Positions 1 through 64,000 of a stretch of 64,000 nucleotides of DNA are shown here, piece by piece. This stretch comes from an uncultured Bacteroidales bacterium. GTDB taxonomy: Bacteria; Bacteroidota; Bacteroidia; Bacteroidales; Bacteroidaceae. The first letter of the stretch is position 1; every line of letters begins with the position of its first letter. The notes beneath the pieces were generated by a model, which was given only the letters and a program-made list of their open reading frames with translations, was not told the origin of the DNA and ran no database searches. The stretch covers positions 1 through 64,000 of the forward strand of contig CADAEK010000014.1 in NCBI GenBank assembly GCA_902786925.1. Direction: 5' to 3'. Both the position numbers and the translations under genes were made by a program.

Positions 1-114
1 AAAAATTTTGTTAACTATGGAACAAGATTTTCATAGGCAAAGCGCAAAACAGAGGAAGAAAGGAATAGGTTTTAAGGACCACTACGAACCTGCTATCTTG
101 ACACTACGAACACA

Positions 115-180
115 AGGAGCACTAAAGGAAGGGTAAAGGAACACTAAAGGAGGACTAAAGGAACACTAAAGGAGGACTCT
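115..180. repeat. Direct repeats on ACTAAAGGA
   Basis: The sequence alternates GAACACTAAAGGA and GGACTAAAG units several times between about 115 and 180, giving an imperfect tandem array with a period near 11-22 bases. There is no coding periodicity and no known family. It is read directly from the sequence; function unknown. Confidence 0.7.
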
Positions 181-244
181 TACGAGTACTCTACTGCCAA
201 CGCAACTAAGTTCTATATTTGGGACCTGTCACCTTGGATTACTC

Positions 245-407
245 TTATAGTTCAAATTCCGCATAGATACCATAACTTTTACCCGTCCATGGACTAATCT
301 TTGTGGCATAGCAAGCAGCCATTGTGGAAGTCACGCCTATGACTCCTCCCACAGCCATGCTTACCCCTATTCCATCTCATGTTGATGAGCTTGAACTCGT
401 TCAGCAT
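245..407 (-). pseudogene. Possible frameshifted small peptide gene
   Basis: Downstream of a minus-strand TAACTTTG box (546-553), a frame beginning with ATG at 407 reads MLNEFKLINMRW, which resembles the start of a short leader. A different frame with ATG at 358 encodes a 37-residue glycine-rich, hydrophobic peptide starting MAVGGVIGVTSTMAACYA and ending at 245. One inserted or deleted base would join them. The combination of a charged leader and a Gly-rich hydrophobic core resembles bacteriocin-like or double-glycine small peptides, but that is only an analogy. It may equally be non-coding, or the 37-residue peptide may be translated on its own. Confidence 0.25.
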
Positions 408-545
408 CTCATGCCCGCAATATCCACGATGCAGTTTGATACTGTTGGCTGTCACATCATGCTGACAGCCCCATGCATCATAATGGGCATTGGTTGCCCT
501 AGATGATCTGCCTCCGGCCCATGCTGGCAGGCCATTCTCTACTTG

Positions 546-553
546 CAAAGTTA
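546..553 (-). promoter_or_regulatory. Bacteroidetes -7 promoter box (TAACTTTG)
   Basis: On the minus strand TAACTTTGCA matches the Bacteroidetes -7 consensus TAnnTTTG. It points towards the small possible peptide gene at 245-407. No other gene on this strand lies within the window, so the transcript is unexplained. Confidence 0.5.
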
Positions 554-716
554 CAGCGAAGCAAGAACAAAAACAAGAAAAAAAGAGTGTTTTTTGTCAA
601 ATATGAGCAAGGCTGCCCGAGATAGCTGATAGAGAGGCAGGAGCACAGCTTCGTAGCGGTGAACGTGTCTGATTTGGCGCCCATCTTTTCAATGCTTTTC
701 ATGCAGCAGGGGAAGT

Positions 717-800
717 TGTTCATAAGTTACGAACAATTATTCATAAGTTTGGAACAATTGTTCATAAGTTGCGAATAATTATTCATAAGTTATGAATAAG
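717..800. repeat. Tandem repeat on TTCATAAGTT
   Basis: Four near copies of a unit of about 21 bases built on TTCATAAGTT and GAACAATT or GAATAATT run head to tail. Parts of each unit are self-complementary, such as GAACAATTGTTC. It lies upstream of the hairpin at 805-830 and of the DUF2027 promoter. It could be an array of operator sites or simply unstable spacer DNA. Confidence 0.75.
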
Positions 801-804
801 TGAA

Positions 805-830
805 GTCTTGCCGTATTTTTACGGCAAGAC
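805..830. terminator. Hairpin GTCTTGCCGTA/TACGGCAAGAC
   Basis: An 11-bp perfect stem with a 4-base T loop is present. There is no T run on the plus side, so it is a structured element rather than a textbook terminator. It may end a transcript from either side. Confidence 0.4.
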
Positions 831-916
831 GGACGAAAAGAGAGGATAGACAGAGCGTGAAGGACGTTTTTTCTCATAAAGTTATGCGTGTTTTTTCATT
901 CTACTCGTTTTTTCCT

Positions 917-924
917 TATATTTG
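917..924 (+). promoter_or_regulatory. Promoter -7 box for the DUF2027-like gene (TATATTTG)
   Basis: TATATTTGCA fits TAnnTTTG and lies 23 bases before the ATG at 948, which leaves a very short 5' leader. Confidence 0.7.
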
Positions 925-947
925 CATCATAAAAAAGAGTTTCACAC

Positions 948-1457
948 ATGAACATAGGTGACCAAGTAAGATTCTTGAACGATGTGGGCGGAGGCAAAAT
1001 TACGGCGTTCCGTCCGGGAGGCATTGTGCTGGTGGAGGATGAGGATGGATTTGACGTGCCTGTATCGCAGGATGAGGTGGTGGTCATTGAGAGCCAAGCC
1101 AAGCAGCCTGCCCCCAAGCCTGCTCCGAAGGTGGAATATGGCCAGGCTCCCCTCAAGCCCAAGGATGCACAGCCCAAGAACGAGAAAGAGGTGGCACAGG
1201 AGCAGAGCCTGAACGGGAAGGAGTATCTGCAGTCGAAGACTGCGGCTCCGGCAGATGCGGAAGAAGAGGTTGTGGACGAGCAGCTGGAGGCACGCATTGT
1301 GCGTCTGGAACTGACCATCCAAAAGCTGGAGGCACGCATCGCGCGACTGGAGGCGGAGAACAATCTGCGGAAGAACGAGAAGCTGATGGCGCGCAAGACT
1401 CCATCGGCGAAGAAGCCTCATCGCCCCACAGACTTGGGAGACCTCAAGATTCTCTAA
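948..1457 (+). CDS. DUF2027-like N-terminal domain protein with coiled-coil tail
   Basis: The first 50 residues (MNIGDQVRFLNDVGGGKITA, then a VLVEDEDGFDVP motif) match the N-terminal region of Bacteroidetes DUF2027 proteins, a small beta-rich domain. In full-length members it precedes further domains ending in an Smr nuclease-like domain. Here the protein stops at 169 residues. After a Pro/Lys/Glu-rich linker (residues 60-100) it ends in a Leu/Glu/Arg heptad region (about 105-145) that should form a coiled coil. Function is unknown; the family is known only by domain. The rhamnose mutarotase gene follows 70 bases downstream in the same direction. The start is the first ATG after the promoter at 917. 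No frameshift remnant of an Smr domain is visible downstream, so this looks like a distinct short version. Confidence 0.75.
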   Translation: MNIGDQVRFLNDVGGGKITAFRPGGIVLVEDEDGFDVPVSQDEVVVIESQAKQPAPKPAPKVEYGQAPLKPKDAQPKNEKEVAQEQSLNGKEYLQSKTAAPADAEEEVVDEQLEARIVRLELTIQKLEARIARLEAENNLRKNEKLMARKTPSAKKPHRPTDLGDLKIL

Positions 1458-1527
1458 GATGGGCCACTCGGCATTCTATCATCAATCTCAGAAACTTCAT
1501 CCAACAATAACTAATACGATTAACCTG

Positions 1528-1842
1528 ATGAAAAGAGAAGCATTCAAGATGTTCCTGAAGCCAGGATGCAAGGAAGAGTACAAACGCCGTCACGCAAACC
1601 TGTTCCCAGAGCTGAAAGCCCTGCTGACAGAGAGCGGTGTGCGCAACTACAGCATCTATCTGGACGAGGATACTAACACACTCTTCGCCTACCAGGAGCT
1701 GGAGGGCGAAGGTGGCAGCCAAGACTTGGGCGGCACGGAGATTTGCCAGAAGTGGTGGGCCTACATGGCCGACATCATGGAGACAAACCCTGACAACAGC
1801 CCCGTGTCCATTCCGCTGCCTGAGATGTTCCACATGGACTAA
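1528..1842 (+). CDS. rhaM: L-rhamnose mutarotase
   Basis: The enzyme interconverts the alpha and beta anomers of L-rhamnose before isomerisation. The start was set at ATG 1528 (MKREAFKMFLKPG), which gives 104 residues, the usual RhaM length. The longer frame beginning at 1459 would add a 23-residue extension not found in the family. Recognisable features are the KMFLKPGCKEEYKRRH start, the YSIYLD strand, and the WWAYMADIME segment with paired tryptophans near the C-terminus; the fold is a ferredoxin-like dimer. No other rhamnose genes are nearby, so it may serve rhamnose released from plant pectin elsewhere in the genome. It lies between a DUF2027-like gene and an acyl-CoA ligase, both on the same strand. 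Confidence 0.92.
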   Translation: MKREAFKMFLKPGCKEEYKRRHANLFPELKALLTESGVRNYSIYLDEDTNTLFAYQELEGEGGSQDLGGTEICQKWWAYMADIMETNPDNSPVSIPLPEMFHMD

Positions 1843-1868
1843 TTAAACCAACATAAAGAAGCAGAGTT

Positions 1869-3494
1869 TTGGCTAAAGCAATAACAAGAATACTCAATTC
1901 CAACGACCCTTCCATCATCAGCATGATGGAGAGCACACTGAAGAGGAACTGGAATCGCTCCTGTGTCACCAACTATGGCACAGAGGTGAGCTATACCTAT
2001 GGCGATGTGGCCAAGATGATAGCTCGCCTGCACCAGCTGTTTCGCGAGTTGGGCATCGAGCCCGGCAACAAGATTGCCATTTGCGACAAGAACAATGCCC
2101 ACTGGGCCATTTCCTTCTTTGCCGCTTTCAGCTACGGCGCTGTCGCCGTGCCCATTCTTCCGGAGTTCAGCCCCGAACAGATTCAGAACATCTACGACCA
2201 CTCTGAGTCTACACTCTTCATCTGTGGCGAGAAATACGCGAAAGGGCTCAAGGCACGCATTCTCCACATCGCCGACTTCACCATGCCCGACCATTCGCAT
2301 GGCATCGACATGAATGCCTTCAACGACCTTCAGCCCGACGATGTGCACTACTTCCGCGAGCAGCCCGACGACCTCGCCCTGCTCAGCTACACCAGCGGTT
2401 CGACGGGACGCAGCAAGGGCGTGATGCTGCCCTACCGCTCCATCTGGTCCAACTGCATTTTTGCTGACGAGGTGGTGGACTTCAGGCCCGGAGACAACAC
2501 GCTCTCCATCTTGCCACTGGCACACATGTTCGGCTTTGCCTACGACTTCTTTTTTGCCTTCAATATCGGTTGTCATATTCACTTCCTCACCAAGACGCCT
2601 TCGCCCCATGTGGTCATCAAGGCCTTCCAGGCTATCAAGCCTGTGGTGGTGATTGTGGTTCCCCTCATTCTGGAGAAGATTGTGCAGAAACAGATATTCC
2701 CCATCCTGCGCACACGCCACATCCGCGCCTTAACTGCCATCCCCATCCTCAAGCAGGTGGTGTATAGGCAGATTCGCAACAAACTCTACTCCTCGCTCGG
2801 AGGCAACTTCTATGAGTGCATCATCGGAGGAGCCGCTTTCAACAAGGAAGTGGAGGACTTCCTGCATCAGATACGCTTCCCCTACACGGTAGGCTACGGC
2901 ATGACGGAGTGTGGCCCCATCATCGGCTACGAGGACAAGCACCTCTTCGTGCAAGGCTCCTGCGGAAAGGCCGCACCACGCATGAAAGTGAAGATTGACT
3001 CTGCCGACCCACAGAACAAGCCGGGTGAAATCCTCACACGAGGCACCAACGTGATGCTGGGCTACTACAAGAACGAGGAAGAGACTCTTGCCGCCATCGA
3101 TGAGGAGGGCTGGCTGCACACTGGAGACCTCGGCACAGTGGACGCTGAGGGCAACATCTTCATCCGCGGCAGAAAGAAGACCATGTTGCTGGGAGCCAAC
3201 GGGCAGAACGTCTATCCCGAGGAGATTGAGGACGCGATTGCCACCCACACCATCTTTGAGGAGAGCGTCGTCGTACAGCGAGGCGAGAAGCTCGTTGCCC
3301 TTGTCTATATCAGCGATCCCGCGCTGGAACACCACGGGCTCACCCGCGAGACCCTTCAGCAGCATCTCGACACGTACAAGCGGCACATCAACTCCTACCT
3401 TCCCGCCTTCGCGAACATTTCAGGCATTGAGGTGCAGGAACAGGAGTTCGAGAAGACGCCTAAGCGCAGCATACGCCGGTATCTGTACTCATAA
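1869..3494 (+). CDS. Long-chain fatty acid--CoA ligase (AMP-forming)
   Basis: This is an ANL-superfamily enzyme that activates a fatty acid as an acyl-adenylate and transfers it to CoA. Motifs in order are the phosphate-binding loop LLSYTSGSTGRSKGVML (about residue 170), the GYGMTECGP acyl-adenylate motif (about 340), TGDLGTVDAEG (about 415), and the hinge RGRKKTMLLGANGQNVYPEE leading to the small C-terminal domain. Length (541) suits the FadD/FACS class. The start appears to be TTG at 1869, 26 bases after the rhaM stop; the next ATG at 1923 would drop the first 18 residues. The substrate chain length cannot be read from the sequence. A strong hairpin follows at 3554. Confidence 0.88.
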   Translation: MAKAITRILNSNDPSIISMMESTLKRNWNRSCVTNYGTEVSYTYGDVAKMIARLHQLFRELGIEPGNKIAICDKNNAHWAISFFAAFSYGAVAVPILPEFSPEQIQNIYDHSESTLFICGEKYAKGLKARILHIADFTMPDHSHGIDMNAFNDLQPDDVHYFREQPDDLALLSYTSGSTGRSKGVMLPYRSIWSNCIFADEVVDFRPGDNTLSILPLAHMFGFAYDFFFAFNIGCHIHFLTKTPSPHVVIKAFQAIKPVVVIVVPLILEKIVQKQIFPILRTRHIRALTAIPILKQVVYRQIRNKLYSSLGGNFYECIIGGAAFNKEVEDFLHQIRFPYTVGYGMTECGPIIGYEDKHLFVQGSCGKAAPRMKVKIDSADPQNKPGEILTRGTNVMLGYYKNEEETLAAIDEEGWLHTGDLGTVDAEGNIFIRGRKKTMLLGANGQNVYPEEIEDAIATHTIFEESVVVQRGEKLVALVYISDPALEHHGLTRETLQQHLDTYKRHINSYLPAFANISGIEVQEQEFEKTPKRSIRRYLYS

Positions 3495-3553
3495 CCGCAC
3501 CTACAGCTACTACAGCCACACACAGGGCCCATCATTGCCCCATGCATAAAAAG

Positions 3554-3594
3554 ACTCCGCTCCTTAGCCTCGAAGACAAAGGAGCGGAGTTTCC
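3554..3594 (+). terminator. Terminator after the acyl-CoA ligase
   Basis: A 12-bp perfect stem (ACTCCGCTCCTT with AAGGAGCGGAGT) lies between the convergent ligase and GH30 genes. The minus side has a run of A that would read as U after the stem, so it may act in both directions. Confidence 0.75.
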
Positions 3595-3664
3595 TATTCC
3601 CCATATCATTGGCTGTAACCGTCTTCGCTTGAAAGAGGAAAACGAAGACCATCTGTACAAACAA

Positions 3665-3688
3665 AAGGGGTTGCAACCGCAACCCCTT
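3665..3688 (-). terminator. Terminator after the GH30 gene
   Basis: The palindrome AAGGGGTTGC/GCAACCCCTT with a 4-base loop lies just past the GH30 stop codon. On the minus strand it is followed by a T-rich stretch (TTTTGTTTGT). Confidence 0.75.
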
Positions 3689-3695
3689 GATATCA

Positions 3696-5231
3696 TTAAT
3701 TGTTCATGTAAACTTTCCTTGAGAAGCCGTCGGCAGTTCTTTCAACGCAGACACCCTTAGGCTTGCTCAGCTTTCGCCCTTGCAGGTCGTAATAAGTAGC
3801 CGGAGCGTTATCTTCCACAGCAGGCTGGTCTGTGATAGCCGTAGTCTCCTGGTCTATCATGAAGACGTAGGTGTTTACGCTACGGGCAGGCATACTAACT
3901 GCAGGATTCATGATAGACGCCGTGATGTCAAGTTCCTGAGTCTGGCACAGGTTCTCGGCTTCATTGCCTGTTGATTTGAGATGCGTTCCGCTCTTCACGT
4001 AGTAAGGCAACGTCAGCTTCAGGGTGTGATCTTCAGCCGAGCTGTTAATCGCCATGATGATGAGGGAATCGCCCTTGATGTAGGCTGAAGCCTGAAGTTC
4101 GGAACCAGTCGTAGTAGTGAAAGAGCCTCTGGCCTCCAAGCGAGTTGAGCCTGTGACATTCTTTGCGAAATGTGACATGACATAAGCACGGGGCAACAAC
4201 TTGTTCTTGCCGTTAGCTGCGCCATACTTTTCTTCACCAGTCCCTACGAAAGCCCAGTGGGCGCGCATATACCAATAGATGTAGCCCGTGCATCCGGCCA
4301 ACATACATTCATTCAGCTCGCGGGCGAACTCCAGCTGCTCGTCCCAGTTGGGAAGACGGTCTTTGAGGTAATCAGAGACAGAGTGCTCTGTCATCCACAC
4401 TTCCTTGCCGTACTTGGCGGCCTTGACAGCAGCGGCCTTCATGTTACCCAATGGTGGGTGTCCATAGAGGTGACCCGCGATGATGTCAATTTGGTCACGT
4501 GCCACTTCATCATCCATCAGCGCATCGGAGTAACGGGGGTCGAAACCGAGAGGCTCGGCACCAATCAAGCGCACCCCTTTGTAGGTCTCCCTGTCGAGCA
4601 AGTGGGCATAATTCTTCACAAGAGTGAGCTGCTGTGCAGGTGTGTAAAGACAGCCTGAGTAGTTAACCCACCAATCTGGCTCGTTCTGAACGGACACAGC
4701 ATCGACATCCACTTTTCTTGACTTCATGTAAGCAAGGAAAGTGTTTATCCACGGGAAAAATTTCTCGTAGCAGTCGGTGCGCAACTCGCCGCGCTGATTG
4801 GCAGGGTCGTTATCATCCTTGTCATTCACATGTCCTCCATTAGCACCTCCGTTGGTCTTGTAGTCGCCTGGTGGAGACCAAGGTGTTCCAAAAACAATGC
4901 CACCACGCGACTTAACTTGCTTTGCCGATGGGACACTTCCTTCCCAGTCGTACGGCGTGTCCCAGCCGATATCAGAAGCATTGATATCGCCCTTGAAGTT
5001 GGGTGATATTTCCATGCGCATGATATTCAAGCCGATTTTGGATTGTGAACCATAAAGCAGGCGCACAGGTTGCACATCAGTGCCATAAGGGCACATGGCC
5101 CCGTCACAACAGGCAGCGCCAAAGCCTGTCACGGTCTGGTAGCTGTAATTCTTTACCACCAGCAGCTTGCTTCCTGCATACGCAGTCCCTATCGCCAATA
5201 GGGCAACAATAAAGGTGAAAACTTTTTTCAT
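3696..5231 (-). CDS. Secreted GH30-family glycoside hydrolase
   Basis: A clan GH-A (beta/alpha)8 barrel glycosidase. ATG 5231 gives 511 residues and a clean signal peptide (MKKVFTFIVALLAIGTAYA); the upstream codons are outside the likely transcript start. The family mark TGFGAACCDG follows the signal peptide. The acid/base is Glu184 in SVQNEPDW and the nucleophile Glu282 in WMTEHS. A beta-sandwich region follows, and the C-terminus (YYDLQGRKLS, PKGV) resembles the tail seen on many Prevotella secreted proteins, possibly for type IX secretion or surface attachment. The QNEPDW form and overall shape fit xylan- or glucan-active GH30 enzymes better than glucosylceramidases, but the substrate is an inference. 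It is monocistronic with its own promoter and terminator. Confidence 0.85.
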   Translation of the reverse strand: MKKVFTFIVALLAIGTAYAGSKLLVVKNYSYQTVTGFGAACCDGAMCPYGTDVQPVRLLYGSQSKIGLNIMRMEISPNFKGDINASDIGWDTPYDWEGSVPSAKQVKSRGGIVFGTPWSPPGDYKTNGGANGGHVNDKDDNDPANQRGELRTDCYEKFFPWINTFLAYMKSRKVDVDAVSVQNEPDWWVNYSGCLYTPAQQLTLVKNYAHLLDRETYKGVRLIGAEPLGFDPRYSDALMDDEVARDQIDIIAGHLYGHPPLGNMKAAAVKAAKYGKEVWMTEHSVSDYLKDRLPNWDEQLEFARELNECMLAGCTGYIYWYMRAHWAFVGTGEEKYGAANGKNKLLPRAYVMSHFAKNVTGSTRLEARGSFTTTTGSELQASAYIKGDSLIIMAINSSAEDHTLKLTLPYYVKSGTHLKSTGNEAENLCQTQELDITASIMNPAVSMPARSVNTYVFMIDQETTAITDQPAVEDNAPATYYDLQGRKLSKPKGVCVERTADGFSRKVYMNN

Positions 5232-5255
5232 TAGTGTAAAAAATTGTTTGCGAGG

Positions 5256-5263
5256 CAAAGTTA
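5256..5263 (-). promoter_or_regulatory. Promoter -7 box for the GH30 gene (TAACTTTG)
   Basis: TAACTTTGCC on the minus strand lies 25 bases before the ATG at 5231 and matches TAnnTTTG. Confidence 0.75.
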
Positions 5264-5503
5264 CAACAATCTCAAGGAAAGCGCAAATAATTTAGTCTAT
5301 TTATCCCTATCTGACAAAAGAATACTCCATTCATCTGTGCACGACATCGGGCATTACACATATTATAATAGCGCACATGCGCACACGAAAGTTGCAACTG
5401 AATGAATTCAAAAGACCGGTTAGCAACACGCACACAAGCTATCGGGCTAACCACACGCGAGACACTAGGCAAGTCACACGTGAGACATCGGGCAAGCCGC
5501 ATT

Positions 5504-5944
5504 TCAATGACTGCGCTTTTGCTTAAAGAAGTCCTTCATCAGCTGGGCACACTCGGATTCAAGCACTCCGCTGACCACTTCGGTCTTGGGGTGCAACGCC
5601 TCCGGCGCAAAGCGCTGGAAACCACGCTTCTCATCGCTGGCCCCATAGACAAGCCGCCCTAACTGGCTCCACCCTATCGCCCCCGCACACATCACGCAAG
5701 GCTCCACCGTCACATACAATGTACATCCCGTCAGGTACTTACCCCCTAATGTCTCAGCCGCAGCAGTAATGGCCTGTATCTCTGCATGTGCCGTCACATC
5801 GTGCAAGGTCTCAGTCAGGTTGTGCCCACGGCCTATCACCTGTCCATTCGCCACAACAACCGCACCTACGGGAATCTCGTCTTGAGCCAGCGCCATGCGT
5901 GCTTCTTCGAGCGCCATGCGCATATATCGTTCGTCTGCTGTCAT
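5504..5944 (-). CDS. tadA: tRNA-specific adenosine deaminase
   Basis: The enzyme converts adenosine 34 to inosine in the wobble position of tRNA-Arg(ACG). The zinc and catalytic residues are intact: His53 and Glu55 in the HAE motif and Cys83/Cys86 in EPCVMCAGA. The 146-residue length is normal for bacterial TadA. The N-terminal PVGAVVV strand and the YGASDEKRG segment near residue 105 also fit. It is transcribed alone from a TATCTTTG box at 5965-5972. A paralogous guanine or cytidine deaminase is unlikely given the TadA-type spacing and context-free location. Confidence 0.95.
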   Translation of the reverse strand: MTADERYMRMALEEARMALAQDEIPVGAVVVANGQVIGRGHNLTETLHDVTAHAEIQAITAAAETLGGKYLTGCTLYVTVEPCVMCAGAIGWSQLGRLVYGASDEKRGFQRFAPEALHPKTEVVSGVLESECAQLMKDFFKQKRSH

Positions 5945-5964
5945 CTATTCCATTATTGAATGCA

Positions 5965-5972
5965 CAAAGATA
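5965..5972 (-). promoter_or_regulatory. Promoter -7 box for tadA (TATCTTTG)
   Basis: TATCTTTGTG on the minus strand is 21 bases upstream of the tadA ATG. Confidence 0.65.
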
Positions 5973-6078
5973 GCACTTTTCCACTTTGAGTGCCGCTTTT
6001 GAGCAAGATAAAGAGAAAAAAAACTTAAAATGCACTCTTTTTTAAGCGCGCATGGCAAGAATATTCCTTTTTTTATAT

Positions 6079-6086
6079 TAACTTTG
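6079..6086 (+). promoter_or_regulatory. Promoter -7 box for the VTC/DUF4956 operon (TAACTTTG)
   Basis: TAACTTTGCC lies 79 bases before the VTC-domain start. All five genes up to 10235 follow on the same strand with small gaps and no further matching box, so this is the likely operon promoter. Confidence 0.7.
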
Positions 6087-6164
6087 CCACAGTTCTCCGA
6101 TTGAGAATATCGAAACGAGATTAGCTACAATTGTCACTGACCTAAACGAAGACCAACTAACCAA

Positions 6165-6956
6165 ATGGGCAATACCGACCATGCCATTGGGGAGCTGCTA
6201 AACAGCATGGCTCCTATTACACTGGAAGAAATGTCGGACATCCGACTCATGAACAGGCTCGACACAAAATACGTGGCGAGCAAGGAGCAGTTGGTACAAT
6301 TGCTAAAGTTGGTGCAAGACAAATACTACGTGCAAGAAACACTTGAACGGCGTATCATTCCCTACCTCACCACTTACTACGACACCGAGGGGCATCTGCT
6401 GTACATGATGCACCACAACAAGCGTGCGCGAAGGATGAAGGTAAGAGTGAGAACATATGTGGCTAGCCATCTGACGTTCTTGGAAGTGAAGAACAAGAAC
6501 AACCACGCACGGACCAAGAAGAAGCGGATTGAAGTGCCCTCACAAGACAATTTCAGGAACACAGACGGCGCACACGAGCTGGTGCAGCGAAAGACAGGGC
6601 TAGACTTAGACCGTCTGAACGCGGTGGTGAGAAACCAGTTTGACCGAGTGACACTTGTGAACAAGGGCAAGACGGAGCGTCTGACCATCGACTTCAACAT
6701 CGGGTTCCACAACTTCGAGACCAACCACGACCACGGGACAGACCAACTGGTCATCATCGAACTGAAACGAGACGGAAACGTCTTTTCGCCTGTATGCAAC
6801 TTGCTGCGAGACATCCACGTGCACCCCACAGGCTTCTCCAAATGCTGCATCGGAATGGCGCTGACCGACCCAAAACTGAAGCAAAACAATTTCAAACCTA
6901 AACTGAAAGCCCTGGAGAAGATTAACGGAAGGAAGTTTATTGACCACGAGCTCTAA
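6165..6956 (+). CDS. Polyphosphate polymerase (VTC) domain protein
   Basis: The 263-residue protein carries a VTC-type domain of the CYTH/tunnel fold. In yeast the Vtc4 domain makes polyphosphate from ATP. Charged tunnel residues typical of the family are visible: RLDTKYV near residue 31, YYDTEG near 70, a basic cluster NKRARRMKVRVR (about 84-95), FLEVKNK (about 105), LTIDFN (about 170) and VIIELKRDG (about 192). There is no signal peptide or membrane segment, so it is probably cytoplasmic and works with the membrane protein encoded next. Polyphosphate as product is inferred from the family; in bacterial gene sets of this kind the true product has not been settled, as far as I know. Confidence 0.82.
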   Translation: MGNTDHAIGELLNSMAPITLEEMSDIRLMNRLDTKYVASKEQLVQLLKLVQDKYYVQETLERRIIPYLTTYYDTEGHLLYMMHHNKRARRMKVRVRTYVASHLTFLEVKNKNNHARTKKKRIEVPSQDNFRNTDGAHELVQRKTGLDLDRLNAVVRNQFDRVTLVNKGKTERLTIDFNIGFHNFETNHDHGTDQLVIIELKRDGNVFSPVCNLLRDIHVHPTGFSKCCIGMALTDPKLKQNNFKPKLKALEKINGRKFIDHEL

Positions 6957-7012
6957 CCCACAAGCCTATCAGGCTTATATGACTCAAAGAAAAACTAATA
7001 ACTAAATATAAC

Positions 7013-7711
7013 ATGGATGCCATCAACGATTTCTTAGCAGTACTGTCAAGCGACACATGTCGAATCCTTGACTTATTCCTGCGACTTATCATCAACACAT
7101 TCTTCACGATTCTCATTGCACGCGCCTTCTACTTTCCGAAGGCTCGCCGCCGCGATTTCTTCTTCACCTACATCCTGGTGGGATTCTGCATCTTCATGCT
7201 TATCCACCTGATGGGCGACGCCAAGATTAAGACCGGCATTGCGATGGGCCTGTTTGCCATCTTCTGCATCATGCGCTACAGAACCGAGTCGGTGCCTATC
7301 CGCGAGATGACCTATCTGTTCCTCATCATCTCCCTGGCAGCTATCAATGGTTTGGCTTGGGCCGCAGACATCAGCCCGAAGCATCCAGAGTTTGCAGGCC
7401 CCCTGATGACGAGCATGGGTGAGCTGATTCTGACCGACCTCGTGTTTGTGCTGGGTGTATGGATTGCTGAGGCCAACAAACTGGTGAAGAGTCTGTCATC
7501 AAAGTACATCAAGTATGACAAGATAGACCTCATCAAGCCTTCCATGCGCAAGGAACTCATCGAAGACCTGAGAGCACGCACCGGCTTGGACATCACAAGC
7601 GTGTCTATCGGCTCTATCGACTTCCTGAAGGACATGGCACTCATCAAGGTTTACTACAACACCGACGAGGAAGACGAGTCCGCACAAAAGATGCCTAAAG
7701 AATATGCATAA
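7013..7711 (+). CDS. DUF4956 membrane protein
   Basis: The 232-residue protein has about five hydrophobic segments (roughly residues 22-41, 47-67, 71-90, 97-117, 128-152) followed by a soluble C-terminal domain of some 75 residues that begins at KYDKIDLIKP. This is the DUF4956 pattern, a family repeatedly found next to VTC-domain genes. Function is unknown; a role as the membrane partner of the polymerase, for instance in moving or anchoring the polymer, is an inference from context. Its stop codon overlaps an ATG (TAATG at 7709-7713), which may allow translational coupling to the next gene. Confidence 0.8.
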   Translation: MDAINDFLAVLSSDTCRILDLFLRLIINTFFTILIARAFYFPKARRRDFFFTYILVGFCIFMLIHLMGDAKIKTGIAMGLFAIFCIMRYRTESVPIREMTYLFLIISLAAINGLAWAADISPKHPEFAGPLMTSMGELILTDLVFVLGVWIAEANKLVKSLSSKYIKYDKIDLIKPSMRKELIEDLRARTGLDITSVSIGSIDFLKDMALIKVYYNTDEEDESAQKMPKEYA

Positions 7712-7746
7712 TGCATGATACTCGAAACGCTTTCAATATATCATCT

Positions 7747-8565
7747 ATGAAAAAGGTATTAGCATTTCTCTTCATCGCCTGCTGCCCAATGGCAACAGTC
7801 GTTTCCTATGCCCAGGACGATGACTTCGGACTGGACTTCTCGCTCAACGCAGAGAAGAAGATCCGGAAAGGAGTGGACTTCTCGCTCGAAGGAGGAGTAC
7901 GCACACAGGACAACACACGCAAGATAGACCGCTGGACTGTGGGTGCAGCCCTGGACGTGAAACTCTACAACTCCACCACCTTCGACTTGAAGGCTGGCGC
8001 AAAATGGGAGTATCTGTGGGTGAACAACTTGAGCACCACGAAAGACAAATACACCACCATCTACACCGAAGAGGGATATGCGGACGTGCTTGATGGCTAC
8101 AACAAGAAGGCCTCTTATTGGCGCAATCGCCATCGCAGCAGTTTGAGCCTAACCGCCAGCTATAGCCCCAACAAGCGCTGGGACTTCTCGCTTAAGGAGA
8201 TTCTGCAATACACTCACTTCTGCAAGGCCTCAACTACCATCGACAAATACCGCCTGGACGATGATGACGCCATGAGTCTGGAGAAGACCTCTGCAAAGGA
8301 CTACTCCCCTAAAGACCGGTTCATCCTGCGTTCACGATTCACTACGAAGTATAACATCAAAAGCTGTCCTCTCGACCCGTACGCATCAGTTGAATATGGC
8401 TGCGGGCTGCACTACACAGCCAACAAATGGAAATACACCGCAGGAACAGACATTAAGCTCAACAAACAGCACAAGTTCACCCTTTTCTACCGCTATCAAA
8501 CAGAAGACGATGATGATGAACCCAACGGACACCTGCTGGGCATGGGATATCAATTGAAGTTCTAA
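7747..8565 (+). CDS. DUF2490-like outer-membrane beta-barrel protein
   Basis: With the start at ATG 7747 the protein has 272 residues and a signal peptide (MKKVLAFLFIACCPMATVVSYAQ). The rest is alternating polar/hydrophobic beta strands rich in Tyr, Trp, Arg and Asp, and ends LGMGYQLKF, a terminal aromatic residue typical of outer-membrane barrels. It most resembles DUF2490 proteins. An upstream ATG at 7711 overlaps the DUF4956 stop and would add 12 residues before the signal peptide; I prefer 7747 because it places the Lys-Lys at the N-terminus. It may form the outer-membrane part of a polymer export or anchoring route with its neighbours. Confidence 0.7.
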   Translation: MKKVLAFLFIACCPMATVVSYAQDDDFGLDFSLNAEKKIRKGVDFSLEGGVRTQDNTRKIDRWTVGAALDVKLYNSTTFDLKAGAKWEYLWVNNLSTTKDKYTTIYTEEGYADVLDGYNKKASYWRNRHRSSLSLTASYSPNKRWDFSLKEILQYTHFCKASTTIDKYRLDDDDAMSLEKTSAKDYSPKDRFILRSRFTTKYNIKSCPLDPYASVEYGCGLHYTANKWKYTAGTDIKLNKQHKFTLFYRYQTEDDDDEPNGHLLGMGYQLKF

Positions 8566-8622
8566 TCATCCCAGTACACTACCATACTAAAACAGATATG
8601 ACTAATTAACTAACAGAAAGGA

Positions 8623-9021
8623 ATGAACATGAAAAAGAAGATTGTTTTTGTTGCAACGCTGATGGTCAGCACTATTGCATGGGCGGAAGACTTCAATCTA
8701 TATTACACCGCGACATCAGACGGTACTAACGTAAAAGTCGAGTCTGTGAGCAACCTACAGAAAGTGGTCTTTAAGGACGGCAACATGGTGGTCACCCTCA
8801 AAGACGGGACCTCAAAGACGGTGGCCCTGTCACTGGTGCAGCGCCTTCGCTTTTTTACAGGCTCCGGCGTCGTCGGTGTGGAAGAAGTAAAGAAGGCCAA
8901 GACCAACACAAAACATCAAGTTCATGATTTGATGGGGCGGAAGCTGGGCGACGACATGGATATCAGTCAACTGCCCAAAGGCACATACATCATTGACGGA
9001 CAAAAGACACTCATCAGATAA
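8623..9021 (+). CDS. Small secreted protein of unknown function
   Basis: The 132-residue protein has a signal peptide ending at IAWA and a short beta-rich body (residues 20-85). Its C-terminal stretch (HDLMGRKLG, then LPKGTYIIDG) resembles the tail of Bacteroidetes secreted proteins, including the GH30 protein in this window. A purine-rich GAAAGGA lies just before the ATG at 8623; ATG 8629 is an alternative start. No family was recognised for the body. Its place between the barrel protein and the beta-helix protein suggests a periplasmic or surface role in the same system. Confidence 0.65.
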   Translation: MNMKKKIVFVATLMVSTIAWAEDFNLYYTATSDGTNVKVESVSNLQKVVFKDGNMVVTLKDGTSKTVALSLVQRLRFFTGSGVVGVEEVKKAKTNTKHQVHDLMGRKLGDDMDISQLPKGTYIIDGQKTLIR

Positions 9022-9032
9022 GGTACAGAGTT

Positions 9033-10235
9033 ATGCGTAGAATTTTATTTATAGTAATGCTCACCTTGCTGGCTTGTGGACTGACACAAGCACAGACAAT
9101 TTACTTATGCAAGGACGGACACTACACCACTCGTTCCATTACAGAAGGACTGGCCGTAGACCTTACACAAGGTTATGACTCCATCACTTTCTCAAGGCCC
9201 CAGATGAGCTTTGACGTGACCATCGCGTATGCAGGCAACACAGCCACCGTTTCCATCCCCGAAGAACTGGCCGAAGAGGTGGTGTGCACCAGCGGGACCA
9301 GTTCCAATGTGGTCATCACCAACTCCAACACCTTCAACGAGGTGGTTTACAAGGTGAGCGGAAGCAGCACAGCTGGCTCACTGACTATCACCCAAGGCTA
9401 TAAGATGAAGGTCCAATTGAATGGTGTCAACCTTACATCCACTACAGGAGCTGCCGTCAACATCCAATGCGGAAAGCGCATTGACGTGATTATGCAGAGC
9501 GGAAGCACTAACTCCTTTGCGGACTATGCCGGAGGCACTCAGAAAGCCTGCTTCTATACCAAAGGACACGTGGAGCTTTCCGGTGCAGGCACCCTCAACG
9601 TGACCGGCAACCGCAACCACGCCATTGCCAGCAAGGAGTACTTCCAAGTGAAGAAGACCGTCAAGGCCATCAACATCCTCAAGGCCGCTAACGACGCGAT
9701 CCACTGCGGACAGTACTTCCAGATGAATGGAGGCACACTCACCATCGACGAGAACACAGCCAACGATGGCATCCAAGTGGAGTACAAGACAGACGACAAT
9801 GACGAAATCATTGAAGACGTAGAGAACACAGGCTTAGCCATCATCAAAGGCGGAACCTTCAACATCACTTTGAACAACAATCAAGACGCCAAAGGCATCA
9901 AGACTGTTGGCGGCATCAACATCAGTGGCGGCACCTTCCTCATCAATGCTGTGAGCAACGGCTCACGCGGCATACAGACCGATGGCAATATGAACATCAG
10001 CCAGGACAATGCCACTACAGAAATCAAGATTTATGCCAAAGGCAAACCTTGCACCTTGGAAGAGGACCAAGATGACCCACACAAGTGCATGGGTATCAAA
10101 GTGGATGGCAATCTCACCATCAAAGCCGGAACCGTTACCGTCATTCAAACAGGAAGAGAATCCAAAGGCATCAGAGTGAAAGGCGCATACACCAAAACAG
10201 GCGGCACGGTGAATGGTGTTGTTGACAACGAGTAA
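9033..10235 (+). CDS. Secreted carbohydrate-binding beta-helix protein (Cthe_2159-like)
   Basis: The 400-residue protein starts with a signal peptide (LLACGLTQAQ end). From about residue 95 it shows repeated beta-helix turns with motifs such as VQLNGVNLTS, GHVELSGAGTLNVTGN, DAIHCGQYFQMNGGTLTI, GLAIIKGGTFNI and GINISGGTF. This matches the Cthe_2159 family (annotated as carbohydrate-binding, PF14262), a polysaccharide-lyase-like right-handed helix that binds acidic sugars and calcium in the founding member. In related loci such proteins lie next to VTC and DUF4956 genes. It is the last gene before a strong terminator (10258-10290). Whether it binds sugar, polyphosphate or a phosphorylated polymer is open. 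Confidence 0.78.
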   Translation: MRRILFIVMLTLLACGLTQAQTIYLCKDGHYTTRSITEGLAVDLTQGYDSITFSRPQMSFDVTIAYAGNTATVSIPEELAEEVVCTSGTSSNVVITNSNTFNEVVYKVSGSSTAGSLTITQGYKMKVQLNGVNLTSTTGAAVNIQCGKRIDVIMQSGSTNSFADYAGGTQKACFYTKGHVELSGAGTLNVTGNRNHAIASKEYFQVKKTVKAINILKAANDAIHCGQYFQMNGGTLTIDENTANDGIQVEYKTDDNDEIIEDVENTGLAIIKGGTFNITLNNNQDAKGIKTVGGINISGGTFLINAVSNGSRGIQTDGNMNISQDNATTEIKIYAKGKPCTLEEDQDDPHKCMGIKVDGNLTIKAGTVTVIQTGRESKGIRVKGAYTKTGGTVNGVVDNE

Positions 10236-10257
10236 CACTACATATTAATACAAAAAA

Positions 10258-10290
10258 CAGGGGTACAGCATTTTGTACCCCTGTTTTTTT
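10258..10290 (+). terminator. Terminator of the VTC/DUF4956 operon
   Basis: A 10-bp perfect stem (CAGGGGTACA with TGTACCCCTG) is followed by seven T. This is a classic intrinsic terminator. Confidence 0.93.
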
Positions 10291-10311
10291 GTCTGTTTAA
10301 ATGAAAAAAGT

Positions 10312-10319
10312 TACCTTTG
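10312..10319 (+). promoter_or_regulatory. Promoter -7 box ahead of the riboswitch (TACCTTTG)
   Basis: TACCTTTGCA lies immediately upstream of the first conserved base of the cobalamin riboswitch, where the transcription start is expected. Confidence 0.8.
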
Positions 10320-10321
10320 CA

Positions 10322-10540
10322 GCGCAAATGGTTCTCCCCCACACGCGATGAACGCATGTGGCGACGGAGCTAAGAGGGAATGCAGTGAGAATCTGCGACA
10401 TTACCCGATGCTGTGAGTCCTTTTTCAAAAAGGTGCCAAAAGCGTCACTGAAGTCAAAGTGGAATCCTACGGACAACGCTTTGAAATCTTCGGGAAGACC
10501 GTGCACCTCGCAAGGATGAAGTCAGAAGACCTGCCTTTGC
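10322..10540 (+). ncRNA. Cobalamin riboswitch
   Basis: The element contains the conserved B12 features in the correct order. A closing stem pairs GCAAA..GGT (10323-10332) with ACC..TTTGC (10529-10540). A branched P2 arm with complementary CACACGCG and CGCATGTGG follows. The core is AAGAGGGAATGCAGTGAGAA, then CCCGATGCTGTGA. A GTCACTG corresponds to the usual CCACTG, then TCGGGAAG, and the final GATGAAGTCAGAAGACCTGC. It should bind a corrinoid and shut off the downstream genes. The next genes are an SLC13 transporter and a biotin-dependent acyl-CoA carboxylase/decarboxylase, not a classical B12 uptake gene. Confidence 0.93.
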
Positions 10541-10794
10541 CATTAGACACGCATGTCTGCGGGACTACGGACATCTGCGTTACACATACATATTATTAAT
10601 ATATAATGGCAAAACTGCCATACATGCGTCATGTAGTGCAGGAGACGTCCTATCGAGATGCCTCCCTATGTGGTGTTTGTATGCCAATAGCACAGAAAGA
10701 AATCTTCATAAAATATCATTAAAGTGTTGTAAATGCCGAGTGCCCCAGCAGTGATGCCCGGGCACTCTATTTGATTATTCTAATTTAACCGCAT
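10541..10794 (+). promoter_or_regulatory. Riboswitch expression-platform region and leader
   Basis: Between the riboswitch and the transporter start there is an imperfect hairpin (ACGCATGTC..GACATCTGCGT, about 10548-10580), an AT-rich segment with a possible 38-codon frame (10606-10722), and an 8-bp hairpin GAGTGCCC/GGGCACTC at 10738-10767. That hairpin is followed by a weak T-rich stretch and ends 27 bases before the ATG. The last hairpin could terminate transcription or hide the initiation region. Which structure responds to B12 cannot be decided by eye. Confidence 0.5.
10606..10722 (+). CDS. Possible 38-residue leader peptide
   Basis: An ATG preceded by an AT-rich stretch (TATTAATATATA, favourable for Bacteroidetes initiation) opens a 38-codon frame starting MAKLPYMRHVVQ and containing a CxxC pair (LCGVC). 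It lies between the B12 riboswitch and the transporter gene. There is no recognised family. It may be a translated leader, a decayed gene or chance. Confidence 0.25.
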   Translation: MAKLPYMRHVVQETSYRDASLCGVCMPIAQKEIFIKYH

Positions 10795-12300
10795 ATGTCA
10801 CTGTTCAATAACAAACTTTTCAACCTCCATCTGCTCAGCAAACTGGAGAAACTAAGAGGCTCTAAAGTCGGCAACAATTTGTCGAGCAAGTTCAACAACA
10901 AGCAATTCATTGCATCCGTCCTATCTGTCGTTGCGACAATAGTGGTGGCATGCCTGCCGACTGACAGTTTCGGCATTGAAGGGCTAACCGTTGTGCAGCA
11001 GCGCATCATCGCCATCTTCGTGTTTGCCACTTTAATGTGGCTGACAGAGGCCATTCCCGCTTGGGCCACATCTGTGTGTCTCATCTGTATGCTGCTGTTT
11101 GCCACTTCAGACAGCGCTTTGAGCATCTATTCCTCCGGTCTTGAGAAATCCGAGTTACTCAGCTATAAAGTGCTGATGGCTACGTTTGCCGACCCCATTA
11201 TCATCCTGTTCTTGGGTGGCTTTGTGCTTGCTATGGCCACCACAAAAAGCGGACTGGATGTTGTGATGGCGCGCTATTTGCTCAAACCTTTCGGCAAGAG
11301 AAGCGAGGTGGTGCTCCTTGGCTTCATCCTCATCACAGGCCTGTTCTCCATGTTCATCAGCAACACGGCCACGGCTGCCATGATGCTCACCTTCCTGGCT
11401 CCTGTGTTCAAGGCTCTTCCTGCTGACGGAAAGGGACGTGTGGCATTGACACTTGCTATTCCTCTGGGTGCCAACATTGGTGGTATTGGCACACCTATTG
11501 GTACACCACCTAATATGATTGCGCTGAAGTACCTGAATGATCCTGAAGGCATGAACCTCAACATCGGCTTCGGCGAATGGATGATGTATATGGTACCTAT
11601 GACTGTCATCTTGCTGATTATCGGCTGGTGGCTGCTTCTGCGTTTCTTCCCATTCAAGCAGAAGACCATTGAGCTGAACATCGAAGGCAATATTCAGCAC
11701 AACTGGCGCACCACGGTGGTCATCATCACATTCATTGTCACCATTCTCTTCTGGTTGCTCGACAAAGTGACTGGCGTAAACGCCAATACCGTAGCCATGA
11801 TTCCTATTGCCGTGTTTGCCGCCACGGGAGTCATCACTGCCAAAGACCTTCAGGGCGTGAACTGGAGTGTGCTGTGGATGGTTGCGGGAGGATTCGCATT
11901 AGGCGTAGCGCTCAACGAGTCGGGCTTGGCAGAGAATGCCATTGAGAGCATTCCGTTCAACCAGTGGTCACCACTCGTCATTTTGATTATTGCCATGCTG
12001 GTATGCTACGCCATGTCGAACTTCATCAGCAACACGGCCACAACCGCCCTTCTGGTTCCGGTGCTGGCGGTGGTCTGCAAAGGCATGGGCGACAGGCTCG
12101 AAAGCATTGGCGGCGTGACCACGATGCTGATTGCCATTGCCATTACTGCATCTGTATCGATGTGTCTCCCTATCAGTACACCTCCTAATGCTATCGCTCA
12201 CTCAACGGGTCTTGTGAAGCAGAATGAGATGCTGAAAGTAGGTATTGTCATTGGCATCATCGGTATGGTGCTGGGATACTTCACACTTCGTTTGATGTAA
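10795..12300 (+). CDS. SLC13/DASS family anion (dicarboxylate) transporter
   Basis: A 501-residue inner-membrane permease with about 11-12 hydrophobic segments. Both family signatures are present: SNTATAAMM near residue 185 and SNTATTALLVP near 407, the paired Ser-Asn-Thr motifs that bind sodium and substrate. GGIGTPIGTPPN (about 225) and PISTPPNAIA (about 460) complete the two inverted half-sites. Members carry succinate, citrate or other di- and tricarboxylates (some carry sulfate) and may act as sodium symporters or exchangers. The first 40 residues are an unusually long polar N-terminus. It is the first large gene behind the cobalamin riboswitch and precedes carboxylase genes, which points to succinate or related acids as substrate (inference). 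Confidence 0.88.
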   Translation: MSLFNNKLFNLHLLSKLEKLRGSKVGNNLSSKFNNKQFIASVLSVVATIVVACLPTDSFGIEGLTVVQQRIIAIFVFATLMWLTEAIPAWATSVCLICMLLFATSDSALSIYSSGLEKSELLSYKVLMATFADPIIILFLGGFVLAMATTKSGLDVVMARYLLKPFGKRSEVVLLGFILITGLFSMFISNTATAAMMLTFLAPVFKALPADGKGRVALTLAIPLGANIGGIGTPIGTPPNMIALKYLNDPEGMNLNIGFGEWMMYMVPMTVILLIIGWWLLLRFFPFKQKTIELNIEGNIQHNWRTTVVIITFIVTILFWLLDKVTGVNANTVAMIPIAVFAATGVITAKDLQGVNWSVLWMVAGGFALGVALNESGLAENAIESIPFNQWSPLVILIIAMLVCYAMSNFISNTATTALLVPVLAVVCKGMGDRLESIGGVTTMLIAIAITASVSMCLPISTPPNAIAHSTGLVKQNEMLKVGIVIGIIGMVLGYFTLRLM

Positions 12301-12318
12301 TATAAACTAAGAAACAGT

Positions 12319-12693
12319 ATGGATATTTATCATTCAACATATACACAATACATTGACTTGATGACTCAGCTGAAAGGCGATGTAGCCATGCTTGCCAATC
12401 AATCTCACTCCGAAACCCAGGAAGCCACTGGGGCGAATACCGTACTCTCCCAAATCGACGACACCATAGACACGGCATCGAGAGAGACGTTTCTTCCCTC
12501 TGGCGAACTGCTGAACATCACCAAGGGGTTGATTAGCTATAAAAGTCGCATACGTGAGAAGAACCCAGCGACGGAGGCCACATTCAAACAATGCTTTCGC
12601 ACACTTAACAAGGCCGCCATTTCGCTCCGACAAATCACGGACGACTGTGCACTCGCTGAAGCGAATGAATTGTCAATACAGGAGATGTATTAA
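12319..12693 (+). CDS. Unrecognised 124-residue helical protein
   Basis: A soluble, probably all-helical protein (MDIYHSTYTQYIDLMTQLKG start, later FKQCFRTLNKAAISLRQI) with no signal peptide and no family I can name. It starts 19 bases after the transporter stop and ends 28 bases before the biotin carboxylase gene, so it is likely co-transcribed with them. The close packing supports it being a true gene. A regulatory or accessory role for the transporter or the carboxylase is possible but not shown. Confidence 0.6.
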   Translation: MDIYHSTYTQYIDLMTQLKGDVAMLANQSHSETQEATGANTVLSQIDDTIDTASRETFLPSGELLNITKGLISYKSRIREKNPATEATFKQCFRTLNKAAISLRQITDDCALAEANELSIQEMY

Positions 12694-12720
12694 AGATACT
12701 ACACATTATATAATATATAT

Positions 12721-14235
12721 ATGATTAGAAAGATATTAGTTGCAAATCGTGGAGAGATAGCTATCCGTGTGATGCGCAGCTGCTATGAGATGGGTATCCG
12801 CTCGGTGGCTGTGTATAGTACCGCCGACCGCCTCTCTCGCCACGTGCTCTTTGCCAACGAGGCCGAGTGCATAGGCGGGGCTGCCAGCAGCGACAGCTAT
12901 CTGAACATTGATCACATCTTGGAAGCAGCACGGAAGCATAAAGTGGATGCCATTCATCCCGGCTATGGATTCCTCTCTGAGAATGCAGAGTTTGCCCGCA
13001 GATGTGAGCAAGAGGGTTTTATCTTTATTGGTCCTCGTCCTGAGACGATGGAGGAAATGGGCGACAAGATTAGCGCCCGCCGCAAAATGATAGAGGCAGG
13101 TGTGCCTGTCGTTCCCGGCACAGAAGAGCCGCTGAAATCTGCCGAAGAGGCCGTGAAGGTGGCAAAGAAAATTGGATTCCCCGTCATGCTGAAAGCCTCT
13201 ATGGGCGGCGGTGGCAAGGGCATGCGCCTCATTGAGCGGGAAGAAGATGTCGTAGAGATGTATAATGCTGCCCGCAGCGAAGCCATGTCTGGCTTTGGCG
13301 ATGACACGGTTTATATCGAGAAGTTCGTAGAAGAGCCTCATCATATTGAGTTCCAAATCTTGGGTGACAAGCATGGCAACGTGGTGCATCTCTTTGACCG
13401 CGAATGCTCCGTGCAGCGCCGCCACCAGAAGATTGTGGAAGAGAGCCCATCTCCCTTCATCGACTACAACCTGCGCATGGAGATGGGAGCCAAGGCTGTG
13501 GCCGCAGCACGCGCCGTGGGCTATGAAGGCGCCGGCACCATCGAGTTCTTGGTGGACAAATACCACAAGTTCTACTTCCTGGAAATGAACACGCGCCTGC
13601 AAGTTGAGCACCCCATCACGGAAGAAGTGGTGGGCATCGACCTCGTGAAAGAGCAGATTCTCATTGCCGACGGACAGCCTCTGAACTACCGTCAGGAGGA
13701 CATACGCCAACGCGGGCATGCCATCGAGTGCCGTATTTGTGCAGAAGACACAGAGCACAACTTCATGCCTTCTCCTGGCGTGATTCAGCAACTGACGGAG
13801 CCTCACGGCATTGGCACACGTATAGACTCGTATGTGTATGAAGGCTATGAGATTCCCGTGCACTACGACCCGATGATAGGCAAGCTCATCGTGTGGGCTA
13901 CCAACCGCGAATATGCCATCGAGCGTATGCGCCGCGTGCTCTACGAGTACAAGATTACGGGCTTGACCACCAATATCCGCTACCTGCGCCGCATCATCGA
14001 CGTGCCTTCTTTTAAGCAGGGCAACTACAACACCTACTTCATTGAGCGCAACCAAGAGCGCCTGCGTCCACGCCCAGGCTTCAAGAACGACTCTGAGCCA
14101 ATGGCTGTCATTGCGGCATACATTGACTATCTGATGAATCTTGAAGAGAATAAACCAAGCATGCCTACAGCGGAGAACACTGCCATCAGCCGCTGGAGAG
14201 CATTCGGATTGCAGAAAGGAGTGCTGCGCGTGTAA
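12721..14235 (+). CDS. accC: Biotin carboxylase subunit of acyl-CoA carboxylase
   Basis: An ATP-grasp enzyme that carboxylates the biotin carrier from bicarbonate and ATP. The N-terminal ILVANRGEIAIRV, the glycine-rich MGGGGKGMR loop (about residue 162), the EKFVEEPHHIEFQ segment and the catalytic EMNTRLQVEHPITE (about 290) are all intact. The length of 504 exceeds the roughly 450 of E. coli AccC and matches the versions that work with propionyl-/methylmalonyl-CoA carboxyltransferases. The biotin carrier gene follows after 208 bases that hold a TGTTACA palindrome array. Given the neighbours it probably serves a propionyl-CoA carboxylase or related complex rather than fatty acid synthesis, though acetyl-CoA cannot be excluded. 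Confidence 0.9.
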   Translation: MIRKILVANRGEIAIRVMRSCYEMGIRSVAVYSTADRLSRHVLFANEAECIGGAASSDSYLNIDHILEAARKHKVDAIHPGYGFLSENAEFARRCEQEGFIFIGPRPETMEEMGDKISARRKMIEAGVPVVPGTEEPLKSAEEAVKVAKKIGFPVMLKASMGGGGKGMRLIEREEDVVEMYNAARSEAMSGFGDDTVYIEKFVEEPHHIEFQILGDKHGNVVHLFDRECSVQRRHQKIVEESPSPFIDYNLRMEMGAKAVAAARAVGYEGAGTIEFLVDKYHKFYFLEMNTRLQVEHPITEEVVGIDLVKEQILIADGQPLNYRQEDIRQRGHAIECRICAEDTEHNFMPSPGVIQQLTEPHGIGTRIDSYVYEGYEIPVHYDPMIGKLIVWATNREYAIERMRRVLYEYKITGLTTNIRYLRRIIDVPSFKQGNYNTYFIERNQERLRPRPGFKNDSEPMAVIAAYIDYLMNLEENKPSMPTAENTAISRWRAFGLQKGVLRV

Positions 14236-14271
14236 CAGCACCGAGGCGGCGCTTGCCATACGCCCGGTGTA

Positions 14272-14378
14272 GCAAATGTAACACACCCTGTGTAACATTT
14301 GTCACATACCGTGTGTTACAATTGTAACACGCCGTATGTAACACTTGTAACACAAGGCGAATCAATTTGTGTTACAAA
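14272..14378. repeat. GTGTTACA/TGTAACAC palindrome array, copy 1
   Basis: About six copies of TGTAACAC or its complement are packed in about 105 bases between the biotin carboxylase and biotin carrier genes. They include the perfect 18-base palindrome GTGTTACAATTGTAACAC (14313-14330). The same motif forms a second array at 35348-35469. It could bind a dimeric regulator or act as RNA hairpins inside the operon. Confidence 0.85.
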
Positions 14379-14443
14379 ACGCAGAGAGCATGGGCAAGAA
14401 GGCGCTGCCTTCAGCACCAACGTGAATATAACAAACAGCAAAT

Positions 14444-14968
14444 ATGGAAATACAAGTAGGAAATAAGACCTTGGAAGTCACCATGCTGAGCAAGGAGGGC
14501 AACCAAGTGAAAATAGACATTGACGGGAAGGTGTATGACGTGGATGTGGCGATGCTGCAAAACGGCACCTGCTCCCTCATCTACGACGGCAATTCCTATA
14601 ATGCCGAACTCATCCGCGAAAGTGGCGAGAAGCACTATCGCGTGAACCTCAACTACTCTACCTACCAAATCGACATGCTTGACTCGCAGGCGAAGTACAT
14701 GAAGATGCGCCGTGGAGGCTCTTCCGGCTCTGTTCAGGCAGACGTCATCACGGCACCAATGCCTTGCAAGATTGTCAACATCTATGTGAAGCCTGGCGAC
14801 CAACTGAAAGCCGGCGACACCGTGCTGACAATGGAAGCCATGAAGATGCAGTCAAACTACAAGGTGAATGCCGACTGCACCGTCAAGGATGTGTTAGTGA
14901 ATGTGGGCGACAGCGTCCGTGTGGAACAGCCGCTCATCAAGTTGGACATTAAAAAAGAAGAAAAATGA
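14444..14968 (+). CDS. Biotin carboxyl carrier protein of acyl-CoA carboxylase
   Basis: The 174-residue protein ends in a biotinyl domain with the attachment motif EAMKMQ (lysine about residue 130) and the surrounding TAPMPCKIV and VGDSVRVEQPLIKLDI strands. The first 60-70 residues form a beta-rich domain, then a GGSSGS linker. This layout fits the small carrier subunit of decarboxylase or propionyl-CoA carboxylase complexes rather than fatty-acid AccB. The biotin motif has Pro-Cys (MPCK) where many members have Met-Pro-Gly. Its 3' end overlaps the carboxyltransferase start by four bases (ATGA), so the two are translationally coupled. Confidence 0.88.
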   Translation: MEIQVGNKTLEVTMLSKEGNQVKIDIDGKVYDVDVAMLQNGTCSLIYDGNSYNAELIRESGEKHYRVNLNYSTYQIDMLDSQAKYMKMRRGGSSGSVQADVITAPMPCKIVNIYVKPGDQLKAGDTVLTMEAMKMQSNYKVNADCTVKDVLVNVGDSVRVEQPLIKLDIKKEEK

Positions 14969-16404
14969 CAAAGCTTACAGCAAGAGAAAGAATAGAGACG
15001 CTGCTGGACCGCGGCACCTTCGTCGAACTGGATAAACACGTCGTGCATCGCTGCAACGACTTCGGCATGGAGAACAAGCGTATCGAAGGCGACGGCGTCA
15101 TATCGGGCTACGGCAAGATAGATGGACGCATCGTCTTCGTCTATGCCTTTGATTTCGCTGTGCTGGGCGGCTCTTTGTCTGCCGCAAATGCACAGAAAAT
15201 CGCAAAGGTGCAAGACCTCGCCCTCAAGAATGGTGCCCCCATCATCGGACTCAATGACTCAGGCGGTGCACGCATCCAGGAAGGTGTGGAATCACTCACT
15301 GGCTTCGCACACATCTTCAAGAGAAACGTGATGTCAAGCGGTGTCATCCCTCAGATTAGTGCCATCCTTGGTCCTTGTGCCGGTGGTTCGTGCTACAGCC
15401 CTGCACTCACCGACTTCATCCTCATGGTGAAGGAACAGAGCCAGATGTTCGTGACTGGCCCTAACGTGGTGAAGGCTGTAACCAACGAGGATGTGGACAA
15501 AGAAACGCTGGGCGGCGCCATGACACACAACAGCGTGAGCGGTGTCAGCCACTTCATCTGCAACAACGACGAGGAGACATTGATGACCATCCGCGAGCTC
15601 ATCGGCTTCATCCCTTCCAACAACATGGAGGACGCGCCTATCCACCCCGTCACAGACGAGGTGACACGCATCTGCCACGAGCTTGACACGGTGGTGCCAA
15701 CCGACCCTAACATTCCCTATGATATCCGTAACATTATTGAACCAATATGCGACCAGCAGTATTTCTTTGAGATACAGCCCGAGTTTGCCAAGAACATCGT
15801 CATTGGCTTCGGACGTATGGCAGGCCGCACAGTTGGTTTCGTTGCCAACCAGCCAAACTTCCTGGCCGGAGCGCTTGACATTGATGCGTCAGACAAAGCC
15901 GCACGCTTCATCCGCTTCTGCGACTGTTTCAACATTCCTTTGATAGCAGTTGAAGATGTTCCAGGCTTCTTGCCCGGCGTGCAGCAAGAGCACAACGGCA
16001 TCATTCGTCACGGCGCAAAAATCGTCTATGCCTTTGCAGAGGCTACCGTTCCCAAAATTACTCTCATCACTCGCAAAGCGTATGGCGGAGCATACATCGT
16101 GATGAATTCGAAGTGTATCGGAGCAGATATCAACCTCGCTTATCCAACGGCAGAGATTGCTGTGATGGGCGCAGAAGGTGCCTGCAACATCCTCTACCGC
16201 AAGGCTACACCCGAAGAGCGTGCAGAGAAAATCGAGGAATACCGCACGAAGTTCGCCAACCCAATGCCTGCGGCACAGCTCGGCTACATTGACGAAATCA
16301 TCTCGCCTTGCGATACCCGCACCCGCCTTATCCAAGCGTTGGAGATGTCACGCAACAAGAACCAAAGCAACCCTCCCAAGAAGCACGGAAACATGCCTCT
16401 CTAA
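14965..16404 (+). CDS. Acyl-CoA carboxyltransferase (propionyl-/methylmalonyl-CoA type)
   Basis: A crotonase-fold carboxyltransferase of the PccB/MmdA family that moves CO2 between biotin and propionyl-CoA. The two oxyanion-forming glycine pairs are visible: GPCAGGSCY (about residue 133) and KAYGGAYIVMNSK (about 373). DSGGARIQEGVESL (about 96) and VEDVPGFLPGVQQE (about 330) also match. At 479 residues it starts directly at LTARERIETLLDRGTF; typical members have some 30 further N-terminal residues. The ATGA overlap with the carrier gene fixes this start, so the short N-terminus appears genuine. It could run as a methylmalonyl-CoA decarboxylase or a propionyl-CoA carboxylase; sodium-pump membrane subunits are not in the window. 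Confidence 0.88.
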   Translation: MTKLTARERIETLLDRGTFVELDKHVVHRCNDFGMENKRIEGDGVISGYGKIDGRIVFVYAFDFAVLGGSLSAANAQKIAKVQDLALKNGAPIIGLNDSGGARIQEGVESLTGFAHIFKRNVMSSGVIPQISAILGPCAGGSCYSPALTDFILMVKEQSQMFVTGPNVVKAVTNEDVDKETLGGAMTHNSVSGVSHFICNNDEETLMTIRELIGFIPSNNMEDAPIHPVTDEVTRICHELDTVVPTDPNIPYDIRNIIEPICDQQYFFEIQPEFAKNIVIGFGRMAGRTVGFVANQPNFLAGALDIDASDKAARFIRFCDCFNIPLIAVEDVPGFLPGVQQEHNGIIRHGAKIVYAFAEATVPKITLITRKAYGGAYIVMNSKCIGADINLAYPTAEIAVMGAEGACNILYRKATPEERAEKIEEYRTKFANPMPAAQLGYIDEIISPCDTRTRLIQALEMSRNKNQSNPPKKHGNMPL

Positions 16405-16437
16405 GACAGACGTGCTATTCGTCGCTTTTACAATTTA

Positions 16438-16480
16438 CCCACGCTTACAGGGCATTATCCTGCAAGCGTGGGCTTCTTTT
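16438..16480 (+). terminator. Terminator of the transporter/carboxylase unit
   Basis: The stem CCCACGCTT/AAGCGTGGG with a short inner pairing is followed by CTTCTTTT, 34 bases after the carboxyltransferase stop. Confidence 0.88.
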
Positions 16481-16535
16481 ATTGCCTAACAACCAAAAAG
16501 TGAGCATCATGGCTTGTTCTATGAATTTTTCTCAC

Positions 16536-16543
16536 TAACTTTG
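16536..16543 (+). promoter_or_regulatory. Promoter for sufS (TAACTTTG with TTG 19 bases upstream)
   Basis: TAACTTTGCA with a TTG at 16514-16516, spaced 19 bases, fits the full Bacteroidetes promoter. Only 9 bases separate it from the ATG at 16553, so the mRNA has almost no leader. Confidence 0.78.
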
Positions 16544-16552
16544 CACTCCAAG

Positions 16553-17770
16553 ATGATGTACGACGTAAATAAAGTGCGCGAAGATTTCCCCATTCTTGCA
16601 CGGGAAGTGTATGGACGGCCATTGGTCTATCTGGACAATGGAGCCACTACACAAAAGCCCCGTCAAGTGGTGGAAGCCATGATGGATGAGTATTACAATG
16701 TGAATGCCAATGTCCATCGTGGTGTTCATTTTTTGTCGCAACAAGCCACAGACCTACACGAAGCCAGCAGAGAAACCGTGCGCAAGTTCATCAACGCGAA
16801 AAGCACGAACGAGATTGTCTTCACAAGGGGCACTACTGAGAGCATTAACCTGCTGGCATTCTCGCTGGGAGAGGCCATGGTGAAGGAAGGAGATGAAATT
16901 GTGGTGAGCGCCATGGAGCACCACTCCAACATCGTCCCATGGCAGATGTTGTGCGAGAGGAAAGGTGCAACGCTGCGTGTGATTCCGATGACAGATGAGG
17001 GCGAGCTGGAGCTGGAAGCGCTGGAGGAATTGCTCAATCAGCGCACAAGAATCGTATGCTGCACCCATGTCAGCAACGTGCTCGGCACTATCAATCCCGT
17101 GAAGCGGATCGTTGAAATCGTCCATGCTCACGGCATACCGGTGTTGATAGACGGCGCACAGTCAGTGCCACACATGCCCGTGGATGTGCAGGACATCGAC
17201 TGCGACTTCTTTGCCTTCTCTGGACACAAGGTTTACGGACCAACGGGAGTTGGCGTCCTGTATGGGAAAGAAGAGTGGCTGGAGAAACTGCCTCCTTATC
17301 AAGGCGGAGGAGAAATGATTAAGAACGTTTCGTGGGAACGGACGACATACAATGTACTTCCATACAAGTTTGAGGCCGGCACGCCCGACTATGTGGCAAC
17401 ACACGCCTTGGCCAAGGCTATAGAATATGTGACAGCGCTGGGCATGGACAACATTTATGCCCATGAGCAGGAACTCACACAATATGCTATAGAGCGCATG
17501 CAGCAGATTGAAGGAATGCGCATCATGGGAACAGCAACCCATCGCGACGCCGTCATCAGCTTTTTGGTAGGCGATATTCACCATCTAGACATGGGAACCC
17601 TGCTCGACAGACTCGGCATCGCCGTGAGAACAGGCCATCATTGCGCCGAACCACTCATGACACGACTGGGCATCAGCGGAACCGTGCGCGCCTCTTTCGG
17701 ACTCTACAACACAATGGAAGAAGTCAACACCCTCGTGGAAGGCATTGAGCGGGTCAGCAGAATGTTTTGA
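16553..17770 (+). CDS. sufS: Cysteine desulfurase SufS
   Basis: A PLP enzyme of the group II (SufS/CsdA) desulfurases, taking sulfur from cysteine for Fe-S cluster assembly. The start was moved to ATG 16553 (MMYDVNKVREDFP); the longer frame runs into the promoter. Marks are YLDNGATTQKP, the PLP-binding AMEHHSNIVPW, VLIDGAQSVPHMPVD, the Schiff-base lysine in FSGHKVYGPTGVG (about residue 225), and the catalytic cysteine in RTGHHCAEPLM (about 363). Length 405 is normal. The rest of the SUF system (sufB, sufC, sufD) is 11 kb away in its own cluster, so this gene has become separated. hisS follows after 46 bases with no own promoter box seen. Confidence 0.94.
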   Translation: MMYDVNKVREDFPILAREVYGRPLVYLDNGATTQKPRQVVEAMMDEYYNVNANVHRGVHFLSQQATDLHEASRETVRKFINAKSTNEIVFTRGTTESINLLAFSLGEAMVKEGDEIVVSAMEHHSNIVPWQMLCERKGATLRVIPMTDEGELELEALEELLNQRTRIVCCTHVSNVLGTINPVKRIVEIVHAHGIPVLIDGAQSVPHMPVDVQDIDCDFFAFSGHKVYGPTGVGVLYGKEEWLEKLPPYQGGGEMIKNVSWERTTYNVLPYKFEAGTPDYVATHALAKAIEYVTALGMDNIYAHEQELTQYAIERMQQIEGMRIMGTATHRDAVISFLVGDIHHLDMGTLLDRLGIAVRTGHHCAEPLMTRLGISGTVRASFGLYNTMEEVNTLVEGIERVSRMF

Positions 17771-17816
17771 CCTCATTATCTGACTTTATTAATACATCAT
17801 AATTACAATATCTAAG

Positions 17817-19172
17817 GTGGCACAGAAACCAAGTATCCCTAAGGGAACACGCGACTTTTCGCCCGTAGAGATGGCGAAGCGCAACTACATATTCAACACC
17901 ATCAAGGACGTATATGCCTTGTATGGTTTCCAACAGATCGAAACGCCTGCTATGGAGAATCTCTCCACCCTGATGGGCAAGTATGGCGAAGAAGGCGATA
18001 AACTCTTATTCAAGATTCTGAATTCAGGCGACTTTCTGCATGGCATGACTCCAGACGAAGTGGCAAACACCAGCACGCTGAAACTGGCCGCCAAGTTCTG
18101 CGAGAAGGGACTGCGCTATGACCTCACAGTGCCATTCGCACGCTATGTAGTGCAGCACAGAGAGGAACTGGCATTGCCTTTCAAACGTTACCAGATTCAG
18201 CCCGTGTGGCGTGCAGACCGCCCACAAAAGGGACGCTACAGAGAGTTTTATCAGTGCGATGCCGATGTAGTGGGCAGCGACTCATTGCTGAACGAGGTGG
18301 AACTGATGCAGATTGTCGATACCGTGTTCACGAAATTCGGTGTACGTGTATGCATCAAAGTGAATAACCGCAAGATTCTGACTGGCATAGCAGAGATGAT
18401 TGGACAAGCCGATAAGATTGTGGACATCACAGTGGCTATCGACAAGCTGGACAAGATTGGACTGGAAGCCGTGAACGCTGAACTGGCAGACAACGGCATT
18501 CCTGCAGAGGCAATAGAGAAACTGCAGCCCATCATTCAGCTGAGCGGCACCAATACAGAGAAGCTGGCCACCATGAAAGAGGTACTGAAGGATTCTGAGA
18601 TTGGACTGAAAGGCATTGAGGAAACAGCTTTCATCCTTTCCAAGCTTGAAGGCTTGAAGAATGAAGTTGAATTAGACTTGACGTTGGCACGTGGCTTGAA
18701 CTATTACACAGGAGCCATCTTCGAAGTAAAAGCTCTGGATGTACAAATCGGTTCTATCACAGGAGGTGGACGCTACGACAATCTCACCGGCATCTTCGGC
18801 ATGCCCGGATTGAGCGGCGTGGGCATCTCGTTTGGCGCAGACCGCATCTTCGACGTGCTGAACCAGTTGGATTTATACCCCAAAGAAGCCGTGAACGGCA
18901 CCAAGATTCTGTTCGTAAACTTCGGTGAAGCTGAAGCGAACTTCTGCCTGCCTGTATTGGCACAACTGCGCTCGGAAGGCATCAGCGCAGAGATTTATCC
19001 AGACTCAGCCAAGATGAAGAAGCAGATGAGCTATGCTAACGCCAAGCAAATCCCATTTGTGGCACTTGTGGGCGAGAGTGAAATGGCCGAAGGGAAAATA
19101 AACTTGAAAGACATGACCTCTGGCGAGCAGCAGCTCGTTACACCAAGCGAACTCATAAAAATCCTGAAGTAG
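17817..19172 (+). CDS. hisS: Histidyl-tRNA synthetase
   Basis: A class II aminoacyl-tRNA synthetase charging tRNA-His. Translation appears to start at GTG 17817 ([16 protein letters not shown]). Motif 2 region [20 protein letters not shown] (about residue 122), the HisRS-specific [14 protein letters not shown] (about 285) and GGGRYDNL (about 310) are intact, followed by the anticodon-binding domain (about 365-451). Length 451 is normal. It follows sufS closely and ends at a very strong hairpin (19191-19248). Confidence 0.96.
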
Positions 19173-19190
19173 CAGGAACACATATTATTA

Positions 19191-19248
19191 ACAAGAGAAA
19201 GCCATGCTGGTATGCTTTAATGCATCAACCAGCATGGCTTTCTCTTGT
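19191..19248. terminator. Bidirectional terminator between hisS and the response regulator
   Basis: A 21-bp perfect inverted repeat (ACAAGAGAAAGCCATGCTGGT and its complement) separates the convergent genes. Strength and position suggest it ends both transcripts. Confidence 0.85.
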
Positions 19249-19280
19249 TGACAAGTTTTATAAACGTCAATCAACTGCTA

Positions 19281-19709
19281 TTAGTTGTTCAGCTGACGCT
19301 TTGCTGCTTGCAGGTTAATCTGCGTAGTAACACTGCTCAACAGCTTCTCCATAATGATGGGCTTGTTGATAAAGTCGTTGGCTCCCAATTGGAAACCTTT
19401 CGAGATATCCTGCTCTGAATTGAGGGCTGAAAGAATAATGATAGGAAGATCCTTTGTTGCTTCATCGGCACGAAGACGCTTAATCACCTCAAAGCCGTCA
19501 ATACCTGGCATCATAAGGTCAAGCAACAACAAATCCGGCTTTTTCTGTGCAATAGCATCGAGAGCAGCCTGTCCACCATTAGCAGTACGGATTTCAAAGG
19601 TGTACTGCGACAACATTTTCTTAATAAGAAGGATGTTCAATGGAACATCATCTACAACGAGAACAGATAAACTCTCTACGTTGATTCCTGGAGTGATGTG
19701 GTCGTTCAT
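19281..19709 (-). CDS. Single-domain response regulator
   Basis: A stand-alone CheY-like receiver of 142 residues. The acidic pair Asp20/Asp21, the phosphorylation site Asp64 in LLLDLMMPG, Ser94 and Lys116 are all present, so it should be phosphorylatable. No output domain follows; the last 20 residues are a short helical tail. It lies 68 bases downstream of the TackOD1-type gene on the same strand and probably shares its promoter at 21311. No histidine kinase is in the window, so the phosphodonor must be encoded elsewhere. Partner proteins of such receivers act by protein contact. Confidence 0.88.
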   Translation of the reverse strand: MNDHITPGINVESLSVLVVDDVPLNILLIKKMLSQYTFEIRTANGGQAALDAIAQKKPDLLLLDLMMPGIDGFEVIKRLRADEATKDLPIIILSALNSEQDISKGFQLGANDFINKPIIMEKLLSSVTTQINLQAAKRQLNN

Positions 19710-19777
19710 TTTTTATGTTATTTATTTTATTTCTCTAATGAAACAGCAAGTTTGCGGAAAGCCATGCTGCAATTGTA

Positions 19778-21226
19778 TCAATTCTGAAGTTCATCCGTTG
19801 ATGCATACACCGCAGTATCATCTGGGGTAACGGAGATATAGTCCATTTCTTTTATAAAGTCCCCAATGGTGGATTGATTGCCCTGCAACTTCATATAAGT
19901 GTAACAGATCTTTTCACCGGGTTTCAATATAGGAACTGCGGCACGCAATGTTTCCGACATCATGACTTGGAAGTTGATGATTTCTTCTTCCGTATCACCA
20001 GCATTGTCACGGATAACAGAACCCACATAGGTAATGTTGTTGGCTGCAGATACCTTGTTGTTGGGGAAATAAAGACACACAAGCTCTATCTCTTCAGGCC
20101 GTATTGGCATCGTCTCTTCCTTTTCGTTCAGTATCCAAATTTTGCCCACAAGCAAGTCTCCCGCAATATTACCCGAAAACTTTTGCTCTGCCAAAAGCCT
20201 AATACGACTAACGAACCGGTTATATTCAATGTAATTATCATAGAACTCCGTGTAAATCGTGAAGCCTATATTCGGAGAAATAATAGACTGCTTACCTTCA
20301 GATGTTATTTCGTAGATATTGAAATCTTGAGGAATAAGCTCTTCGGCGTCGTGAGTCTTGTGGCAACTTGTACAAAGCGTCTTGGTCTTTGGCTCTATGA
20401 AATTATTGCCACATGTATTGCATGTATGGATGATGGCTGGACGATCGTAATCCATGCCTATATGGCGCAGAATCTTATTGCACTTGGGACAACGAAGCTG
20501 CCCTCCAAAGTTGTAGGTGTGCTCGGGTGACACATTAGCACAGCGGAAATGGTGAATGACCTCTTCTGTCTGGATAGACGATTGTCCACATTGGGGGCAG
20601 GTCTTAATGTACAGCAAATGCGAATGGAGGCATGAGGGACAGAGATACACTTTATTGACAAACCTTGTCGCCCTAAACAGCCCCTTCTCAGTCATTGACT
20701 GGACAAACACAAAAAAGTCACTCAGTTCGTATTGCCCCAATCGATAAAACAGGTCAAAAACGGGGATGACATATCCCGTTGATGCTGATACATCGAGCCG
20801 TGGTTCCAATACGGTCTTTTTTCTAGATATCAAATAGCGCGTTAGACGGATAAAGAACTGGTTTGAAGACACGATGGGATCCTCTTGAGCGCTAAGTCCT
20901 ATTTTAGCATTATAATCGATGATGTTCTCCACTTTGGCCAACACATCCATGCTATTCCAATCGTCGGCATACCCATCTATTATCTCGTCATAATTTCCCA
21001 TTTTGCCCTTCAGTGCGCTCGCCACAAACAGAGGTTTGTAACAGCATTTAGAAGACGTGATGGGATTGATGCTATTAAGGATTGTCTTCGTCTCCTCAAC
21101 CGCACCGTTCACAATGAAGATTACGTCAAAGAGATATTCGGGAAAGTCCGGGCTCTCATCAAGAGGGAACGGACCATCCAACAAAAGAACTCTTCTGTCT
21201 CCATCGTTGTTCTGAATTGTAATCAT
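19778..21226 (-). CDS. TackOD1-type metal-binding signalling protein
   Basis: With ATG 21226 as start the protein has 482 residues; a TTG-started extension to 21298 would begin almost at the transcription start. The N-terminal about 110 residues (RRVLLLDGPF, FDVIFIVN, PLFVAS) look like a degenerate receiver fold. The central region (about 190-290) has six cysteine pairs or near pairs (Cys196/199, 210/213, 246/249, 269/272, 285/288 plus Cys229) with HHFRC and RHIGMDYDRP. This is the pattern of the TackOD1 output domain first described from thaumarchaeal two-component proteins. The C-terminal about 180 residues have no family I recognise and may be a beta-rich domain. The response regulator gene follows directly. 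Zinc binding and a signalling role are inferred from family and context. Confidence 0.7.
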   Translation of the reverse strand: MITIQNNDGDRRVLLLDGPFPLDESPDFPEYLFDVIFIVNGAVEETKTILNSINPITSSKCCYKPLFVASALKGKMGNYDEIIDGYADDWNSMDVLAKVENIIDYNAKIGLSAQEDPIVSSNQFFIRLTRYLISRKKTVLEPRLDVSASTGYVIPVFDLFYRLGQYELSDFFVFVQSMTEKGLFRATRFVNKVYLCPSCLHSHLLYIKTCPQCGQSSIQTEEVIHHFRCANVSPEHTYNFGGQLRCPKCNKILRHIGMDYDRPAIIHTCNTCGNNFIEPKTKTLCTSCHKTHDAEELIPQDFNIYEITSEGKQSIISPNIGFTIYTEFYDNYIEYNRFVSRIRLLAEQKFSGNIAGDLLVGKIWILNEKEETMPIRPEEIELVCLYFPNNKVSAANNITYVGSVIRDNAGDTEEEIINFQVMMSETLRAAVPILKPGEKICYTYMKLQGNQSTIGDFIKEMDYISVTPDDTAVYASTDELQN

Positions 21227-21310
21227 AGAAATGTTTTTAAGGCCCCTCTTTCGCCAACCATCACAAATGAGATGGGGCAGAGGCTCCACAAAAGACAATC
21301 AAGACGCTTG

Positions 21311-21318
21311 CAAATGTA
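21311..21318 (-). promoter_or_regulatory. Promoter -7 box for the TackOD1/receiver pair (TACATTTG)
   Basis: TACATTTGCA on the minus strand places the transcript start near 21304, which supports ATG 21226 as the start of the TackOD1 gene with a 5' leader of about 75 bases. Confidence 0.65.
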
Positions 21319-21406
21319 GAACAATTTTTCTTAAAAAGAACGCTTCTAGACTATTTTTTTGAAAAAAAAGCTAATTTCAGCCTCTTTCCTGTTCGTTTTT
21401 CCCGAT

Positions 21407-21988
21407 TTAGTCCAAATAGCCAGCCTTCTTTAACTCTTTGGCAGCAAGATCGCATTCGTCCCACCAAGCCTGACCAAACCGGCGTATAAGAGGTTCTTTC
21501 AAGAACTGGTACACAGGAAGTTGCAATCGACTTCCCAATTCACGGGCTGGTTGACACACATCCCATTTATGCACATTTACCGCAACCATGTCCCCTACCT
21601 TAGACAGGCGAACTGGATACAATGCACAAGAGATGGGTTTCTGCCAATAGAATTTGCCACATCGATAAGCAGAATCGATAGCGCAGAAAGCACAACCTCC
21701 GTCATGTTTCACAAACACACAATCCTTCCCGTCCACAATCTGCGTGACAAGCTCTCCATCGCGGTCTGGATAAACCACTCCATCACGATCCACCCTTTCT
21801 TGCGCTTTTGGGGTCAGTTCATCATGCACAGCTTCATATGCCTCCTCCAGCAATCCGACCTCTTCCATCGAAACTGGCGCTCCCGCATCACCTTCCACAC
21901 AACAAATGCCATGACAACGTTCCAAGTCACAGCAAAAAAAGACCTTAAAAAGATCAAGTGAAACCAATGTTCCCAAGATTTCAATCAT
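21407..21988 (-). CDS. DUF3109 family cysteine-rich protein
   Basis: The 193-residue protein has the DUF3109 pattern of clustered cysteines: CCDLERCHGICCVEG (about residue 18-33), GGCAFCAID (about 97), YRCGKFYWQKPISCALYP (about 109-125) and WDVCQPA (about 143). The family is related to the YkgJ-type putative metal or Fe-S binding proteins; the function is unknown. It starts inside the end of ribF (ATGA overlap at 21985-21988), so it is translationally coupled to flavin synthesis. That pairing fits a redox or Fe-S role but does not prove it. Confidence 0.85.
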   Translation of the reverse strand: MIEILGTLVSLDLFKVFFCCDLERCHGICCVEGDAGAPVSMEEVGLLEEAYEAVHDELTPKAQERVDRDGVVYPDRDGELVTQIVDGKDCVFVKHDGGCAFCAIDSAYRCGKFYWQKPISCALYPVRLSKVGDMVAVNVHKWDVCQPARELGSRLQLPVYQFLKEPLIRRFGQAWWDECDLAAKELKKAGYLD

Positions 21989-22902
21989 ACGCCTTTACTT
22001 TCCATTTGTGCCATCAATTGCCGGCATTGTTTTTCATCTTCCTCTAATTGCCCCCGCAAGGACAATAACGAATCGAATTCTTTCTCTCCTCTTAACCAAC
22101 ATAAGAGTTCCATGCGCACAGGCTTCCCATACAAACTGTCATCAAAGTCAAAAACGTGCACCTCTATACTGCGCTGTCGTCCATTATGCAAGGTGGGGCG
22201 AGTGCCTACATTAAGCATGCCAAATCCATACTCTGTATTCACGAAATAAACTCCGTTTTTAGGTATCAACTTATTGGGATCGACTTGCAAATTCGCTGTT
22301 GGATAGCCCAGTTTACGTCCATTTTGGAAACCCTCGATAACAGTTCCCCTGATAAAAAAAGGATACCCCAACAACCTATTTGCCTCATCCACATTCCCTG
22401 CTAATAAAGCCTGTCGAATCTCCGTTGATGAAACAGCCTCCTCCGCCTTCAATTCATCGCACCCTTTCACCACAATGCCCATAGACTCTCCATCGTGACG
22501 GCAATCGTCAAATCCCCTGCGATCATGACCTATATGGTTGTCATAACCCACTATCAGCTCCTTTACATTCAATCTATCTTTCAAGACCGTACGCATAAAA
22601 TCAGAAGCATTCATCCGTGCTAAGTCCTCTGTAAAATCCAACAGCACCACAGTATCCACACCTACCGCCTGCAATAGTTCCACTTTCTCCTCTTCGAGGG
22701 TCAACATCTGTGGGTGTACTCCAGGACGGAGCACACGCAAGGGATGGTTGGCAAATGTTACAACCACAGAATCAAGCCCTTTCTCTCGAGCAGAATCAAG
22801 CACCTGTCTCAGCACATATCGATGACCTCGATGGACCCCATCAAATGTCCCAATTGTCGCCACACAGGCTCTCGCATCTTTGTTCTTACTGATAACTTGC
22901 AT
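21985..22902 (-). CDS. ribF: Bifunctional riboflavin kinase/FMN adenylyltransferase
   Basis: The enzyme makes FMN and FAD from riboflavin. The N-terminal nucleotidyltransferase half shows GTFDGVHRGHR (residues 17-27, with the HxGH-type pair), VVTFANHP and the SSTEIRQAL motif (about 158). The C-terminal kinase half shows NGRKLGYPTANL (about 194-205) and YFVNTEYGFGMLNVGTRPT. Length 305 is normal. It is expressed from the TACCTTTG box at 22917-22924 together with the DUF3109 gene. Confidence 0.96.
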   Translation of the reverse strand: MQVISKNKDARACVATIGTFDGVHRGHRYVLRQVLDSAREKGLDSVVVTFANHPLRVLRPGVHPQMLTLEEEKVELLQAVGVDTVVLLDFTEDLARMNASDFMRTVLKDRLNVKELIVGYDNHIGHDRRGFDDCRHDGESMGIVVKGCDELKAEEAVSSTEIRQALLAGNVDEANRLLGYPFFIRGTVIEGFQNGRKLGYPTANLQVDPNKLIPKNGVYFVNTEYGFGMLNVGTRPTLHNGRQRSIEVHVFDFDDSLYGKPVRMELLCWLRGEKEFDSLLSLRGQLEEDEKQCRQLMAQMESKGV

Positions 22903-22916
22903 AAATAAATCGGCTA

Positions 22917-22924
22917 CAAAGGTA
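22917..22924 (-). promoter_or_regulatory. Promoter -7 box for ribF (TACCTTTG)
   Basis: TACCTTTGTA on the minus strand is 15 bases upstream of the ribF ATG. Confidence 0.75.
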
Positions 22925-23036
22925 CGGATTCCCCCTCAATCGTCCAAAAGTCACCTAAGAAAAACGTTTTTCACCAAATCTTTTTGCTTTTATTCAATTT
23001 CTTCCCGATATTTTTGGCAGAGTCACAGAAACACCG

Positions 23037-23044
23037 TAATTTTG
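23037..23044 (+). promoter_or_regulatory. Promoter -7 box for rimP-nusA-infB (TAATTTTG)
   Basis: TAATTTTGCA lies 81 bases before rimP; the leader contains the hairpin at 23061-23086. Confidence 0.7.
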
Positions 23045-23060
23045 CAGCGGAATAATGAGA

Positions 23061-23086
23061 GGGGACTGAAATAAGTTCCCTTTTTT
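23061..23086 (+). terminator. Attenuator-like hairpin in the rimP leader
   Basis: GGGGACT pairs with AGTTCCC (one G-T pair) and is followed at once by TTTTTT. It lies between the promoter and the rimP start codon, so it could attenuate the whole translation-factor operon. Confidence 0.55.
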
Positions 23087-23124
23087 GTTTGAATAGGCAC
23101 TAAGTTTTCTTAGAACGTTTTTAT

Positions 23125-23592
23125 ATGATTGACAAACAGAAAGTGAAGGAACTGGCCATGGAATGGCTGGAAGGGAAAGAATATTTCCTGGTAGATGCAA
23201 CAGTCGATGCAGAGAACAAAATCACAGTGGAGATTGACCACAAGGATGGTGTTTGGATTGAGGACTGCTGTGAACTAAGCCGTTTCATAGAAGAACATTT
23301 CGACCGAGACGTAGAGGACTTTGAGTTAGAGGTTGGCTCTGCGGGCATCGGGCAGCCTTTCAAAGTATTGCAACAATACATCAATTCCATCGGATATGAT
23401 GTTGAGCTTCTCACAGCCAGCGGCAAGAAGATGGAGGGATGTATGAAGAGTGCTGATGAGCAATCCTTTGTCATTACTGTCATGGAAAAACAGAAAGTGG
23501 AAGGCAAGAAGCGCCCACAGATGGTTGAAGTAGACAAGACCTTCAAATATGACGAAGTGAAGTGGGTGAAGAACATCATCGATTTCAAATGA
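23125..23592 (+). CDS. rimP: Ribosome maturation factor RimP
   Basis: The protein aids 30S subunit maturation. Length 155 and the two-domain layout fit: an N-terminal alpha/beta domain with WIEDCCELSRFIEEHFDRD (about residue 46-64) and the LEVGSAGIGQPF segment (about 72), then a small beta domain with KKMEGCMK. In many RimP proteins the second motif reads SSPGLDRPL; here it is diverged. The position directly before nusA and infB is the standard arrangement. Confidence 0.92.
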   Translation: MIDKQKVKELAMEWLEGKEYFLVDATVDAENKITVEIDHKDGVWIEDCCELSRFIEEHFDRDVEDFELEVGSAGIGQPFKVLQQYINSIGYDVELLTASGKKMEGCMKSADEQSFVITVMEKQKVEGKKRPQMVEVDKTFKYDEVKWVKNIIDFK

Positions 23593-23653
23593 GTAAAGAT
23601 AGCCGCACCTATTCCTTTGCCCAACAGATTGAATTAGAACAATAAAACATATT

Positions 23654-24919
23654 ATGGCAACAAAAAAAATGACAGAACGTGTCAACTTGATTGATACCTT
23701 TAAGGATTTCAAGGAGACAAAGAACATTGACAGAACCACATTGGTTAGCGTGATTGAAGACAGCTTCCGTAGCGTTTTACAGAAGACATACGGTTCCGAT
23801 GAGAACTTTGACGTCATTGTCAACCCAGACAAAGGCGACTTTGAGATCTATCGTAACCGTGTCGTGGTCGCTGACGGCAATGTGGAAAATGAAAATGCAG
23901 AAATAAGCCTTTCTGACGCCCAGAAGATTGACCCTGATTTTGAAGAAGGAGAGGAGGTGAGTGAGAAGATTGAGTTTGCCAAGTTTGGCCGCCGTGCCAT
24001 TCTAACACTCCGTCAGACAATGGCCAGCAAGATTCTGGATCTTGAGCATGATAATCTCTATAACAAATATGCAGACAAAGTCGGCCAGATTGTAACTGGC
24101 GAAGTATACCAGATCTGGAAACGCGAGATGCTCTTGTTGGATGATGAAGGCAATGAACTCCTGTTGCCCAAGAGCGAACAGATTCCTGGTGACTTCTTCC
24201 GTAAAGGTGAGACAGCCCGTGCGATTGTGCTTCGTGTGGATAACCTGAACAACAATCCCAAAATCATCCTTTCCCGTACCTCTCCAGACTTCTTGCGCCG
24301 CCTTTTGGAACAGGAAGTACCAGAAATCAACGACGGCCTCATCACCGTACAGCGCATTGCCCGCATTCCAGGAGAAAGGGCAAAGATTGCCGTGGAGAGC
24401 TACAACGAGCGAATTGACCCTGTAGGCGCCTGCGTTGGTGTAAAGGGCAGCCGTATTCATGGCATCGTTCGCGAATTGCATAACGAAAACATTGACGTGA
24501 TCAACTACACCAGCAATATCAAGCTGTTCATTCAGCGTTCTCTGAACCCCGCTGCTGTATCATCCATCACTCTCGACGAAGAGAAGAAGAAAGCAGAGGT
24601 ATATCTGCAACCCGATCAAGTAAGCTTGGCTATCGGTAAGAATGGTGACAACATCAAATTGGCATCCATGCTGACAGGATATACGATTGACGTATTCCGC
24701 GAGTTGAATGGCGAAGAACCCGATGAGGAAGACATCTATCTGGACGAGTTCTCTGACGAGATTGAGCCTTGGATTATCGAACAGATTAAGGGTATTGGTC
24801 TTGACACCGCAAAGAGTGTGCTGAGTGCCCCTCGTGCCATGTTGGTGGAGAAAGCCGACCTCGAAGAAGACACCGTCGATGAAGTGCTTCGTGTACTGAA
24901 AGCAGAATTTGAAGATTAA
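23654..24919 (+). CDS. nusA: Transcription termination/antitermination factor NusA
   Basis: An RNA polymerase-associated elongation factor. Domains in order: N-terminal RNAP-binding domain (about 1-135), S1 RNA-binding domain (about 138-205, starting VTGEVYQIWKRE), then two KH domains with DPVGACVGVKGSRI (about 256) and LAIGKNGDNIKLAS (about 326). A short acidic helix-hairpin region (IKGIGLDTAKSVLSA) ends the protein. At 421 residues it lacks the long duplicated acidic repeats of the E. coli protein, as is usual in this phylum. Confidence 0.96.
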   Translation: MATKKMTERVNLIDTFKDFKETKNIDRTTLVSVIEDSFRSVLQKTYGSDENFDVIVNPDKGDFEIYRNRVVVADGNVENENAEISLSDAQKIDPDFEEGEEVSEKIEFAKFGRRAILTLRQTMASKILDLEHDNLYNKYADKVGQIVTGEVYQIWKREMLLLDDEGNELLLPKSEQIPGDFFRKGETARAIVLRVDNLNNNPKIILSRTSPDFLRRLLEQEVPEINDGLITVQRIARIPGERAKIAVESYNERIDPVGACVGVKGSRIHGIVRELHNENIDVINYTSNIKLFIQRSLNPAAVSSITLDEEKKKAEVYLQPDQVSLAIGKNGDNIKLASMLTGYTIDVFRELNGEEPDEEDIYLDEFSDEIEPWIIEQIKGIGLDTAKSVLSAPRAMLVEKADLEEDTVDEVLRVLKAEFED

Positions 24920-24972
24920 AAAAGAACTGACAGAGAAGCCGGTTCAAAGAAAAATAGAATAAATTAGTCTAT

Positions 24973-27759
24973 ATGGCAGTAAGACTGAACAAAGCATTAA
25001 AAGAACTGAATGTAGGAATCAACACCGTGGCTGAATTCCTGCAGAAGAAGGGAATGGCATTACAAGATGCCACTCCTAACGCTAAAATCACGGACGAACA
25101 GTATGCGCTGCTGCAAAAAGAGTTTGGTGAGGACATGAAACAAAATGCCGTCACTAAACAAAAGATCCAAAACCAAAAGGAAAAGGAACTGCAGGAGAAG
25201 AAGGAGCGCCAGCAAGCTGCTCGAGAGGAAAAAGAACGCCTTGAGAGAGAAAAAGCCGCTAAAAAGCCCCAACTCAAAATCGTTGGCAATATCAACGATT
25301 TGAAGAAAGAGGCCCCCAAAGCAAAAGAAAAGCCTGCTGAACCCCAAGAAGAAACAAAACCTGCTGAGCCAGCACCTGTGGCAGCAAAAGAAGTTGAGGT
25401 AAGCGTCCCCGAGAAGAAACAAGAGAAACTTACCCCAGCAGACCGATTGGAGCAAGACGAGAACGGTGTTTACCGTTTAGCGGCACCAACAGAAGCAGGC
25501 GTGCAGTTCAAACAGGTTGGATTTATTGACCTCTCTACGCTCAACAGCAAAACGCGTCCTGACCGCAAGAGCAAAGCTGAGCGCCGCAAAGAGCGTCAAG
25601 GCGCTCAAACTGGTGATGCGCAAGCTGCTGGCCAAAAGAAAAAGCGCAACCGCATCAACAACAGCAAGGTGGACATTGATGCTGCTGCTAAGCAGAACAA
25701 TGGCCAGCAAGGTCAAGGGAAGAAGCAGGGAGGCAAAGGCCAAGCTGCCGGTGGCGCACAACCCAACCAAGCCAAGAACAAGCCAAATGCAAATGCATCA
25801 CAGCAGGGCCAAGGCAAAAAGAATAAGAAGAAGCAGCCTGTAAAGCCACAGGAACTCACAGAAGAGGAAGTAGCAAAGCAGGTAAAGGAGACACTCGCAC
25901 GTCTCACAGCCAAACAAGAGAAGAAGGGCGTGAAGTACCGCAAGGACAAGCGCCAAGCCATTCATGAGCGTATGGCTGAAGAAGAGATGGCCGAGAACGC
26001 AGAAAGCAAAGTGCTGAAGCTGACAGAGTTCGTAACTGCCAACGAACTTGCCACAATGATGGACGTACCTGTTACGAAAGTCATCGGCACATGTATGTCT
26101 ATCGGCATGATGGTGAGCATCAACCAACGCCTTGACGCAGAAACCATCAACATTGTGGCTGAAGAATTTGGTTACACCACCAGCTATGTGTCAGAAGAAG
26201 TGTCGAATGCCATTGAAGAGGTAGAGGACAAGGAGGAAGACCTTGAACGTCGCGCCCCAATCATTACGGTGATGGGTCACGTCGACCACGGTAAGACTTC
26301 ACTTCTCGACTATATCCGTAAGACAAACGTGATTGCCGGTGAGGCAGGTGGTATTACCCAGCACATCGGTGCATATAATGTGAAAATGAAAGATGGTCGC
26401 AAGATTACGTTCCTCGATACTCCAGGCCACGAAGCCTTCACAGCTATGCGTGCCCGCGGTGCCAAGGTAACCGACATTGCCATCATCATCGTGGCAGCCG
26501 ACGACGATGTGATGCCTCAGACTAAAGAGGCCATCGCTCACGCGCAGGCAGCTGGAGTTCCAATGGTCTTTGCCATCAACAAGATTGATAAGCCAGGAGC
26601 CAACCCAGACAAGATTAAGGAGCAACTCTCTACCATGAACCTTCTTGTGGAGGAATGGGGTGGCAAGTACCAGAGCCAAGACATCAGTGCCAAGAAAGGT
26701 ATCGGTGTAGAAGAACTGATGGACAAGGTGCTGCTTGAAGCCGAATTGCTTGACCTCAAAGCAAATCCTAACCGAAAGGCAACAGGTTCCATCATCGAGT
26801 CCACACTTGACAAGGGACGTGGTTATGTGGCTACGGTGCTCGTATCTAACGGTACTCTCCATCAAGGCGACATCGTATTAGCAGGAACTCATTACGGCCG
26901 CATCAAGGCAATGTTCAACGAACGTGGTCAGCGCATCGAAAAGGCACTTCCTGCCGAACCAGCAGTAATTCTCGGTTTGAACGGCGCTCCAACGGCAGGT
27001 GACACCTTCCATGTGATGGATACTGAGCAGGAAGCTCGCGAAATTTGCAACAAGCGCGAACAGTTGAAACGCGAACAGGGCCTCCGTACTCAGACCCGCC
27101 TGACACTCGACGAGTTAGGCCGACGCATTGCATTAGGCGACTTCAAAGAGCTCAACCTCATTGTCAAAGGCGACGTGGACGGTTCTATCGAAGCTTTGTC
27201 TGACTCGCTCATCAAGCTCTCTACCGAGAAGATTCAGGTCAACGTCATTCACAAAGCCGTTGGTCAAATCAGCGAGAACGATGTAGAATTGGCTCATGCA
27301 TCAGAGAATGTCATCATCATTGGCTTCCAGGTACGTCCTTCTGCTGCTGCGCGCCGTTTGGCAGAGCAATATGGTGTAGACATCCGCCTCTACTCTATCA
27401 TCTATGATGCCATCGAAGAGGTAAAAGATGCCATGGAAGGCATGTTGGCTCCGACCCTCAAGGAGGAAATCACAGCCCAAGTGGACGTACGCCAAGTTTA
27501 TCACATCACCAAGGTGGGTACAGTGGCAGGCTGCTGGGTAACCGAAGGCAAGGTTCACCGTTCCGACAAGGTACGTGTGGTGCGCGACGGCATTGTGGTT
27601 CACACTGGCGAGATTTTGGCGCTCAAGCGTTTCAAGGACGACGTCAAAGAAGTTGGTCGCGACTTCGAGTGCGGTATCTCCATTGTCAACTTCAACGATA
27701 TCCGTGAGGGAGACGTGCTGGAGACATACACAGAAGTCGAAGTGAAGACAAAACTGTAA
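24973..27759 (+). CDS. infB: Translation initiation factor IF-2
   Basis: A GTPase that places initiator tRNA on the 30S subunit. The 928-residue protein starts with an IF2_N segment ([17 protein letters not shown]) and a long Lys/Glu/Gln/Ala-rich low-complexity linker (about 60-330). A second IF2_N-like segment follows (about 350-410). The GTPase domain has the P-loop GHVDHGKTS (about 435), DTPGHEAF (about 481) and NKID (about 535). Domains II-IV follow, ending in VKTKL. It lies in the usual place after nusA. Confidence 0.97.
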
Positions 27760-28335
27760 ATGGAAATACTGATATATATTGTACTCATCTTTGGTGCCGT
27801 TATAGGCTTCAAGCAGGGTGCATTTAAACAGGTAGCGAATTTCTTAGGTGTGGCGGTCGGTTTACTGATCGCCGCCACACTTTATCACCAGTTTGGTGAT
27901 TTTCTTGCCGATAAGACAGGCGCCAATATTGGCTTTGGCCGTTTTATCGCATTCATCCTTATTGTCATCGTGGTACCCATTGCCTTAGGCTGGGTGGCAG
28001 CATTCTTTACTGAATTCTTCAAGAAGTTGAAACTCAACTTTCTCAACCGCTTGCTGGGCGCAGCGGTTGGTGTCATCTGCTATGCCATCATTCTCAGCAT
28101 CGGGCTCAACCTCTACGACTTTGTTGTCAGCAATGCAGGCTTCAAGCCCGAGAAACTGGACGAACGTCCTACTCTCTACTATCGAGTGAAGCATGCCACT
28201 CAGATAATCATCCCTGACCTTCTGATTGTGACTGACGCTACCGAGGAAGCCCAAGGCTGCACGCCCAAGCATGGTTTACAGCACATGGTTGATAAGGCTG
28301 TTGACAAAATTCACCCTACAAAAGAAACGGAATGA
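27760..28335 (+). CDS. CvpA family inner-membrane protein
   Basis: The 191-residue protein has four predicted membrane segments in its first 130 residues (starts [16 protein letters not shown], then [45 protein letters not shown]). This is the CvpA pattern, a family first linked to colicin V production and to envelope stress tolerance. It starts directly after the infB stop codon and overlaps sufB by four bases (ATGA), so it belongs to the same operon. Its exact job is not known. Confidence 0.85.
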
Positions 28336-29834
28336 ACGAGAAGAACAAGAACGGGAAGCAGAACGAGAACGAGGAGAAGAAGCCCGGACAGGATTCAAAT
28401 GAGCTCGTTCGCCGCATAGCGGAAAAGAAGTATGAGTTTGGGTTTACCACCGATGTTCATACTGAAATTATCGACAAAGGACTGAACGAGGATGTCATCC
28501 GTCTCATCTCCGAGAAGAAAGGAGAACCGGATTGGCTCTTACAGTTCCGTCTGGAGGCATACCGCTATTGGCTCACACAGACACAACCCACATGGGGGCA
28601 CGTGCATCTGCCAGAGATTGACTATCAAGCCATCTCTTATTATGCAGACCCTACAGCTAAGAAAGGCCAAGGGAACAAAGAGCAAGAGATTGATCCTGAA
28701 TTGATGAAGACCTTCGATAAGCTTGGCATTCCTCTTGAGGAACGTCTTGCGCTTTCAGGCACAGCTGTGGATGCCGTGATGGATTCGGTTTCTGTCAAAA
28801 CCACCTTCAAGGAGAAACTCTCCGAAAAAGGCATCATCTTCTGTTCCATCAGCGAGGCTGTAAAGAACCATCCTGATTTGGTACAGAAATACCTTGGTAG
28901 CGTAGTGCCGCCCAAAGACAACTACTTTGCGGCACTCAACAGCGCCGTGTTCTCCGACGGCTCATTCGTCTATATTCCCAAGAACACACGTTGTCCGATG
29001 GAGCTCTCCACCTACTTCCGCATCAATGCCCGCAATACAGGACAGTTTGAACGAACCCTTATCGTCTGCGACGAAGGCTCTTACGTGTCATACCTCGAAG
29101 GTTGCACAGCACCGATGCGCGATGAGAATCAGCTCCATGCCGCCATCGTCGAAATCGTAGTAATGGACAATGCCGAAGTGAAATATTCAACCGTGCAGAA
29201 CTGGTATCCCGGCGACAGCGAAGGACGTGGAGGTGTGCTCAACCTCGTGACCAAGAGAGGTGACCTACGTGGCGTGAACAGCAAACTCTCGTGGACACAA
29301 GTCGAGACTGGTTCTGCCATCACATGGAAATATCCCTCCTGTGTACTCCGAGGCGACAATAGCCAGGCAGAGTTCTACTCTGTAGCTGTCACCAACAACC
29401 ATCAAGAAGCTGACACTGGCACCAAGATGATACATTTGGGCAAAAACACACGCTCCACCATCATCTCCAAAGGAATCTCAGCAGGAAAGTCGCAAAACTC
29501 CTATCGAGGTCTGGTGCGTGTCGGCAAGCATGCAGACGGCGCCCGCAACTACTCCTCTTGCGACTCCCTCCTCTTGGGCAGCCAGTGTGGTGCCCACACC
29601 TTCCCTTACATGGACATCCATAACAATACGGCTACCGTTGAGCACGAAGCCACCACTTCCAAAATCAATGAAGACCAGCTCTTCTATTGCAACCAGCGCG
29701 GTATCTCCACAGAAGAAGCGGTCGGTCTCATTGTCAACGGCTATGCCAAAGACGTCATCAACAAGCTCCCCATGGAGTTCGCAGTTGAGGCACAAAAACT
29801 ATTATCTGTATCACTTGAAGGAACTGTAGGATAA
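28332..29834 (+). CDS. sufB: Fe-S cluster assembly scaffold SufB
   Basis: A subunit of the SufBC2D scaffold on which Fe-S clusters are built. The C-terminal SufBD beta-helix core shows [19 protein letters not shown] (about residue 215), [15 protein letters not shown] (about 257), SRGL-type RGLVRVG (about 395) and the conserved [16 protein letters not shown] (about 436). An N-terminal acidic/Lys-rich extension of about 25 residues makes it 500 residues, a little longer than E. coli SufB. The four-base overlap with cvpA and two-base gap to sufC indicate one transcript. Confidence 0.96.
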
Positions 29835-29836
29835 AT

Positions 29837-30586
29837 ATGTTAATCATCAAGAATCTCCACGCCAAAGTAGGCGATAAAGAAATACTCAAAGGCATCGACC
29901 TCACCATCAACGATGGCGAGATTCACGCCTTGATGGGCACCAACGGTGCAGGCAAATCGACGCTTTCCAATGTCATTGTCGGCAATCCCGCCTATGAAGT
30001 GACAGAAGGAAGCATCACCTTCAACGGGCAGGACCTCCTGGCCATGAGCACAGAAGAACGTGCCCATGCCGGCATCTTCATGTCCTTCCAAGCCCCCATT
30101 GAAATTCCTGGTGTCAGCATGACCAACTTCATGCGTGCAGCAGTCAATGCACGACGCGAGGCTTTAGGCAAGGAACCGCTCAAATCCACTGACTTTCTCA
30201 AGGTGATGCGCGAAAAGCGCAAACTGGTTGAGATTGACCAGAAACTCATGAACCGCTCCGTCAACGAGGGCTTCTCTGGTGGCGAGCGCAAACGCAATGA
30301 GATATTCCAGATGGCCATGCTTGAGCCATCCTTCTGCATTCTCGACGAGACGGACTCTGGTCTTGATGTAGATGCGCTCCGCATTGTAGCAGAAGGGTTC
30401 AACAAGTTGCGCACCGCTGAGACATCAGCCATCGTCATCACCCACTACCAAAGACTGCTTGACTATATCCGCCCCGACTTTGTGCATGTGCTCATCAACG
30501 GGCAGATAGTGAAGTCTGGCACAGCAGAGCTTGCCCAACAGATAGAAGAACAAGGATTCGATTGGATTAAAGAAGAACTGGCATGA
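29837..30586 (+). CDS. sufC: SufC ATPase of the Fe-S assembly complex
   Basis: An ABC-type ATPase that drives the SufBC2D complex; it has no membrane partner. Walker A GTNGAGKSTLSN (residues 35-46), signature SGGERKRNE (about 151), Walker B FCILDETDSGLD (about 174) with the SufC-typical Asp-Ser-Gly-Leu-Asp, and the switch histidine in VITHYQRLLDY (about 205) are all intact. Length 249 is normal. It overlaps sufD by four bases (ATGA). Confidence 0.97.
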   Translation: MLIIKNLHAKVGDKEILKGIDLTINDGEIHALMGTNGAGKSTLSNVIVGNPAYEVTEGSITFNGQDLLAMSTEERAHAGIFMSFQAPIEIPGVSMTNFMRAAVNARREALGKEPLKSTDFLKVMREKRKLVEIDQKLMNRSVNEGFSGGERKRNEIFQMAMLEPSFCILDETDSGLDVDALRIVAEGFNKLRTAETSAIVITHYQRLLDYIRPDFVHVLINGQIVKSGTAELAQQIEEQGFDWIKEELA

Positions 30587-31800
30587 CGAGTGAGTTGCAG
30601 TACATAGAACTTTACAACGAAGCATCCGACCTGATTAAGAGCAAGAGCTGCCCAGTGATGAACACGGTGCGTGACGAAGCATTCGCCACGTTCCAGCGTT
30701 TGGGTTTCCCTTCCAAGAAAGTGGAGCGCTACCGCTACACCGATGTAGACGCAGCCTTTGCCCCCAACTACGGCATCTCCCTGTCTCCCCTCACGGTCAA
30801 GCCTTCCGCATACATATACAATATACAGGAGGCACCCATTGATGTGACCCCCTACTATCACCGCATAGCCGACCACACCGATGCCATCACAGCGCTCAAC
30901 ACCGCGCTGGTGCACGATGCCCTGCTCGTCTATGTGCCCAAGAATACAAGAGTGGAAGACCCCATTGTGGTTGACAACTGGCTTCGTGGCACAGCCGCCA
31001 CGATGATGAACCGTCGTGTTCTTATCGTGATGGAACAAGGTGCTGATGCCACCCTCATCATCAATGACCATGCAGCTGACAAGCAACGCTTCCTCACCAC
31101 TCAGGTCATCGAAGTCTTCTGCCACGACAACGCACGCTTGGACCTCTACGAGATAGAGGAGACCACACCGCTCTGTTCGCGATTCTCCAATGTCTACATC
31201 CAAGAAGGGCGCGACTGCAACGTCAAGCACAACAGCATCACCCTCTTCAATGGGCAGACACGCAATCTGTGCGACGTCTATCTGCAGGGTGAGAACTCAG
31301 AAGTGACCCTCAACGGCTGCGCCATCGCAACCGGTTCGCAACGCATCGACAACAATACGCTCATTCGCCATGAAGTGCCCAACTGCACCTCCGACGAACT
31401 CTACAAGTACGTGGTGGACGACAAAGCGGTTGGCGCCTTTGCCGGCAAGATACTCGTTGAGAAAGACGCACAGAAGACATCCTCACATGAGACCAATGCC
31501 AACCTCTGCGCCTCCTCCGATGCACGCATGTACACTCAGCCCATGCTGGAAATCTATGCCGACGATGTCAAGTGTGCACATGGCTCCACCGTGGGTGTGA
31601 TGGACGAGGCGGCCCTGTTCTACATGCGTCAGCGCGGTATTCCCGAAGCCGAGGCGCGCACTCTGCTCAAAAACGCCTTCATGGGACAAGTCATCGACCA
31701 AATCAAGTACGAGCCACTTCGCCAGCGCCTTGCAGTCAAGGTAGAGAAGCGTTTCCGTGGCGAACTTGAGAAATGCGACGACTGCCGCTTATGCAAGTAA
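30583..31800 (+). CDS. sufD: Fe-S cluster assembly protein SufD
   Basis: The SufB paralogue of the scaffold complex. The 405-residue protein has a helical N-terminus (about 1-110) and the SufBD beta-helix with TQVIEVFCHDNARLDLYEIEE and NNTLIRHEVPNCTSDELYKY. The C-terminal EIYADDVKCAHGSTVG and LFYMRQRGI motifs include the conserved His that helps bind iron. It ends with a short Cys-containing tail (CDDCRLCK). In related genomes sufS often follows directly; here the next gene is a glycosyltransferase and sufS is at 16553. Confidence 0.95.
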   Translation: MTSELQYIELYNEASDLIKSKSCPVMNTVRDEAFATFQRLGFPSKKVERYRYTDVDAAFAPNYGISLSPLTVKPSAYIYNIQEAPIDVTPYYHRIADHTDAITALNTALVHDALLVYVPKNTRVEDPIVVDNWLRGTAATMMNRRVLIVMEQGADATLIINDHAADKQRFLTTQVIEVFCHDNARLDLYEIEETTPLCSRFSNVYIQEGRDCNVKHNSITLFNGQTRNLCDVYLQGENSEVTLNGCAIATGSQRIDNNTLIRHEVPNCTSDELYKYVVDDKAVGAFAGKILVEKDAQKTSSHETNANLCASSDARMYTQPMLEIYADDVKCAHGSTVGVMDEAALFYMRQRGIPEAEARTLLKNAFMGQVIDQIKYEPLRQRLAVKVEKRFRGELEKCDDCRLCK

Positions 31801-31888
31801 TCCACTCATTATCGACGACAAACAACAAGCCACAATAGCGGCTGCGGCGAATAAAGCACTTCAAGAAATCCGATAACACGAAAGCGAA

Positions 31889-33007
31889 ATGTTTCTATCA
31901 CCCAGAACGAATACCATCAAACGCCTGCTTGTTATGCGTTTCAGCGCCATGGGCGATGCAGCCATGACGGTGCCTGTGCTCCATGCGCTTGCCACCCAGC
32001 ATCCAGAGCTGCGCATCACCATGCTCACCCGTTCCCGTTTCGTTCCCATGTTTGAGTGGCTGCCGGCCAATGTGCAGGTGAAAGGCATCGATCTCAACAA
32101 CTACAGCGGCATTGGTGGACTCACTCGTCTCTATCGCCAGCTCAAGTCTTCACAGTTCGATGCCGTGGCCGACCTCCACGACGTGCTACGCACCAAATAC
32201 CTGCGCACCTGCTTTTCTTTGGCAGGAACTCCCGTGGCCGTCATCGACAAAGGCCGCAAAGACAAGAAAGCGCTCATTGGCCATTCTCTCGACCACAAAG
32301 CCTTGTGCTCCATGCCCGAACGCTATGCCAATGTGTTCCGTTCTATAGGCATTGAGCTCACGTTGCCAGGACGCATGAGACTCAACCTCAAGCAGGAGAA
32401 CTTTGCGCCAGTACGCCAAGTGGCAGGCACCAAGCAACCCGGTCAGCACTGGGTAGGTATTGCCCCTTTCGCTGCCCACCCACAGAAGATATACCCTTTG
32501 GAGCGCATGCAGCAAGTCGCCTATGCACTTGCCGACCGTGGCCTCCGTGTGTTCCTCTTCGGAGCAGGAAAGACAGAATCCTCCATCCTGTCCCAATGGG
32601 AGAAAGACTACGCTGCACACCACCAGCTGTCCAGTTCCAAACAATCGGGCGCCATCCAGCCCGCAGTGCTGAATGTCAGCGGCGCGCTTGGCGGCCTCAA
32701 GAACGAGATGCTGCTCATGTCGCAACTCGACGTGATGCTCTCCATGGACTCGGCCAACATGCACATTGCCTCCATTCTTGGCACTCCCGTGATATCCATC
32801 TGGGGAGCCACCCATCCCAAGGCGGGATTCTCAGGCTATGGGCAAGACGGCCGCAACGAGCTGCAACTCAGCTTGCCCTGCCGTCCATGCTCCATCTACG
32901 GAAAGAAGCCATGCCTGTTTGGCGATCTTCGCTGCATGAACATGGCCCCTGAGACCATCGTCAAAGCAACCCTCAACCTTCTACAAGACACATCTTCTCA
33001 TGCGTAA
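31889..33007 (+). CDS. Glycosyltransferase family 9 (heptosyltransferase-like)
   Basis: The 372-residue GT-B enzyme resembles LPS heptosyltransferases. It starts RLLVMRFSAMGDAAMTVPVL (the GD motif binding the donor), has VGIAPFAAHPQKIYPLERM (about residue 194) and the GT9 donor-site segment SMDSANMHIASILGTPVISIWGATHP (about 287), then CRPCSIYGKKPC, a cysteine-containing motif common in the family. It is cytoplasmic, acting at the inner-membrane face on lipid A-core (inferred). The gene overlaps the next by eight bases; ATG 31937 is an alternative start. Confidence 0.88.
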   Translation: MFLSPRTNTIKRLLVMRFSAMGDAAMTVPVLHALATQHPELRITMLTRSRFVPMFEWLPANVQVKGIDLNNYSGIGGLTRLYRQLKSSQFDAVADLHDVLRTKYLRTCFSLAGTPVAVIDKGRKDKKALIGHSLDHKALCSMPERYANVFRSIGIELTLPGRMRLNLKQENFAPVRQVAGTKQPGQHWVGIAPFAAHPQKIYPLERMQQVAYALADRGLRVFLFGAGKTESSILSQWEKDYAAHHQLSSSKQSGAIQPAVLNVSGALGGLKNEMLLMSQLDVMLSMDSANMHIASILGTPVISIWGATHPKAGFSGYGQDGRNELQLSLPCRPCSIYGKKPCLFGDLRCMNMAPETIVKATLNLLQDTSSHA

Positions 33008-33899
33008 ATACAAGTTCATCAAGAGAACCCTTTGGCTCATCAGCCTCCTGCCCTTCCCGGTGCTGTACGCCTTTGCTGACTTTGCTAGCCTGTTCGTCCG
33101 CCGTTACTATAGGCGGCAGATTGTGCGCGACAACCTCCGAAGCGCTTTCCCCGAGAAGTCTGACAAGGAGCTTGCTGAGATAGAGCGCAAGTTCTACCAC
33201 CAGTTCTGCGACAACTTTGTGGAAGACATCAAGATGCTCTCTATGAGCAAGAAGGAGATGATGCGCCGCATGACCTTCAGCGGAATAGAAGAAATCAAGA
33301 AGCGCCACGAGGCAGGACAGCGTTTCCACTTCCTCTATCTGAGCCACTTTGGCAACTGGGAATGGATTTCGTCCATCAACTACCGCTTGCAGCCTTGGTC
33401 GAACTCCGGACAAATCTACCACCATATCTACGACCGCGTGATGAACCAGCTTTTCATTGACCTGCGTGGTCAGTATGGCGGCCAGAACATTGAGATGAAG
33501 GAGACTTTCCGCCGCATCCTCCAGCTGCGCAAGGAGAACAAGAACTACACAATAGGCTTCATCAGCGACCAGCAGCCCAAGTGGAGCAGCATTCACCACT
33601 TTGTGCCGTTCCTCAACCACGACACAGCCGTCTTCATCGGCGCTGAGCACATTGCCCGCAAGGTGGACGCCTTCATGATGTATGGCCGCATGAGCCGTCC
33701 CAAGCGTGGTTATTACCACCTTGACATCATCCCGATGGAGGACCACCCTGCCAACGTGCCCGAAAACACCCTCACCGACTGGTACTTCCGGCTACTCGAG
33801 GAGGACATCCAGACGCACCCTGAGATGTGGCTGTGGACACACAAACGCTGGAGCCGCACCAAAGAAGAATGGCTCCGCCGACAAGCGAAGAAATCATGA
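33000..33899 (+). CDS. Lipid A biosynthesis acyltransferase (LpxL/HtrB-like)
   Basis: A membrane-associated LPLAT that adds secondary acyl chains to lipid A. An N-terminal hydrophobic helix (LWLISLLPFPVLYAFADFASLF) is followed by the catalytic HxxxxN/D-type motif LSHFGNWEW (about residue 115) and FISDQQPKW (about 193). Length 299 is typical. It overlaps the GT9 gene by eight bases, so both probably work in outer-membrane lipopolysaccharide synthesis. A strong terminator follows at 33910. Confidence 0.9.
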   Translation: MRKYKFIKRTLWLISLLPFPVLYAFADFASLFVRRYYRRQIVRDNLRSAFPEKSDKELAEIERKFYHQFCDNFVEDIKMLSMSKKEMMRRMTFSGIEEIKKRHEAGQRFHFLYLSHFGNWEWISSINYRLQPWSNSGQIYHHIYDRVMNQLFIDLRGQYGGQNIEMKETFRRILQLRKENKNYTIGFISDQQPKWSSIHHFVPFLNHDTAVFIGAEHIARKVDAFMMYGRMSRPKRGYYHLDIIPMEDHPANVPENTLTDWYFRLLEEDIQTHPEMWLWTHKRWSRTKEEWLRRQAKKS

Positions 33900-33909
33900 C
33901 CCAACAAAA

Positions 33910-33951
33910 AAGGCGGGCGAACACATGTGATGTTCGCCCGCCTTGCTTTTT
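33910..33951 (+). terminator. Terminator of the nusA-suf-LPS gene cluster
   Basis: A 14-bp perfect stem (AAGGCGGGCGAACA with TGTTCGCCCGCCTT) is followed by GCTTTTTTAT. The A run on the left side may let it serve the opposite lipoprotein gene too. Confidence 0.92.
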
Positions 33952-33985
33952 TATCAATTACAGGCAAGAGCCTGCTTGGAGTTAA

Positions 33986-35071
33986 TTACTGCTTCTGAAG
34001 AACGATAGCAGGCTGTCCCCCGACCTCGAATGTAGCTCTTCCGTTGCTGATGGTCAGAGTGCCCGGTATGTCTCCATCTTTATCCAACTCGATATTCAGC
34101 GTACCACCTGAATCATTTCCTGAATAGGTGTAATGATTCACGTGCGCATCACCCTCGGTGTACATTTCACCTTCGCTATTGAACACTATCACCTCACCAA
34201 CTGATGGACCGTCGTTCATATAGACTGTTGTAATCTTCCAACGTCCCTTGACACCACCCGAAGGATAGGTGTAATTCGGTTTCTTCATCACAAGAGCCAT
34301 GTTGCGATCCTGCTTCTGGCCAGGCGTCCAGTATTCACCATTAAGCACTCCACCACCGCACACAAGGACAAGGCGACCTTCATTGACAGCTTCGCCATCC
34401 AAGTACAATGTAAACTTGATGCGGTCTTCGCCTTTGTTTGTATCAGTCTGGGTGCTGTAAGTATAGCTATGACCGCCTATCGTACAGGTACCATTTGCAT
34501 TGAATGTAGCCGTTTGCCCCTTAGCCGAAGGAACATCCTCGTCAACGGTAATCGTCCATGTACCAATCATTCTGGTGTCAAGAATGCCTTCGCTCCAGTC
34601 GGTATCACCACCGTCACCACCTTCATCACCACCTGACGCAGCCTTCTCAAATTCTACCGTATAAGTAACAGTAACGCCATCGGATGTCACATCAATTGTG
34701 CCCACCATTGACTCACCATTCTCAGACACCCGCACTGTGCCCTTTGAGCTCATGTGCTTTGAGGTGATTGAGAAAGCGCCAGTTTCATTATTGTACTTGA
34801 ATGTGCCACTTTCGCCACCCTGCGTAAACGTTCCGTCAGATTTGAAAGAGATGATCTGACCCATTTCTGGACCAGGTCTGTAAGGGTCGAAGTCTGGATC
34901 ATCAGAAGATACACTGGAGATTTCCCATGTGCCCAGAATCTTAGCATTTTTCGATGCAGTCCAGTTACCGTCACTGCTGTTGTTGTCGTCATCGTCGCTA
35001 CAAGCCACGAACGCGCATGTGCACATTACCATCAGTGCCAATGCACTAAGCCATTGAAATACTTTTTTCAT
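33986..35071 (-). CDS. Lipoprotein with three similar beta-rich domains
   Basis: The 361-residue protein has a lipoprotein signal peptide with the lipid cysteine in FVACSDDDD; the aspartates right after it fit the Bacteroidetes surface-export signal. The mature part contains three stretches that begin in the same way: ILGTWEISSV (about residue 45), MIGTWTITVD (about 168) and VKGRWKITTV (about 275). Each is followed by a beta pattern with G-x-I/A-x-F (IISFKSDGTF, TATFNANGTC, VIVFNSEGEM). They look like repeated lipocalin-like or small beta-barrel domains. No enzyme motif is visible; ligand binding at the cell surface is plausible. It is transcribed alone from 35197. Confidence 0.75.
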   Translation of the reverse strand: MKKVFQWLSALALMVMCTCAFVACSDDDDNNSSDGNWTASKNAKILGTWEISSVSSDDPDFDPYRPGPEMGQIISFKSDGTFTQGGESGTFKYNNETGAFSITSKHMSSKGTVRVSENGESMVGTIDVTSDGVTVTYTVEFEKAASGGDEGGDGGDTDWSEGILDTRMIGTWTITVDEDVPSAKGQTATFNANGTCTIGGHSYTYSTQTDTNKGEDRIKFTLYLDGEAVNEGRLVLVCGGGVLNGEYWTPGQKQDRNMALVMKKPNYTYPSGGVKGRWKITTVYMNDGPSVGEVIVFNSEGEMYTEGDAHVNHYTYSGNDSGGTLNIELDKDGDIPGTLTISNGRATFEVGGQPAIVLQKQ

Positions 35072-35196
35072 TGTGTTGTTGTGTTTAGAAGGTTAATAAA
35101 ATCGTTTTTCGAACTTCTCTAGGGATTTTTCAAGTCAAACGGCTTGATTAGTATTGCTAAGGTTGACAAGGAATATCTCCTCAAAAGTCCCACTGG

Positions 35197-35204
35197 CAAA
35201 TATA
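35197..35204 (-). promoter_or_regulatory. Promoter -7 box for the lipoprotein gene (TATATTTG)
   Basis: TATATTTGCC on the minus strand implies a 5' leader of about 120 bases before ATG 35071. Confidence 0.6.
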
Positions 35205-35347
35205 GAGCATCTCATAGCAGAAAGGCCACTGTTAATAGCACATTCGTACATTTTACTTTTTTTTATTCAAAAAAGGCGTCTCACCCCCCCCCGTTTTGTA
35301 AACTCTGCTTTGCAATTCAATAGTTTTAAGCGCGTCGAAGCCCGATT

Positions 35348-35469
35348 GTGCCACGTTTGTAACACACTTTGGCGCAAGAAGTGTTACAAGTGTAACACAC
35401 GGTGTGTTACACTTGTAACATAGTGTGTGTGACAAATGTTACACAGAGTGTGTTACATCTGTTACACAC
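35348..35469. repeat. GTGTTACA/TGTAACAC palindrome array, copy 2
   Basis: About eight TGTTACA/TGTAACA motifs in both orientations are packed into 120 bases, including GTGTTACAAGTGTAACAC at 35381-35398. The motif is shared with the array at 14272-14378. Confidence 0.85.
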
Positions 35470-35512
35470 CGTTGTGCCTCAAGCAGGCACACAAAGTGTG
35501 AAAAAACAGAAA

Positions 35513-35542
35513 GCCTCGGTGTCCCTGTGGGGATACCGAGGC
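35513..35542 (-). terminator. Terminator of rpsO
   Basis: GCCTCGGTGTCCC pairs with GGGATACCGAGGC (one mismatch or wobble) and is followed on the minus strand by TTTCTGTTTTTTC. Confidence 0.88.
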
Positions 35543-35567
35543 TTGTTGACATGTCTCGCCGAAAGGA

Positions 35568-35837
35568 TTACTTACGGAGACCAAGCTTCTTGACAATAGA
35601 ACGATAACGCTCGATGTCCTTACGCTTGAGGTAAGAGAGGAAGCGACGACGCTGACCTACGAGCTGCACGAGGGCACGGTTAGTCACATAATCCTTGTGA
35701 TTAGCCTTCACGTGCTCTGTGAGGTGCTGGATACGGTAGGTGAGGAGTGCAATCTGGCTCTCGCAAGAACCCGTGTCAGTGGCAGAAGCACCATACTGTG
35801 CGAAAATCTCTGCCTTCTTTGCTGAATCTAAATACAT
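35568..35837 (-). CDS. rpsO: 30S ribosomal protein S15
   Basis: A primary 16S rRNA-binding protein. The sequence (YGASATDTGSCESQIALLTY, then LTEHVKANHKDYVTNRAL and LVGQRRRFLSYLKRKD) is unmistakable S15 at the standard 89 residues. It is monocistronic, with a TACCTTTG box at 35928-35935 and a strong terminator. Confidence 0.98.
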   Translation of the reverse strand: MYLDSAKKAEIFAQYGASATDTGSCESQIALLTYRIQHLTEHVKANHKDYVTNRALVQLVGQRRRFLSYLKRKDIERYRSIVKKLGLRK

Positions 35838-35927
35838 AATGTTTTTTGTATATAATAAATGAATAAAATGTTGTCCTACGCGTCAGTATTCTTTCAGCCG
35901 AATGACCAACTCGCTGGAAACTGGGCA

Positions 35928-35935
35928 CAAAGGTA
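35928..35935 (-). promoter_or_regulatory. Promoter -7 box for rpsO (TACCTTTG)
   Basis: TACCTTTGTG on the minus strand, about 91 bases upstream of ATG 35837, leaves a leader long enough for S15 autoregulation, though no known structure was identified. Confidence 0.75.
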
Positions 35936-36073
35936 GGAAAAAATAATTGACAATCAGCAACTAAAACACGACATTTTTTATTTTGAGGTTGTTTTTAGGG
36001 GCAGAAAACTCTAATTGACACGCTAAAGGGCTAATTGTCATTTGCCGATTGTCATTTATCCATGAAAAAGTAT

Positions 36074-36081
36074 TACCTTTG
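36074..36081 (+). promoter_or_regulatory. Promoter -7 box for typA (TACCTTTG)
   Basis: TACCTTTGCA lies 94 bases before the typA ATG. Confidence 0.75.
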
Positions 36082-36174
36082 CACCCGATTTAGATAATTC
36101 AGGCAACGCAACGGCATCGCCTAAGCAAACTTAGCCTTGCACGCGGCCTGTATTGATTTTTTGACACATAAGGT

Positions 36175-37980
36175 ATGCAGGACATCAGGAACATTGCGAT
36201 TATTGCGCACGTTGACCACGGAAAGACGACGCTGGTTGACAAGATGCTGCTGGCAGGAAATCTTTTCCGCGAGAATCAGCAGACAGGCGATTTGATTTTG
36301 GATAACAACGAGCTCGAGCGTGAGCGTGGCATAACCATTCTTTCAAAGAATGTTTCCATCAACTATAAAGGAACGAAAATCAACGTCATCGACACTCCGG
36401 GACACTCGGACTTCGGCGGCGAGGTGGAGCGTGTGCTGAACATGGCCGACGGCTGCATCCTGCTGGTGGACGCCTTCGAAGGCCCGATGCCACAGACACG
36501 TTTCGTGCTGCAGAAGGCACTCGAAATCGGACTGAAGCCCGTGGTGGTAGTGAACAAGGTGGACAAGCCTAACTGCCGCCCCGAAGAAGTGTACGAGATG
36601 GTTTTCGACCTGATGTTCTCGCTGAACGCCACCGAAGAGCAGCTGGACTTCCCCGTGGTGTACGGCTCTGCCAAGCAGGGCTGGATGGGTCCTGACTACA
36701 ACACGCCCACCAACGACATCACTTACCTCCTGGACACCATCCTGGAAAAGATTCCCGCTCCCGAGCGACTGGAGGGAACAGCACAGATGCTCATCACCTC
36801 ACTCGACTACTCTACCTACACGGGACGTATCGCTGTGGGACGTGTGCATCGCGGCACGCTGAAGGCCGGACAGAACATCACCATCGTGCACCGCGATGGC
36901 AGCAGCGAGAAGACAAAAATCAAGGAGCTGCACACATTTGAGGGCATGGGACACAGAACCGCCGAGTCAGTAAACTCTGGCGACATCTGCGCCGTGATTG
37001 GCTTGTCTAACTTCGAGATTGGCGACACCATCTGCGACTTTGACGAGCCAGAGGCACTGCCAACCATCTCCATCGACGAGCCCACCATGTCAATGCTCTT
37101 CACCATCAACAACTCACCTTTCTTCGGCAAGGAAGGCAAGTTCTGCACCAGCCGCCACATTGGCGACCGCCTCTACAAGGAGCTGGAAAAGAACCTGGCG
37201 CTGCGCGTGCAGATGAAGGAAGGCACCACCGACCAGTGGATTGTGAGCGGACGCGGTGTGCTCCACCTCTCTGTGCTCATCGAGACCATGCGCCGCGAGG
37301 GCTACGAACTGCAGGTGGGCCAGCCACAGGTTATCTTCAAGGAAATCAACGGCGTGAAGTGCGAGCCTATCGAGGAACTGACCATCAACGTGCCCGAGGA
37401 GTTCTCCAGCAAAATGATTGACCTCGTGACACGCCGCAAGGGCGAAATGGTGAGCATGGAAGCTCAGGGCGAACGCGTGAACATCGAGTTCGAGATTCCA
37501 TCACGCGGCATCATCGGACTCCGCACTAATGTGCTCACGGCCAGCCAAGGTGAAGCCATCATGGCACACCGCTTCAAGAGCTACCAACCCTTCAAGGGCG
37601 AACTGACGCGCCGCACCAACGGCTCACTCATCGCCCTGGAGTCAGGCACAGCATACGCATACGCTATCGACCACCTGCAGGATCGCGGCAAGTTCTTCAT
37701 CTCTCCGCAAGACACGGTGTATGCCGGACAAGTAGTGGGCGAGCACGTGCACGAGATTGACTTGGTCATCAACGTGACGAAAGCTAAACAATTAACTAAT
37801 GTACGCGCGAGCGGCACAGACGAGAAAGCACGCATCATTCCACCCGTACAGCTCTCGCTGGAAGAGGCCCTCGAATACATCAAGGCCGACGAATATGTGG
37901 AGGTGACGCCTAAGAGCATGCGCATCAGAAAAATCATTCTCGACCACCTGGAGCGCAAGCGCGCCAACCGCGAAGACTGA
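36175..37980 (+). CDS. typA: Ribosome-associated GTPase TypA/BipA
   Basis: An EF-G-like translational GTPase that helps ribosome assembly and stress adaptation. The G domain has [15 protein letters not shown] (residues 11-25), the switch [17 protein letters not shown] and [13 protein letters not shown]. Domain II, two EF-G-like domains and the BipA-specific C-terminal domain follow ([20 protein letters not shown], about 530). Length 601 is standard. It stands alone with its own promoter. Confidence 0.97.
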
Positions 37981-38102
37981 TTTTGCAAAGTCGAAAGATA
38001 AAAACAAAGCAAATTCCAATGGTTTTGCACACATTTCAATGCATTTGTGCAACAAAAGTGCTTTTTATGGAAATATTCTTGGAGAAATAAAAGAAATATT
38101 CC

Positions 38103-38110
38103 TACCTTTG
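38103..38110 (+). promoter_or_regulatory. Promoter -7 box for acpP-fabF-rnc (TACCTTTG)
   Basis: TACCTTTGCA is 68 bases before the acpP ATG. Confidence 0.78.
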
Positions 38111-38178
38111 CAGCACAATGTGTGAATAACTGACAATAAAAAGAAAATAATCATTAACATTTTAAAACAACTAAGATT

Positions 38179-38415
38179 ATGTCTGAAATTGAATCAAGAG
38201 TAAAATCTATCATCGTTGAGAAGCTCAACGTTGACGAAGCTGAAGTAAAGCCAGAAGCAAGTTTCACTAACGACCTCGGTGCTGACTCTCTCGACACTGT
38301 AGAGCTCATCATGGAATTCGAGAAGGCTTTCGGTATCAATATTCCTGACGATCAGGCTGAAAAGATCGGTACTGTTGGCGACGCTATCGCTTATATCGAA
38401 GCTAACGCAAAATAA
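38179..38415 (+). CDS. acpP: Acyl carrier protein
   Basis: The 78-residue acidic four-helix protein carries the growing fatty acid on a phosphopantetheine arm attached to Ser37 in the [10 protein letters not shown] motif. The rest ([22 protein letters not shown]) is typical of type II fatty-acid ACP. It is directly followed by fabF and rnc, a normal Bacteroidetes arrangement. The spacer hairpin at 38428 may reduce read-through so that acpP is made in excess. Confidence 0.97.
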
Positions 38416-38427
38416 ATTAGAACAGTT

Positions 38428-38496
38428 GAAGAATTGAAAAATTGAAGTTCAAGTCATGCCTCGCATGGCTACTTCAATCTTTCAATTCTTCTTTTC
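38428..38496 (+). terminator. Hairpin between acpP and fabF
   Basis: A 21-base inverted repeat with two mismatches (GAAGAATTGAAA.. and ..TTTCAATTCTTC) is followed by TTTTC. It is likely a partial terminator inside the operon. Confidence 0.6.
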
Positions 38497-38511
38497 TTAT
38501 TATTACTAGTT

Positions 38512-39774
38512 ATGGAATTAAAAAGAGTCGTAGTAACAGGCATCGGCGCACTCACTCCACTTGGCAACACAGCTGAGGAGTCTTGGGAGAACCTCAAGGC
38601 AGGCAAGAGCGGTGCAGGTCCTATTACTCACTTCGACGCTTCACAGTTCAAGACTCAGTTTGCATGCGAAGTAAAAGGTTTTGACTCAAACGCTTACATC
38701 GACCGCAAGGAAGCACGTAAGATGGACCTTTATACGCAGTATGCACTTGCAGCAGCCAAGATGGCCATTGAAGACTCTGGCATGGATCTTGAAGCTGTTG
38801 ACAAAAACGAAATAGGAGTTGTGCTGGGTGTTGGCATCGGCGGTATCAAGACTTTCGAGGAGGAAGCTGGTAACTACGCCATCAACGGTCCACAACTTGG
38901 CCCTAAGTTCAATCCATTCTTCATCCCAAAGATGATTGCAGATATCGCCTCTGGTCATATCTCAATTCAGTATGGATTCCGTGGCCCTAACTATACCACA
39001 ACTTCAGCATGCGCCTCTTCATCAAGCGCATTGGCCGATGCATTCAACCTCATCCGTCTGGGCAAGGCTAACGCAATCGTAGCTGGTGGCGCCGAGGCTG
39101 CTATCGCAGCATCAGGTGTGGGTGGCTTCAACGCTATGAAGGCACTTTCTACCCGCAACGACGAGCCCGAAAAGGCAAGCCGTCCATTCAGCGCAAGCCG
39201 CGACGGTTTCGTGATGGGCGAAGGTGCAGGCATCTTGATTCTTGAGGAACTTGAGCACGCTAAGGCTCGTGGCGCTAAGATTTACGCTGAGATGGTAGGT
39301 GCAGGCATGTCTGCCGACGCATACCACATCACAGCTACTCACCCAGAGGGTCTCGGCGCAAAGCTCGTGATGGAGCGCGCACTCAAGGATGCCGACTTGA
39401 AGCCTGAAGACATTGACTACATCAATGTACACGGCACTTCCACTCACGTGGGCGACATCTCTGAGGCTAAGGCCATCAAGGAAGTCTTTGGCGATGCTGC
39501 ATACAAGCTCAACATCAGCTCTACGAAGTCTATGACCGGTCACCTCCTCGGTGCCGCTGGAGCCGTTGAAGCAATGATCAGCGTCCTCGCAGTGAAGAAC
39601 GACATTGTGCCTCCAACTATCAACCATGCAGAAGGCGACGAAGATCCTGAGATTGACTACAGCCTCAACTTCACCTTCAACAAGGCTCAGCAGCGCACCG
39701 TACGTGCCGCTCTCAGCAACACCTTTGGTTTCGGTGGTCACAACGCCAGTGTAATCTTTAAGAAATACCAGTAA
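38512..39774 (+). CDS. fabF: Beta-ketoacyl-ACP synthase II
   Basis: A condensing enzyme of fatty acid elongation. The Cys-His-His triad is present: Cys167 in TTSACASSS, His in NVHGTSTHVGD (about 306) and His in KSMTGHLLGAAG (about 343). The 420-residue length and the C-terminal NTFGFGGHNASVIF match FabF. It is in one operon with acpP and rnc. Confidence 0.97.
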   Translation: MELKRVVVTGIGALTPLGNTAEESWENLKAGKSGAGPITHFDASQFKTQFACEVKGFDSNAYIDRKEARKMDLYTQYALAAAKMAIEDSGMDLEAVDKNEIGVVLGVGIGGIKTFEEEAGNYAINGPQLGPKFNPFFIPKMIADIASGHISIQYGFRGPNYTTTSACASSSSALADAFNLIRLGKANAIVAGGAEAAIAASGVGGFNAMKALSTRNDEPEKASRPFSASRDGFVMGEGAGILILEELEHAKARGAKIYAEMVGAGMSADAYHITATHPEGLGAKLVMERALKDADLKPEDIDYINVHGTSTHVGDISEAKAIKEVFGDAAYKLNISSTKSMTGHLLGAAGAVEAMISVLAVKNDIVPPTINHAEGDEDPEIDYSLNFTFNKAQQRTVRAALSNTFGFGGHNASVIFKKYQ

Positions 39775-39813
39775 TTCCGCGGGGTTCACCCCTCGGAAAC
39801 ATCACTAAAATAC

Positions 39814-40719
39814 ATGGTGATTTCAGATTTACTCGATATGATTAGGCTTCTTTTCGTCAGCGAAAAGAAGCCTTTTTTACGCCTCAAGTCTATCCTCGGA
39901 TTCTATCCGCACAGCTTGGAGCCCTACCGCTTGGCACTCATACACAAGTCGGTGGCATACCACGAGTTTGATAGAGCCAAAAACGCAGCAGCCACAAAGC
40001 ACAAGATGCGGAAGGACAAGCGGGAACAAGAGAACAAGAAGCTGAACGAAGAACTGCGCTCCATCACTTACATCAACAACGAACGTCTTGAGTTTCTGGG
40101 TGATGCCATGCTGGGGGCAATCGTGGCCGACATTCTCTATAAGCACTACGGACGTAAGCAGGAGGGATTCCTGACTAACCTGAGAAGCAAAATCGTCTGC
40201 CGTAAGTCGCTCAACAAACTGGCGGTGGACATGGGCCTTGACAAACTCATCAAGCATACGGGAGCCGTCACAACCGGACATAACAGTTTTATGAACGGCA
40301 ACGCGTTTGAGGCTTTCATCGGAGCCATCTATCTGGACCGAGGTTTCAACTACTGTTACCGTTTCATCGAGGATGTTGTGTTCAAGCACTATATCAACAT
40401 CGAGGAGGAAGCCAAGAAAGAGGAAAACTTCAAAAGCGTCCTGATTGAGTGGTGTCAGAAGCATCAATACAAGGTGGCCTTCAGTCAGAAGGAATCACGC
40501 GACGACAAGAGTCACAACGCACCGATGTTCCACTCCTCTGTCCTCATCGAGGGCATCCCCTGCGGCACAGGCGACGGCTACAGCAAGAAGGAGAGCGACC
40601 AGAACGCGGCCAAGCAAGCGCTCCAGCGCATCAAGCGTGATAAGGACTTGCAGAATGGCCTTAAGAACGTCCGAAAGAAACAGACCCTCGCTCCTGAGGA
40701 CGAGAAACAACAAGACTAA
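39814..40719 (+). CDS. rnc: Ribonuclease III
   Basis: A dsRNA endonuclease for rRNA and mRNA processing. The catalytic signature NNERLEFLGDAML (about residue 88-100), the second acidic site GNAFEAFIGAIYLD (about 168-181) and a C-terminal dsRNA-binding domain (about 210-280) are present. Between the first helices (LALIHKSVAYHEF) and the signature there is a charged insert of roughly 30 residues (DRAKNAAATKHKMRKDKREQ onward) that E. coli RNase III lacks. With this and a basic C-terminal tail the protein reaches 301 residues against 226 in E. coli. Confidence 0.95.
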   Translation: MVISDLLDMIRLLFVSEKKPFLRLKSILGFYPHSLEPYRLALIHKSVAYHEFDRAKNAAATKHKMRKDKREQENKKLNEELRSITYINNERLEFLGDAMLGAIVADILYKHYGRKQEGFLTNLRSKIVCRKSLNKLAVDMGLDKLIKHTGAVTTGHNSFMNGNAFEAFIGAIYLDRGFNYCYRFIEDVVFKHYINIEEEAKKEENFKSVLIEWCQKHQYKVAFSQKESRDDKSHNAPMFHSSVLIEGIPCGTGDGYSKKESDQNAAKQALQRIKRDKDLQNGLKNVRKKQTLAPEDEKQQD

Positions 40720-40763
40720 GGCGGAAAAACGCATTTTCCTTTTGTTTTGTACGCACTTATCCG

Positions 40764-40771
40764 TACCTTTG
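40764..40771 (+). promoter_or_regulatory. Promoter for the GH3-family gene (TACCTTTG with TTTG upstream)
   Basis: TACCTTTGCA has TTTG at 40741-40744, 19 bases upstream, the full consensus spacing. It excludes the long N-terminal extension of the following frame and supports ATG 40792. Confidence 0.8.
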
Positions 40772-40791
40772 CACTACCAAAAAGCATTGTA

Positions 40792-42321
40792 ATGAACACT
40801 ACCGGTCTCCTCAATAAAATATATTTCTCCAGAAGGCAGAAGCAATTGGAGAAATATGCCACTAAACCTAAGGAAATCCAGCAAAAGATTTTCCGCCACT
40901 TAATTCGCCAAGGCAGAAAGACAAAGTGGGGAAATGAGCACAACTACGACTTGATTGACTCTTACGAAGAGTTCCGCAAACAGGTGCCTGTGAACACCTA
41001 CGAGGAACTGAAGAGTTACATTCACGAGATGCGCAAAGGCAAAGAGGATATCCTTTGGCCAGGCGTAGTGCGCTGGTATGCTAAATCATCAGGTACCACA
41101 AACGACAAGAGCAAGTTCATCCCCGTGAGCGGAGAGGGACTCAAGAACATCCACTACCGCGGAGGAACGGACTGCATCGTCAGCTACCTGCACATCAACC
41201 CAAACAGCAAATTCTTTTCGGGCAAGAGCCTCATCTTAGGAGGAAGCCATGCGCCCAACCTCAATACGCCCAACAGCTTGGTGGGCGACCTTAGCGCCAT
41301 TCTCATCGAGAACATTCCTACGGCAGCTAAGGTTATCCGCGTGCCCAAGAAGCAAATCGCCTTGCTGAGCGACTTCGAAGAGAAGCGCGACAAGATTGCT
41401 CATGCCGCTATGGACATGAACATCACCAACATCAGCGGCGTTCCTTCATGGATGCTCAGCGTGCTGAAGCGAGTGATGGAGCTGAAGGGAGTGGACCGAC
41501 TGGATGAAGTGTGGCCCAACCTGGAAGTATTCTTCCATGGTGGTGTGGCTTTCACGCCTTACAGAGACCAATACAAGAGCATCATCGGGCTGCCTAATAT
41601 GCACTACATGGAGACCTACAATGCCAGCGAAGGCTTCTTCGGCTTGCAGAACGACCTCTCCGACCCTAACATGCTCTTGATGATTGACTACGGAATCTTC
41701 TATGAGTTCTGTCCGTTGGACAACCTAAACGATAACGGCTACCCCATTGACGAGCAGAAGATTGTACCGCTATGGGAAGTGCAGCCAGGCATCAACTACG
41801 CTATGATTATTAGCACGAGCTGCGGTTTGTGGCGTTACTTGATAGGCGACACGGTGAAGTTCTCACAGGCAAATCCATACAAGTTCTGCATCACAGGACG
41901 CACCAAGCACTTCATCAACGCATTTGGCGAGGAACTCATCGTGGACAACGCCGAAAAGGGACTGCTCCAGGCATGTGTTGCCACAGGCGCACAGGTGAAA
42001 GACTACACGGCAGCCCCCATCTTCATGGACAGCAACGCGAAATGCCGTCACCAATGGGTGATTGAGTTTGCCAAAGCACCAAGTTCCATCGAGGAGTTTG
42101 CCACCATTTTGGACCGCTCACTACAAGCCATCAACTCCGACTATGAAGCCAAACGCCATAAGGACATCACGCTTCAAAGACTGGAAATCATCGAGGCAAA
42201 GAGCGGGCTCTTCGACGAATGGCTCAAGAGCAAAGGCAAGCTGGGCGGCCAGCACAAGATTCCGCGCCTCAGCAATTCAAGGCAATACATCGAAGAGCTG
42301 ATTGCCATGAACAATGAATAA
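40792..42321 (+). CDS. GH3-family acyl-adenylating enzyme
   Basis: The 509-residue protein belongs to the GH3 auxin-responsive-promoter family of adenylate-forming enzymes, in plants acyl-acid amido synthetases; here GH3 does not mean glycoside hydrolase 3. Visible marks are the phosphate loop YAKSSGTTNDKSKFIPVS (about residue 103), MHYMETYNASEGFFGLQ (about 268), LWRYLIGDTVKF (about 345) and the C-terminal hinge ITGRTKHFINAFGEELIVDNAE. The start was set at ATG 40792 by the promoter. The natural substrates of the bacterial members are not known. It is followed by the Ig-like lipoprotein gene with 27 bases between. Confidence 0.85.
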   Translation: MNTTGLLNKIYFSRRQKQLEKYATKPKEIQQKIFRHLIRQGRKTKWGNEHNYDLIDSYEEFRKQVPVNTYEELKSYIHEMRKGKEDILWPGVVRWYAKSSGTTNDKSKFIPVSGEGLKNIHYRGGTDCIVSYLHINPNSKFFSGKSLILGGSHAPNLNTPNSLVGDLSAILIENIPTAAKVIRVPKKQIALLSDFEEKRDKIAHAAMDMNITNISGVPSWMLSVLKRVMELKGVDRLDEVWPNLEVFFHGGVAFTPYRDQYKSIIGLPNMHYMETYNASEGFFGLQNDLSDPNMLLMIDYGIFYEFCPLDNLNDNGYPIDEQKIVPLWEVQPGINYAMIISTSCGLWRYLIGDTVKFSQANPYKFCITGRTKHFINAFGEELIVDNAEKGLLQACVATGAQVKDYTAAPIFMDSNAKCRHQWVIEFAKAPSSIEEFATILDRSLQAINSDYEAKRHKDITLQRLEIIEAKSGLFDEWLKSKGKLGGQHKIPRLSNSRQYIEELIAMNNE

Positions 42322-42348
42322 CTAACAACGAACAAACAGCAAGTAACA

Positions 42349-44424
42349 ATGAAGTTCTCCAACCATACTGCTCACGAGACGGCCAAGCCGCATGGCTTCA
42401 TTGCTTATTGGCCTTTGTTCATTGTCAGCAGTCTCTTTCTCCTTCTTTCGTGTGCACGCATCGGCACTCCAGACGGCGGTCCTTACGACGAGACTCCGCC
42501 CAGAGTGGTGCGCACATCACCCAAGTATGGCACAGCCAATGCCAAGGGCGTGAAGAAGGTGACCATCGAGTTTGATGAAATCATCAAGGTGGACAACGCG
42601 ATGGAAAAAGTCGTCATCTCACCACCACAAATTGAGCAGCCGGAGATTGAAGCTATCGGCAAGAAGGTGACCATCACGCTGCTTGACTCGCTCAAGCCTA
42701 ACATGACATACACCATCGACTTTGCTGACGCCATTGTCGATAACAACGAAGGCAACCCATACGGCGACTATGCCTTCACCTTCTCAACGGGAGAACAGGT
42801 TGATACATTCCAAGTATCGGGACATGTGCTCGAAGCCAGCGATCTTGAGCCTATCAAGGGCATGCTGGTAGGCCTCTACAAGCTGGAAAGCAGCAATAAT
42901 GAGGTAGACACCCTTCCCGACTCCATCTTCCACACAAAGCCTTTTGAGCGTATCTCGCGCACAGATAGCCGCGGACACTTTGTCATCAAAGGCTTGTCTG
43001 CCGGTGATTACCGCGTGTTCGCCCTCAACGACCAGAATCAGAACTACATCTACGACCAGCGAGCAGAAAAGGTGGCATTTTCCAAGCGAATCCTATCCAC
43101 CTCCAGCAAGCCGGACTTGCGCCCTGACACCATCTGGCACGACAGTATCCACTACGACTCTATCGTCATGACGCCCTATACGCACTACTATCCTGACGAT
43201 ATCGTGCTGATGGCATTCGAACCTAGCGCCAAAGACCGCTATCTGCTGAAGAATGAACGCCCCACGCTTCAGCAGTTCACCCTCTATTTCACGGCACCAT
43301 CTGACACGCTGCCCAAGCTGACAGGCTTGAACTTTGATGCCAACGACGCCTTTGTCATTGATGCCAGCCAGCACAATGACACCATTGACTACTGGATACG
43401 CGATTCCCTCATCTACAATCTGGACACGCTGGAGATACAGCTTGACTATTTCGCGACAGACACCACTGGCAATCTCTCCATACGGACAGACACGCTCAGC
43501 ATGGTGCCGAAGCTGACCAAAGCCAAGCTGGCCAAGCAGCAGAAAGAGAAATGGGAGGAGTGGGCAGATGAATACCGCGATAAGGTCAAGTCCGAACAGC
43601 GCGCAGCCCGCAAGGCACAAAAGGATGCCGGAGAAGTAGTGGCAGAGAAGAAGAGCAAGAAAAAGAAGAAGGAAGAGGAGGAAGACATCGAGATTCCTCC
43701 CATGCCTGAAGAGTTCATAGAATTCAAGACCAGCAATATGCAGGGAATGGATCCCGACAAGAACATCGACCTCATCTTCAACGAGCCCATCGCGTCGTTC
43801 GACCCTTCCAAGGTACATTTTTCCATCTTGGTCGACACCCTCTATGTGCCCACAAAATGCTTGATACGGCAAGTGCCTAACAAGCCTCGCCACTATCGCC
43901 TTTACGCAGAATGGGAGACCGATTCCACTTATCAGCTGAAGCTGGACACAGCAGCCTTCGTCAACATCTACGGCAAGCGTTCAGAGGAACAGACTCGCAA
44001 CATTCGCATGAAGAACCTCAACAGCTACTCTACCCTTTTTGTCACGCTGCAAGGTTCATATCCCACAGCCTATATCCAGCTCTTAGATGGCAGCGACAAG
44101 GTAGTGAAGACCATAAAGACCACGAATGGAAGAGCAGACTTCTACTTCATCACACCAGGCACATACTATATGCGCATGTTTGAGGACGCCAATGACAATG
44201 GCATATGGGACACTGGCGACTATGACCAGCAACTGCAACCCGAGCAGGTGTACTATTATCCTGACCCAATGACCTTGAAGGCCCAGTGGGAAATCTCGCA
44301 GACTTGGAACCCTGCCAGCACACCTATCCCCCAGCAGAAGCCGGGCAAAATCACGAAACAGAAACCCGAAAAAGCCAAGAGCGTGCGCAACAGAAATGCC
44401 ACACGCAAGAGCAAGAAAAAATAA
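42349..44424 (+). CDS. Large lipoprotein with bacterial Ig-like (Big_5) domain
   Basis: The 691-residue protein has a lipoprotein signal peptide ending FLLLSCARIG with Cys35 as the lipid site. A first domain (about 50-145: PPRVVRTSPKYG, YGDYAFTFSTGE) matches the SbsA/Big_5 Ig-like fold. A carboxypeptidase regulatory-like region follows (SRGHFVIKGLSAGDYRVFAL), then a Lys/Glu-rich linker near 400-440, a second SbsA-like repeat (MQGMDPDKNIDLIFNEPI) and a final beta segment (PGTYYMRMFEDANDNGIWDT). The tail is Lys-rich. It is a known Bacteroidetes-wide architecture without established function, probably in the periplasm or on the surface. Confidence 0.82.
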   Translation: MKFSNHTAHETAKPHGFIAYWPLFIVSSLFLLLSCARIGTPDGGPYDETPPRVVRTSPKYGTANAKGVKKVTIEFDEIIKVDNAMEKVVISPPQIEQPEIEAIGKKVTITLLDSLKPNMTYTIDFADAIVDNNEGNPYGDYAFTFSTGEQVDTFQVSGHVLEASDLEPIKGMLVGLYKLESSNNEVDTLPDSIFHTKPFERISRTDSRGHFVIKGLSAGDYRVFALNDQNQNYIYDQRAEKVAFSKRILSTSSKPDLRPDTIWHDSIHYDSIVMTPYTHYYPDDIVLMAFEPSAKDRYLLKNERPTLQQFTLYFTAPSDTLPKLTGLNFDANDAFVIDASQHNDTIDYWIRDSLIYNLDTLEIQLDYFATDTTGNLSIRTDTLSMVPKLTKAKLAKQQKEKWEEWADEYRDKVKSEQRAARKAQKDAGEVVAEKKSKKKKKEEEEDIEIPPMPEEFIEFKTSNMQGMDPDKNIDLIFNEPIASFDPSKVHFSILVDTLYVPTKCLIRQVPNKPRHYRLYAEWETDSTYQLKLDTAAFVNIYGKRSEEQTRNIRMKNLNSYSTLFVTLQGSYPTAYIQLLDGSDKVVKTIKTTNGRADFYFITPGTYYMRMFEDANDNGIWDTGDYDQQLQPEQVYYYPDPMTLKAQWEISQTWNPASTPIPQQKPGKITKQKPEKAKSVRNRNATRKSKKK

Positions 44425-44439
44425 GAAAAGACACACTAA

Positions 44440-44480
44440 AACAAGAATAGGCACGAAAGAGATTCGTGCCTATTCTTGTT
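44440..44480. terminator. Bidirectional terminator between the Ig-like lipoprotein gene and xerD
   Basis: A 17-bp perfect stem (AACAAGAATAGGCACGA and complement) with a 7-base loop spans the junction. It overlaps the last codons of xerD (stop at 44470). Confidence 0.82.
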
Positions 44481-45387
44481 TCCTAATATTACGAGGATGG
44501 TGCAGCAAGATTTCCTCACGCAGATGCGAGGTGTCAATATGCGTGTAGATTTGAGTGGTAGCGATTGACTCATGCCCCAACATGGCTTGGATGGCACGCA
44601 GATTGGCCCCACCCTCCAAGAGCGACGTAGCAAACGAATGGCGGAACGTGTGGGGCGAAACAGTCTTCTTGATGCCCGCCTTCGCCACCAAGTCTTTAAT
44701 AATCATGAACACCATCACACGCGTCAAGGGCTTCTTTCTGCGGAAACTCAGAAACACATAATCTTGGTATTCAGGCGGGATGTCCAAAAGGTTTCTGTCC
44801 CGGAAATACAGCTGCAACTCATGGACAGCCTTCTCAGAGATAGGCACCAAACGCTGTTTAGAGCCCTTTCCCTCTACTCTGATGAACATTTCATCAAGAA
44901 ACAAGCCACTGAGTTTCAAATCAATCAGCTCACTCACACGCAAGCCGCAACTGAACAGCGTCTCTATCATTGCCTTGTTGCGCTGTCCCACCTGCTGGCT
45001 CAAGTCTATCACAGATTCGATGGCATCAATCTCATCGACCGACAACACATCGGGCAGATGCTGAGGCCTTTTCGGGAACTCCATCAACTCCGTCGGATTG
45101 GTCTCCAGCACATCGCCCAGCACCAGAAAGTGGTAGAAACTGCGTACACCAGACAAGATGCGCGACAACGACGTGGATGAGATGCCCACATCCACCATCA
45201 TGGAAGCGAAGTGATGCAAGTCCTCCAGTTCCACCTGCGTGAAGTCCTTCCCCTCTCCCTTGATAAAGGTGAGGAACTTGTCCAAGTCTCGCATATACGC
45301 ATCAATCGTATTGGCAGAACTTGCTTTCTCCAACTTCAAATACTGATAATATCGCCGCACAAGGCGTTGCTGTTCTTGTTGTTCCAT
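44470..45387 (-). CDS. xerD: Tyrosine recombinase XerD
   Basis: A site-specific recombinase that resolves chromosome dimers at dif with XerC. The catalytic set is complete: Arg150 (SCGLRVSEL), Lys175 (GKGSKQRL), His246 and Arg249 (SPHTFRHSFATS), His272 (LGHES) and Tyr281 (QIYTHID). Length 305 fits XerD. The start was set at ATG 45387 (MEQQEQQRL). The promoter box lies at 45393-45400, so the mRNA may start at or within a base or two of the ATG, that is, almost leaderless. Confidence 0.93.
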   Translation of the reverse strand: MEQQEQQRLVRRYYQYLKLEKASSANTIDAYMRDLDKFLTFIKGEGKDFTQVELEDLHHFASMMVDVGISSTSLSRILSGVRSFYHFLVLGDVLETNPTELMEFPKRPQHLPDVLSVDEIDAIESVIDLSQQVGQRNKAMIETLFSCGLRVSELIDLKLSGLFLDEMFIRVEGKGSKQRLVPISEKAVHELQLYFRDRNLLDIPPEYQDYVFLSFRRKKPLTRVMVFMIIKDLVAKAGIKKTVSPHTFRHSFATSLLEGGANLRAIQAMLGHESIATTQIYTHIDTSHLREEILLHHPRNIRKQE

Positions 45388-45392
45388 CGTCA

Positions 45393-45400
45393 CAAAGGTA
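45393..45400 (-). promoter_or_regulatory. Promoter -7 box for xerD (TACCTTTG)
   Basis: TACCTTTGTG on the minus strand ends only six bases before the chosen ATG. Confidence 0.7.
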
Positions 45401-45516
45401 GGAAATAATGAGGAATGAGGAACGAGGAATGAGGAATTAAATGTTTAATTTGGTGAAAAAACTATATGAATGCTAAAAATCCCAATCGCTAATTCCCAAT
45501 TCCTAATTAAATCACT

Positions 45517-45524
45517 TACCTTTG
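45517..45524 (+). promoter_or_regulatory. Promoter -7 box for the S41 protease operon (TACCTTTG)
   Basis: TACCTTTGCA is 21 bases before the ATG at 45546. Confidence 0.78.
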
Positions 45525-45545
45525 CATATCAATCAATAACGAAAC

Positions 45546-47207
45546 ATGAAGAAGACTTTATTCACATGGTTGGCCATCCTGGCCTTCCTGCCACTGAGTG
45601 CACAGACGGAGCACAATTTCGACGTCTCTAAATATCTTGACCTCTTCAATACCATCTACCGGCAACTCGACATCTTTTATGTCGATTCTCTGAAAGCAGA
45701 CAAACTGGTACGTGTAGGTATTGACGCCATCACACGCGAGCTGGACCTCTACACCCAATTCTATCCCGAAGAGAATGTCAGCGAACTGAAAATGATGACA
45801 ACAGGCAAATATGGCGGCATTGGCTCCATCATCCGCATGCGTAAAGACTCTACCGTCATCATCCACGAACCCTATCCCGATATGCCAGCTGCAGAAGTAG
45901 GCTTGCAGGTAGGAGACGTGATGCTGAAGATAGACAATAAAGACCTCAAGGGGCTCAGCACAGCGGAGGTGAGTGACTTGCTCCGCGGAGAACCTGGCAC
46001 CACCTTCATGCTGCGCATCCAGCGCCCTGGCGAGAAGAAGCCACGCGACTTCAAAATCACTCGCCGCAGCATCAAGAAATCTGCTTTCCCTTATGTCGGA
46101 ATGGTCAGCAATGAAGTCGGCTACATCTTCCTCTCCGAGTTTACTGAGGGCTGTGCAAAAGATATGCGCAAGGCCATCATCTCCCTCAAGGAGAAGGGAG
46201 CCAAGCGCCTTGTGCTCGACCTGCGTGGCAATGGCGGCGGTCTGCTCAGCGAGGCCGTTGACATCGTCAACCTTTTCGTGCCCAAAGGACTGAAGATTGT
46301 GGAGACCCGAGGCAAGCACCTCGCAGCCCACTTTGCTTACAATACTAACAGCGAACCACTCGACACAGACATTCCACTTGCCGTTCTCGTCAACGAAGAG
46401 ACCGCCAGTGCAGCCGAAATTGTCTCTGGTTCTCTGCAAGACCTTGACCGCGCCGTGGTGGTGGGCTGTGACACCTATGGAAAAGGACTGGTGCAGAGCT
46501 CACGCGAGCTCCCTTACAACAGCAGCCTCAAACTCACTACAGCCAAGTACTACCTTCCTTCTGGACGCTGCATCCAGAAGGTGGACTACAAGCGTTTGCG
46601 CGAAGCAGCAGAGATTTATCGCTCAACAGGCAAGCGCATAGACACCACTACCGACAGTCTCAAGCAGCATTTCCGCACAGCTGGTGGACGTGACGTGACT
46701 GAAGGAAGCGGCATTCATCCTGATTTTGAAGTGAAGCATGACACGGTTTCCAACCTCATCTTCTACCTCTCCACTGATGACGTCCTCATCGATTGGGGCA
46801 CACGCTACTTCCAAAGCCACCCATCCATCCCTGCCGTCAGCGAATTTGCCATTACCGACGAAGACTATGAGGACTTCAAGAAGATGGTCAAAGAGAGCAA
46901 CTTCGAGTACGACCGTCAAAGTGGCAAACGCCTTGAAGACCTGAAGAAAGCAGCCCAGTTCGAAGGCTACTACGACGATGCCAAAGCAGAGTTCGATGCC
47001 CTTGAGAAGAAGCTCGCCCACAATCTTGACCGCGAGATGGAGCATCAGCAGAAAGACATTCGCCGTCTCATGGCCAACGAAGTCATCAAGCGCTACTACT
47101 ACCAGGCAGGCATCGTGGAAGAGACGCTCAAGGATGACGACGACCTGAAACGTGCCCTTGAAGTGCTCAACAACGAAAGTGAATACAACAAAGCATTAGG
47201 AAAATGA
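45546..47207 (+). CDS. S41-family C-terminal processing peptidase
   Basis: A periplasmic serine protease of the CtpA/Prc type. The signal peptide (MKKTLFTWLAILAFLPLSAQ) is followed by a helical region, a PDZ domain (about residues 80-170, GGIGSIIRMRKDSTVI, VGDVMLKIDNKDLKG) and the S41 core with LVLDLRGNGGG (about 222), the nucleophile Ser288 in NEETASAAEIVSG and the general base Lys313 in DTYGKGLVQ. A C-terminal helical extension of about 170 residues (from DVLIDWGTRYF on) is typical of Bacteroidetes members. Its stop overlaps the next gene by four bases. Confidence 0.93.
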   Translation: MKKTLFTWLAILAFLPLSAQTEHNFDVSKYLDLFNTIYRQLDIFYVDSLKADKLVRVGIDAITRELDLYTQFYPEENVSELKMMTTGKYGGIGSIIRMRKDSTVIIHEPYPDMPAAEVGLQVGDVMLKIDNKDLKGLSTAEVSDLLRGEPGTTFMLRIQRPGEKKPRDFKITRRSIKKSAFPYVGMVSNEVGYIFLSEFTEGCAKDMRKAIISLKEKGAKRLVLDLRGNGGGLLSEAVDIVNLFVPKGLKIVETRGKHLAAHFAYNTNSEPLDTDIPLAVLVNEETASAAEIVSGSLQDLDRAVVVGCDTYGKGLVQSSRELPYNSSLKLTTAKYYLPSGRCIQKVDYKRLREAAEIYRSTGKRIDTTTDSLKQHFRTAGGRDVTEGSGIHPDFEVKHDTVSNLIFYLSTDDVLIDWGTRYFQSHPSIPAVSEFAITDEDYEDFKKMVKESNFEYDRQSGKRLEDLKKAAQFEGYYDDAKAEFDALEKKLAHNLDREMEHQQKDIRRLMANEVIKRYYYQAGIVEETLKDDDDLKRALEVLNNESEYNKALGK

Positions 47208-47416
47208 GTTTACGCAACAACCGTGCAGCCAAGCTGAACCGCTACATGATGTTCGGCATGTTCTTCCTCGGCATCATCGTGCTGGGATGCGTCTTCGCCT
47301 TTCTCTATCTTTCCTACAACAGGACAGACAACCCCCTTGTGCAACAGCCACAGGAAGAAGGAGCCGCCACCGACAGCATTATTCTGCTTGTCAACGACAC
47401 AACGCTCATCAAGTAG
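47204..47416 (+). CDS. Small single-pass membrane protein
   Basis: The 70-residue protein has one strong membrane helix (MFGMFFLGIIVLGCVFAFLYL, residues 16-36) after a basic N-terminus, which puts the N-terminus in the cytoplasm. The outside part is about 35 residues and polar. The overlap with the protease gene (ATGA) and the one-base gap to the next gene support that it is real and co-expressed. No family recognised. Confidence 0.72.
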   Translation: MSLRNNRAAKLNRYMMFGMFFLGIIVLGCVFAFLYLSYNRTDNPLVQQPQEEGAATDSIILLVNDTTLIK

Positions 47417-47417
47417 C

Positions 47418-48197
47418 ATGAAAAAGACGCTCTTAGCAGGAGTCTTCCTTGGCCTCCTGTTCTCTTTACAGCTGCACGCCCAGTGCCCTACCGAGAACAC
47501 TGCCTTCAAGGCCGGTGAACGCCTCACCTACGACCTTTATTTCAATTGGAAATTCATCTGGGTGAAATGTGGTGCGGCTCACTACAGCATGCGCTCAGCC
47601 AACTACAAAGAACAGAGTGTCTTGCGCAACGACCTGCTCTTCACCAGCAACAAGCGTTGTGACGCAGTCTTCACCATGCGCGACACCCTCATCTCTTACA
47701 TCACTCCGCAACTGGTACCGCTCTATTTCCGCAAAGGCTCTCTCGAAGGCAAACACTACACCGTCGATGAAGTGTGGTACACCTACCCCAAAGGGAAGAA
47801 CCACGTGAAGCAGCACTACCTGAATCGCCACGGCGAATGGTCGGAGCACCACCACGAAAGCGATGACTGCAACTACGATATGCTTTCCATCCTCGCTCTT
47901 GCTCGCACCTTCTCGCCTAAGGACTACAAGCCGGGGCACCGTATTCACTTCCCCATGGCTACAGGCAAGAAAGTAGAGGAGCAGACGCTGGTCTATCGTG
48001 GCAAGAAAGACTGGAAAGCCAATGACGGAAAGACTTACCATTGCCTCGTTTTCTCCCTACTCGACTATGAGGAGAAATCCAAGGACAAGGAGCTCCTGCG
48101 CTTCTATGTCACCGACGACAACCGCCACATGCCCGTCCGCATCGACTTCTATCTCAAGTTCGGCACAGCCAAGGCATATCTGGCAAAGAGCAACTAA
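47418..48197 (+). CDS. DUF3108 periplasmic protein
   Basis: With ATG 47418 the protein has 259 residues and a signal peptide (MKKTLLAGVFLGLLFSLQLHAQ). The mature part (FKAGERLTYDLYFNWKFIWV, YNYDMLSIL-like CNYDMLSILALAR, TGKKVEEQTLVYRG) matches the DUF3108 family, predicted beta-rich periplasmic or lipid-binding proteins of unknown function. It starts two bases after the stop of the small membrane protein gene, so three genes from the S41 protease on form one operon. Confidence 0.82.
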   Translation: MKKTLLAGVFLGLLFSLQLHAQCPTENTAFKAGERLTYDLYFNWKFIWVKCGAAHYSMRSANYKEQSVLRNDLLFTSNKRCDAVFTMRDTLISYITPQLVPLYFRKGSLEGKHYTVDEVWYTYPKGKNHVKQHYLNRHGEWSEHHHESDDCNYDMLSILALARTFSPKDYKPGHRIHFPMATGKKVEEQTLVYRGKKDWKANDGKTYHCLVFSLLDYEEKSKDKELLRFYVTDDNRHMPVRIDFYLKFGTAKAYLAKSN

Positions 48198-48260
48198 ACA
48201 CACCACAAGACAATAGTCCCCATAACTGAAAGGCTGAAACATCTGCCCAAGGGAAAAACA

Positions 48261-48297
48261 AAGAGAGCCACTCGGAATCATCCAAGTGGCTCTCTTC
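48261..48297 (+). terminator. Terminator of the S41 protease operon
   Basis: AAGAGAGCCACT pairs with AGTGGCTCTCTT (12 bp), followed by CTATTATTATG, a modest T-rich tail. Confidence 0.75.
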
Positions 48298-48399
48298 TAT
48301 TATTATGTCTTTTTCTTTTGCGACACCGATGTTCGTTCGCGTTCCGCTTCGCCTGCGTCCCTGGGCTCGCAGAATGCTACTGCCATCCCCCGCTTATTC

Positions 48400-48421
48400 G
48401 AAAAAGACACTCAGTCTTTTT
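48400..48421 (-). terminator. Terminator hairpin inside repeat unit 1
   Basis: AAAAAGAC/GTCTTTTT with a 5-base loop. It is the second terminator met by transcripts leaving carB. Confidence 0.6.
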
Positions 48422-48507
48422 CTTTTGCGACACCGATGTTCGTTCGCGTTCCGCTTCGCCTGCGTTCCTGGGCTCGCAGAACGCTACTGCCATCCCCCGC
48501 TTATTCG

Positions 48508-48528
48508 AAAAAGACACTCAGTCTTTTT
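48508..48528 (-). terminator. Terminator hairpin of carB
   Basis: AAAAAGAC/GTCTTTTT with a 5-base loop starts three bases after the carB stop codon on the minus strand. Confidence 0.7.
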
Positions 48529-48530
48529 CT

Positions 48531-51500
48531 TTAAGCGTCATATTCCTGCCATGACTTAATCTGCAGGTCCTCCATACCCAGCTGGCAGAAGGCCTCGATG
48601 AAGGCAGATGCCAGGCGAGCATTGGTGATGAGCGGAATGTTGTGGTCGATGGCACCACGACGGATGCGGTAACCATTAGTCAGCTCGCGCTTCGTGTGGT
48701 TCTTAGGAATGTTGACGATGAGGTCGAACTTGTGGTCCGCAATCATCTTCATCACATTTGGCTTGTCGCTGTTCTCCTCGTCTGGCCATGCAACGGCTGT
48801 AGCCTTCACATTGTTGTCGTTGAGGAACTTCGCAGTACCCTCGCTTGCGCAAATGGTGTAGCCCTTTGCCACGAGTGCACGTGCGGCGTCAAGCATAGCC
48901 ACCTTCTCCTTCGTGCCACCAGAAGAAATCATGATAGCCTTGTCCTTAGAAGGAATCTTGTAGCCAGTAGCGATGAGAGAGTTGAGCAATGCCTCTTCGT
49001 AGGTATCACCCATACAGCCTACCTCACCAGTAGAGCTCATGTCCACACCCAGCACAGGGTCAGCATTCTGCAGACGAGCGAATGAGAACTGACTGGCCTT
49101 CACACCCATGCGGTCGATGTCGAACTCGCTCTTGTCTGGCTTCTCGTATGGAGCATCGAGCATGATGCGAGTAGCGGTGTCGATGAAGTTGCGCTTCAGC
49201 ACCTTGCTGACGAATGGGAACGAACGTGAAGCACGGAGGTTACACTCGATAACCTTCACATCACGACCCTTAGCCAAGTACTGGATATTGAATGGACCAG
49301 AGATGTTCAGCTCCTTCGCAATAGCGCGGCTGATCTTCTTAATCTGACGGATAGTAGCGAAGCTGATTTGCTGAGCAGGGAACACCATGGTAGCGTCACC
49401 AGAGTGCACACCAGCAAACTCAACGTGCTCGGAGATAGCGTATTCAACCACCTCACCATTCTTAGCCACAGCGTCGAATTCCACCTCGTTGGTTTCCTGC
49501 ATGAACTGAGAGATAACCACAGGATACTCCTTGCTGACCTCGCTGGCCATCTGCAGGAAGCGCTCCAGTTCCTCATAGTCGTAGCATACGTTCATGGCAG
49601 CACCAGAGAGCACGTACGAAGGACGCACGAGCACTGGGAAGCCTACACGCTCCACGAATGCCTTCACGTCGTCCATGCTGGTCAGGGCGCTCCACTGAGG
49701 CTGGTCAATACCCAGCTGGTCGAGCATAGCAGAGAACTTGTTGCGGTTCTCAGCGCGGTCAATGCTGACAGGGCTTGTACCCAAGATTGGCACACTCTGA
49801 CGGTGCAGCTTCATAGCCAGGTTATTAGGAATCTGACCACCCACTGAGACAATCACGCCACGTGGATTCTCCAAGTCAATCACGTCAAGCACACGCTCGA
49901 AGGAGAGCTCGTCGAAGTAGAGGCGGTCACACATGTCATAGTCCGTTGACACAGTCTCAGGGTTATAGTTAATCATGATGCTCTTGTAGCCCAACTTTCT
50001 GGCAGTTGTGATAGCATTCACAGAGCACCAGTCAAACTCTACAGAAGAACCGATGCGGTAAGCACCAGAACCGAGCACAACGACAGACTTCTCGTGAGCG
50101 TAGTAGTTCACGTCATATCCCTCCACAGCATAAGTCATGTAGAGATAGTTCGTCAAGTCTGGGTGTTCGCTGGCCACAGTTGGGATGCGCTTCACAGCAG
50201 GCAGAATGCCCAGCTTCTTGCGGTGAGCACGCACAGCAAGATTCTCGCGCTCCATGTTCTCAGCAGCCTCCTTGCGCACGAAGCGTGCAATCTGGAAGTC
50301 AGAGAAGCCCCAAACCTTAGCCTGACGCATCACGTCAGCAGGGATATCCTCCACAGCGTTGTATGTTTCCAGCTTGTGCTTATAGTCAACGATATTCTTC
50401 AGACGCTCGATGAACCAAGGGTCAATCTTTGTCAGTTCCACGATGCGGTCAATGGTGTAACCCTCTTCCAGAGCCTGAGCAATTGCGAAGATACGCAAGT
50501 CAGTTGGGTTAGCCAACTCATCGTCCAGGTTGTCGAACTTTGTGTGGTCGTTGCCCACAAAGCCGTGCATACCCTGGCCAATCATACGGAGACCCTTCTG
50601 GATGAGTTCCTCGAAAGTGCGGCCAATAGACATGATTTCGCCCACAGACTTCATGCTTGAACCAATCTTGCGGCTCACACCCACAAACTTCGTCAAGTCC
50701 CAACGTGGAATCTTACAGATGAGGTAATCGAGAGAAGGAGCCACATACGCAGAGTTTGTAGTGCCCATCTCGCCAATCTGATCGAGCGTGTAGCCCAGCG
50801 CAATCTTAGCAGCCACGAAAGCGAGAGGATAACCAGTAGCCTTCGAAGCCAAAGCAGAAGAACGGCTCAGACGCGCGTTAATCTCAATGATGCGGTAGTC
50901 GTTAGTCACCGCGTTGAAAGCGAACTGGATGTTGCACTCACCCACGATGTTCAAGTGGCGAACACACTTAATAGTGATATCCTGCAGCATCTTCACCTGC
51001 TCCTCAGAGAGTGAGCAAGTTGGAGCCACCACGATACTCTCACCCGTGTGGATGCCCAGTGGGTCGAAGTTCTCCATCGAAGCCACAGTGAAGCAGTGGT
51101 CATTCGCGTCGCGGATGCACTCAAACTCAATTTCCTTCCAGCCCTTCAGGCTCTCCTCCACCAGCACCTGGGGAGCGAAAGTGAAGGCAGACTCAGCAAC
51201 CTGCTTAAAGGTCTCCTCGTCAGGACAAACACCTGAACCCAGACCACCCAGCGCATAAGCTGAACGAATCATGATAGGATAGCCAATGCGACGAGCTGTA
51301 GCAATAGCGTCCTCCATTGTCTCGCAAGCCTGGCTTACGGGCACCTTCAGGTTCACCTTATTCAGCTCCTTCACGAAGAGGTCGCGGTCCTCCGTGTTCA
51401 TGATAGCCTCTACGCTCGTACCCAGCACCTCTACGCCATACTCCTTCAGGATGCCCTTCTGGAACAGCTCCGTGCCGCAGTTCAGCGCCGTCTGTCCGCC

Positions 51501-51764
51501 GAATGCCAAGAGGATGCCATCAGGACGCTCCTTCTTGATGATTTCGGTAACAAAAAAGGTATTGACGGGCAAGAAATAAACCTTGTCTGCAATACCTTCA
51601 CTCGTTTGAATGGTTGCCACATTCGGATTAACCAGCACCGACCGGATGCCTTCTTCCCGAAGCGCTTTGAGCGCCTGACTACCCGAGTAGTCGAACTCAC
51701 CTGCTTGTCCAATCTTCAAGGCTCCAGAGCCCAAGACAAGCACCTTCTTCAGTTGCTTCTTCAT
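48531..51764 (-). CDS. carB: Carbamoyl-phosphate synthase large subunit
   Basis: The 1077-residue enzyme makes carbamoyl phosphate for arginine and pyrimidine synthesis. Two homologous ATP-grasp halves are seen: half 1 begins KKVLVLGSGALKIGQAGEFD and has RSAYALGGLGSG and EINARLSRSSALASKATGYP; half 2 begins SVVVLGSGAYRIGSSVEFDW and has RPSYVLSGAAM and ECNLRASRSFPFVSKVL. The C-terminal allosteric MGS-like domain follows (from about 940, AIMISSGGTKEKVAML). The small subunit carA is not adjacent. Length is normal. Its own promoter lies at 51906. Confidence 0.97.
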   Translation of the reverse strand: MKKQLKKVLVLGSGALKIGQAGEFDYSGSQALKALREEGIRSVLVNPNVATIQTSEGIADKVYFLPVNTFFVTEIIKKERPDGILLAFGGQTALNCGTELFQKGILKEYGVEVLGTSVEAIMNTEDRDLFVKELNKVNLKVPVSQACETMEDAIATARRIGYPIMIRSAYALGGLGSGVCPDEETFKQVAESAFTFAPQVLVEESLKGWKEIEFECIRDANDHCFTVASMENFDPLGIHTGESIVVAPTCSLSEEQVKMLQDITIKCVRHLNIVGECNIQFAFNAVTNDYRIIEINARLSRSSALASKATGYPLAFVAAKIALGYTLDQIGEMGTTNSAYVAPSLDYLICKIPRWDLTKFVGVSRKIGSSMKSVGEIMSIGRTFEELIQKGLRMIGQGMHGFVGNDHTKFDNLDDELANPTDLRIFAIAQALEEGYTIDRIVELTKIDPWFIERLKNIVDYKHKLETYNAVEDIPADVMRQAKVWGFSDFQIARFVRKEAAENMERENLAVRAHRKKLGILPAVKRIPTVASEHPDLTNYLYMTYAVEGYDVNYYAHEKSVVVLGSGAYRIGSSVEFDWCSVNAITTARKLGYKSIMINYNPETVSTDYDMCDRLYFDELSFERVLDVIDLENPRGVIVSVGGQIPNNLAMKLHRQSVPILGTSPVSIDRAENRNKFSAMLDQLGIDQPQWSALTSMDDVKAFVERVGFPVLVRPSYVLSGAAMNVCYDYEELERFLQMASEVSKEYPVVISQFMQETNEVEFDAVAKNGEVVEYAISEHVEFAGVHSGDATMVFPAQQISFATIRQIKKISRAIAKELNISGPFNIQYLAKGRDVKVIECNLRASRSFPFVSKVLKRNFIDTATRIMLDAPYEKPDKSEFDIDRMGVKASQFSFARLQNADPVLGVDMSSTGEVGCMGDTYEEALLNSLIATGYKIPSKDKAIMISSGGTKEKVAMLDAARALVAKGYTICASEGTAKFLNDNNVKATAVAWPDEENSDKPNVMKMIADHKFDLIVNIPKNHTKRELTNGYRIRRGAIDHNIPLITNARLASAFIEAFCQLGMEDLQIKSWQEYDA

Positions 51765-51905
51765 GTTTATTTATTAAATAATGTGGAATATATCTATCTA
51801 AACCAATTTGCTGCTCCCCTCGTTCATCGCCTCCAAAACTTCAGCGCAACAACTCTTTTCACTCAACTCTCAACTGTCAACTCTTCATTCATTTCAAATC
51901 GGCTG

Positions 51906-51913
51906 CAAAGGTA
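51906..51913 (-). promoter_or_regulatory. Promoter -7 box for carB (TACCTTTG)
   Basis: TACCTTTGCA on the minus strand leaves a carB leader of about 135 bases; no known regulatory RNA was recognised in it. Confidence 0.72.
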
Positions 51914-52134
51914 AGCATTTTTCATCATCCATACACAAACATCCCATACTTTTTTCATCAATCGCCATCAAAAATGCACAAAACGATACTGAAACACGCA
52001 TATCTGTTTTAGCTTTGTCACATATCAACAGAAACACATGGCCATATGTCAATACGGGCTTGTAAAAGACGACACAAAATCTTCCTATCCATAAAAAATA
52101 GTGAGAAATATTTTGTTATTCACAAACAAGTCCC

Positions 52135-52142
52135 TAACTTTG
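52135..52142 (+). promoter_or_regulatory. Promoter for the membrane protein gene (TAACTTTG with TTTG upstream)
   Basis: TAACTTTG with TTTTG at 52111-52115, 19 bases upstream, matches the Bacteroidetes consensus and supports ATG 52199. Confidence 0.75.
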
Positions 52143-52198
52143 TCATAATCATATCTAAACCTAAACATCTTTTACAAACTTTTTTAACCACAAAGGAC

Positions 52199-53212
52199 AT
52201 GGAAAATACTCAGAAAAAGAGGCTGTTTATACAGCTACAATGCAGTGTCACTCTACTCGCATGCACATTGTTGCCCGACTTCGGCAATGTTCTTAGCTCT
52301 CTCATTGGATTGGGTGGACTCAGCTTTGTTGTCATCATCGCCCGCATCATTGGATTGGTAGGAGCCGGATTAAGCGGTCATCAGCTCTATCAATCCTTGA
52401 AAGATTCCATTCCTCCAACTTTTCTCTACATCACAGCCGGCACATTGGCACTCACCCTCCTGACACTATTCCCCGGCATCCCCATTTGGCTAGACTATAT
52501 CGCTTTAGTGGGCGCGTTCATTGTCATGTGCATCAGCAAAAGCAGTTTGGGCATTTCTTGGAATTACGAGAGCACCCAAGGCGCTTACCTGATTCTATTA
52601 ACCACCATTTTCATCTTCTACCACAACATTGATGACAAGATTTCCACCTCCATCGCGAGTTTCGTTGCCAACCTCATTTTCCTTTTCTATGCATTGGGAA
52701 AATTCGGAAAATCATTGGATGCAGATGGACAAGCAAGTGTATCTAAATTGAAAATCGCTGCATGGTTAGGTGTTGCTGCCTCCTTCTTGCTGACAGCGTT
52801 GGGATGGATTCCAATCGTAGGTATCGTCATCCTTGTGATTGCGACCATCATTTTCATTATTGCTTACATCATACAACTCATTGCCTACGGGGATCTGTCT
52901 CATTGTGCCATTCTCGGAGAAGAAGGAAAAGCTGGAGCAGGGAAATTACGCACAAGCCTGATCCTCATCATTATTGCCTGCATCTTATCCCCTATTCCAT
53001 TAGTTGGTAAGGTAGGCGGTCTGCTCACCATCTTTGCCATGTGGTTCGCATTCAAGGGATGGCACATGATTGTGAATGGCTTGGAAGCCGACCAGCAAGT
53101 ACAAGAACCTGCTACAGTCGAAGAGCCCGTCAGCAATAATATGATTCAGGAAGCTGAGCCGCAAGTACAAGAACCCGACACGGTAGCGCCTCCAGCACCT
53201 ACAGAAGAATAA
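52199..53212 (+). CDS. Poly-topic membrane protein of unknown function
   Basis: With ATG 52199 (MENTQKKRLFIQLQ) the protein has 337 residues. About nine hydrophobic segments are visible (for example LGGLSFVVIIARIIGLVGAG, YITAGTLALTLLTLF, AAWLGVAASFLLTALGWIP, GIVILVIATIIFIIAYII, TSLILIIIACILSPIPL). The last 45 residues are an acidic, Pro/Glu/Val-rich tail with two VQEPATVEEP-like repeats, probably exposed to the cytoplasm. No transporter or enzyme signature was recognised. The next gene follows after 42 bases. Confidence 0.68.
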   Translation: MENTQKKRLFIQLQCSVTLLACTLLPDFGNVLSSLIGLGGLSFVVIIARIIGLVGAGLSGHQLYQSLKDSIPPTFLYITAGTLALTLLTLFPGIPIWLDYIALVGAFIVMCISKSSLGISWNYESTQGAYLILLTTIFIFYHNIDDKISTSIASFVANLIFLFYALGKFGKSLDADGQASVSKLKIAAWLGVAASFLLTALGWIPIVGIVILVIATIIFIIAYIIQLIAYGDLSHCAILGEEGKAGAGKLRTSLILIIIACILSPIPLVGKVGGLLTIFAMWFAFKGWHMIVNGLEADQQVQEPATVEEPVSNNMIQEAEPQVQEPDTVAPPAPTEE

Positions 53213-53254
53213 GGCCATCCAAAAGTTCCGAGCGTCGACATCGGACAGACCGCT

Positions 53255-55102
53255 ATGAAACCCAAATACAAGAAAGCACTTATAGTGACAGCCAGCACCA
53301 TCATTGCGATGGTGCTGCTGTTGGGTGCAGCCACATTGCTGCTTAACACCTCCTATGTGCAGCAGCGCCTGCTGCAGAAAGCCGTCAGCATGCTGGCTGA
53401 GAAGCTCAACACCCGCGTGGAAGTGGACAGCGTGAGTGTCAACCTCTTCGTGCCCTCCATGGCACTCTACGGACTTCGCATCGACGACCAGCAAGGAGAT
53501 TCCCTTCTGCGCATGGAACAGCTGACAGCGCAAGTGAGTGTAGTGAACCTCTGGAAGCGCCAATTCCTCATCCAGCAAGTGAACACCGAAGGATTGGATG
53601 CCAAACTAGTACAAAACGCAGCAGACTCTGTTCCCAACTACCAGTTCCTCATCGATGCTTTCAAGAAGAAAGACACCCCCGAGAAAAGCGAAGGTCCTAA
53701 AGCCAAAAAGAAATGGGACGTGACACTTCACCCGCAGCAACTGCACATGCAGCGCACACACATTTGCAGCCACAAAGACGGGAAGAAAAACGAGTTCACC
53801 ATACAGCAGCTTGACATCAAGCGCAAGGACAAGGAATACCGCTACAGTATCGAAGGGCTGCAGTTGGCAACCGACAACGGCACCCCCCGCAAGAACATGG
53901 CGAACCCTCGTAAAGGGAAGTTCGATGCAGGACACCTGAACCTCTCTGCCACCCTCAAGGGGACAGCCTGCCTCATTGGCAAGGACAGCATCAGCGCCAT
54001 TCTCAGCCAAGGCTCCATCCAAGATTCAGAGACCGGCATCAACATCAGCGATCTGCACCTCAACGCAGGCATCATGCCTCGCCAAACCATCACCCTGACA
54101 GACATTGCCCTCAAGCAAGGCTCCACCACCCTCGCCATCGAACGCGTCCACATCACCCTGCCCGACACCACAGCAGCACGCTCTTTGGCCTACGAGGCGG
54201 AAAACATCACGGGCCAAGTCATCCTGCACGACATCGCACAGCCCTTTGTGCCCGCACTAAAAAACTTCCATCTACCCCTGCAACTTAGCACCCACATAAG
54301 TGGTACTGCCAACGAGATAAGAATCCCTTGGGTACAAGTCAGCACCAACGACAAGCGCCTCAACGTCACCGCCAATGGACGCATCAGCAATCTAGGCAAA
54401 GGACTGCGCCCCATCGTCAATTTCAACGTCACCCAACTGCGTTCCAAGCAAGGGATGGCTGAGAAAGTCATCAACCAGTTCATCGTAAAGAAACTCATGA
54501 TGAACCAGCTGCGCCAGCTTGGCGACATCAGCTACAAAGGACACTTCAACGTGGCACAGCGATGCGAGACCTTCACAGGCCAACTCGGCACCAAGGCTGG
54601 AGCCCTCAACTTCCGCTTCACCATCGACGGCAACAACGGGCGCCTTCTTGGCTCCTTCAACTCACCCGCCATCAAGGTAGGCCAAGTCATGGAGATGCCC
54701 AATATTGGCGATGTGGATTGCCAAGCAGAGTTCAACATCGACATCTCAAAGATGCGTACAGCCAAGATACGTGGAAACAAAGACGGCAAACTTCCCATCG
54801 GCACCGTCACAGCCCTCATCAACGACTGCAGCTACAAGCGCACCCACGTCCGCAACATCAGCATCAATATCCAGAGCGACGGCACCAACGCCACAGGCGA
54901 TATCCTGCAACAAGGCAATCGCCGGCAAATCTCCTGCGAGTTCATCTACAACGAGAATGACCCCAAGCACAAACTGCGCATCATGAATCCCGGCATTCAC
55001 TTCGGAAAGCCCAAGAACTCAGAAGCCTCGCAAGACAGCATAAAAATCAAAAAGAAGAAAGAAAGGAAAGAGAAGAAAAAGAAATCAACAGCTGAAGCCT
55101 GA
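53255..55102 (+). CDS. Short AsmA/TamB-like envelope protein
   Basis: The 615-residue protein has an N-terminal membrane anchor (ALIVTASTIIAMVLLLGAAT) and continues with the TamB/AsmA entry pattern: LLNTSYVQQRLLQKAVSML, then LNTRVEVDSVSVNLF and LRIDDQQGDSLLRM. The rest is long amphipathic beta structure expected to form a hydrophobic groove for lipid transport between membranes. Bacteroidetes TamB proteins are usually well over 1000 residues with a C-terminal DUF490 domain; here the protein stops after a Lys/Glu-rich tail. It is therefore a short relative or a truncated copy. Its last 18 bases overlap the convergent AraC-type gene. Confidence 0.68.
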   Translation: MKPKYKKALIVTASTIIAMVLLLGAATLLLNTSYVQQRLLQKAVSMLAEKLNTRVEVDSVSVNLFVPSMALYGLRIDDQQGDSLLRMEQLTAQVSVVNLWKRQFLIQQVNTEGLDAKLVQNAADSVPNYQFLIDAFKKKDTPEKSEGPKAKKKWDVTLHPQQLHMQRTHICSHKDGKKNEFTIQQLDIKRKDKEYRYSIEGLQLATDNGTPRKNMANPRKGKFDAGHLNLSATLKGTACLIGKDSISAILSQGSIQDSETGINISDLHLNAGIMPRQTITLTDIALKQGSTTLAIERVHITLPDTTAARSLAYEAENITGQVILHDIAQPFVPALKNFHLPLQLSTHISGTANEIRIPWVQVSTNDKRLNVTANGRISNLGKGLRPIVNFNVTQLRSKQGMAEKVINQFIVKKLMMNQLRQLGDISYKGHFNVAQRCETFTGQLGTKAGALNFRFTIDGNNGRLLGSFNSPAIKVGQVMEMPNIGDVDCQAEFNIDISKMRTAKIRGNKDGKLPIGTVTALINDCSYKRTHVRNISINIQSDGTNATGDILQQGNRRQISCEFIYNENDPKHKLRIMNPGIHFGKPKNSEASQDSIKIKKKKERKEKKKKSTAEA

Positions 55103-56872
55103 CGAAAGTTCGTGTTCTTTCAATAAATGTTCGCAGTCCTTCATGGTCATCTTACCAAATTGCAGAGGGGGCACGCCAAACAAGGCACGGAAACACCGGC
55201 TAAAATAGCTGACAGACGAAAAACCTGTGGCATCGCTCACTTCAGTAACGGTCATGCGCCCTTCACGCAGCAGTTCTGCAGCCCGGCGGAGACGAATCGT
55301 TCGGATGAATTCAGTAGGTTTTTGGCCTGTGGCCGATTGGATTTTGCGGTAGAATGTCATGCGGCTCATACACAGGTCACCCGACAATTGCTCCACGCAG
55401 TATTCTTCATCGCTCATGTGAGCCTCCACTTGCGCAATAGCACGCTGAAGCCATTCGTCTATAATCGGGGTTTGAATGTCTTCTGGCAAACATTCTGCGG
55501 ATTGTCCAGAAAGAGCCACCTCCTGCTTCAAGGCAACAAGGAAACGTCTGCGCTGGCGGTGCAATAGCCAGATGTGTATAATCAAAGCCATCAAAATCAG
55601 CATGAGCGCTGCCAATACCCACCATACCCACAGAGGCAGATGCTCCATGACTTCCTCCTGGGGTTGGCTCCAGCGGCAGTTCGGTTGTGTCTCCTGCAGC
55701 TCAACTCGATAGACACCCTCATCCTCCATATTCTGCTGGCGCAATGTTTGACGCTCCATGTCATAGATGCGGACATATCGGTCGCTGACAATGACAAGCC
55801 GCCCAGCGCTGTCAACTTGTAAGGCGACCACAGCATCGCCATGTTCATTGGAGGCATACTCATCCAAGGCAAGCACTCCATCCTTGTAAGTCATCAAAGA
55901 GCCAAAGATGGTGGCAAGCCAAAGCGTGCTGTCTTTCGTAAAAGTCATTGCAGAGACATCTTTCGTGTCAGGGAGAATCACCTCTTCCTTTCCCGCTTTC
56001 ATACGGCGGATGTCCTTGCCAGTGCTGAACCACAGCTCATCCTCGCCCTTTTCCTTTCTCTCCGCCAGTGCAGGAAGAGTAGCCAGAGCCGTAGGACGGT
56101 CAGAAAGTCCGCGAGCCTCACGAACAGAGTCTGCCATAAAACGTGTCAAGACTCGCCCACTGAAAAAAGGAGCCTGCTCACGTTCTGCCATAGCATAGCA
56201 ATTTCCAAAGATGTCAGCCACCAACAGGCGTCCTTGCTGATCCGTCATGATGCGGTTGAAATCAAAACCCCTTGGCCAAACCTTGGACACCAGCACCAGT
56301 TTTCCGTCTTTCAACATTCGTTGTCCGCCTTCCCACTCTGTGCCCCATAGCCTTCCTTGCCCGTCTTCGTGCAGGCGGAAGATATATTTGTCACCTCCGG
56401 GATACACATTCAGCAGCACACCGTCAGCAGAATATTCAAACACCTTCTTATTGGCAGTCAGCCACCAGTGCCCGTTTCTGCCAACGAGGATATCATCCAC
56501 CCGTTTGTCATCCACCTCCTCCAGGCGCCGGATGCTGTAATCGTGCTTGTCCAGCACATTCGCGCCATGGAACGTACCTATTATTATATATCGCCCTGCA
56601 GCCTCAGCCACACAAGCCACATCATTGCTGCACAGCAGGTCCTGATGCTCCGCGTCACTACGAAACACTTTCATCTGACGCCCATCATCGCGGCATAAGC
56701 CTCCCCCCTCCGTGGCATACCAGAGATAGCCTTCCGAATCTTGTATCACCTGTGTAACATGCTGCGACGGCAACTGCTCCAGCCGTGGCAACAAAAGCCT
56801 TTGCGGCCCCTGTGCCCTTGCAGAGAAAGGTAGCAGCATGATGACAATCAGTAAAAAGATACAATGCTTCAC
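55085..56872 (-). CDS. Membrane-spanning AraC-family regulator with periplasmic propeller
   Basis: The start is GTG 56872: it gives the signal peptide MKHCIFLLIVIMLLPFSARA and lies just after the promoter box at 56898-56905, which rules out the longer frame starting at 56929. Residues 30-400 are beta-propeller-like repeats of the type found in hybrid two-component sensors (VIQDSEGYLWYATEGGGL, VGRNGHWWLTA, EDGQGRLWGTEW). A membrane helix follows (about 412-437), then directly an AraC-type DNA-binding domain (about 475-573: LSGDLCMSRMTFYRKI and DATGFSSVSYFSRCFRALFG). The Y_Y_Y, histidine kinase and receiver domains of a normal hybrid regulator are absent. It is divergent from the GH53-esterase-GH43 set and probably controls it. 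595 residues. Confidence 0.85.
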   Translation of the reverse strand: MKHCIFLLIVIMLLPFSARAQGPQRLLLPRLEQLPSQHVTQVIQDSEGYLWYATEGGGLCRDDGRQMKVFRSDAEHQDLLCSNDVACVAEAAGRYIIIGTFHGANVLDKHDYSIRRLEEVDDKRVDDILVGRNGHWWLTANKKVFEYSADGVLLNVYPGGDKYIFRLHEDGQGRLWGTEWEGGQRMLKDGKLVLVSKVWPRGFDFNRIMTDQQGRLLVADIFGNCYAMAEREQAPFFSGRVLTRFMADSVREARGLSDRPTALATLPALAERKEKGEDELWFSTGKDIRRMKAGKEEVILPDTKDVSAMTFTKDSTLWLATIFGSLMTYKDGVLALDEYASNEHGDAVVALQVDSAGRLVIVSDRYVRIYDMERQTLRQQNMEDEGVYRVELQETQPNCRWSQPQEEVMEHLPLWVWWVLAALMLILMALIIHIWLLHRQRRRFLVALKQEVALSGQSAECLPEDIQTPIIDEWLQRAIAQVEAHMSDEEYCVEQLSGDLCMSRMTFYRKIQSATGQKPTEFIRTIRLRRAAELLREGRMTVTEVSDATGFSSVSYFSRCFRALFGVPPLQFGKMTMKDCEHLLKEHELSSGFSC

Positions 56873-56897
56873 GGGTATCAAAATTGGAAAAACGTTA

Positions 56898-56905
56898 CAA
56901 AGATA
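56898..56905 (-). promoter_or_regulatory. Promoter -7 box for the AraC-type regulator (TATCTTTG)
   Basis: TATCTTTGTA on the minus strand; transcription would start near 56891, downstream of the upstream ATG codons. Confidence 0.68.
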
Positions 56906-56958
56906 CATAATTTCATCGGGAAGATACATCTCTACAACAATCTTTTAAGTATTATTCA

Positions 56959-56966
56959 TACTTTTG
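56959..56966 (+). promoter_or_regulatory. Promoter -7 box for the GH53-esterase-GH43 genes (TACTTTTG)
   Basis: TACTTTTGCA lies 95 bases before the GH53 start and about 53 bases from the divergent regulator promoter, so a regulator site between them could affect both. Confidence 0.7.
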
Positions 56967-57060
56967 CACCCACATAACCGTGATTCGCGGCAGAACAGCA
57001 GAGGCGGTTCCTGTGCCAGCGATATATATATCTAAAAGATAGGAAACTAACAATAGACAC

Positions 57061-58158
57061 ATGACACTAAAACATCTATTATTATTTATTGTGGCACTTC
57101 CCTTATTCGGGAATGCACAAACCACAAACACCGATTTCGTAAAAGGCGCCGATGTCGGATTCCTGCAAGGACAAGAACGTCGAGGCGTTGTATTTCACGA
57201 CCGCAATGGCCAGGAACGCGAGTGTTTGGAACTGCTCAAGAATGACTACCAGATAGGAGCCATCCGGATGCGCGTGTGGGTAAACCCTCGAGGTGGCGAT
57301 TGCGACAAGTTCGCCCTGCTTTCCATGGCCAAACGTGTCAAGGCGCTGGGTATGGACTTGATGGTCGATTTCCATTACAGCGATTCGTGGGCCGACCCCG
57401 GCAAACAGCCCATTCCGCAAGCATGGCTCGGGCACTCCTTCGAGGAGATGAAACAAGACGTGCGCAATCATACCATCGAAGTGTTAACCCTCTTGAAGGA
57501 AAACGGCATCACGCCCCGTTGGGTGCAGGTAGGCAACGAGACCACCAATGGCATGTTGTGGAGTGTCAAGACCAATGAGCGCGGATGGGAAGTAAAGGAT
57601 TCCTTGGGGCACACCATCATCACCCACAGCATGGGGCACATCAAGACCCAGCCACAGCAATATGCCGGATTCATCCGCGCTGGCTACGACGCCGTCAAAG
57701 AAGTCTTCCCCCAAGCCATCGTCATCGTGCATCTGGACCGTGGCCATCGCCAAAGCATCTATGACCACAACCTCGACACCATCCTCAAATACGGGGGCAA
57801 GTTCGACATGGTCGGCATGTCGCTCTATCCCTACTGGGCCATGGAGGGGCACCCAGAACTCAACGCTGACGACATCATTACCGACTGCATCAAGAACATA
57901 CGCCACGTCAGCGAAAAATACCATTGCGACGTCATGATTGTCGAGACGGGTTATGAGGTAGACGAGCGCCATCCTGAGAAGATGGAAGAAGGCCGCCGCC
58001 AGTTGTCCCGCGTCATCCGTGAGGCGCGCAACGAGACAGGAGGCCACTGCCGTGGAGTATTCTACTGGGAACCCCAATGCCTTCCTGGAGGCTACAAGCT
58101 GGGGGCCTTCGACAGCAAGGCAACACCGACTGCCATCATGGACGGATTCATCGAGTAA
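57061..58158 (+). CDS. Secreted GH53 arabinogalactan endo-beta-1,4-galactanase
   Basis: The enzyme cuts beta-1,4-galactan side chains of pectin (type I arabinogalactan). A signal peptide (MTLKHLLLFIVALPLFGNAQ) precedes a (beta/alpha)8 barrel with the GH53 start FVKGADVGFLQGQE, RMRVWVNP, DFHYSDSWADPGKQ and AWLGHSFEEM. The acid/base is Glu160 in VQVGNETTNGML and the nucleophile Glu295 in IVETGYEV. Length 365 is normal for a catalytic domain alone, with no binding module. It is the first gene of a run with the esterase and the GH43 enzyme, all facing the same way. Confidence 0.93.
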   Translation: MTLKHLLLFIVALPLFGNAQTTNTDFVKGADVGFLQGQERRGVVFHDRNGQERECLELLKNDYQIGAIRMRVWVNPRGGDCDKFALLSMAKRVKALGMDLMVDFHYSDSWADPGKQPIPQAWLGHSFEEMKQDVRNHTIEVLTLLKENGITPRWVQVGNETTNGMLWSVKTNERGWEVKDSLGHTIITHSMGHIKTQPQQYAGFIRAGYDAVKEVFPQAIVIVHLDRGHRQSIYDHNLDTILKYGGKFDMVGMSLYPYWAMEGHPELNADDIITDCIKNIRHVSEKYHCDVMIVETGYEVDERHPEKMEEGRRQLSRVIREARNETGGHCRGVFYWEPQCLPGGYKLGAFDSKATPTAIMDGFIE

Positions 58159-58163
58159 ATAAA

Positions 58164-58243
58164 AGACCCTCTCACTCCTAACTCCTCACTCCTCACTCCT
58201 CACTCCTAACTCCTCACTCCTAACTCCTAACTCCTAACTCAAA
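58164..58243. repeat. CTCCTAACTCCTCACT microsatellite-like spacer
   Basis: Ten or more copies of CTCCTCA or CTCCTAA follow one another between the GH53 and esterase genes. The same motif recurs at 62720-62790 and, as its complement, near 61685-61735 and 45405-45437. Confidence 0.85.
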
Positions 58244-58253
58244 AAAATAAACA

Positions 58254-59867
58254 ATGAGACAATTACTAACTACAGCTTTACTATTCCTGTTGACGCTCTC
58301 CGTGACAGCACAGACACAAGAGAAAAAAATCACTGTGACAGAGAACATCGCCTATCGCACAGATGTGGGACCCAGCACCGTGCTTGACCTCGCACAGCCT
58401 CAGTTCGGTCCTCAAACCAATCGCCCAGCCATCCTCATCATTCACGGTGGAGGATGGAGCGCAGGCTCAAAAAACGATATGGTCTATCGCACCCTCATGA
58501 TTGACTATGCCCTGAAAGGCTATGTGGTCTGCAACATGAACTACCGGCTCACACAAGAGGCACCGCTTCCAGCCTGCATCGAAGACGTGCGGTGCGCCAT
58601 CCGCTGGATGAAAGCACACGCACAGCAGTTGGGCATTGACCCTCAGCGCATTGGCACCTATGGCCACTCCGCTGGTGGACACCTCTCCCTCATGGCAGGT
58701 GTGGCGGCAGAGAGCAAAGCCTTTGCTGACGATAAAGACCCCTGGAAGCAATACGACTGCACCGTAGCCTGTGCCGCTGGTGGTGCGCCTCCCACAGAGA
58801 TAGGCCGTGCTGGAGCATGGGCAGAACACACCGAGTGGTGGCCCATTGGCTACATTGGCAAGAGCAAGACACCCTTCCTCGTGTTGCAGGGTGGAGAAGA
58901 CCCTGTTGTAAGGCCCAATCTCACCGAAGACTGGGTTCTGAAGATGCAGCGTGCAGGCTCCGCAGTCGATTATGTCAAAGTGCATGGACAGCACGGCGTG
59001 GCCTTCGACCAGCAGTTAGAGTTCACTCGTCCTGCCATGGATGCCTTCTATGCCCGCCACCTGAAGCACGAAGACCCCACCGTCTCCTTCGAGCAGATGA
59101 AGGTCGTTGAGTTCGGTGGCAGCGGTCCGCACAAGGCTGTAGCCGTGCGCGAGAAGTCACTCTCCGATTTTGTGGTCTATCGCCCCATGATGATGAGGGA
59201 GAAAATGCCCGTGCTCATCTTCTGCAACGGAGGCTGCATGGACACCAGCATTGGCTACGAGAACATGCTCTCCGACATTGCCTCCTACGGCTACATCGTT
59301 GTGGCGATAGGCGAACTGCAGATGCTGGCCCAACACGAGAAAGACCAGCACACCCCCTCGTCGATGGTTCAGAAGGCACTCAACTGGATATGCCATCCCG
59401 AATCCCCTTATTATAACTATATAGACACTGATAAAATTGCAGCTGCCGGACATTCTTGCGGCGGTGCCCAGGTGCTGGCCAATGCATCCGACCCACGACT
59501 GAAAACCTACTTCATCCTCAATGCAGGCATGGGACAGATCACCATGGCAGACGCCAGCGCAAAATCGCTTAAGAACCTCCATGGCCCCATCCTCTACCTT
59601 GTGGGCGGCACCACCGATGTAGCTTGGCAAAACGCCCAAGCCGATTACAAAGCCATCAAGCGCGTGCCCGTCGTGCTGGCCGACAACACCCAGAGCGGCC
59701 ACGGCGGCACCTACGAGCAGCCCAATGGCGGCGCCAATGCACGCATGGTCCGTGCCTGGCTCGACTGGCAGTTCAAAGACAGGAAAGAAAACGAGACCCT
59801 CTTCATAGGTGGCAACCTCACCGGCTATGAAGGCTTCACCATCAAGCACAAAAACTATAAGAAGTAA
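58254..59867 (+). CDS. Secreted double alpha/beta-hydrolase, likely carbohydrate esterase
   Basis: The 537-residue protein has a signal peptide (end SVTAQ) and two alpha/beta-hydrolase domains in one chain. Domain 1 (about 30-275) has the oxyanion segment IIHGGGWSAGS, nucleophile Ser139 in GHSAGGH, Asp216 in GGEDPVV and His247 in GQHGVAF. It resembles the BD-FAE type acetyl or feruloyl esterases. Domain 2 (about 300-515) has IFCNGGCMDTS and nucleophile Ser401 in GHSCGGAQ with a likely His in SGHGGT. Domain 2 is close to poorly described Bacteroidetes esterase-like proteins. Both sets of residues look complete. Context with galactanase and arabinanase suggests removal of acetyl or feruloyl groups from pectin side chains. 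Confidence 0.8.
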   Translation: MRQLLTTALLFLLTLSVTAQTQEKKITVTENIAYRTDVGPSTVLDLAQPQFGPQTNRPAILIIHGGGWSAGSKNDMVYRTLMIDYALKGYVVCNMNYRLTQEAPLPACIEDVRCAIRWMKAHAQQLGIDPQRIGTYGHSAGGHLSLMAGVAAESKAFADDKDPWKQYDCTVACAAGGAPPTEIGRAGAWAEHTEWWPIGYIGKSKTPFLVLQGGEDPVVRPNLTEDWVLKMQRAGSAVDYVKVHGQHGVAFDQQLEFTRPAMDAFYARHLKHEDPTVSFEQMKVVEFGGSGPHKAVAVREKSLSDFVVYRPMMMREKMPVLIFCNGGCMDTSIGYENMLSDIASYGYIVVAIGELQMLAQHEKDQHTPSSMVQKALNWICHPESPYYNYIDTDKIAAAGHSCGGAQVLANASDPRLKTYFILNAGMGQITMADASAKSLKNLHGPILYLVGGTTDVAWQNAQADYKAIKRVPVVLADNTQSGHGGTYEQPNGGANARMVRAWLDWQFKDRKENETLFIGGNLTGYEGFTIKHKNYKK

Positions 59868-60120
59868 GAAGGATGAGGGAAGAGGGAAGAGGGAAGAGGG
59901 ATGAGGGAAGAAGGAAGAGGGATGAAGGAAGAGCTAAGAGCTCAAACTTCCAACCTCAGACATCAGACCTCAGACATCAGACCTCAGACATCAGACATTT
60001 GACTTTTGACTTTTGACTTTTGACTTTTGACATTAGACATTTGACCTTCGCCCTCCGACATTAGACTTTTGACATTAGACATTAGTCATCAGACATCAAA
60101 CATCATACATCATACATCAA
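59868..60120. repeat. Low-complexity spacer between the esterase and GH43 genes
   Basis: It consists of three runs: GAAGAGGGAAGAGGGATGAGG units (59868-59935), CAGACATCAGACCTCAGACA units (59955-59998) and GACTTTTGACTTTTGACTTT units (60000-60085). No gene, promoter or terminator was recognised. Confidence 0.85.
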
Positions 60121-60138
60121 ATGACTAACCATACAGAA

Positions 60139-61191
60139 ATGAAACAACTATTCATCTCAGCCCTGCTGCTCACAAGCACACTTGCAGCAGTCGCACAAGC
60201 CCCTCGTCGTGCTCCCCAGCGCGACCCCTTCACCACCGAGACTCCCATGGTCCACGATCCTGTCATGGCTCGCGATGGTGACACCTACTACCTCTACGCC
60301 ACCGGCATGGGCATCCAGCAGATGACCTCCAAAGACCGCAAGACCTGGACCGTGCTCCAGCAGCCCGTCATGACCGTCATCCCCGGCTGGACCACCGACT
60401 CCGTGCCAGGCTTTGGCAACCATGTCTGGGCGCCCGACGTCATCCAGTGGCATGGACGCTGGTGGATGGCTTACAGCTGCTCCACCTTCGGTAAGAACGG
60501 CTCAGCCATCGGACTGCTCAGCACGCACTCCCTCCGCTCTGGCATGTGGAAAGACGAAGGCTGCATCGTCACCTCCCATGAGCGCCGTCGTGGTGCCAAC
60601 GGAGAGATGACAGGCGACAACTGGAATGCCATCGACCCCAACTTTGTCATCGACGACAAAGACCAGCCCTGGCTCGTCTGGGGTTCCTTCTGGGACGGCA
60701 TCCAGCTGGCACGGCTCGACTCCACCATGCACCTTGCCAAAGGCGAGCAACCCCGCACCGTCGCCCGTCGCTACGACCCCCACTATACTCCGACAGAGCC
60801 CAATCCCACCTCACGCTATGCAGGAACCAACGCCATCGAGGCCCCCTTCATCTTCAAGCATGGCGGCTACTACTACCTCTTCGTATCATGGGACTACTGC
60901 TGCCGAGGCTCCAAGAGCAACTACCGTGTAGCCGTAGGTCGCAGCAAGACAGTCAACGGCCCCTATATGGACCGCACAGGCAAAGACATGACTCAGGGAG
61001 GAGGCACCCTCTTCCTCGAAGGCGACAAGAAAGAGTGGGAGGCAGCAGGCCATTGTGCCGCCTACACCTTCGACGGCGAGGACATCTTCATCTGTCACGG
61101 CTACAGCGTCACCCGCAACGGCGCCGCCATGCTCATCCAGCGCCCCATCAGCTGGACCTCCGACGGATGGCCTAATTTAATTGATAATTGA
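60139..61191 (+). CDS. Secreted GH43 arabinanase/arabinosidase
   Basis: ATG 60139 gives 350 residues and a signal peptide (MKQLFISALLLTSTLAAVAQ). The five-bladed propeller has the three catalytic carboxylates: general base Asp40 in MVHDPVMARDG, pKa modulator Asp166 in NAIDPNFVID and general acid Glu234 in TNAIEAPFIF. Motifs WAPDVIQWHGRWWMAYS and LVWGSFWDGIQ fit the endo-1,5-alpha-L-arabinanase-like subfamilies. A role with the GH53 enzyme in trimming arabinogalactan and arabinan side chains is likely. The final codons run into a repeat of TTGATAATTGATAATTAG, so the original stop may have been lost and replaced by the repeat. Confidence 0.88.
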   Translation: MKQLFISALLLTSTLAAVAQAPRRAPQRDPFTTETPMVHDPVMARDGDTYYLYATGMGIQQMTSKDRKTWTVLQQPVMTVIPGWTTDSVPGFGNHVWAPDVIQWHGRWWMAYSCSTFGKNGSAIGLLSTHSLRSGMWKDEGCIVTSHERRRGANGEMTGDNWNAIDPNFVIDDKDQPWLVWGSFWDGIQLARLDSTMHLAKGEQPRTVARRYDPHYTPTEPNPTSRYAGTNAIEAPFIFKHGGYYYLFVSWDYCCRGSKSNYRVAVGRSKTVNGPYMDRTGKDMTQGGGTLFLEGDKKEWEAAGHCAAYTFDGEDIFICHGYSVTRNGAAMLIQRPISWTSDGWPNLIDN

Positions 61192-61972
61192 TAATTAGCT
61201 TCGCTGAGGTTTGGGCGCGACTCGGCATAGTTCAAGTGCACTTGACTCTGCTCTCGCTGCTACAAACGTTGACAATTGATAATTAGCCATGCGGGGTGTT
61301 TTTAATCTCACACAGATTACGTGGATGACACAGATTTTTGAGCCAAGAATGGCTCCCCTATTTCAGGGCCTTGCCCCAAGATTTTAAGGCTATCTGAATG
61401 ATTTCTTGCGAAGCAATAAAACACCCACAGAGCCGCCCAAACCTCTGCGAAGCTAACTATTATCTATTAACTATTAACTATTAACTAAACAAATCCCCTA
61501 CGGTGATGATAACAGATTGGTTGTCCTTCAAGACTTTGCCCAAAGGTATGAAAAGGTTTGATAGATTTCTTACAAAGCATTATTATAAACAAGAGCCGAG
61601 CGAGGCTCCCATCCAATCTGCATCATCCCCAAGGGGGCATTATTAAAAGGTCAATTGTCAACTGTCAACTGTCAATTTATAATTAGGAATTAGGAATGAG
61701 GAATGAGGAATTAGGAGTGAGGAATTAGGAATTAGGAGTTGTAGTTCAACTGTCAACTATCAACTGTCAACTATCAACTATCTAAGATTATCAATTGTCA
61801 ATTAAATTCGTTCCCTTTTTCGTTATAAATAGTCTTTTATTTTGTTCTTCGCTGATTTTCTCGTAATTTTGTGGCCCAAAGGGGGAGAAGTTCCTATTTA
61901 ACTTTACTTTTTACTCCAACACACTCTCCCTCTATCAATAGTTCAGAATTCTAAATTTAAGATATAGGTTTT
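61192..61972. other. Gene-free region of 781 bases, repeat-rich
   Basis: No coding frame was supported. Contents: TTGATAATTAG repeats at both ends of a short segment (61181-61288), CTATTAACTATTAACTATTAA (about 61458-61485), CAACTGTCAACTGTCAA and GAATTAGGAATGAGGAA arrays (61650-61735), a CAACTATCAACTGTCAACTA array (61745-61782), and the pyrH promoter (61864-61871). The module CAACTATCTAAGATTAT at 61776-61792 recurs at 63894-63910. Confidence 0.75.
61864..61871 (+). promoter_or_regulatory. Promoter -7 box for pyrH (TAATTTTG)
   Basis: TAATTTTGTG lies 102 bases before the pyrH ATG. Confidence 0.6.
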
Positions 61973-62683
61973 ATGGCAAAATTCAAGCGTATCTTGCTGA
62001 AACTCTCGGGTGAGAGTCTGGCTGGCGAACAGAAACAGGGTATTAACGTAGAAAGACTGAATGAGTATGCCCAGCAAATCAAAGAGATTGCAGAGATGGG
62101 GGTGCAGATTGGCATCGTCATCGGTGGTGGCAACATCTTCCGAGGACTGAGCGGAGCCGGCAAGGGCTTTGACCGTGTGAAGGGTGACCAGATGGGCATG
62201 TGCGCCACGGTGATTAACTCGCTGGCGCTGTCGAGCGCGCTGGGGGCTATCGGGCAGAAGAACCGTGTGCTGACAGCCATCCGCATGGAACCTATCGGTG
62301 AGTTCTACAGCAAGTGGAAGGCTATTGAGGCGATGGAGAATGGTGAGGTAGTCATCATGAGCGCTGGCACGGGCTCTCCTTACTTCACGACAGACACAGG
62401 CTCTTCGCTGCGCGGCATCGAGATTGAGGCAGACGTGATGCTGAAGGGCACGCGTGTGGATGGCGTCTATACGGCTGACCCCGAGAAGGACCCCACCGCG
62501 ACAAAGTATCATGACATCACTTACGCAGACGTGATTGCTCAGGGCTTGAAGGTGATGGATATCACAGCAACAGCGATGTGCATGCAGAACAACTTGCCTA
62601 TCTATGTGTTCAACATGGATGTGCTCGGCAACCTGAAGAAGGTGATGGAAGGCGAGGAGATTGGCACGCTGGTGCATAATTGA
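61973..62683 (+). CDS. pyrH: UMP kinase
   Basis: A bacterial-type (amino acid kinase fold) enzyme that phosphorylates UMP to UDP. The start FKRILLKLSGESLAGEQ, the IVIGGGNIFRG loop (about residue 48), GDQMGMCATVINSLAL (about 70) and TGSPYFTTDTGSSLRG (about 136) are all typical, and the length of 236 is standard. The Sel1-repeat gene follows on the same strand after a 115-base low-complexity spacer. Confidence 0.97.
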   Translation: MAKFKRILLKLSGESLAGEQKQGINVERLNEYAQQIKEIAEMGVQIGIVIGGGNIFRGLSGAGKGFDRVKGDQMGMCATVINSLALSSALGAIGQKNRVLTAIRMEPIGEFYSKWKAIEAMENGEVVIMSAGTGSPYFTTDTGSSLRGIEIEADVMLKGTRVDGVYTADPEKDPTATKYHDITYADVIAQGLKVMDITATAMCMQNNLPIYVFNMDVLGNLKKVMEGEEIGTLVHN

Positions 62684-62798
62684 AGTATGAAGGATGAGGG
62701 ATGAAGGATGAAGTAAACTCCTCACTCCTAATTCCTAATTCCTAACTCCTCACTCCTAATTCCTCACTCCTCACTCCTCACTCCTAACTCAAATAGAT
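62684..62798. repeat. Low-complexity spacer between pyrH and the Sel1 gene
   Basis: It starts with GAAGGATGAGGGATGAAGGAT units and continues with CTCCTCACTCCTAATTCCTAA units. The two halves are roughly complementary and could form a loose hairpin. Confidence 0.8.
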
Positions 62799-63368
62799 AT
62801 GCGACAGATTATTTTTGTATTGATGCTCTTGGCGTGCATCGTGACAAGGGCTCAGAGTGCAGATGCGCTCTACGAACAAGGTAAGAAACTCTATGACGAC
62901 AAGAAGTATGAGTTGGCTTACAAGAAACTTTTGCCTGCAGCCCAAAAGGGGCACAAGAAGGCACAGTACCGCGTGGGCCGCTGCTATGACAAGGGGCATG
63001 GCGTGGAGGAGGATAACCTGAAGGCATTCCAATGGTATTCAAAGTCGGCAGCCCAAGGTTTCCATAAGGCGCAGTACCAGCTAGGCCGCTGCTACAAGAA
63101 AGGCAAGGGCGTGAAGAAAGACAAGGTGAAAGCCTTCCAGTATTTCTCCAAGGCGGCCAAGCAGGGCAACGCGAAGGCGCAGTTTGCTCTTGGCGAATGC
63201 TACTTCGAGGGCAAGGGCGTGGCGCAGGATAAGGCAAAAGCCAAGGCGCTGTTCCTGAAAGCGATTAGCGATGAGGATGATGGAGCAGAAATCCTGCAAG
63301 ACCTCCGCGCTGATGCAGCTGATGGCGACGAAGATGCAATCGCCATCAAGAAGTTTATCGGAAAATGA
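62799..63368 (+). CDS. Secreted Sel1-repeat protein
   Basis: The 189-residue protein has a signal peptide (MRQIIFVLMLLACIVTRAQS) and four TPR-like Sel1 repeats: AYKKLLPAAQKGHKKAQYRV, AFQWYSKSAAQGFHKAQYQL, AFQYFSKAAKQGNAKAQFAL and the partial KALFLKAISDEDDG. Between them are the GRCYDKGHGVEED turns (VGRCY, LGRCY, LGECY). Such repeats mediate protein contacts, here in the periplasm. No partner can be named from context. Confidence 0.88.
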   Translation: MRQIIFVLMLLACIVTRAQSADALYEQGKKLYDDKKYELAYKKLLPAAQKGHKKAQYRVGRCYDKGHGVEEDNLKAFQWYSKSAAQGFHKAQYQLGRCYKKGKGVKKDKVKAFQYFSKAAKQGNAKAQFALGECYFEGKGVAQDKAKAKALFLKAISDEDDGAEILQDLRADAADGDEDAIAIKKFIGK

Positions 63369-63517
63369 GAACGAGCCTCGTACATTGACCTAACGCGATA
63401 CACAAGACCCCCTCAATCCCCCTGTTTAGGGGGAAGGGAAGACGGAAACGAAAACGAAAAAAGGGACGAACACGAATAGCACAAACCTTTAGCTCGACGG
63501 AGTCAATCTCACAAATG

Positions 63518-63543
63518 GGAGCCTTGCGAGGCTCCTTTTTTTA
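63518..63543 (+). terminator. Terminator after the Sel1-repeat gene
   Basis: GGAGCC pairs with GGCTCC around a 6-base loop and is followed by eight T. Confidence 0.82.
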
Positions 63544-63937
63544 TATCTTGCGAAGCAATTCCCACCCGAAAGGCCGCGCAAGCCAACTGTCAACTGTCAA
63601 CTGTCAACTGTCAACTATCACCTTCGTCCCCACCGCCTGGCTCGAACCACTGGAATATAATTAATGAAAAATTAATGTTCCAATTAACGGCAAATTAATG
63701 TTGAATAAACATATAATTACCATCTAATCACTCCATATAATTAATCATTAAAATTCATGTCGAACCTTTCACTATTGAGCTGCTGACCGAGTATGACAAG
63801 AAAGACTTCAGACTTCAGACCTCCTCCCTCAGACATTAGACATTAGACCTCAGACCTCTCAATTATCAATTGTCAATTATCAACTATCAACTGTCAACTA
63901 TCTAAGATTATGAATTGTCAATTATGAATTAAATTTG

Positions 63938-63945
63938 TACCTTTG
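63938..63945 (+). promoter_or_regulatory. Promoter -7 box for the gene at the window end (TACCTTTG)
   Basis: TACCTTTGCA lies 33 bases before the ATG at 63979. Confidence 0.75.
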
Positions 63946-63978
63946 CATCAACAAATAACAAACAGACCTTCCATATCT

Positions 63979-64000
63979 ATGAAAAAGATTCTCCTACTCG
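63979..64000 (+). CDS. Start of a secreted protein gene (cut by window end)
   Basis: ATG 63979 opens MKKILLL, the typical beginning of a signal peptide, behind a good promoter box. Only seven codons are in the window, so the product cannot be named. Confidence 0.6.

Follow-up and report, generated by a model that had tools for sequence, protein, structure and literature searches.

xerD as a probable leaderless or near-leaderless gene, and member of a small conserved class, in a Bacteroidales genus

Bacteroidota have mRNAs without Shine-Dalgarno sequences (PMC6847099), and how ribosomes of this phylum find start codons is the subject of ongoing work. The RNA start lies 4 or 5 nt past the –7 box at many candidate promoters of F. 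johnsoniae; the –33 motif is far less conspicuous in this species, and leaders exceed 10 nt in 87% of predicted transcripts (PMC6847099). F. psychrophilum has the box at –12 to –5 and a reported leaderless share of 5.5% (PMC9723704), and 3.7% of 5′ UTRs are reported to be shorter than 10 nt in B. thetaiotaomicron (PMC7366714). A large-scale survey restricted to Pribnow-like boxes predicted leaderless genes in 1 of 37 Bacteroidetes/Chlorobi genomes and itself states that such genes may be undercounted in this group (PMC3160421).

Our window is a stretch of 64,000 nt from an uncultured Bacteroidales bacterium. On its minus strand lies xerD (44470..45387), which encodes a tyrosine recombinase of 305 aa from an ATG at 45387. 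The original prediction placed a promoter box very close to this ATG, and such a box is indeed present: TACCTTTG (45393..45400, minus strand), an exact match to the sigma-ABfr –7 sequence TAHHTTTG, ends 5 nt before the ATG, with the spacer TGACG (45388..45392, minus strand) in between. We place the box relative to the RNA start by analogy with the promoters described in PMC9723704. Because many F. johnsoniae RNAs begin 4–5 nt past the box, the xerD RNA is predicted to start at 45388, with a leader consisting of one G, or at 45387, the A of the ATG, with no leader; the spacing of 5 nt is compatible with the 1-nt version. The box thus sits as in a leaderless gene, where it would set transcription going at or near the start codon. 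By eye, no TTTG was seen near –33 of xerD, where the sequence is a TTCCTCA heptamer repeat. The next gene upstream, for an S41 C-terminal processing peptidase (45546..47207, plus strand; TIGR00225 above cut-off), is divergent, and hence xerD cannot be co-transcribed from an operon that precedes it in the same direction. The peptidase gene has its own –7 box, TACCTTTG (45517..45524, plus strand), at an ordinary spacing of 21 nt before the ATG. An A-rich coding start, which might serve as compensation, was not seen in the xerD of the window (60th percentile of 323 genes).

Among 25 genomes of the genus, our own included, the xerD orthologue was read in 23; one of the other two (G020) gave no match and the second (G024) only a distant one. 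The box lies 4–6 nt from the ATG in 20 of these 23 loci (4 nt in 7, 5 nt in 12, 6 nt in 1), and the exceptions have no box (L125, L131) or a spacing of 55 nt (L128). In L124, the ATG that gives a spacing of 5 precedes the homologous position by 36 nt. Orthologous loci share descent, and these counts are not independent. In the 20 loci with short spacing, of which 12 have a spacing of 5, the base before the ATG is T in 10, G in 5, C in 4 and A in 1, without the strong bias toward C seen in recF, phoH and the channel gene (see below). In genomes of other families, 15 of 16 had a XerD match, and none of the 7 loci read had a spacing of 6 or less. A XerD tree of 81 rows (the window plus 80 loci, possibly overlapping the 25-genome set) contains 28 rows with a spacing of 6 or less, all within one 32-row clade (support 100/92) that includes the two rows of Candidatus Minthosoma along with uncultured Bacteroidales, and three changes explain the short-spacing label. 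The remaining rows show a spacing of 7 (4 rows), a longer one (35 rows) or no box (14 rows); spacing is 16–68 in a 16-row clade with named Prevotella species. These data support a xerD spacing of 4–6 nt across the genus, with a predicted leader of about 0–2 nt.

It is conceivable that the xerD transcript starts further upstream, at another type of promoter or a degenerate box, and that the near box is secondary. Other promoter types do exist in Bacteroidota: a second motif is reported at 75 coding genes of B. thetaiotaomicron (PMC7366714), and in F. psychrophilum motifs SM4-6 account for 7% of the high-confidence starts (PMC9723704). Our scan of the 158-nt gap between xerD and its divergent neighbour covered the main box only, and in that scan TACCTTTG is the sole box at up to one mismatch. 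In addition, relatives keep the near box at 4–6 nt but differ in the sequence that precedes the box. Both observations argue against a more distant start, which we regard as unlikely.

The product of 44470–45387 is, judging by its model matches, a XerC/XerD-type recombinase. The XerD model TIGR02225 scores best, slightly under its curated cut-off (325.7 bits, cut-off 329.6), compared to 282.7 bits for the XerC model (cut-off 335.15); NF001399 is above its cut-off, and the domains PF00589 and PF02899 (Pfam) are present. The best match among solved structures is E. coli XerD (1a0p), in which query residue 10 is aligned with residue 6 of the chain. This N-terminal alignment with E. coli XerD, beginning at residue 10, makes the start codon at 45387 credible. 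Were it misplaced, an internal start would leave an ordinary leader, and errors of this kind do occur among our gene calls. For birA (L095), the apparent spacing of 7 is a start miscall, as orthologues start 9 nt later and have spacings of 16–18 in 17 of 25 loci; sufS is probably a further example (see below). L348 (spacing 3), where a second ATG in the same frame gives a spacing of 18, is also a likely miscall, judged by eye. In the case of xerD, both the alignment and the lack of any further ATG in frame within the first 11 codons of the window's gene speak against a misplaced start, making it very improbable.

The original prediction cited two more genes with short leaders. Upstream of sufS (cysteine desulfurase; 16553..17770, plus strand; TIGR01979, 604.3 bits, cut-off 475.1; PF00266), the box TAACTTTG (16536..16543, plus strand) is followed by 9 nt and then by ATGATG at 16553. 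The distance of 9 nt to the first ATG is therefore as claimed, with 12 nt to the second. In 16 of 22 same-genus sufS loci the nearest start is at the second Met, and the true start is probably this second ATG, 12 nt from the box. The sufS box is found in 8 of the 22 loci, with none within 120 nt in the other 14, and the short spacing is shared only by the window and its nearest relative. Our candidate for the DUF2027-like gene of the original prediction is the gene at 948 (169 aa), which we tentatively take from its N-terminus to be DUF2027/Smr-like; the region 948–1457 has no Pfam match. The box TATATTTG (917..924, plus strand) does lie 23 nt before the ATG at 948, an ordinary spacing that is close to the centre of the usual peak and is not short. 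A second ORF (1459–1842) follows directly, and 948–1842 is possibly a split gene. Of the three examples, only xerD is near-leaderless on the basis of its predicted layout.

A broader claim was that the organism tolerates almost no leader in general. We analyzed 864 kb of the genome (33%), in which 120 nt of upstream sequence was available for 611 genes; 381 of them had an ATG start and at least 40 nt free upstream, and 171 of the 381 had a box within 120 nt. The gene-start rule used here prefers ATG (an earlier rule missed xerD and sufS); box-to-ATG distances counted without gene calls gave too much background, and gene calls were used instead. Spacing was 0–9 nt in 14 of the 171 box-bearing genes, 10–15 in 3, 16–31 in 68, and 64 or more in 30. 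For 29 letter permutations of the box, the corresponding means were 0.86, 0.62, 1.83 and 5.52, and the maxima 5, 3, 10 and 16. Spacings of 0–9 nt are commoner here than expected by chance. The peak at 16–31 nt corresponds to leaders of roughly 11–27 nt. Only 6 of the 171 genes have a spacing of 4–5, and the 14 genes at 0–9 include at least two start miscalls, as indicated by orthologues (birA, probably sufS). These data are at odds with an organism-wide tolerance of almost no leader. As far as spacing can indicate, the leaderless layout is a small conserved class rather than the general rule, and most box-bearing genes have an ordinary leader.

Spacings of 0–9 nt were seen in 4 of 50 genes (G015 and G003 combined) and 1 of 17 genes (G008) in same-genus samples. 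For an order-level relative from another family (G026, 400 kb), the count was 2 of 88, near the permutation mean of 0.86, with none at 0–7. Few genes fall at 10–15 nt in any sample: 3 of 171 here (4 of 171 if sufS is moved to 12), 2 of 88 in G026, 1 of 50 in G015 and G003, and 0 of 17 in G008. This dip is suggestive only, as numbers are small and start calls imperfect. In 68 leadered promoters of the window's genome, pyrimidine–purine steps at positions 1/2 (n = 56) are mostly CA, TG or TA directly after the box. Further on, such steps are most frequent at 4/5 (n = 24) and 5/6 (n = 21), compared to 8 at 2/3, 13 at 3/4, 13 at 6/7, 15 at 7/8, 9 at 8/9 and 5 at 9/10. The maxima at 4/5 and 5/6 agree with the published box-to-start distance.

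The six genes of the genome sample with a spacing of 4–5 are xerD, recF (TIGR00611 above cut-off), phoH (PF02562), an ion-channel gene (PF00520) and the genes for a DUF4369 protein and a U32 peptidase, the last at spacing 5. We read orthologues in 25 same-genus genomes for recF, phoH, xerD and a control, olsH, and in 16 for the channel gene and an AraC-type gene. Spacing is 4–5 in 19 of 22 recF loci, 17 of 24 phoH loci and 11 of 15 channel-gene loci, with 19–29 in the other four of the last. Of the seven phoH loci without a box, two have a one-base variant of it in the same register, and in three TTG replaces ATG as the start codon. For olsH, spacing is 18–23 in 21 of 24 loci; one locus (L221) has two boxes, at 2 nt and at 21 nt. 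Orthologues of xerD, recF, phoH and the channel gene at spacing 4 have a pyrimidine before the ATG in 46 of 46 cases, 37 of them C; among 68 leadered genes, 14 have C there (Fisher P = 2e-10, with orthologues not independent). No such uniformity is seen at spacing 5 (C 11, G 4, T 4, A 1; n = 20). The pyrimidine at spacing 4 is consistent with a transcription start on the A of the ATG.

Other short spacings vary in their conservation. The AraC-type gene (PF12833; L108:1359-1772) has its box exactly 8 nt before the ATG in 10 of 13 same-genus loci, suggesting a conserved leader of about 3–4 nt; the bases cgaa precede its ATG in 11 of 13. Spacing at L093 is 4 in the window's genome, the nearest relative and L309 and is longer in most others, and at L099 it is 8, 8, 4, 8 and 23 across the loci read. 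L358 has two genes at spacing 9, and L106 has a spacing of 8, with no box close to the start in any of the three relatives read.

That sufS and the 23-nt gene dissolve on inspection, and that birA is a start miscall, might hint that the proximity at xerD is likewise a coincidence without function; yet boxes occur once per 3,982 strand-bases (434 in 1,728,000 in the 864-kb sample), giving an expectation of ∼0.0008 for a box 4–6 nt before a given start, and with the xerD spacing conserved in the genus and three further genes alike, chance is an exceedingly improbable explanation.

We consider it likely that xerD is expressed from a standard primary-sigma promoter as a leaderless or near-leaderless mRNA and belongs to a small class conserved in the genus. 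The position of the box and its conservation, the pyrimidine before the ATG at spacing 4 and the distribution over clades are observed; where the RNAs begin and how ribosomes enter is inferred. The standard Bacteroidota primary-sigma promoter would drive xerD and initiate on the start codon or one base before it; the mRNA would therefore be leaderless or nearly so, and its translation would probably proceed by recognition of the 5′-terminal AUG. In this small class, made up of xerD, recF, phoH and the ion-channel gene, the A of the ATG would double as transcription initiator. A more far-reaching idea is that the genus keeps these genome-maintenance and stress genes leaderless on purpose, that they use a separate initiation route (e.g. 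70S or altered ribosomes) unused by the leadered majority, and that leaders of ∼5–11 nt are avoided; we view this as speculative and rather doubtful.

The region upstream of xerD also contains a tandem array of the heptamer AATGAGG (4.4 copies; 45407..45437), 6 nt upstream of the box. Heptamer repeats have been described, e.g. TAACTGA in a few Bacteroidetes (PMC4679880). Further arrays with 7-bp units lie at 58171–58240, 59866–59933, 59956–60119, 61454–61487, 61650–61804, 62681–62790, 63584–63620 and 63803–63931, and the 7-bp arrays have many different unit sequences and are mostly intergenic. In the 864 kb of the window's genome, 45 of 72 arrays have period 7, 40 of the 45 being intergenic; the period-7 share is 23 of 32, 14 of 21 and 8 of 10 in same-genus genomes and 1 of 9 in 400 kb from another family. 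By eye, several relatives have different heptamer units at the same place upstream of xerD. As a general promoter part the arrays were rejected: 8 array–box pairs, from 6 of the 45 arrays, fall within 45 nt in the 864-kb sample, and there is no general link. Other repeats in the window include two direct 107-bp copies with a 98% match (48307–48532), located at the 3′ end of the gene for the carbamoyl-phosphate synthase large subunit, and two arrays of 23-bp period (14267–14354 and 35381–35468) that lie between called genes and whose units, GTGTAACAATTGTAACACACCGT and GTGTTACAAATGTTACACAGAGT, resemble each other.

Leaderless-looking orthologues in most of the genus, set against those in the other families read, which are mostly leadered or have no close box, provide natural matched pairs for studying 5′-AUG initiation in this phylum. 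Used as a query, the phylum's own box finds leaderless candidates directly. We found no literature linking leaderless mRNAs, xerD and recF together, and no further Bacteroidota leaderless map was recognised from titles (Bacteroides, Bacteroidetes, Prevotella, Bacteroidota, Porphyromonas gingivalis). Genes of the set may already be in supplementary lists of published maps of other species; the examples named for B. thetaiotaomicron in PMC7366714 (transposases, sensor kinases, transporters) do not include xerD, recF or phoH. Compared to sigma-ABfr promoters (–7 TAnnTTTG, –33 TTTG), xerD has the exact –7 box and differs in that its predicted initiator coincides with the start codon and in the –33 region, as noted above. 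In Actinobacteria and Deinococcus-Thermus, leaderless genes have a –10-type box just upstream of the ATG, a layout common to xerD. Their predicted leaderless means are 19.2% and 39.4%, respectively (PMC3160421), versus a few percent of the box-bearing genes here. The leaderless mRNAs known from Bacteroidota resemble ours in having the same box, the same presumed box-to-start distance and a similarly small share of genes; those were measured by RNA-seq, whereas the ones described here are predicted from sequence and conserved across a genus. Leaderless and near-leaderless mRNAs of Bacteroidota are thus already known, and the conservation of the set across a genus is the new addition.
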